Of a stretch of 34,485 nucleotides of DNA, positions 1 through 34,485 are shown in pieces. The stretch is from Draconibacterium orientale. Lineage in GTDB: Bacteria > Bacteroidota > Bacteroidia > Bacteroidales > UBA1556. The stretch is from the NCBI GenBank assembly GCA_022736595.1, contig DZDC01000008.1, positions 1 to 34,485 of the forward strand, in the 5' to 3' direction. The notes beneath the pieces were generated by a model, which saw nothing but the letters and a program-made list of their open reading frames with translations, did not search any database and was not told the origin of the DNA. The stretch's first letter is position 1, and every line of letters begins with the position of its first letter. The position numbers and the translations under genes are program-made.

Positions 1-190
1 TCAACAATATAGTTGAATCTTAAATCTATTGTAACTTTTTGTCATGTACTAAGTTAAAAAATACTCATTTCGGCTATATCTTATTGAAATTTTATATATA
101 TATCGGCATTGACCATTGTAAAATTATATTTTAGTTTGGAATAAATTATAATTACAATTGGTATAACTTTGCAATCTTTTATTTAAAACT

Positions 191-979
191 ATGTTTTCAG
201 TTATTATCATATTTCTTGGGGTGTTGATCACTGCAATTGTAATTGAGCGCATACACTTGAGCGAAAAATCGCTTCGGTTATTGTTGGCGTTTAGTGGAGC
301 TTTTATTCTTACCCTAACCTTTACCCATATTATTCCAGAGATTTTTTCGACACCCCAAGCCTCCATTCATGATCATTCAATAGTGCAAAATCACGACCAT
401 AATCCATTGGAGTTCAATTTTGGCTACTTAGTTTTGGTTGGGTTTTTTCTGCAAATTTTAATTGAACGCATTTCGGGAGGCGCCGAACATGGACACGGAC
501 ATTGTGACGATTCAGATCATCAACACCCAATAAAAGTACCGCCATTGGCATTGCTAGCAGGCATTAGTTTACACGCTTTTTTTGAAGGGATGCCCTTTGG
601 AAATATCTTTTCATCGCATTCGAGCTTGCAAAATAGTTTATTGATTGGCATTGTATTACACAATATCCCCATTACCATTGTATTAATGGGCCTTTTTCTC
701 AACTCTGGCCTTTCAAGAGTTCGATCCTATTTCTTGATATTGATTTTTGCCCTTATGACACCTATAGGAGCAATAGTAACGACTTTAGGTTTTGAGCTTT
801 CCAGTGTTGATGTTGGTACTTTTTATAAAGCAATTATGGCGATAGTGGTAGGTATATTTTTACATATTTCCACAACCATTCTGTTTGAATCAAATTCCAA
901 TCATCGGTTCAATGTGTATAAATTTGCTACCATTCTCCTGGGTTCTGTGGCTGCAATTTTAACTTCATTGATTCAATAA
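191..979 (+). CDS. ZIP family metal (zinc/iron) transporter
   Basis: Polytopic 262 aa protein with ZIP-like TM segments, HAFFEGMPFG and VLHNIPITIVL motifs, and His-rich loops (HDHSIVQNHDH; EHGHGHCDDSDHQH). Confidence 0.85.
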   Translation: MFSVIIIFLGVLITAIVIERIHLSEKSLRLLLAFSGAFILTLTFTHIIPEIFSTPQASIHDHSIVQNHDHNPLEFNFGYLVLVGFFLQILIERISGGAEHGHGHCDDSDHQHPIKVPPLALLAGISLHAFFEGMPFGNIFSSHSSLQNSLLIGIVLHNIPITIVLMGLFLNSGLSRVRSYFLILIFALMTPIGAIVTTLGFELSSVDVGTFYKAIMAIVVGIFLHISTTILFESNSNHRFNVYKFATILLGSVAAILTSLIQ

Positions 980-1030
980 ATTATAAAAATTATATTTTAA
1001 GTAATTAATTACCTAAATTAAAAATTTTAT

Positions 1031-1146
1031 TACTTTTGAAAAGTTTTTTAAAAGCCAAATTCAGTTGCTGTGTTTTACGCAGTATGAAAATGGTATTTTA
1101 TATTTTGTTAGGGGGAATGCCTGCTGCTTGTCAGCAGGCGTTTTTT
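1031..1146 (+). ncRNA. Candidate intergenic small RNA (-7-like element TACTTTTG to intrinsic terminator)
   Basis: TACTTTTG at 1031-1038 matches the Bacteroidetes -7 consensus TAnnTTTG; about 80 nt later a strong GC stem-loop plus U-tract (1119-1146) ends the segment; no ORF between. No clear -33 element seen. Confidence 0.3.
1119..1146 (+). terminator. Rho-independent terminator
   Basis: GCCTGCTG-cttgt-CAGCAGGC followed by gTTTTTT. Confidence 0.8.
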
Positions 1147-1972
1147 ATAAGGGATATGAAAATTGAATTCCCTTAAAAAGGGTGCCATAAACAGGAATTG
1201 CTTTTAGCTTGCACCGATCCTGATTCACAACAAATTTTCCGATGGCGAAACCCAAAGCAGCACCAACTACCACATCACTAGTCCAATGGTTTTGAGAATA
1301 AACTCTTGAAAATGCTTCTAGGGATGCAAGGCTGTACAAGGTAATGGGTACCCAAAGATGGTCTTTGTAGTGGGAGCCTAAAACCGAAGCAAAAGTAAAG
1401 ATCATAATGGTATGGCCAGAGGCAAAAGAAGTGTGCGAAAAGTCGTGGGTAATGGGGCCATCCCAAATATGAGCATCCATTTGAGGACTTTGGAAGGGGC
1501 GCACTCTATGGGTGAGATGCTTTATTACAGTAATTGTAATGCCACTATAAAGGCTCGCCTGCACAAAGTCGAATGCAACTGCCTTTGATTTGTCGTTTTT
1601 AAAGAATACTCCTTGCAAGTAAATGGCTCCAACAATTGGAATAGTATAATACATCTTGCCCAAAGGATCGAAGAAATAGGTATTCCATTGATCCATAGTT
1701 TTGTTTTGATGTTTCTTGAAATAGGTGCTGATTTGTGAGTCGAAATAAAAAAGCGTTAAGGTAGAAGCCATAACGGTACTAGCCGCAATGGCTTCTTTGT
1801 TGTCCCATCGGCTTGGTGAGGTAATAAGTTTAGGGTAATCAATGGCAAGATGACGAAAATAATCACGATCTAATTTACAATGGGTACTATCTTGAGCTTC
1901 AATATTTTGTGTTTTTAAAAGCAGGGATAGCAGAAGTAAGAAAGGAAATAATATTGCTTTTAAAGATATCAT
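1145..1972 (-). CDS. PAP2 superfamily phosphatase (membrane-associated)
   Basis: Motifs KHLTHRVRPF, FASGHT and SRVYSQNHWTSDVVVGAALG fit the PAP2 signature; N-terminal signal/TM segment. Confidence 0.85.
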   Translation of the reverse strand: MISLKAILFPFLLLLSLLLKTQNIEAQDSTHCKLDRDYFRHLAIDYPKLITSPSRWDNKEAIAASTVMASTLTLFYFDSQISTYFKKHQNKTMDQWNTYFFDPLGKMYYTIPIVGAIYLQGVFFKNDKSKAVAFDFVQASLYSGITITVIKHLTHRVRPFQSPQMDAHIWDGPITHDFSHTSFASGHTIMIFTFASVLGSHYKDHLWVPITLYSLASLEAFSRVYSQNHWTSDVVVGAALGFAIGKFVVNQDRCKLKAIPVYGTLFKGIQFSYPL

Positions 1973-2751
1973 TTTTCAAACTGCTTAGCCTCATTCCAAA
2001 AAACGTCCATTTCAGAAAGTGTCATATCTTTAATGTTTCGACCTTGTTCGGCAGCTCTATTTTCTATATGCTGAAAGCGTTTCACAAATCGTTTATTAGT
2101 TCGTTCTAGGGCTTCATCGGCATTGACACCTATAAATCTACCGTAATTAATTAATGCAAAAAGCAAATCTCCAAATTCATGTTCAATTTTTGAATGATCT
2201 TTAGATTGATTTACTTCAAATTGAAGTTCTTGAATCTCTTCGTTGACTTTATCCCACACTTGACTCACATTTTCCCAGTCAAAACCCACTCCACGCACTT
2301 TTTCCTGAATTCGAATGGCTTTGATAAGTGGAGCCATAGATTCAGGAACCCCACCTAAAACAGATTTTTTACCTTCCGCTAATTTAATAATTTCCCAATT
2401 TCGTTTGACGTCTTCGTCGTCACTAACTTCAACGTCACCATAAATATGGGGGTGACGACGTATTAGTTTTTCGCTTATGCCATCGAGCACCTCAGTCATA
2501 TCAAAGGCATTGAGCTCTTTCCCAATTTTAGCGTAGAAAACCAAATGAAGCATCAGATCTCCCAATTCTTCCTTAACCCCCTGAAGATCGTTTTTTAGAA
2601 TTGCATCAGAAAGTTCGTAAGTTTCTTCAATGGTTAAATATCTTAGACTTTCGATGGTTTGTTTCATGTCCCAAGGACAACCTTTTCGAAGGTCGTCCAT
2701 AATGTTGAGTAGTCTTTCGAAGGCGACCAGTCGAGGATCAGAATTGCTCAT
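1969..2751 (-). CDS. mazG: Nucleoside triphosphate pyrophosphohydrolase MazG
   Basis: LRKGCPWDMKQTIESLRYLTIEETYELSDAI and the second MazG repeat (EIQELQFE...EFGDLLFALINYGRF). Start placed at the internal ATG (MSNSDPRL) rather than the ORF-track start 2817, which would overlap proS. Confidence 0.92.
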   Translation of the reverse strand: MSNSDPRLVAFERLLNIMDDLRKGCPWDMKQTIESLRYLTIEETYELSDAILKNDLQGVKEELGDLMLHLVFYAKIGKELNAFDMTEVLDGISEKLIRRHPHIYGDVEVSDDEDVKRNWEIIKLAEGKKSVLGGVPESMAPLIKAIRIQEKVRGVGFDWENVSQVWDKVNEEIQELQFEVNQSKDHSKIEHEFGDLLFALINYGRFIGVNADEALERTNKRFVKRFQHIENRAAEQGRNIKDMTLSEMDVFWNEAKQFEK

Positions 2752-2761
2752 GGATTTTGAT

Positions 2762-4240
2762 TTAATATGATTTGGCAAAAACAACCAAGCCTTTTGAAGG
2801 GTTTCCACTGTAAACACATTGGCCAGGGGTCGATTGGTTGTAATCCAAGGGAATCAAGCGTATGGTGGCTTTAGTTTCGTCTTTGATTTTCTCTTCAGTT
2901 TCCGAAGTTCCATCCCAATGAGCCTTGATGAAACCACCCTTATTTTCAAGAACGCTTTTAAACTCCTCCCATGAATTTACCTCGGTAATATTAGCTTCGC
3001 GATGGGTTAATGCCTTATTATATAAATTATTTTGGATATCATCAAGCAAATCAATAATGGTTTTCTCAAGATCATTTATTGATGTTACCGACTTGGTTAG
3101 ATTATCGCGACGGGCAAGTTCCACCGTTTGGTTTTGAATATCGCGAGGCCCAATGGCAATGCGCAATGGAACACCTTTATACTCCCATTCGGCAAATTTA
3201 TAACCAGGTTTTTGGGTGTCTCTATCGTCAAGTTTAACTCTGATGCCATATCTTTCGAGCTGAGCTTTAATTTCCCTTCCTTTTCCTACTACCGTTTCAA
3301 ATTCTTCGTCGCTCTTGTAAATAGGAACTATAACTACTTGATAAGGAGCAAGTTTTGGAGGAATTACTAATCCGTTATCATCGCTGTGAGTCATTACCAA
3401 GGCTCCCATTAAGCGAGTGGAGACGCCCCATGACGTTGCCCAAACGTATTCTTGTTTGTTTTCTTTACTTAAAAATTTTACATCAAAAGCCTTGGCGAAA
3501 TTTTGTCCAAGAAAGTGTGAAGTTCCAGCCTGCAATGCTTTGCCATCTTGCATCAAGGCTTCGATGCAATAGGTCTCAATGGCGCCAGCAAATCTTTCGT
3601 TTTCAGATTTTACGCCTTGTAACACTGGCATGGCCATAAAGTTTTGAGCGAAAGTTGTGTAAACTCCAAGCATTTTAATGGCTTCTGCTTCAGCTTCTTT
3701 ACGAGTAGCATGAGCAGTATGTCCTTCTTGCCAAAGGAATTCAGCAGTGCGAAGAAAAAGGCGGGTACGCATTTCCCAACGAACCACATTCGCCCATTGG
3801 TTTACAAGAATCGGTAGGTCGCGCCAACTTTGAACCCACTTACGATAGGTATCCCAGATGATGGTTTCACTGGTGGGTCTCACGATGAGTTCTTCTTCAA
3901 GCTTTGCATCTGGATCAACCACAATGCCCTTGCCCGATTCATCAGTTTTGAGCCTATAATGAGTTACTACCGCACATTCTTTAGCAAAGCCTTCAACGTG
4001 TTTAGCTTCCTTACTAAAAAAGGATTTTGGAATAAAAAGCGGGAAATATGCGTTAACGTGTCCTGTGTCTTTAAACATTTTATCTAAAGCAGCTTGCATC
4101 ATTTCCCAAATGGCGTATCCATAAGGTTTTATAACCATGCAGCCGCGCACCGCTGAGTACTCTGCTAAGTCAGCTTTAATTACAATATCATTGTACCATT
4201 GTGAATAATCTTCGTCTCGGGTAACTAAATCTTTGGCCAT
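2762..4240 (-). CDS. proS: Prolyl-tRNA synthetase (archaeal/eukaryote-like type)
   Basis: Full-length class II Pro[53 protein letters not shown]. Start at [11 protein letters not shown]-track start 4291 adds 17 unlikely residues. Confidence 0.95.
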
Positions 4241-4347
4241 GTTTTTGGTATAATATTTGTATAAAATAAGAAATTCAAAATTAGACTGCAAAGGTAATAA
4301 TATTCAACATGATAAACAGATACATACTCAAAATTGGAGGCCATAAT

Positions 4348-5901
4348 ATGAAAACAACAGTAAAATTATTTAGTATGCTAATTATAAGCATATTATTGTA
4401 TGGTTGCAGTGCAACGTATTCAAGCAACGCTCCTTTAGATGATGCCTATTATAACCCGTACGAAAAGGGGCAACCATCGTCAAAACCTATTCATAAAAGG
4501 GCTAATACTACTGATAACCAAATGGTAAATGGCCAGCAGGCAGAGCAGTCGATTGCCGATTCATCCTATTACTATGAAAATGGAGCTGGAAGGGATAATG
4601 CTGAAGGAAATAGCTATGATGAATATACAGATTATAGTTACTCCACCCAAATTCAAAGGTTTTATAGCGATGATTACTATGGCCAAGATTATTATTACGA
4701 AGATTATTATGGATATCCAGTAGAACAAGTAAGGTATTACCCTAGTTATTATGATTATGGTTGTGGTTGGAGCTTTGGCTGGAGTTTTTATATGGGCTGG
4801 GGCTATCCCTATTATGGCTATCCTTCTTACGGTTATCCTTATTATGGTTATCCTTATTATAATGATTATTGGTATGGATACAATGATGGCTACTACGATG
4901 GCTATAATGATGGCTATTATGGATCCGATTACAGACCAGGGAATAATACCTACTATGGTCCTCGAAATGCCAATTCAAGTGGGGGCTCTTCAGGCGATAG
5001 AGCTCCAGTTACCAACAATATGACACCCGGCAGTCGTGGGGCTAACTTAGCTTCAGGTACAGTGGTGAAATCTAATGGAGGAGGTCAGGGAGCAACAACT
5101 CCAAGTGGAACTCGACAAGGAGTAGCAAGTAGTAATAGCTCGAACCCAAATTTATCAACTTCAGCAGTGGTAAGTGGAAGCTCAGTTAGCCAATCAGCTA
5201 ATGTTAGTGGAGCTTCTCTCTCCACAGGACAAACACCAAATCCTGGTTTTAATGTATCATCTACCGATAGACAACCTATGCAAAAACCAGTAAATGTTCA
5301 AAATCAACAAAGCAACGTTTCTTCAAACTATAGCAATGGAAGCTCGTCAAGTCCTGCTAATGGGGGAGCACAGAGGTCTAATCCTGCATTTCAAAAGACT
5401 TACTCGAAGCCCGTGCAGCAAGTGGATAGAAATGCAGTAAGAACTCCAACCTCTGCGCCACGGACCACTGCCACCAATAGTCCGGTGACTTCAAGCAATC
5501 AAAATTCGAGACCAGCATATCAAAATAGTACAGATCATGTGAATCAAGCCAATCAGGTGAGTCAAAATAGAAGTTATACCCCAGCTCGTTCAAATTCAAA
5601 TCAACGACCAACGAACCAATCACCTGATAGAGCTAATAGTTCAAGTTCTCAATCCAAACCACAAAGTGGAAATTCGTCCAACAACAACACTCGTTCCTAT
5701 ACTCCATCTCGAAGTTCTTCAAACAGCAATTCAAGTCCTGCAGCTAGCTCTCCAAGCAGGTCTTCTTACTCCTCTCCATCTTCAAGTTCGAGTAACAGTT
5801 CGTCGAGTAGCTCTAGACCTAGCTCAAGCGGATCAAGCTCATCTTCAGGTAGGTCAAGTAGTTCACAGGGAGGTGGTTCAGGGGCTCCCAGAGGGAGATA
5901 G
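4348..5901 (+). CDS. Low-complexity lipoprotein: Tyr/Gly-rich N-terminal half, Ser/Asn/Thr-rich C-terminal half
   Basis: Signal peptide with lipobox (MKTTVKLFSMLIISILLYGC); GGAGG Shine-Dalgarno-like sequence at 4336-4340; YGYPYYGYPSYGYP and YNDGYYDGYNDGYYG repeats; poly-Ser C-terminus. Confidence 0.8.
   Translation: MKTTVKLFSMLIISILLYGCSATYSSNAPLDDAYYNPYEKGQPSSKPIHKRANTTDNQMVNGQQAEQSIADSSYYYENGAGRDNAEGNSYDEYTDYSYSTQIQRFYSDDYYGQDYYYEDYYGYPVEQVRYYPSYYDYGCGWSFGWSFYMGWGYPYYGYPSYGYPYYGYPYYNDYWYGYNDGYYDGYNDGYYGSDYRPGNNTYYGPRNANSSGGSSGDRAPVTNNMTPGSRGANLASGTVVKSNGGGQGATTPSGTRQGVASSNSSNPNLSTSAVVSGSSVSQSANVSGASLSTGQTPNPGFNVSSTDRQPMQKPVNVQNQQSNVSSNYSNGSSSSPANGGAQRSNPAFQKTYSKPVQQVDRNAVRTPTSAPRTTATNSPVTSSNQNSRPAYQNSTDHVNQANQVSQNRSYTPARSNSNQRPTNQSPDRANSSSSQSKPQSGNSSNNNTRSYTPSRSSSNSNSSPAASSPSRSSYSSPSSSSSNSSSSSSRPSSSGSSSSSGRSSSSQGGGSGAPRGR
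4800..4921 (+). repeat. In-frame tandem repeat region (GYPYY/YGYP and YNDGYY(D/G)G units)
   Basis: Direct degenerate nucleotide repeats, e.g. ggctatcc(c/t)tattatggctatcc... and gatggctactacgatggctataatgatggctattatgg. Confidence 0.75.
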
Positions 5902-5939
5902 GTATAGTTTTTATTTACAAAATTGAAAAAGGAGTAAAG

Positions 5940-7382
5940 ATGAAAAAGATAGTTTTATTAGGATTAATTATGCTTAACATGTTGAGTAGCTTTGCTCAGA
6001 ATGAAGTGGATGTGTTAAGATATTCAGAGTATAAAATTGGCGGTACTGCAAGGTCTCTTGGAATGGGAACTGGTATTGGTTCCATGGGAGCTGATTTTAC
6101 CAGTTTATGGATTAATCCCGCGGGGTCAGGCTTGTATCGTAAAAATGAATTGGTAATTACTCCCACCATCTACTTTTCTAATGTGGATGCAGTATTAAAT
6201 AATTATAAGAGCGATGGATTTAAGGATAATTTCAACTTAAATAATGTAGGTATTGTTTTAACATCTCCTACTGGAAATACGAATGGCGTTAAGTTTGTTC
6301 AATTTGCTTTTGGTCTCAATAGAACCAATAATTATAATCAGCTTATTAGCATTGATAATATGAATAATACCTCGTCATTAATGACGGATTATCAGGTAAA
6401 TTCTTATGGATTATACCCCGATCAACTGGATGCTTTTGGAAGTGACTTGGCGTGGTACAATTTTTTATTAGAAGATACCGTACGCGATATTTATGGAAAT
6501 TTGGCTTATACCAGTCCTTTAGCAAGTGGGGGTGTATATCAACAATTGAGGAAGGATGTATGGGGAAGCGTCAATGAAATGGTGATTAGCAGTTCTCTTA
6601 ATTTTAATGATGTTTTGTATTTAGGGGGTGGAATTGGAATTCCATTCTCTCGCTATTTTGAAGAATCTACTTATACTGAATCGGACCCAAATTATCAAAT
6701 TGCAGATTTTGATCATTTTGTTTTAAATCAATACCTCGAAACTCATGGTTCTGGATTTAACTTTAAACTGGGAATGATTTTTAGACCCACTGGTTTTCTT
6801 AGGGTTGGGTTTAGTTATCATTCGCCTACTTGGTATAGTATGAGTGATTATTACCACTCAAAACTTACGCGCCATTGGGAAGATCGTCATACCACCTTTA
6901 AAAATTCGCCTGAAGGTTTTTTTGATTATAGTATAAGAACACCAATGAAAATTATTGGTAGCACAACCATTACCCTTTTTAAGAAACTCATTATTTCGGC
7001 TGATGTGGATTATATAAATTATTCAAACGCCAACTTAAGTGCTCCATTTACTGATTATAGTGATGCAAACGAGCAAGTTAGAGCCATCTATTCGGGAGCG
7101 GTTAATATTAGAGGTGGAGCAGAATATGCATGGAAAAATACGAGATGGAGATTGGGCTTGGCGCACTATGATAGTCCGTATGAAAGCGGAGTTAACGATG
7201 CGAGCCGAATGGTATATTCTGGTGGCTTAGGTTATGTTTATCGCGATTACTTTTTTGATATGGCTTTTGCCTATAGTGACAAAACCGAAGATTATTATAT
7301 GTACGACAGTAGATTAATTGATCCTGCTTCATTAAATACTACTGAATATAGAATACTAATTACAGCAGGAGTTAAGTTTTAG
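5940..7382 (+). CDS. OmpP1/FadL-like outer membrane beta-barrel protein
   Basis: Signal peptide MKKIVLLGLIMLNMLSSFAQ; RSLGMGTGIGSMGADFTSLWINPAG motif typical of FadL-like Bacteroidetes barrels; C-terminal aromatic/hydrophobic strand ILITAGVKF. Confidence 0.75.
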   Translation: MKKIVLLGLIMLNMLSSFAQNEVDVLRYSEYKIGGTARSLGMGTGIGSMGADFTSLWINPAGSGLYRKNELVITPTIYFSNVDAVLNNYKSDGFKDNFNLNNVGIVLTSPTGNTNGVKFVQFAFGLNRTNNYNQLISIDNMNNTSSLMTDYQVNSYGLYPDQLDAFGSDLAWYNFLLEDTVRDIYGNLAYTSPLASGGVYQQLRKDVWGSVNEMVISSSLNFNDVLYLGGGIGIPFSRYFEESTYTESDPNYQIADFDHFVLNQYLETHGSGFNFKLGMIFRPTGFLRVGFSYHSPTWYSMSDYYHSKLTRHWEDRHTTFKNSPEGFFDYSIRTPMKIIGSTTITLFKKLIISADVDYINYSNANLSAPFTDYSDANEQVRAIYSGAVNIRGGAEYAWKNTRWRLGLAHYDSPYESGVNDASRMVYSGGLGYVYRDYFFDMAFAYSDKTEDYYMYDSRLIDPASLNTTEYRILITAGVKF

Positions 7383-7396
7383 AGGCCTTACGTTAT

Positions 7397-7436
7397 AAAA
7401 AAAGCGGTCATTCACAAAGAATAGACCGCTTTTTTT
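7397..7436. terminator. Bidirectional intrinsic terminator between convergent OMP gene and secA
   Basis: AAAAAAAGCGGTC...GACCGCTTTTTTT perfect stem with A/T tracts on both sides. Confidence 0.85.
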
Positions 7437-7451
7437 ATTGAAATAATTCGC

Positions 7452-10400
7452 CTAAGCACCATGGCAATGTTTGAATTTTTTTCCACTTCCACAAGGACAT
7501 AAATCATTACGACCTACCTTCTTTTCTTTTATAATAGGTTGGGTAACTTGTTGTTCCTGAGTTTGATGGCCAAATTTATTTGGATCGGCTGATGGTTCAG
7601 AGGATCTGCCAACCTCGGTGCGGCCTGCGGTAAGTTTAGATATGTCAAAAGAAGCGGGTTTAAATGTCGATTGAATTTGAACTTCTTTGTTTGCTACCAA
7701 ATCGCATTTGATTAAGAATGAAATAATCTCTCTGTTGATTCTTTGCATCATGAGTTTAAAGAGCTCGAATGATTCAAATTTGTATATCAATAATGGATCT
7801 TTTTGCTCATAGGATGCATTTTGTACCGATTGTTTCAGTTCATCCATTTCGCGTAAATGCTCCTTCCAAGCGTTGTCAATAACCTTAAGTACCACCGTTT
7901 TTTCGATGGCGGTAATTACTTCTCTACCCTGAGTATTAACAGAACGCTCGAGGTTGGCAACTATATCCATTTGTTTAACACCATCAGTAAGTGGAATGGC
8001 AATATTTCGGTATTGATTGTTTTGAGCGTTGTAAACAGTTTCGATTACAGGAAGGGTATTTTTGCTAATCCTATTTGATTTAAGTACATAGTTGTTATAA
8101 GCTAAATCAAATATTTCTTGGGTCATCTTATCTGCCTTATTTTGAAAAAATGTTTTGGAATCATAAGGTGATTCAATTCCCAGGTTCCTGATAAGGTCAA
8201 TGGTAAATGAGTCGAAGTCTCGATTAGAAATATGTTCGTTAACAATGCTTTCGCTCAAATCATAAATCATATTACTCACGTCCATGGCGAGGCGTTCACC
8301 ATTTAAAGCATGGTTACGTTTTTTGTAAATTACCTCTCTTTGAGCATTCATCACATCGTCATATTCCAGCAATCTTTTGCGTATTCCAAAGTTGTTTTCT
8401 TCAACTTTCTTTTGCGCTCTTTCGATGGATTTTGAAATCATACTGTGCTGAATCACTTCCCCTTCTTTCAGTCCCATGCGATCCATGATGGATGCAATAC
8501 GTTCTGAACCAAATAATCGCATTAAATTATCTTCCAAAGAGACATAGAATTGAGAGCTACCTGGATCCCCTTGACGCCCTGAACGACCTCTAAGCTGACG
8601 ATCGACGCGACGTGATTCGTGGCGTTCGGTACCGATGATGGCTAAACCGCCGGCTTCTTTTACCCCTTGCCCAAGTTTTATATCCGTTCCCCGGCCAGCC
8701 ATATTGGTAGCTATGGTAACTGTACCCGCTTGACCCGCCTCAGCAACGATATCAGCCTCCTTTTGGTGAAGCTTAGCATTGAGTACATTGTGTTTGATAT
8801 TTTGAAGTTTGAGCATTCTGCTGAGAAGTTCCGAAATTTCGACAGAGGTGGTTCCAATGAGCACGGGTCGGCCCGCTTTAACCAAGTCCACGGTTTGATT
8901 GATTACCGCATTGTATTTTTCGCGCATGGTTTTGTAAACCAAATCTTGTTCATCAGCACGCTTGATGGGTTTGTTGGTAGGAATCACAGTGACATCTAAT
9001 TTATAAATGTCCCAAAGTTCTCCCGCTTCTGTTTCAGCTGTACCCGTCATCCCAGCAAGCTTATGGTACATCCTGAAGTAGTTTTGTAAGGTTATGGTAG
9101 CGTAAGTTTGAGTGGCAGCTTCTACCTTAACGTTTTCTTTAGCTTCTATGGCTTGGTGCAACCCATCGCTGTATCGACGACCTTCCATAATACGGCCAGT
9201 TTGCTCATCAACAATTTTTATTTTATTATCGATAATTACATATTCAACATCCAACTCAAAAAGGGTATAGGCTTTAAAAAGTTGGTTCATAGTGTGAACG
9301 CGCTCGGTTTTAATGCTATAGTCTTGGATGAGCTTGCTTTTTAACTCAGATTTATCAAGTGTATTTGCCGTTGAAGCATCTATTTCGTTCAATGAATTTG
9401 CCATATCGGGGAGGATATAAAACTGAGGATCGCCTGTCATCTCAGTAATAATATCGATTCCTTTATCGGTAAGTTCTATTGAATTGTGTTTTTCATCGAT
9501 AACAAAATAGAGATGATCATCGATAAGATGCATGTGCTTATTTTGTTCGGCCATGTAGAAGTTTTCAGTCTTTTGCATGCCTACTTTAATACCCGGTTCC
9601 GATAGAAATTTAATTAAAGCTTTATTTTTAGGAAGGCCTCTGTAAGCTCTAAAAAGCTTAGTGAATCCTTCTTTTTGGTGTTCTTTATCTTCGCTAGCAA
9701 TAAGTTTTTTTGCTTCTGCAAGAAGTTGAGTAACCAACTGTTTTTGAACTGCAAAAACTCTTTGAACATAGGGTTTAAGTTGGTCAAATTCTTGGAGATC
9801 GCCTTTGGGTGTTGGCCCAGAAATAATAAGGGGAGTTCGGGCATCATCAATAAGTACCGAATCAACCTCATCAACTATTGCGTAGTTGTGCTTACGTTGT
9901 ACCAACTCAGATTCTTCGGTGGCCATATTGTCGCGGAGGTAATCGAAACCAAATTCGTTATTGGTACCATAAGTAACATCAGCAAGATACGCATTGCGAC
10001 GGGCTGTGGTGTTGGGTTGATGCTTATCAATACAATCCACGCTTAAGCCGTGAAATTCAAGGAGCATTCCCATCCATTCAGAGTCGCGTTTGGCAAGGTA
10101 ATCATTAACGGTAACCACATGTACTCCGCGTCCAGGCAAAGCGTTGAGATATAAGGGTAAAGTGCCCACAAGTGTTTTTCCTTCTCCTGTAGCCATCTCA
10201 GAAATTTTTCCTTGGTGCAATACTGATCCACCAATCAACTGCACATCATAGTGAACCATATTCCAATAAATCTTTACTCCACCGGCAGTCCAGCTGTTTT
10301 CGTAGTAGGCTTTATCATTTTCAATGGTTATATTGTCGAACTTAGTGGCCAATTCTTTGTCGTGATCGGTAGCGGTAACGTCGAGTTTTGCGTTTTCGGT

Positions 10401-10766
10401 AAATCGTCGAGCGGTTTCTTTTACCACCCCAAAGGCTTCGGGAAGAAGCTGATTCAACTTGTCTTCAATTTTTTCTTTGGTTTGCTCTTCAAGGTGGTCA
10501 ATTTGTTTCCAAATTTCATCTTTTTGAACGATATTCAGATCAGGTTTGTTTAGAATTTCGTTTCGTAAGGACTGTATTTCTTCGTTTTCTGAGAGGATGT
10601 GTTGTTGAATTTGGCTTCTAAAATCCATCGTTTTAGCTCTTAATTCATCATTGCTTAGTTTTTGTAAACTACTTTCAAAGCTACGAATTGAATTTACTAA
10701 GGGCAATAAGCTTTTGATATCCTTTTCGGATTTGGTAGTGAAAAACTTGGTAAGAAATTGTAACAT
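7452..10766 (-). CDS. secA: Preprotein translocase subunit SecA
   Basis: [11 protein letters not shown] Walker [48 protein letters not shown], and C-terminal zinc motif [19 protein letters not shown]. Confidence 0.98.
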
Positions 10767-10895
10767 AATAAAGAATATAAGGGTTTACAGGGTAGCGTGC
10801 AAATATTGGGCTTTATTCAAATTGCTATGAATAAAGCTTCAATTCGCAATAAATCAACTGTTTAAATACATGTCAATAAGGCAGAGAATAAAAAT

Positions 10896-10919
10896 AAAAG
10901 GGACTTACGCCCCTTTTTT
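10896..10919 (-). terminator. Putative intrinsic terminator downstream of the DUF2795-like gene
   Basis: AAAAGGG-acttacgc-CCCTTTT stem with flanking A/T tracts. Confidence 0.6.
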
Positions 10920-10929
10920 AATTCTTCGA

Positions 10930-11151
10930 TTAATATTCATCTTCGTGAAAGAAGAAGTCATCTTTAGTTGGATAGTCGGGCCAGATGTCTTCAATACTTT
11001 CATATTGTTCGCCCTCATCTTCCATTTCTTTTAAATTTTCAATTACTTCCATTGGTGCGCCAGAACGTACTGCATAATCAACGAGTTCTTCTTTTGTGGC
11101 TGGCCAGGGTGCATCTTCAATTTTGGATGCAAGTTCTAATGTCCAATACAT
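10930..11151 (-). CDS. Small acidic DUF2795-like protein, function unknown
   Basis: 73 aa, MYWTLELASKIEDAPWPATKEELVDYAVRSGAPMEVIENLKEMEDEG...WPDYPTKDDFFF; resembles short DUF2795 proteins of Bacteroidetes. Confidence 0.7.
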   Translation of the reverse strand: MYWTLELASKIEDAPWPATKEELVDYAVRSGAPMEVIENLKEMEDEGEQYESIEDIWPDYPTKDDFFFHEDEY

Positions 11152-11260
11152 ACTTGAATTTTAGGTTTTCTTAAATTTCGTGCAAAAGTAATTTTTTAAT
11201 GTTAAAAAACAAATAAAATAATCAACAAGTTAAAATTCAGAAAATCAATAAAATAAATGA

Positions 11261-11818
11261 TTATTTTTTCAGAGGAATCCAAAGAATCTCATCTACGTCA
11301 AGGAGTTTAGCTGCATATCGACTGAGGGTAAAGAGATAATCGCTTAGCCTATTCAAGTATTTGATAATCAAATCGTCAGGATTATCATTACTCAAAGTTC
11401 GTAAATAAGCTCTCTCGGCTCTTCTGCAAATGGCTCTTGCAATATGAATGTGCGAAACGCTGGGGTGTCCGCCTGGAAGAATAAATGCGGTTAATGGTTT
11501 TAAAACTAAGGTCATACGATCGATCTCAGATTCTAAAAATTGAATATCAGTTTCGAATATTTGTGGCATTCTCAGCTGGCTTTCGTAGCTGTTGCAGGCC
11601 ATAAGCGCCTCAATTACAAAGAGTCGCTCGATGATGATCATCAAGTTTTTCTTGCTCATCAGATCATCGGTAAAATCATAAACCAGTCCTAAATAAGATT
11701 TCAGTTCATCCACGGTTCCATAGGCTTCAACCTGTTGATGGTGTTTGGGAACTCTTGTTCCTCCAATGAGGGAAGTCAATCCTTTATCACCGCCTTTTGT
11801 ATAAATTTTCATTTGCAA
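11261..11818 (-). CDS. Cob(I)yrinic acid a,c-diamide adenosyltransferase, PduO type
   Basis: KIYTKGGDKGLTSLIGG N-terminus, VEAYGTVDELKSYLG, ICRRAERAYLRTL, LNRLSDYLFTLSRYA. Start may be 11818 or 11812 (MKIYTKGG). Confidence 0.93.
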   Translation of the reverse strand: MQMKIYTKGGDKGLTSLIGGTRVPKHHQQVEAYGTVDELKSYLGLVYDFTDDLMSKKNLMIIIERLFVIEALMACNSYESQLRMPQIFETDIQFLESEIDRMTLVLKPLTAFILPGGHPSVSHIHIARAICRRAERAYLRTLSNDNPDDLIIKYLNRLSDYLFTLSRYAAKLLDVDEILWIPLKK

Positions 11819-11894
11819 TTAATTATTTTTTACGTTAAGTAAATCAGGTAGTTAGGGTAGTAATAAATTTGAATACAGTTTTAAATTATTGGGT

Positions 11895-12614
11895 TTAATT
11901 ATTAAGAAGTGTTGTTAAGGCACTTATGGGGTTGGCATTGCGAAATTCGCTTTCGGTAAGGCCATCTTTTAATCGAATAATCCTATGAGTGTGTTCGGCA
12001 ATATTTTCTTCATGGGTTACAATGATAACGGTATTACCATCTTTATGTATCTGTTCAAATAAACCCATAATCTCAATGGATGTTTTTGAATCGAGATTGC
12101 CAGTGGGCTCATCAGCCAAAATTATGGAAGGTTTGTTTACCAATGCCCTTGCTACAGCTACTCGTTGGCGTTGACCTCCCGATAATTCGTTGGGCTTGTG
12201 GTGCATGCGGTCGGTTAATTGTACTTGGTCCAGTACCTCTTTAGCTCTTTTAATCCGGTCTTGTTTTGAAATACCTGCATATACCAAAGGGAGCATGACA
12301 TTTTCTAAAGCTGTTGCGCGTGGAAGTAGGTTGAAAGTTTGAAAGACAAATCCAATTTCTTTATTTCTTATTTCGGCAAGTTGATTGTCGGTGAGTTGAC
12401 TTACAAGATTACCATTAAGAATATAGGTGCCTGAGGTAGGAGTGTCGAGGCATCCTAAGATATTCATTAAGGTCGATTTTCCCGAGCCTGAAGCTCCCAT
12501 TAAACCAACGTATTCGTTTTTTTGAATTACGAGATTAATTTCTCTCAAGGCCTTTACCACCTGATTTCCAACCTGAAAATACTTTTTTATTGCTTCTAAT
12601 TCTATGATATTCAT
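11895..12614 (-). CDS. ABC transporter ATP-binding protein (MacB/LolD-like)
   Basis: Walker [10 protein letters not shown], signature [15 protein letters not shown], Walker [15 protein letters not shown]-loop IIVTHEE. Confidence 0.93.
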
Positions 12615-12704
12615 CTACTTTTGATTTGGTCTTCAAATTTTGCCAGTCCTAAATGTTAAGTGCAAATATAGGTTTTCCTGTGGAAACTTCTTTATTAATT
12701 AGTC

Positions 12705-13496
12705 TTAAAAACGCAGTTGAAAATGTTGCTTGCTAAATCTCTTATCGAAGCTTATGATTCCAAAATCAAATAAATCGATACTTAGGGTTACTTCTTGAGA
12801 TTGGTAAATGTCGTTCCATGCTTTGGTCATTTCAGGTGACCAATAAAGATCATCGAAAATAATAAAACCCTGTGCTTCCATTTTGTTCCTAAGAAACTCA
12901 AAATATTCAATGGTTGGTTGATAGGAGTGATTACCATCAATAAAAACTAAGTCGGGAGCATCATTTCTAATTTGGTGAAAAGCATCTTTAAACTCTGCAA
13001 CAATTAATTGAACATTAGCGCAATGATTTTGATTAAAGCAGTTTTGCGCTATCTGAGCAATGGCACTTATTCCTTCGATGGTTTGAATTTTACTTAGGGG
13101 ATTGGCAAAGGAAAGATATTGGGTCGAAATGCCCAATGAGGTGCCTAACTCAATTATGTTTTTTGCCTCTACAAAAGCACTAAAGTTGGCTAAAAATCGA
13201 GCTTTTTTGCGACTGCTCAAGCTGTTTTTTGCAATTTTAGATATACTTTTGGATAAGGGATTGAGATGGGTTCTTGACCCTGCACCAAGATCATGAAATT
13301 CAATAATTTGGTGGTTGTTGAGCAGTGAATTTCTACAATTTATAATTGGACTTTCGTTAAAATCAACAGCCCTTTTAAGTACACAAAGTTGATAAAATTG
13401 GTACATAAAAGGGCTATGAAGACTGTGAAGTCCTGAGTCATTTAGCTTATGAAAGACATAATGCTTTAAACTGTGAAGTAAGTAATTTACATTCAC
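12705..13496 (-). CDS. Class I SAM-dependent (O-)methyltransferase
   Basis: IIELGTSLGISTQYLS motif I, DLVFIDGNHSYQPTIEYF, GFIIFDDLYW. Confidence 0.8.
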   Translation of the reverse strand: MNVNYLLHSLKHYVFHKLNDSGLHSLHSPFMYQFYQLCVLKRAVDFNESPIINCRNSLLNNHQIIEFHDLGAGSRTHLNPLSKSISKIAKNSLSSRKKARFLANFSAFVEAKNIIELGTSLGISTQYLSFANPLSKIQTIEGISAIAQIAQNCFNQNHCANVQLIVAEFKDAFHQIRNDAPDLVFIDGNHSYQPTIEYFEFLRNKMEAQGFIIFDDLYWSPEMTKAWNDIYQSQEVTLSIDLFDFGIISFDKRFSKQHFQLRF

Positions 13497-13511
13497 TATT
13501 AAAAGAAGGTA

Positions 13512-13769
13512 TTAATAATGAATATTTATTGCATTAACTGCTTTAATTTCAGGGATGGCTCGTAAGACGGCCTGCTCAACACCTTGCTTTAGAGTCATTA
13601 AACTCATGGAGCAACTGGCACAAGCGCCTTTAAGTTCTACTTGCACCTCGTTTTCATCAGTGAGGTAAACAAATTCAATATCACCACCATCAGCCAATAA
13701 ATAAGGTCTGATTTGCGCAATCACATTATTTACTTTTTGGCTTAGTTCTTCTCTTTTTATTTCGTCCAT
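13512..13769 (-). CDS. NifU C-terminal-domain (Nfu-type) Fe-S scaffold/carrier
   Basis: IRPYLLADGGDIEFV and CASCSMSLMTLKQGVEQAV (CxxC). Confidence 0.93.
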   Translation of the reverse strand: MDEIKREELSQKVNNVIAQIRPYLLADGGDIEFVYLTDENEVQVELKGACASCSMSLMTLKQGVEQAVLRAIPEIKAVNAINIHY

Positions 13770-13790
13770 TGGAATAGTATTTTTATTTTA

Positions 13791-14915
13791 TTAATTTGAA
13801 CAGGCAGCACCTGGTTTTATCTCCACTTTCTTGGTTGGGGCATGTTCGTTATTTCTAATTTCGACTTGTTTGATAACATTCTCAGCTAAATCTTTAAATG
13901 CGATACCCATGGGATGACTCAAATCAAGCGCAATGGGTTTTCCAATTTCAGCACCATTCATGATATCTTGAACAATAGGAATTTGTGCTAATAGGGGGAC
14001 GTTCATTTCCTCGGCTAAATTTTTTGCTCCATCTTTACCAAAAATATAGTATTTATTATTGGGAAGTTCGGCAGGGGTGAAGTAGGCCATATTTTCCACT
14101 AAGCCTAAAACTGGAACATTGATGTCTTTTTGTTGGAACATAGAAACTCCTTTTCGAGCATCGGCCAATGCAACTTTTTGAGGTGTGCTAACAATCACCA
14201 CGCCAGTTATTCCAACATTTTGTACCAATGTAAGATGTATATCACCAGTTCCTGGAGGCATATCAAATACTAAATAGTCTAAGTTTCCCCAATTACCGTC
14301 GTTCATAAATTGATTTAACGCATTGGTTGCCATGGAGCCTCTCCAAATCAGTGCTTTATCAGGATCAACAAAGAAACCAACAGAAAGAAGTTTGATGCCA
14401 TACTTTTCGATGGGTTCGATCCATGTTTTTCCATTTTCTTGAGTTGCAACAGGCTTGGCTTCCACCAAATCAAACATCATAGGAACACTTGGCCCATAAA
14501 TGTCGGTATCTAATAAACCAACTTTAGCTCCAGTTTTTGCAAGAGCAACCGCGAGGTTGGCGGCGATGGTTGATTTTCCAACTCCACCTTTACCAGACGC
14601 AACTCCGATAATGTTTTTAACTCCGCTCAAGGGCTTACTTGGCATTTTGATGTTAGCAGGCTCAATATGAATGAGCTTTGAATTCACTACCACCTCTATC
14701 TCTTCGCTGAGGTAAAACTTCAGTGTGCGTTCGCAAGATTTGGTTAACGATTTTGCAAAAGGATCTTTTGTGCTTTTACTGATGAGGTCAAAACTAATTT
14801 TATTGTCATCAATTTGCAGGTTTTCTACCAAACCAAGCTCCACAATGTTTTTGCCTGATTCGGGATGTTTGACCATTTTTAAGGTCTCTAAAATTTTATC
14901 TGTTGAATATTTCAT
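13791..14915 (-). CDS. Mrp/NBP35 family Fe-S carrier ATPase with N-terminal MIP18/DUF59 domain
   Basis: GVASGKGGVGKSTIAANLAVAL, GLLDTDIYGPSVPMMF, DYLVFDMPPGTGDIHLTL. Confidence 0.95.
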   Translation of the reverse strand: MKYSTDKILETLKMVKHPESGKNIVELGLVENLQIDDNKISFDLISKSTKDPFAKSLTKSCERTLKFYLSEEIEVVVNSKLIHIEPANIKMPSKPLSGVKNIIGVASGKGGVGKSTIAANLAVALAKTGAKVGLLDTDIYGPSVPMMFDLVEAKPVATQENGKTWIEPIEKYGIKLLSVGFFVDPDKALIWRGSMATNALNQFMNDGNWGNLDYLVFDMPPGTGDIHLTLVQNVGITGVVIVSTPQKVALADARKGVSMFQQKDINVPVLGLVENMAYFTPAELPNNKYYIFGKDGAKNLAEEMNVPLLAQIPIVQDIMNGAEIGKPIALDLSHPMGIAFKDLAENVIKQVEIRNNEHAPTKKVEIKPGAACSN

Positions 14916-15161
14916 TATTTAAAATTCTGAATAATAGTATTTTATAGTACTTTTGTTATCTTTATTTAGATTGGGTAAAGATAGTGACTATTTGCAAGCA
15001 ACCTAAATAATAAAATTGATAAGTGTCAAATTTAAGATTGTTTAAATAAATTTATGAGAATTGATTAGAGGATAAGACTTAATCGAAATGAGGATTGAAA
15101 GCCCAAAATATATAACAAACATGGGTGTAAAAAGTATGATAATTATTAGTTTATATATTTA

Positions 15162-15175
15162 TTATTGGCCAATAA
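15162..15175. promoter_or_regulatory. 14-bp perfect palindrome TTATTGGCCAATAA upstream of nqrA (candidate operator)
   Basis: Perfect inverted repeat in the 362-bp divergent mrp/nqrA intergenic region. Confidence 0.35.
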
Positions 15176-15277
15176 AAAATGTGATAGAAACTTTATTTTC
15201 GCATATTTGTACCCTATTATAATTCATAGTTATTTTTATCACAGTAAGAACTAAAGTGCTATAAATCACAGACATCT

Positions 15278-16627
15278 ATGACCAAACAAATTAAAATTAA
15301 GCGCGGCTTAGACATTAAACTTATGGGAAAAGCAGAAGAAAAACTGCAAACTATTAAGTCTAAACGTTATGCCCTCAAACCCACCGATTTTCATGGATTA
15401 TTTCCAAAATTATTAGTAAAAGTTGGAGATCAGGTTCAGCGAGGAACTCCTGTTTACTCCGACAAAAATAGAGATTACATCAAATTTACTTCACCTGTAA
15501 GTGGTGTTGTAGCAGATATTGTTCGTGGTGAAAAGCGAAAAATTTTCGAAATTATCATTGAGTCGGATGGTTCAGATTCCTTTGTAAAGTTTGATGTAGC
15601 GGATTATAAATCCAAGTCTGCCGAGACTTTAAAATCACTTTTGGTAGAAAGTGGTATTTGGGCTTATATTCGTCAGCGACCCTATAATGTGGTTGCTAAT
15701 CCAATTGACAAGCCCAATGCTATTTTTATTAGTGCTTTTGATACTGCTCCTTTAGCTGCAAATGTTGATTTTACTATGCAAGGTAAAAAGGAGGCTTTTC
15801 AAGCTGGTATTAATGCGCTATCAAAAATTGGTAACTGCAAAATTTATTTAGGAATCAATTCGCAAACTCGATGTGAGACGTTTACTCAAGCTCAAGGCGT
15901 TGAAGTCATTGGTTTTGATGGACCTCATCCTGCTGGAAATGTGGGAATTCAGATCCATCACGTCAGTCCTATTAATAAAGGTGATATCTATTGGACTGTT
16001 CAACCGCAGGATGTAGCCACCATTGGAAATCTATTTCTAAAAGGACAATACGATTCGCAACTCAATATTGCAGTGTGTGGATCAGAAGTTAAAAACCCAC
16101 AGTATTATACTGTAAATAGAGGCTCAGAAGTAGCTCCATTGTTAAAAGATAATTTGAAAGTCGAAGATAACTTTCGCATAATCAGTGGAAATGTTCTTAC
16201 AGGCACCAAGGTTGAGAAAACGGGTTTTATTTCATTTTATCATAATTCATTAACCATCATTCCTGAAGGATTTAAACGTGATTTTATGGGTTGGCTCATT
16301 CCAAGTCCAGAAAAGCATAGCTTTTATCGTACTTCATTATCATGGTTGATGCCTAATAAAGAATATCGATTGAATACCAATATTAATGGTGGAGAACGCG
16401 CATTTGTTTTCACAGGTGAAATGGAGAAAGTGTTTCCAATGAATATTTATCCAATGCAATTGCTGAAAAGTATCATTGTGGAAGATATTGACCAAATGGA
16501 ACAATTGGGGATTTATGAAGTAGTGGAGGAAGATTTTGCTCTTTGTGAATACATCAGCACTTCCAAAATTGAAATTCAAGATCTAATTCGCCAAGGATTG
16601 GATATGGTTAGAAAAGAGATGAGTTAA
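15278..16627 (+). CDS. nqrA: Na+-translocating NADH:quinone reductase subunit A
   Basis: IKIKRGLDIKLMGKAE N-terminus, RQRPYNVVANP, GFDGPHPAGNVGIQIHH, first gene of a complete nqrA-F order. Confidence 0.97.
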   Translation: MTKQIKIKRGLDIKLMGKAEEKLQTIKSKRYALKPTDFHGLFPKLLVKVGDQVQRGTPVYSDKNRDYIKFTSPVSGVVADIVRGEKRKIFEIIIESDGSDSFVKFDVADYKSKSAETLKSLLVESGIWAYIRQRPYNVVANPIDKPNAIFISAFDTAPLAANVDFTMQGKKEAFQAGINALSKIGNCKIYLGINSQTRCETFTQAQGVEVIGFDGPHPAGNVGIQIHHVSPINKGDIYWTVQPQDVATIGNLFLKGQYDSQLNIAVCGSEVKNPQYYTVNRGSEVAPLLKDNLKVEDNFRIISGNVLTGTKVEKTGFISFYHNSLTIIPEGFKRDFMGWLIPSPEKHSFYRTSLSWLMPNKEYRLNTNINGGERAFVFTGEMEKVFPMNIYPMQLLKSIIVEDIDQMEQLGIYEVVEEDFALCEYISTSKIEIQDLIRQGLDMVRKEMS

Positions 16628-16656
16628 CTTAGTAAATAAATTATACAATATAATCA

Positions 16657-17808
16657 ATGAAAGCAATTAGAGATATACTTGACTCTATTAAGCCTCACGT
16701 TCAGAAAGGAGGCAAATTTCACGCACTTCATTCGTTTTACGATGCCATTGATACTTTGATGTTTGTTCCAGGAACAACCACCTCCAAAGGAAGTCATATT
16801 CGTGATGGCGTAGATATGAAGCGGACCATGTTTGTGGTGGTGATTGCCCTGATTCCCGCCCTTTTATTTGGCATGTGGAATGTTGGAGCTATGCATTTTG
16901 TATCTAATGGATATGAAGCAACTTTTCTGCAATCTTTTTGGTATGGATTTATTGAGGTATTACCCTTAATTGTTGTGAGCTATGGTGTGGGTTTGACGGT
17001 TGAAATTATTTTTGCCCAATTTCGTGGTCATGAAGTAAATGAAGGTTTTTTTGTGAGTGGAATGCTCATTCCTTTGGTATTACCCGTTACTACACCATTA
17101 TGGGTTGTAGCTATCGCAGTAGCTTTTGCCGTTGTTTTTAGTAAAGAAGTTTTTGGGGGTACTGGAATGAACTTGGTTAACCCCGCACTTTTTGCACGCG
17201 CATTCTTATTCTTTGCTTATCCCAGTTTTATGTCAGGCGATTTTGTATGGATTTCGGAAAAAGCTGATGCCTTCAGTGGAGCAACCCCATTAGCTGAATT
17301 GGCCGCTGGTAATACGCCTAACCTAAGTGTACTTGATATGTTAATTGGTAACTATTCGGGTTCCATTGGTGAATCTTCCTTTATTGCCATTGCCATTGGA
17401 GCAGCTATTCTTCTTTTTACTGGAGTAGCCAGTTGGAAAGTAATGACATCCTTCTTTTTGGGTGGTTTAGGCATGGGATTATTACTTAATGTATTTGCCG
17501 GAAGTTTTCCAGATAATTCTTATTTGGCATTACCAGCATTCCAACACCTTTTGTTAGGGGGCTTTGCTTTTGGTGGTGTATTTATGATTACCGATCCAGT
17601 TACAGCAGCCCAAACTGAAACAGGAAAGTGGATTTATGGATTTTTAGCAGGATTTTTAGCAATTATGGTTCGTGTTCTTAACCCCGCATATCCAGAAGGG
17701 GTAATGCTTGCCATATTATTAATGAACGTATTTGCTCCTACTATCGATTACTATGTAGTTGATTCTAATATCAATAAACGTTTGAAACGAGCTAAAGTAA
17801 AAGCATAA
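16657..17808 (+). CDS. nqrB: Na+-translocating NADH:quinone reductase subunit B
   Basis: Polytopic; covalent FMN-Thr motif FSGATPLAEL; VNPALFARAFLFFAYP; MITDPVTAAQTETGKWIYG. Confidence 0.97.
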   Translation: MKAIRDILDSIKPHVQKGGKFHALHSFYDAIDTLMFVPGTTTSKGSHIRDGVDMKRTMFVVVIALIPALLFGMWNVGAMHFVSNGYEATFLQSFWYGFIEVLPLIVVSYGVGLTVEIIFAQFRGHEVNEGFFVSGMLIPLVLPVTTPLWVVAIAVAFAVVFSKEVFGGTGMNLVNPALFARAFLFFAYPSFMSGDFVWISEKADAFSGATPLAELAAGNTPNLSVLDMLIGNYSGSIGESSFIAIAIGAAILLFTGVASWKVMTSFFLGGLGMGLLLNVFAGSFPDNSYLALPAFQHLLLGGFAFGGVFMITDPVTAAQTETGKWIYGFLAGFLAIMVRVLNPAYPEGVMLAILLMNVFAPTIDYYVVDSNINKRLKRAKVKA

Positions 17809-17838
17809 ATTAGTGTAACTTATTAAAAATCAATTAAA

Positions 17839-18603
17839 ATGAATAAAGAAAGTAATGCTTACATTTTTATTTACGCCTCAGTTATGGTGGTTTTAGTTGC
17901 TATTTTATTAGCTTCTGCCAACCTAGGACTTAGCCCGTATCAAGAAAAGAATAAGCAAAATGAAAAAATGATAAAGATTTTGGGTTCTGTGGGTATTCAA
18001 GCTACTCCCGCTGATGCAGAAAAAATCTATAATGAGCACCTTGTAAAAGAGGTTGTACTGAACACTAAAGGCGAAGAGTTGAGTGTTTACTCCAAAGGAA
18101 AATTTGAAAAAGGATCGCAACGTGCTTTTGATATCAATCTTAAAGCTGCCTTGAAGAAGATAGTGAAAGGTGAGGATGGTGCTTTACCCTTATTTATTTT
18201 CGAAGCCGAAGGAACTCAATATTATGTAATTCCAATGTTCGGTAAAGGATTGTGGGGGCCTATCTATGGGAATATGGCCCTTGAGACAGATCGAAACACC
18301 GTTTATGGAGTTAACTTTGCTCATGATGGTGAAACCCCAGGACTTGGAGCCGAGATTGCTAATCCTCCTGTGGAAGGTAAAGTGGTTTTTGCTGACCAAT
18401 TTAAGCAAAAGAAAATTTTTGATGAGGCTGGTAATTTTACTTCTGTTAAAGTGGTAAAAGGCGGAGTTAAAAGCCAAACCGCTGTATTGCCTGCCAATGG
18501 AGTAGATGCCATCAGTGGAAGTACCCTTACTTGTAATGGGGTGTCGGCAATGCTAAATGACAATTTGAAAAATTACGTTAACTATTTTAAAAATATTAAA
18601 TAG
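17839..18603 (+). CDS. nqrC: Na+-translocating NADH:quinone reductase subunit C
   Basis: Single N-terminal TM; FMN-binding domain with [10 protein letters not shown] and the covalent FMN-Thr motif [11 protein letters not shown]. Confidence 0.96.
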
Positions 18604-18605
18604 AT

Positions 18606-19256
18606 ATGGCTGAGAAAAAAGAAAAAGAAGCTTTGTTTTCGCCCAAAAACATGAAGCTTATCACCAATCCTCTTTTTATTGATAATCCAATTACAAAGCA
18701 GGTATTGGGAATATGTTCGGCATTAGCTGTTACTGTAAAATTGGAACCAGCTATCGTTATGGCTTTATCAGTAACTGTTGTAACTGGGTTTGGTAGTTTA
18801 ATTATATCAATGTTGCGTAATAGTATACCCAACCGTATCCGAATAATAGTTCAACTTGTTGTTATTGCAGCTTTGGTAATTTTAGTTGACCAAGTGCTCA
18901 AGGCTTTCTCCTATGAAGTTAGTAAGCAATTATCTGTATTTGTAGGTCTAATCATTACTAACTGTATTGTAATGGGTCGCTTTGAAGCCTTTGCGATGGC
19001 CAACAAGCCTTGGCCATCATTGCTTGATGGTATTGGTAATGGATTTGGTTATGGCTGGATATTGATTGTTGTAGCTCTTTTTAGAGAGTTATTTGGGTCA
19101 GGTACCGTTTTAGGAGTAAAACTCATTCCTGATGCTTTTTACGAAATGGGCTATGTAAACAATGGATTAGTGATTTTACCTCCAATGGCTTTATTTGCAG
19201 TGGGTATCATTATTTGGATTCAAAGGGCTCGCAACAGAAGTATGATTGAAGATTAG
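18606..19256 (+). CDS. nqrD: Na+-translocating NADH:quinone reductase subunit D
   Basis: [23 protein letters not shown] and [35 protein letters not shown]. Confidence 0.96.
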
Positions 19257-19279
19257 TATTAACAGTAAAAACGGAAAAA

Positions 19280-19897
19280 ATGCAAGAATTAGTAAATATA
19301 TTTGTCAAGTCCATATTTATGGACAACATGGTCTTCGCTTACTTCCTCGGAATGTGCTCTTATTTAGCTGTTTCAAAGACGGTTAAAACTAGTGTAGGAC
19401 TTGGTGCCGCCGTTGTTTTTATTCAAATAATTACAGTTCCATTAAATTATTTGATTGATAAGTACCTTTTAGCTGCTGGAGCACTCTCATGGTTAGGTCC
19501 GGAATATGCCTCTGTAGATTTGAGTTTCTTAAGCTTCATCATGTTTATCGCCATTATCGCCTCTTTGGTTCAGATTGTGGAAATGGTGGTTGAGAAATTT
19601 AGCCCTGCACTTTATGCTTCTTTAGGAATTTTCCTTCCTCTGATTGCTGTTAATTGCGCTATTTTAGGAGGATCCTTATTTATGCAACAAAGAGAATATC
19701 AATCTGTTGCTGAAGCTACTTCCTTTGGTCTTGGATCTGGCATTGGCTGGGCACTTGCAATTATTGCTATTGCTGCTATTCGTGAGAAAATGAGATATTC
19801 CCATATTCCAGCTCCTTTACGTGGTTTAGGTATTACCTTTATTATCACAGGTTTGATGGGGATGGCGTTTATGACCTTCATGGGAATTAAATTGTAA
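19280..19897 (+). CDS. nqrE: Na+-translocating NADH:quinone reductase subunit E
   Basis: [62 protein letters not shown]. Confidence 0.96.
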
Positions 19898-19927
19898 GAT
19901 GTTATATAAATCTTAATATAGAAAGAG

Positions 19928-21190
19928 ATGATTTTAGCCGAAATTTCAACTGCAACCATTGTAATAATAAGTGTTATTACTTTTTTGGTTATGATTTTGC
20001 TCTTGGTAAGTATTTTACTCTATGCCAAGAAAAAGCTAACTCCACAAGGGTTGGTCAAAATTATTATTAACGACGAAAAGGAAGTAGAAACTTCTCCAGG
20101 AAGTTCGTTACTATCTACCCTGACCAATGAAAAAATCTTCCTTCCTTCCGCTTGTGGTGGTGGTGGAACTTGTGGTATGTGTAAAGTTCAAGTTTTTGAA
20201 GGAGGTGGAGATATCCTTCCTACTGAAAAGGGCTTTTTTACTCGTAAAGAAGCTCAAGATCATTGGCGTCTTGGATGCCAAGTTAAGGTGAGAAATGACC
20301 TTAAAATTAGAGTTTCTCATGAGGTATTTGGAATTAAGAAATGGGAATGTGAAGTGGTTTCGAACAACAATGTGGCCACTTTTATTAAAGAATTTGTTGT
20401 GAAATTGCCCGATGGTGAGCATTTGGATTTCCGAAGTGGAGGTTATATTCAAATCGATGTACCTAAATGTGAGGTTGACTATAAAAACATTGAAATTGGT
20501 GAAAAATTCCGTGGCGACTGGGATAAATTTAAAATGTGGGATCTTAAAATGAAGAATCCAGAACCTATTTATCGTGCTTATTCCATGGCCAACCACCCAG
20601 CCGAGGGTAATATTGTTATGTTAAACATTCGTATCGCTACTCCTCCTTGGGATCCTAAGACTAAAGGTTTTATGAACGTTAATCCGGGTATATGTTCTTC
20701 CTATATCTTTAGCTTAAAGCCTGGCGATAAAGTGATGGTCTCGGGCCCTTATGGTGAGTTCTTTATTAAAGATACCAAACGCGAAATGATGTTTATTGGC
20801 GGAGGTGCTGGTATGGCTCCTATGCGTTCTCATATTTTTGATCAGTTCCTTACCAAGAAAACCAAAGATCGTAAAGCCACTTTCTGGTACGGAGGTCGTT
20901 CGCTACGCGAATTGTTCTACGTGGACCAATTCCAAGCTATTGAAAAGGATTTCCCTAATTTTAAATTTAATATTGGACTTTCAGAGCCCATGCCTGAAGA
21001 CAATTGGACTGGATATGTAGGATTTATTCATCAAGTTATTCTCGATACTTACCTTTCAAAACATGAAGATCCAGAAGAAATTGAATACTATCTTTGCGGT
21101 CCTCCCATGATGAATGCGGCAGTTCTAAAAATGCTGGATGATCTTGGAGTTCCAAATGAAATGATTGCCTTCGATGATTTTGGAGGATAA
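19928..21190 (+). CDS. nqrF: Na+-translocating NADH:quinone reductase subunit F (2Fe-2S/FAD)
   Basis: 2Fe-2S motif [16 protein letters not shown]...GCQVKV, FAD site [13 protein letters not shown] site [13 protein letters not shown]-terminal [14 protein letters not shown]. Confidence 0.98.
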
Positions 21191-21196
21191 TATTTT

Positions 21197-21222
21197 AAAA
21201 GGCCGATTTTTTCGGCCTTTTT
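21197..21222 (+). terminator. Intrinsic terminator after nqrF
   Basis: AAAAGGCCGA-ttttt-TCGGCCTTTTT. Confidence 0.85.
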
Positions 21223-21247
21223 CGTAATTTTAATTTGTTATTGGTTT

Positions 21248-22276
21248 ATGAAATTTTTAAAATCTTTTTACTTTCTGCTGATAAGCTCTTTGTGGATGTT
21301 GGCCTGTAATTCAGAGTCCCCCAAGCCCTTAAATCGTTATCAAGTTACTGGGGAGGCTCAGGGCACTTACTACTCCGTAATTTATTATCACACAGAGGAC
21401 TTGAATCTTCAAACTACATTGGATAGCTTCTTTAAGGCTTTTGATTTATCAGCCTCTAATTACAACCCAAATTCCATTATTTCGAAAGTTAACCGAAATG
21501 AAGAAGTGGTTCTGGATTCTATTTTTATCAATAACTTTAATTTGGCCTTTCGCGTTTCAGAAATGTCTGGCGGGAAGTTTGATATTACAGTGCGGCCACT
21601 AACTGAGCTTTGGGGCTTTGGCAAGGAAAGACAACAGATCGTGAATCCTGAGCAAGTAGATAGCGTTAGGGTTTTTATCGGATATAAAAAGATTAAGATT
21701 ATAGAGGGTAAAATCGTTAAAGAAGATCCTCGAATACAATTAGATTTTAATGCAATTGCTCAAGGTTACTCGGTGGATGAAGTAGCCAAATTGCTTCGAA
21801 ATAGAGGCCTTAGTACTTTTCTGGTTGATGTTGGAGGCGAAGTGTATGCCAGCAAAAGCAAACCTGATGGTAAGTTGTGGTCGGTTGGTGTTGAAAAGCC
21901 CGTGGATAGTGCTGCCTATGGAAATGCAATCGTGGCATTTATTTCCTTATCAGAAAAGGGTTTGGCCACAAGTGGTAATTATCGAAAATTTTATGTTAAA
22001 GATGGTTTGAAAGTGGTACATACCATTGACCCATTTACTGGATATCCGATATCGCAAAATTTATTAAGTGCAACCATTATTGCTCCTACGGCTGCTTACG
22101 CCGATGCTATTGCCACAGCATGTATGGTTTCTGGACTTGATGAAAGTATCAAACTTATTGAAAATAATAGCGAATTGGATGCTTTATTAATTTATAGCGA
22201 TAGTGCAGGCAATTATCGCGAATATATAAGTCCAAAATTAAGGTCTTATATCGAAATAAATACTGAGAATCAATAG
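21248..22276 (+). CDS. apbE: FAD:protein FMN transferase (ApbE lipoprotein)
   Basis: Lipobox LWMLAC; DFNAIAQGYSVDEVA, FLVDVGGEVYASKSKPDGKLWSVGVEKP, HTIDPFTGYPI, ADAIATACMV. Confidence 0.95.
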   Translation: MKFLKSFYFLLISSLWMLACNSESPKPLNRYQVTGEAQGTYYSVIYYHTEDLNLQTTLDSFFKAFDLSASNYNPNSIISKVNRNEEVVLDSIFINNFNLAFRVSEMSGGKFDITVRPLTELWGFGKERQQIVNPEQVDSVRVFIGYKKIKIIEGKIVKEDPRIQLDFNAIAQGYSVDEVAKLLRNRGLSTFLVDVGGEVYASKSKPDGKLWSVGVEKPVDSAAYGNAIVAFISLSEKGLATSGNYRKFYVKDGLKVVHTIDPFTGYPISQNLLSATIIAPTAAYADAIATACMVSGLDESIKLIENNSELDALLIYSDSAGNYREYISPKLRSYIEINTENQ

Positions 22277-22530
22277 GTTTTAATAACCATTCTTTCAGTG
22301 TGAATGTGTGGAGCATGATCGGCTCCTTTGCCATGATGGTCTTCATAATTTTCGCATCTTTCTTCAGGAGATTTTTCTCCGCAGGAGCAACCAATATTCT
22401 TTAAAGGGCCTACATCCACACTGCTGCATTGTTTGGTAAATGTGCCACCTTTTATAAAGAACATCTTAACCGCTATGATGGCAATGGAGAACCCTACAAT
22501 ACCTAAACTTAACAAAAATAATTTGATCAT
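22270..22530 (-). CDS. Small single-TM Cys-rich protein, candidate NqrM-like Na+-NQR maturation factor
   Basis: 86 aa, N-terminal TM then C-x11-C-x-C-x8-C (KQCSSVDVGPLKNIGCSCGEKSPEERC); tail-to-tail overlap with apbE. TM-plus-cysteine layout resembles DUF539/NqrM. Confidence 0.6.
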   Translation of the reverse strand: MIKLFLLSLGIVGFSIAIIAVKMFFIKGGTFTKQCSSVDVGPLKNIGCSCGEKSPEERCENYEDHHGKGADHAPHIHTERMVIKTY

Positions 22531-22608
22531 CGTCTTAACTTTTTATCATTCGAAGTGAGTTGCAAAGGTACGATTATAGAAGTGTTATTGGAGGTTTAAA
22601 AGCTGATT

Positions 22609-23358
22609 TTAGTTGGAATTTTGGCGTCTAAATTCAGCACAAATGATACCTGTGGCCACGGCTGCATTTAAGGATTCCATATTTGAGGCGTTGTAGGATG
22701 GAATCCTAATTTGTTTTGAAATATAAGGCATTAGATCTTGATTTATTCCTTTGCTTTCGTTGCCTATAAGGATTACTCCACCTTTTGATAATGGAGTTTC
22801 ATAAATATTTTGGCCTTCCAAAAGGGCTCCATAAATGAGGTGGGTATCTTTTATTTTTATAAAATAGTCATTTAATGGGGTGTAGCACATCTGTGTTCTA
22901 AGGATAGCTCCCATGGTTGATTGAACAACTTTGGGATTGAATCGGTCGGCGGTTTGAGGCGCACAAACCAGTTTATGAATTCCAAACCAGTCAGCGATTC
23001 GGATGATGGTTCCTAAGTTTCCAGGGTCTTGAATATTATCCAAGGCGAGTATAAGTTCGTCTTTTTCAGGATAAATAATATTGCTTGGTGGAGTTTGAAC
23101 GATTGCAAATACTTGATTTGGGGAGCTAAGCAAACTAATGCTTTCAAGTTCTGATGCAGAAATGAGTTGAAGTGGAAGGTTGGCTCGGTGTGGTGGAAGG
23201 TCAAATGGGGTGGTTGAGAATGCCTCAAGGATAATAAAATCAGATTGGAGCAACTCCTCAAATAGCTTGGGGCCTTCGGCTATAAAGCATTGCTGTTCAT
23301 GACGATACTTTGCTAAATGAAGTTTGCGAATCTCTTTGATTTTATTCTTTGAAAGCAT
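22609..23358 (-). CDS. SpoU/TrmH family RNA 2'-O-methyltransferase
   Basis: LALDNIQDPGNLGTIIRIADWFG, ILIGNESKGI, RIPSYNASNMESLNAAVATGI. Confidence 0.95.
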   Translation of the reverse strand: MLSKNKIKEIRKLHLAKYRHEQQCFIAEGPKLFEELLQSDFIILEAFSTTPFDLPPHRANLPLQLISASELESISLLSSPNQVFAIVQTPPSNIIYPEKDELILALDNIQDPGNLGTIIRIADWFGIHKLVCAPQTADRFNPKVVQSTMGAILRTQMCYTPLNDYFIKIKDTHLIYGALLEGQNIYETPLSKGGVILIGNESKGINQDLMPYISKQIRIPSYNASNMESLNAAVATGIICAEFRRQNSN

Positions 23359-23390
23359 ATTTTTGAATCGAATTTGAAAAGCTAAAAATA

Positions 23391-23423
23391 AAAAAATCCC
23401 GTTATTAATTTCAAATAACGGGA
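23391..23423 (-). terminator. Intrinsic terminator downstream of rplI
   Basis: TCCCGTTATT-aatttca-AATAACGGGA, followed on the minus strand by a T tract (complement of aaaaaa at 23391-23396). Confidence 0.85.
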
Positions 23424-23446
23424 CTTTATTTTATGGGTTGAGTTTA

Positions 23447-23896
23447 TTACTCAGCGATAACTTCAAATTTAAGAGAAGCTTTCACATCGCGGTGTAAATT
23501 AATGGTAGCGATATATTCACCCACTTCCTTAATTTTTTCAACATCAACAATAATTTTCTTGCGATCGATTTCAATATTAGCTTGACTCATCAAGGCATTA
23601 GCAATTTGCATTGCATTTACTGATCCGAAGATCTTACCTGAATTACCAACTTTAGCTCCAATTTTTAAGCTAGCAGCTTCGATGTTTGCACAAAGTGCTT
23701 GAGCATCGTTACGAACTTTCTCCTCTTTATGAGCTTTTTGTTTAAGGTTTTCAGCTAAAACTTTTTCGGTAGAAGGAGTAGCTTGAATAGCATATCCTTG
23801 TGGGATTAGGAAGTTGCGGGCATAGCCATTTTTAACGTTAAGAATGTCGTTAGCAAAACCTAATTTAGCGATATCTTGTTTTAATATTACTTTCAT
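23447..23896 (-). CDS. rplI: 50S ribosomal protein L9
   Basis: MKVILKQDIAKLGFANDILNVKNGYARNFLIPQGYA. Confidence 0.98.
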   Translation of the reverse strand: MKVILKQDIAKLGFANDILNVKNGYARNFLIPQGYAIQATPSTEKVLAENLKQKAHKEEKVRNDAQALCANIEAASLKIGAKVGNSGKIFGSVNAMQIANALMSQANIEIDRKKIIVDVEKIKEVGEYIATINLHRDVKASLKFEVIAE

Positions 23897-23908
23897 GTTG
23901 TCCTCCTA

Positions 23909-24175
23909 TTATTTTAAAAGATCACCTACGTAAGGCATTAATGCAATGTGACGTGCTCTTTTAACTGCTTGAGCCACTTTCTTTTGGTATTTTTGTGAAG
24001 TACCAGTTAAACGACGAGGAAGGATTCTGCCTTGCTCATTTACAAATTTCAAAAGGAAACCTGCGTCTTTATAATCGATGTACTTGATGCCACTCTTTTT
24101 GAAACGGCAGTATTTTTTCTTTTTGGTATCAACCGCGATTGGGGTTAAATATCTAATTTCTGATCCTGTTGCCAT
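23909..24175 (-). CDS. rpsR: 30S ribosomal protein S18
   Basis: [51 protein letters not shown]. Confidence 0.98.
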
Positions 24176-24201
24176 AGTTTTAATAATTTAAATGGTTAAC
24201 A

Positions 24202-24552
24202 TTAAGATTGAACTGAATTGGCAGCTTTTGCATTTCGACGCTTGTCGGAATAAGCTACAGCATGTTTGTCGAGTTTAACGGTTAAAAAGCGTAAAATGCG
24301 CTCATCACGTTTAAAAGCGATTTCGAAATCTTTTACAAAATTCCCTTCTACTTCAAACTCTACTAAGTTGTAAAAACCTGTAGTTTTTTTCTTAATGTTA
24401 TAAGCCAACTTCTTTAAGCCCCAGTTTTCTTCATGCACAATTTTACCACCGGCTTGTGTGATCAAACTGCTGTACTTGCTTACCGCTTCCTTTACCTGAT
24501 CATCAGATAAAACGGGAGTTAAAATGAAAACGGTTTCATAACGATTCAACAT
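24202..24552 (-). CDS. rpsF: 30S ribosomal protein S6
   Basis: MLNRYETVFILTPVLSDDQVKE, ENWGLKKLAYNIKKKTTGFYNLVEFE. Confidence 0.97.
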   Translation of the reverse strand: MLNRYETVFILTPVLSDDQVKEAVSKYSSLITQAGGKIVHEENWGLKKLAYNIKKKTTGFYNLVEFEVEGNFVKDFEIAFKRDERILRFLTVKLDKHAVAYSDKRRNAKAANSVQS

Positions 24553-24599
24553 ATTTTCTCGTTTTTAGTTAATAAATTGATTTTAAAAATTTTGGACTG

Positions 24600-24628
24600 C
24601 AAAAGTATAAAAAAATATTTACAAACAA
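24600..24628 (-). promoter_or_regulatory. Putative Bacteroidetes-type promoter for rpsF-rpsR-rplI
   Basis: Minus strand TTG-N18-TACTTTTG (consensus TTG-N17-23-TAnnTTTG), about 48 nt upstream of the rpsF start. Confidence 0.55.
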
Positions 24629-24683
24629 TGCCATTCATTTATAAATAGTTAAAAAAAATTGCTTTTGTAGGTTGTAATAAAAA

Positions 24684-24716
24684 AACATGCTGTAAATAAA
24701 AGAATTACAGCATGTT
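24684..24716 (-). terminator. Intrinsic terminator downstream of the ferritin-like gene
   Basis: AACATGCTGTAA-ataaaagaa-TTACAGCATGTT with a T tract on the minus strand. Confidence 0.8.
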
Positions 24717-24739
24717 ATATTTTTAAACGAAGGGCTTAA

Positions 24740-25243
24740 TTAGAAGGCCCAGAACTGATTATCGTTCCAGATTTGTTCGCGTAGCGCTTCATTCATTTCG
24801 TGTAAAGCTTTTTGATGTCCACTCTCCCAATCGGCCAGCATTTTATACAATTCCTTCTCCGTGGGATCAATGGCTTCGGCTGCTCTATCGCTATAGAGTT
24901 TAACGGCTCGAGTTTCAAAGTCGATGGCGGCTGAAATTGCCGCTGCTTCAAAACTGGCTGCATTGGTTTGCGCCTTAAGTTGTTCTGTTAAAACTTTTAA
25001 AACGGCTTCTTCGCCATCTGTATCAATATAGCCTTCTGGTTTTAAGAAGGATTGCGTTTTTTCGTAATTGTGAAATTGCTTGGTTAAAAAATTGATGTGA
25101 AGCTCCTCTTCATGTGCCATCATCATAAATATTTCTTTAGCAGCTTCGCTATCGCATTTCTGGGCAACATTGGTATAGAAGGCTTTCCCTCTCATCTCTA
25201 ACAATATTGCTTCTTTTAAAATATCTTCAGTAGTTCTTGCCAT
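24740..25243 (-). CDS. Ferritin-like/rubrerythrin-domain diiron protein lacking a rubredoxin domain
   Basis: Four-helix pattern with E...MAHEEELHINFL and DFETRAVKLY...LADWESGHQKAL carboxylate/His ligand motifs; aromatic C-terminus NDNQFWAF. Confidence 0.85.
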   Translation of the reverse strand: MARTTEDILKEAILLEMRGKAFYTNVAQKCDSEAAKEIFMMMAHEEELHINFLTKQFHNYEKTQSFLKPEGYIDTDGEEAVLKVLTEQLKAQTNAASFEAAAISAAIDFETRAVKLYSDRAAEAIDPTEKELYKMLADWESGHQKALHEMNEALREQIWNDNQFWAF

Positions 25244-25364
25244 AGTAATAGTTATTAGTTGTTTCGATGTGTAAAAATAGTATTTTTTTTGGGGGATTAG
25301 ATTTTAATTTTCGGTCTTTTAACTGATTTATAACAATTCTTATTGCCTTTAATTCTCAAAAAGA

Positions 25365-25391
25365 AAAGCCCATATTCAAAATATGGGCTTT
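25365..25391 (-). terminator. Intrinsic terminator downstream of the PiT gene
   Basis: AAAGCCCATAT-tcaaa-ATATGGGCTTT with a T-rich run on the minus strand. Confidence 0.8.
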
Positions 25392-25409
25392 ACCTAATGG
25401 TTTGTATTA

Positions 25410-27698
25410 TTATTTTTTCATGAAATCGCGATGCGACTTAAGAAGGTTTATCATGTGTAATAGAATGTTGTGAAATTCGTGTATAATGCTGAAATAAAGT
25501 AAAGTAGCTTTTGTACTTGACTTTCCTTCTTTAACTCTCTTGACTTGCTTGCGTTGCATTTCCTTTAAAGTTAGAATAAGGTTACGTTGATCGACAATCA
25601 CTTTTTCCATTTCAGTGTAGTCGCTTTTAGAAATTTCGTCAATAACATTATTGATAATTGAACTCATAATTCCTTCCACTTCAATGAGATCTGCTTTTTG
25701 TTCGGCTGATATTTCTTTGTGACCGTTTTCTAAATGGTCAGTAGCAGGTTGACTGATAAAGGATAAAGCATGAGCCATTTCTCTCAGAAAATCAAGTACT
25801 TGAACGTAATATAAACTTGATTCAGTGGATTCTTTTGATAATTTACTGATGGTTAGGTGCATTGATTTCTTAAGCAGTTTGGCTTCTGTATTAATACGTA
25901 TGATCTCGTTGTTAGCTGCTTTTAGTGTTTTTCTATTGGAAGTGGCTAAAGAAGCGATAACTATATTAAGTTGGCGCTGCATATCGGTCAAGGATAATAC
26001 GATGGTGTTGTTACAGCTTTGTACGACTCCAATGGCTTCCATGGTGGCTTGTTGTGTGCTTACTTGACTTGTTGTTTCGGTGGCTTTTGAATGAAATAGG
26101 TGGGTTTTATAAATCAAAAATCCTGCTAACAGAAACATAAATACTACGCCGTAGATGCCGGTTAGATATAAGAAAATGCCAACAATCAAGGCTGTAGAAA
26201 AGGCAATAAACGCAGTGAAGAACCAACCTAAAATTACCGATAATACTCCTGTGATCCGAAATACTGCTGACTCTCTTCCCCAAGAGCGATCTGCTAAAGA
26301 AGTCCCCATGGCAACCATAAAAGTAACGTAAGTTGTCGAAAGTGGCAATTTGTATGAGGTACCTATGGCAATTAAACTACTCGAAACCACTAAGTTAATT
26401 GAGGCTCTCATAAGGTCGAATGCTGGTGCATTTTTGCCGAGGATCTTTTGTTTTTCGTTATAGGAGGAGGTGTCGAATTGTTTATTGATATAGCTCAGAA
26501 TTGGTTTTGGAATTATTTTTCCAATATTTTCGTTGAGTTTGATGGAGCTTCTTACGATGGCTCTTGAGACTTCGCTGGATCCAAACTTTTCATTACCCTC
26601 GTCTTGGCGGGTTAAGTCGAGTTCGGTTTTAATCACCGTATGCGCTTTTTTTGAGGTCCAAAGGGTTATGACCATGATTAAACCAGAGATAACAAGGAAA
26701 TAAGCGGCTGATTTTACTGGCTCGTTCATTGAAATCATAAGAAAATTGTTGGGGTCGGCCCCAGGATTGGCTACAAATTCTTTGTAGGATTCAAATCCAG
26801 CCAAAGGTACTCCAATAAAGTTTACTAAATCGTTGCCTGCAAATGCCATTGCTAAAGCAAATGTTCCCGTTAGAACTATGAATTTTAGGATGTTAAGTTT
26901 GAAAATCCAATTTAATGTTTGAAGCAATAGAGCCCATCCTAGAAAGGAGGCAATTAGAATAAGTTGTGAGTTATCTTTTACCCAATCTTTTAATTTTAAG
27001 GCTTTGTCGAGGGTTACTCCTTTATAAATTTCGCCCTCGTCAAAGAGGATGGCTGAGGCGTAGGTAGAATCTTTAATTCCTTTAATTAGAATAAAATAGG
27101 TGATTGCACTAATGGCAATTCCTCCGTAAACTGCCCCCCAGTATTTAATCTTTTTTTCAAAATCAAAGCTAAATAGAAACCGAGTAATATACTGAATAAC
27201 CGTACCACTTACAAACGCAACGATAACAGATAATAAGATTCCACCAATAATTTTAAGAGCGGTGGCAGTATTAATGAAATCAAGAATAGTTTCTGTGCCA
27301 ATTCCATTGGATACCTTCATTATTCCAATGCCAACTGCAGCTCCTAGAAGTCCAAATACCAAGGATACCGTAGTTGATGTGGGCATTCCGAAAGTATTAT
27401 ATAAATCTAAGAGAATTACATTGGTTATCATCACTGCAACAAACACCAGCATGATTTCTGAAAAGTGAAAGTATTGAGGATTCATAATTCCATTACGTGC
27501 CACTTCCATCATTCCGTTGGAAAAAGTTGTGCCAATCAATACCCCCACGGCAGCTACAATCATGATTACTCTAAAAGGTGCAGACTTAGACCCCACAGCG
27601 GAGTTTAGGAAATTAACGGCGTCGTTACCAACACCTACAACAATACCACTAATTGCCAAAGCAAAAAGTCCGATTGCCATTATTAAATAAATGTCCAT
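25410..27698 (-). CDS. Inorganic phosphate transporter, PiT family, with C-terminal PhoU-like helical domain
   Basis: VGVGNDAVNFLNSAVGSKSAPFRV, FGMPTSTTVSLVFG, FAGNDLVNFIGVPLAG, LPLSTTYVTFMVAMG; about 200 aa helical cytosolic tail. Confidence 0.92.
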   Translation of the reverse strand: MDIYLIMAIGLFALAISGIVVGVGNDAVNFLNSAVGSKSAPFRVIMIVAAVGVLIGTTFSNGMMEVARNGIMNPQYFHFSEIMLVFVAVMITNVILLDLYNTFGMPTSTTVSLVFGLLGAAVGIGIMKVSNGIGTETILDFINTATALKIIGGILLSVIVAFVSGTVIQYITRFLFSFDFEKKIKYWGAVYGGIAISAITYFILIKGIKDSTYASAILFDEGEIYKGVTLDKALKLKDWVKDNSQLILIASFLGWALLLQTLNWIFKLNILKFIVLTGTFALAMAFAGNDLVNFIGVPLAGFESYKEFVANPGADPNNFLMISMNEPVKSAAYFLVISGLIMVITLWTSKKAHTVIKTELDLTRQDEGNEKFGSSEVSRAIVRSSIKLNENIGKIIPKPILSYINKQFDTSSYNEKQKILGKNAPAFDLMRASINLVVSSSLIAIGTSYKLPLSTTYVTFMVAMGTSLADRSWGRESAVFRITGVLSVILGWFFTAFIAFSTALIVGIFLYLTGIYGVVFMFLLAGFLIYKTHLFHSKATETTSQVSTQQATMEAIGVVQSCNNTIVLSLTDMQRQLNIVIASLATSNRKTLKAANNEIIRINTEAKLLKKSMHLTISKLSKESTESSLYYVQVLDFLREMAHALSFISQPATDHLENGHKEISAEQKADLIEVEGIMSSIINNVIDEISKSDYTEMEKVIVDQRNLILTLKEMQRKQVKRVKEGKSSTKATLLYFSIIHEFHNILLHMINLLKSHRDFMKK

Positions 27699-27724
27699 TA
27701 TATTTGAATTTAGGTAATTATAGG

Positions 27725-29011
27725 CTACTTAAAGAGTTTCAATAAAGCCTCCTTAACTGATTCGTGGTCTGGGTTTATGGGAAATATAAGATTGGGTTTC
27801 AGGTACCAGAGCTTCATTTCTGCTTTGAAACGATCTTCTCCACCTCCCGTTATGTTGAGCATAATGGTGGCGTCTGATTGTATCATCTTGTTTTCGATCG
27901 CTTTTATCAAACTACCCACCGCAACCGCGGATGCAGGATGAATATCGATGCCCTCGGTTTGTAAAAATAGTTCTGATGCTTTGGATAGTTGATTATTATC
28001 TACCAAAATTATTTCTCCACCTGCATCTTTCATAGCATCAAAAAGACCACCGGTTATTGGGTATGGGGGTTTGCGATTAGAAAGCACTTTTGCAATTATT
28101 TCCTCTACCTGTTTTCTTGCATGGTCGTCATCTAACGGCAGTAGTTGTCTTGAATTGGCATACCATGCATCGTGAATGGGTTGAAATGGTGCGTTCTGAG
28201 AAACCATCAGTTTCATTTTTTTATTTCCAAATCGACCATCATTAATAAGGCGTATATTAGCTTCCCAAGCTGCGATAGCACCAGTGCCACTACCTACGGC
28301 TTGAAAATAATAATCTGGAATTTGACCAATGTGGGTAACCGCAGAAAGGGTGGTTGTTCCCATTCCATCACGGCGAGCCACATTTTTTGCGCCGCCTTCT
28401 GCCAAAAATATAGGCAATTCACAAGCTATATTTCCTAAAGCTATAGCATCGTAATAATCGCTGCCTTTGGCTGATGCAATGAGTTTAACATTGGGTTTAA
28501 TAGGTTGGTCAAACCAAAGCGCGTCTAAATTATCTTCAGGCACACAGAGGAGCAAAGGGATATTGTTGTCGGAACATACTCGAGCAAAGGCTCTTGCAGT
28601 ATTACCAGCAGAAGCTACTACTAATATTCTTTTTTCATCTGCTGGTAATCGTCCTCCTACCGTGTAAGCTTCAGTTTCTTTAAATGAACAAGTGCTCATC
28701 TCAATTCCTCGTTCTGGCCAATAACCACTAAAGGTTATGTATAAATTGGTTAGATTGAGCTTTTTGGCCAATCCTTCACTTTTATAGGTAATGGGGGCAA
28801 AAGACCCATTTAGATAACGATGAACTGGCAACCATGTTGCAAATTTATAGATACCCAGTGACTCATCACCCAGCATCAATTGTTTGTTTTCATAAATGGC
28901 TCTAATGAGACTTGGATGAGGCTCGTTAATTGGGTCGAGAGTCCATCCTGCATCATTAAATTGCTGACCAGTGGCAATGGACTCAAGGGTATAAGAAGTA
29001 ATTTGTGACAT
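27725..29011 (-). CDS. Cysteate synthase-like PLP enzyme (threonine synthase fold)
   Basis: FAPITYKSEGLAKKLNLTNLYITFSGYWPERGIEMSTCSFKETEA (PLP Lys in SFK), VVASAGNTARAFARV, AVGSGTGAIAAWEA, MLNITGGGEDRFK; differs from canonical threonine synthase and resembles the cysteate synthase family. Confidence 0.75.
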   Translation of the reverse strand: MSQITSYTLESIATGQQFNDAGWTLDPINEPHPSLIRAIYENKQLMLGDESLGIYKFATWLPVHRYLNGSFAPITYKSEGLAKKLNLTNLYITFSGYWPERGIEMSTCSFKETEAYTVGGRLPADEKRILVVASAGNTARAFARVCSDNNIPLLLCVPEDNLDALWFDQPIKPNVKLIASAKGSDYYDAIALGNIACELPIFLAEGGAKNVARRDGMGTTTLSAVTHIGQIPDYYFQAVGSGTGAIAAWEANIRLINDGRFGNKKMKLMVSQNAPFQPIHDAWYANSRQLLPLDDDHARKQVEEIIAKVLSNRKPPYPITGGLFDAMKDAGGEIILVDNNQLSKASELFLQTEGIDIHPASAVAVGSLIKAIENKMIQSDATIMLNITGGGEDRFKAEMKLWYLKPNLIFPINPDHESVKEALLKLFK

Positions 29012-29016
29012 GGGAG

Positions 29017-30633
<1,617 letters not shown>

Positions 30634-30650
30634 TCAGGCAATTAAAAATA

Positions 30651-30658
30651 CAAAAATA
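30651..30658 (-). promoter_or_regulatory. Putative -7 element (TATTTTTG) upstream of pyrG
   Basis: Reverse complement of CAAAAATA, matches TAnnTTTG about 30 nt upstream of the pyrG start; no clear -33 TTG at the expected spacing. Confidence 0.35.
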
Positions 30659-30743
30659 AGGCTGCAAGATACTATTATTTTTTAGAGCTTTAACATGAAG
30701 TTAAATTATCTTGAAAATTTGTTAAGAATTGAGCTAAAAAAAT

Positions 30744-30775
30744 AAAACCACACTTTTTAGATAAAGTATGGTTTT
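30744..30775 (-). terminator. Intrinsic terminator downstream of the sigma factor gene
   Basis: AAAACCAcACTTT...AAAGTaTGGTTTT imperfect stem with a T tract on the minus strand. Confidence 0.7.
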
Positions 30776-30802
30776 ATGGAACGTTATGAAAATCAGAAAG
30801 GG

Positions 30803-31669
30803 TTATTGACCCAAGTAGGCTTTGAGTAGTTTGCTTCTACTATTGTGTTTAAGACGACGTATGGCTTTCTCCTTTATTTGACGAACGCGTTCACGGGTAA
30901 GACCAAATTTTATAGCAATTTCGTCGAGGGTCCAGCTATGGCCGTATCCAATTCCATAGTAGAGGTTTATAATATCCCTTTCTTTTTCGGTTAAGCTACT
31001 TAACGATCTTTCTATTTCTTGGTTAAGGCTTTCGCGAATAAGATATTCATCGGTATCGGGCTCGTCGCTATTGATCATAATGTCAAGCATACTCGAGGTT
31101 TCACCTTCCATGAGTGGAGCATCCATTGACACATGGGTGGAGTGCATTTTGAGTGCAGCTTTAACTTTGTAAAGGGGCAATTCTAAATAATCGGCTATTT
31201 CAACGGAGGTTGCTGGCCTTCCAAATTCTTGCTCCAATTTTGCGGAAGCTTTGGTGATTCGGTTCAGAGATCCCACTTGATTTAAGGGTAGTCGCACAAT
31301 TCGTGATTGTTCGGCCAAAGCTTGTAAAATACTTTGACGAATCCACCAAACGGCATAAGAAATAAATTTAAAACCTCGCGTTTCGTCGAAGCGAGTTGCT
31401 GCTTTTATCAATCCCAAATTGCCTTCATTAATTAAATCAGGTAAGGTAAGTCCTTGATTTTGATATTGCTTAGCCACAGAAACAACAAATCTCAAATTAG
31501 CTTTGGTAAGTTTTTCCAACGCTCTTTGATCTCCATTTTTGATTAGCTGTGCCAATCGTACTTCTTCATCAGCAGTGATAAGGTCTTCGCGACCAATATC
31601 TTGCAGATATTTGTCGAGGGAGGCCGTTTGCCTGTTGGTAATTGATTTTGTTATTTTAAGTTGTCTCAT
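30803..31669 (-). CDS. rpoD: Primary RNA polymerase sigma-70 factor, Bacteroidetes short type
   Basis: [69 protein letters not shown]. Start at MRQLKITKS. Confidence 0.95.
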
Positions 31670-31785
31670 ATTTAAAAAATTATGAGGGTTAATTCTACCG
31701 TACAAAGCGACAAATATATCATTTCCTCTATATATTTAGCATTAAATTTTACTTAATTTTGAAATATTTGTCGTATTCTTCAAAA

Positions 31786-33243
31786 TTATAATCCTACGCC
31801 ATAATATGCTCTAATACCATTGGGATAAATCCCTTCAATCAAGATACCCCCTTTTTTTGCTGCTAATGCGCCTTCCACATCTTTTGGGGTTTGAATTTCA
31901 TAAGGGCCTATTTTGGTAATAATAAATCCTTCTCTAATTCCTGCAGACTTAAAAAGTCCATCTTGCAATTCGATAATTTGCACTCCATTCTTAACGCCTA
32001 AGGAAGTAGCTAAATTGCTTGGAACGGATTGTAATTTGGCTCCTATAATGGTATTGCCACCATCCGAGGGTGAATTAAGTTCTGTTCCTCCATTCTTATT
32101 GGCTAGAACTACGTCATAATACTTGAGTTTTTTATTTTTTACCACCCCAATTTCTATCTTATCGCCAGGTCGATGAAGTCCAACTTTTTCGAGAAGTTCG
32201 GAGGGAGAATTTACATCAATTCCATTGATAGAGTATATAATATCTCCAGTTTCGATGTTTGACTTTTTAGCAGCGCCACCATCGAGAATACCTTCCACAT
32301 AAACACCCTTAATGGTATCAAGTTGCAGTTCGCGGGCAAGTTTTGCATTTATTTCTTTAATGGTAATTCCAAGGTATGCCCTTTGAACAGTCCCAAATTC
32401 TTTAAGGTCATTGGCTACTTTTTTAGCAATATTCACAGGAATTGCAAAGCTATATCCAATATAACTTCCTGTACGTGAAGCTATAGCTGCATTAATACCT
32501 ACCAATTCGCCTTTAGTATTTACAAGGGCTCCTCCTGAATTTCCAGGGTTTACAACTGCGTCAGTTTGAATAAAGGATTCAATGGCAGCGTTGCTTCCTA
32601 AAATATTGATGTTACGTGCTTTGGCACTTACAATTCCTGCTGTTACTGTGGAAGTGAGATTGAATGGATTTCCAACGGCTAATACCCAATCACCCACTTG
32701 AAGGTAATCTGAATTTCCAAACACTACAAATTCTAAATCTTTTTCATCAATTTTTAATAGAGCTAAGTCAGTGGTAGGGTCAGTTCCAATGAGTTTGGCA
32801 GAATAACTTCGCTTATCGTTTAAGGTAATGTTAATGACGTCGGCCTCTTGCACCACGTGATTGTTGGTAATAATGTAACCATCAGCGCTGATGATCACTC
32901 CTGATCCAGAAGCTTTTAGGACCGAAGGGCTGCGGCGTCCAAAGAAATCGTCGATACTGTAATAATCGTCGTAAACACTACTTTTGCGAGTGAATTCAGT
33001 TTCGATATAAACCACGGCATGCAAACTTTTGCTCGATGCTTCGCGAAAATCGATAGGAACATTCGCTCCTTGAATATTGGATACCAATGCGACATCTGAT
33101 GATCCATTAGTTAACGCATTATCAATAAGCGAATAATTGCGCCCCAAATCGTGAGATTGAAAAAGACTCAAGGCGGCAAATGAAACCATTCCACTTAAGA
33201 AAGCAACAAGGAGTAATTTACTTAATTCGTTTTTCTTGAACAT
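31786..33243 (-). CDS. Deg/HtrA family periplasmic serine protease with two PDZ domains
   Basis: Catalytic motifs IITNNHVV, TDLALLKID, NPGNSGGALVN; downstream PDZ-like repeats. Confidence 0.95.
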   Translation of the reverse strand: MFKKNELSKLLLVAFLSGMVSFAALSLFQSHDLGRNYSLIDNALTNGSSDVALVSNIQGANVPIDFREASSKSLHAVVYIETEFTRKSSVYDDYYSIDDFFGRRSPSVLKASGSGVIISADGYIITNNHVVQEADVINITLNDKRSYSAKLIGTDPTTDLALLKIDEKDLEFVVFGNSDYLQVGDWVLAVGNPFNLTSTVTAGIVSAKARNINILGSNAAIESFIQTDAVVNPGNSGGALVNTKGELVGINAAIASRTGSYIGYSFAIPVNIAKKVANDLKEFGTVQRAYLGITIKEINAKLARELQLDTIKGVYVEGILDGGAAKKSNIETGDIIYSINGIDVNSPSELLEKVGLHRPGDKIEIGVVKNKKLKYYDVVLANKNGGTELNSPSDGGNTIIGAKLQSVPSNLATSLGVKNGVQIIELQDGLFKSAGIREGFIITKIGPYEIQTPKDVEGALAAKKGGILIEGIYPNGIRAYYGVGL

Positions 33244-33304
33244 ATATAGATATTTTTAGTGTTAAAAAAAATCGGTTGCGAATTTAAAAAGACTTTATTT
33301 GAAT

Positions 33305-33337
33305 CAAAGTTAAATGAAGTTAATATATAAATATCAA
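33305..33337 (-). promoter_or_regulatory. Putative promoter of the deg protease gene
   Basis: Minus strand TTG-N22-TAACTTTG fits TTG-N17-23-TAnnTTTG, about 60 nt upstream of the start codon. Confidence 0.55.
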
Positions 33338-33375
33338 TATTTCAGTTAATTGAATAGAATATAGATTTATTTCTA

Positions 33376-33409
33376 TTGTGTAGTTTGGTACAAATATCCT
33401 CTATTTTTG
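33376..33409 (+). promoter_or_regulatory. Putative promoter of the TerB-like gene
   Basis: TTG-N23-TATTTTTG, at the edge of the consensus spacing. Confidence 0.4.
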
Positions 33410-33505
33410 TTAAAATGAAAAAAAAATGAAAAAAAATATATTTTGATTAAATTATCTATTATTTTAGCGACGCATTTATTTGGAGATTAACCTAATTTTA
33501 TTACA

Positions 33506-33895
33506 ATGGCAGATTTTAATTTTAAACAGATTATTTATGCAGGTATGGTTGCCATAGCTGGAGTTGATGGTGAGGTTGACCGTACAGAACGCAAATGGGT
33601 TGACAAGGTTTTTGATCATGATTTCAATATGTCATCCAGTGAGCGCAAGGAGGTTTATCGAATTTTCGAAGTTGATAAAGAAACTTTCACAAAGAAAGTT
33701 ACCGATGAACTTGCTCAGTTTCCTGCTTTTGATCAAAAGGAAGCCTATAAACGCATTTGCCAATTTATACTTTTCCGCAACGAAGAGTATAACAAGAGTT
33801 CAAAGTCTCGTCCTAAAGGAATAGATCCTGAAAAGGAACAACTCAACCGCTATCGTGAGCGTGCTGAGGAAATGAGAAAAAGATTAAACTTCTAG
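33506..33895 (+). CDS. TerB/DjlA-N-like alpha-helical protein of unknown function
   Basis: 129 aa; MVAIAGVDGEVDRTERKWVDKVF resembles the TerB motif (A-x-D-G-x-[IV]-x-x-x-E); charged C-terminal helix. Confidence 0.6.
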   Translation: MADFNFKQIIYAGMVAIAGVDGEVDRTERKWVDKVFDHDFNMSSSERKEVYRIFEVDKETFTKKVTDELAQFPAFDQKEAYKRICQFILFRNEEYNKSSKSRPKGIDPEKEQLNRYRERAEEMRKRLNF

Positions 33896-33932
33896 GCATA
33901 GAAGTTTATTATTAGTGTAAATGTTTGGGTTA

Positions 33933-33959
33933 GGGGCAGCTTCGGCTGCCCCTTTTTTT
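33933..33959 (+). terminator. Intrinsic terminator with UUCG tetraloop
   Basis: GGGGCAGC-TTCG-GCTGCCCC-TTTTTTT. Confidence 0.92.
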
Positions 33960-34013
33960 GCTGATAATTATTAGTAATTCAAATAATTAAATGATAAGTT
34001 CCACTTATATTTT

Positions 34014-34021
34014 TAGTTTTG
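34014..34021 (+). promoter_or_regulatory. Putative -7 element (TAGTTTTG) of the homogentisate dioxygenase gene
   Basis: Matches TAnnTTTG about 30 nt upstream of the ATG at 34052; no clear -33. Confidence 0.35.
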
Positions 34022-34051
34022 TCTTTCGAAATTTATTTACAAACTAGAGAT

Positions 34052-34485
34052 ATGACCCGTTACCACCGCTTGGGTGAAATACCTTCAAAAAGGCATATTA
34101 CCTTTACTAAACCTGATGGTTCGCTCTATTATGAACAATTGGTAAGTACCGAAGGTTTTTCCTCAGTATATTCACTTACCTATCATGTTCATCGACCTAC
34201 CCGAGTTTTAGAAATGGGTCAGACTATAAATGTTGCACCAAAATTCCTTGATAATTCACTCATGGTGAATCGTAGTTTTGAAGGTTTTAAAGTAGCGGCC
34301 TCTGATGATTTTCTTGAGAGCCGAAAAGTGGTTTTAGGAAATGATCATACCTTAATTAGTCTTGCGGCTCCTACTCAAAGTATGAGTTCTTATTTTTTTA
34401 AGAATGTTGACTTTATTTATGCCTCAGTTTTAATTGCTGAAAATCAGATTGAAGAGGCAATATTACATTTGCTGGCTGCCAATGC
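34052..34485 (+). CDS. hmgA: Homogentisate 1,2-dioxygenase, N-terminal part (truncated by window end)
   Basis: Manual translation MTRYHRLGEIPSKRHITFTKPDGSLYYEQLVSTEGFSSVYSLTYHVHRPTRVLEMG...; open to the window edge and absent from the ORF track. Confidence 0.85.
   Translation, partial: MTRYHRLGEIPSKRHITFTKPDGSLYYEQLVSTEGFSSVYSLTYHVHRPTRVLEMGQTINVAPKFLDNSLMVNRSFEGFKVAASDDFLESRKVVLGNDHTLISLAAPTQSMSSYFFKNVDFIYASVLIAENQIEEAILHLLAAN

Follow-up and report, generated by a model that had tools for sequence, protein, structure and literature searches.

NqrM, a maturation factor of the Na+-NQR, is to our knowledge established only in proteobacteria, and the primary work on it is reportedly that of Kostyrko and colleagues from 2016. 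In V. cholerae, NqrM seems to be required for inserting the cluster of the NqrD/NqrE site (review, PMC12174285), and it is predicted to deliver Fe (PMC6209661). NQR itself is derived from Bacteroidota in reviews (PMC12174285), and the open-access papers that we found are silent on which factor might mature the [2Fe-2S] site of the Bacteroidota enzyme. Here we analyze a small gene beside the nqr genes of Draconibacterium orientale, located in a 34,485-nucleotide stretch of DNA (contig DZDC01000008.1; hereafter the window). With a probability of roughly 0.8, we take this gene to encode the NqrM-equivalent Na+-NQR maturation factor of the phylum, probably a distant NqrM homologue, which would load iron or Fe-S into NqrD/NqrE.

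All six nqr genes of the window are intact on the forward strand, each matching its nqr model: nqrA (15278–16627; TIGR01936), nqrB (16657–17808; TIGR01937), nqrC (17839–18603; TIGR01938), nqrD (18606–19256; TIGR01939), nqrE (19280–19897; TIGR01940) and nqrF (19928–21190; TIGR01941). Alignment revealed both candidate metal-site cysteines in NqrD (LGIC and ITNC) and in NqrE (LGMC and VNC). Downstream lie apbE, encoding a flavin transferase (21248–22276, forward strand; PF02424, E 6e-77), and, convergent with it, an 86-aa open reading frame with an ATG start on the reverse strand (22270–22530; coding part 22273–22530, stop codon 22270–22272), the translation of which (P0001) is MIKLFLLSLGIVGFSIAIIAVKMFFIKGGTFTKQCSSVDVGPLKNIGCSCGEKSPEERCENYEDHHGKGADHAPHIHTERMVIKTY. 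A first reading made from the sequence alone had described this frame as encoding a protein with one N-terminal transmembrane (TM) helix, lying after nqrA–F and overlapping the end of apbE by 7 nt; its position and the overlap (22270–22276) were confirmed, as was the protein itself, by the ORF call and an AlphaFold2 helix. Divergent from nqrA, on the reverse strand, are genes for a NifU-like domain protein (PF01106, 13512–13769) and an Mrp-type iron-transfer P-loop NTPase (PF10609, 13791–14915). We considered Mrp/NifU and nqrA as a conserved unit and rejected this, since neither was found next to nqrA at the other loci retrieved, whose flanks were of limited length and which included those of the same-genus genomes G002 and G004.

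In the AlphaFold2 model of P0001, the single N-terminal TM helix (residues 2–25; 22456–22527, reverse strand) is predicted with a pLDDT of ~97, and it alone is confident, the remainder being of low confidence. Further along the chain is a cysteine cluster, C35-x12-C48-x-C50-x8-C59 (22354–22428, reverse strand), and all four of these residues are invariant in an alignment of 20 relatives from the window's order (A1). The four cysteines had been noticed from the sequence alone, with a first spacing of x11 that we correct to x12. Residues 65–78 (22297–22338, reverse strand) form a His-rich tail, HHGKGADHAPHIHT, which had been taken for a trait of Bacteroidota at large; it is instead genus-specific, being kept in same-genus loci (similar in L002–L006, reduced in L007–L008) and absent from other families.

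Neither P0001, nor any of the 20 A1 members, nor the members of a flavobacterial subset (A4) matched any curated Pfam or NCBIfam family, PF04400 (NqrM) included, and the family is unannotated in both collections. True NqrM sequences, serving as a positive control in the same test, scored 32–80 bits against PF04400 (curated cut-off 22 bits). PF12669, the FeoB-associated Cys-rich membrane protein (curated cut-off 27 bits), was not matched by P0001, and the first A4 member reached 13.4 bits, below the cut-off. Searches of plasmids by tblastn with P0001 and with one flavobacterial member returned noise only. Four PLSDB entries labelled as plasmids (CP125156.1, NZ_OL790811.1, NZ_AP026896.1 and NZ_CP119142.1) are of chromosome size (2–5 Mb) and look like misfiled chromosomes.

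Comparison of profiles with profiles, by contrast with these single-sequence searches, revealed a similarity to NqrM (E ~1e-7). Aligning A1 by hhalign with seven proteobacterial NqrM sequences from public records (A2; gamma, beta and one alpha) gave 93.5% (E 2.3e-7) with all four cysteines aligned, and a set of thirteen (A5) gave 94% (E 1.4e-7) with the first three aligned. The tails alone aligned weakly (E 0.03–0.3), and thus the TM helix carries most of the score. When only the columns of the tail were shuffled in the NqrM alignment, none of 60 permutations reached the real score for A1, and none of 60 for a broadened profile of the family (A3), so that the order of columns in the Cys tail adds to the similarity score of both; for the flavobacterial A4, 2 and 4 of 60 permutations reached it against A2 and A5, indicating no tail signal. 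Several members have a bridging character: L019 and L020 carry GGSC...C-x-C...C, and L093 carries GSC...C-x2-C, like alphaproteobacterial NqrM.

The family and NqrM share a number of features: firstly, their size (~60–90 aa), one N-terminal TM helix, a Lys-rich segment and four cysteines in the same order; secondly, a central cysteine pair, which is C-x-C in gamma NqrM and C-x2-C in alpha NqrM; thirdly, linkage to apbE/nqr (many Flavobacteriales members being unlinked) and restriction to NQR-bearing genomes (with exceptions in the window's order). Unlike NqrM, which has GSCGG and a C3–C4 spacing of x3 or x14, the window's family has KGG(x)FxKxCSS... and a spacing of x8, is convergent to apbE, is often unlinked from nqr and has a genus-specific His tail. 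We read the family as a probable, far-diverged homologue of the proteobacterial NqrM proteins, lying outside PF04400 as curated.

To relate the family to NQR, we used a phylum sample of 198 genomes, 42 of them nqrD-positive (besides the window's genome) and 156 nqrD-negative. A1, built from the window's order only, gave clear matches (E < 1e-7) in 30 of the 42 nqrD-positive genomes and in none of the nqrD-negative ones. The broadened A3 identified the family in 35/42 nqrD-positive genomes, one copy each, and in 0/156 nqrD-negative genomes (Fisher p = 3e-32); as A3 includes sequences from some of the sampled genomes, its recall is partly circular, but its specificity is not. The concern that the family might be present in many genomes lacking nqr is answered by the same count, and none of the 18 genomes of the sample that have RNF, a complex related to NQR, without NQR itself (RNF-only) carried it. 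Within the window's order the association was looser than in the phylum sample, the four-Cys family being found (E < 0.001) in 43/50 nqrD-positive and 3/10 nqrD-negative genomes. Among these three exceptions, nqrF is cut off at a contig end in G020, and the genome of G021 is 61% complete; G049, which is 97% complete with no nqrD or nqrF detected, looks like a true exception and carries a four-Cys member (L255:1854–2084) near trmH. Four NQR-bearing genomes of the order (G013, G028, G055 and G057) gave no match even at E 0.1. Loss of the iron site in NQR lineages without a profile match was considered and rejected: the NqrD/NqrE cysteine motifs are kept in every lineage checked, apart from one NqrE motif pattern unmatched in G025. 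The place of NqrM at PF04400 level is vacant in the phylum sample (0/198 genomes above the cut-off) although the NqrD/NqrE cysteines are conserved. Co-occurrence with nqrD and the mostly TM-driven profile–profile similarity both support the sequence-only reading of the window's protein as a divergent NqrM, and the family very likely does NqrM's job.

The 7 of 42 nqrD-positive genomes missed by A3 are the NQR-bearing genomes of family f65, all seven of them, and each has a different one-TM protein, with the motif CCGGG-x-C...C, adjoining its nqr-apbE cluster (L098–L104, e.g. L098:6684–6887) and situated downstream of apbE wherever apbE was detected. A profile of this protein (A6) gave strong matches in exactly those seven genomes, the next matches being noise (E 0.004–0.01), and all 42 NQR-bearing genomes carry either the window's family or the CCGGG-x-C...C protein. 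The two are mutually exclusive and alike in having one TM helix, a Cys-rich tail, a place beside nqr-apbE and one copy per NQR-bearing genome; the f65 protein differs in its cysteine motif and in being co-directional with apbE. Its tail similarity to NqrM is borderline, as 0 and 1 of 60 permutations reach the real score (1/60 with A5), and we regard it as a second candidate NqrM equivalent.

The presence of this different family beside apbE in seven NQR-bearing genomes without the window's family also lends weight to the strongest alternative, namely that the window's protein is a functional analogue of NqrM without common descent: a one-TM Cys-rich protein of other origin that took over the same job through non-orthologous replacement. 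The missing PF04400 match and the weak alignment of the tails point the same way. By contrast, the cysteines fall in register with those of NqrM without being forced, the order of tail columns matters for A1 and A3 (0/60), and the bridging members carry NqrM-like cysteine motifs. We view such a replacement as possible, if rather unlikely.

The window's order also contains a Cys-poor relative of the family, KxGxFPxxxIGxNxxMxxxGITC (FP-type), in which the first cysteine is lost and one cysteine is sometimes kept. This paralogue is present in many NQR-bearing genomes of the order, either by itself or paired with the four-Cys gene (as a tandem in G041, G048, G052 and G053), at the loci L260:7188–7466 and 7597–7815, L261, L262, L258, L139, L141 and L145. 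If the FP-type replaces the four-Cys protein, the simple model of a four-Cys iron carrier would need revision. A rubrerythrin/ferritin-like protein (PF02915; 24740–25243, reverse strand) is encoded 2 kb beyond the NqrM-like gene of the window, and a homologue of it also adjoins the FP-type gene in L111/L135.

The window's NqrM-like gene has a promoter-like box 40 nt upstream of its ATG, TACCTTTG (22563–22570, reverse strand), which by motif matches TAnnTTTG, the −7 element of Bacteroidota promoters. Such a box precedes 7 of the 8 same-genus orthologues at a distance of up to 90 nt, with ~0.06 expected per upstream region, and the gene likely has its own promoter. Between nqrF and apbE there is a terminator-like hairpin with a 10-pair stem and a T-rich tail (21197–21221, forward strand; a consensus match only). 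Together, the box and the hairpin suggest that nqrA–F, apbE and the NqrM-like gene are separate units. Among 80 named loci, mostly from Flavobacteriales (including Crocinitomicaceae, Flagellimonas, Maribacter and Cellulophaga baltica), apbE adjoins the family gene in 32 and is convergent with it in 31 of these; neither apbE nor nqr turned up in the flanks retrieved for the other 48, so that the family goes with nqr even where the two are unlinked. The convergent order also prevails in the window's relatives and at most linked loci elsewhere in the comparison; G104 has the co-directional order nqrA-F-apbE-gene, as in the proteobacterial apbE-nqrM pair. The position on the opposite strand, at first thought unusual, is therefore the usual layout when the genes are linked. 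Expression separate from that of apbE, one part of the original proposal, agrees with the likely promoter; the other part, antagonism to apbE, is unsupported.

Strict co-occurrence with NQR cannot by itself tell an assembly factor from a structural accessory subunit or a regulator of the enzyme. The V. cholerae NQR structures that we are aware of show only NqrA–F, which concerns V. cholerae. Frequent separation from the operon and a likely promoter of its own suit a helper that acts catalytically more than a subunit needed in stoichiometric amounts, and the four invariant cysteines in a short tail, together with the parallels to NqrM, also argue against a subunit or regulator, which we deem improbable. 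More improbable still is a general iron or metal protein of the FeoB-associated Cys-rich type with an accidental neighbourhood: PF12669 proteins are likewise short and Cys-rich with an N-terminal TM helix, and some family members show weak, sub-threshold FeoB_associated matches (best E 0.1), but the distribution of the window's family follows nqr, and its absence from all 156 NQR-less genomes of the phylum sample would be unexpected for a general iron protein.

Same-genus orthologues of P0001 are 59–72% identical to it across most of their length, and pairwise dN/dS values of ~0.01–0.29, from pairs with unsaturated dS, indicate purifying selection on the NqrM-like gene. Given this low dN/dS, the four cysteines invariant in 20 homologues and the upstream TAnnTTTG box, we conclude that the open reading frame is a genuine gene and no chance frame. 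A spurious frame on the strand complementary to the end of apbE and to the intergenic gap, as the small size and lack of a database family might suggest, is contradicted by an overlap of just 7 nt, orthologues in many genomes, purifying selection and invariant cysteines, and its probability is negligible.

Taking the NqrM-like protein as a maturation factor, we propose the following course of events. A dedicated promoter would drive the gene in the direction opposite to apbE, and the computed TM helix would anchor the product in the inner membrane, with the Lys-rich segment and four-Cys tail predicted to face the cytoplasm (positive-inside rule, Lys after the TM helix). Iron, or a small Fe-S unit, would be bound by the Cys tail and passed on during assembly to the intramembrane Cys4 site common to NqrD and NqrE, by analogy with NqrM of V. 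cholerae and V. harveyi. Meanwhile, ApbE would attach FMN to NqrB and NqrC.

With its near-perfect profile in the phylum sample, the window's family would fill the maturation-factor gap in Bacteroidota, and it may provide the component lacking so far when Bacteroidota NQR is to be produced in E. coli. Tentatively, and with considerable doubt, we put forward a broader view: every NQR in the phylum of the enzyme's presumed origin may come with a dedicated one-TM Cys-rich factor, at least two lineages may rely for it on proteins with little or no relationship to each other (the window's family and the CCGGG-x-C...C protein), and the Cys-poor tandem paralogue of the window's order may be a partner or a successor. 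If this is true, NQR would in general depend on such a factor, and different proteins would have filled the role repeatedly.
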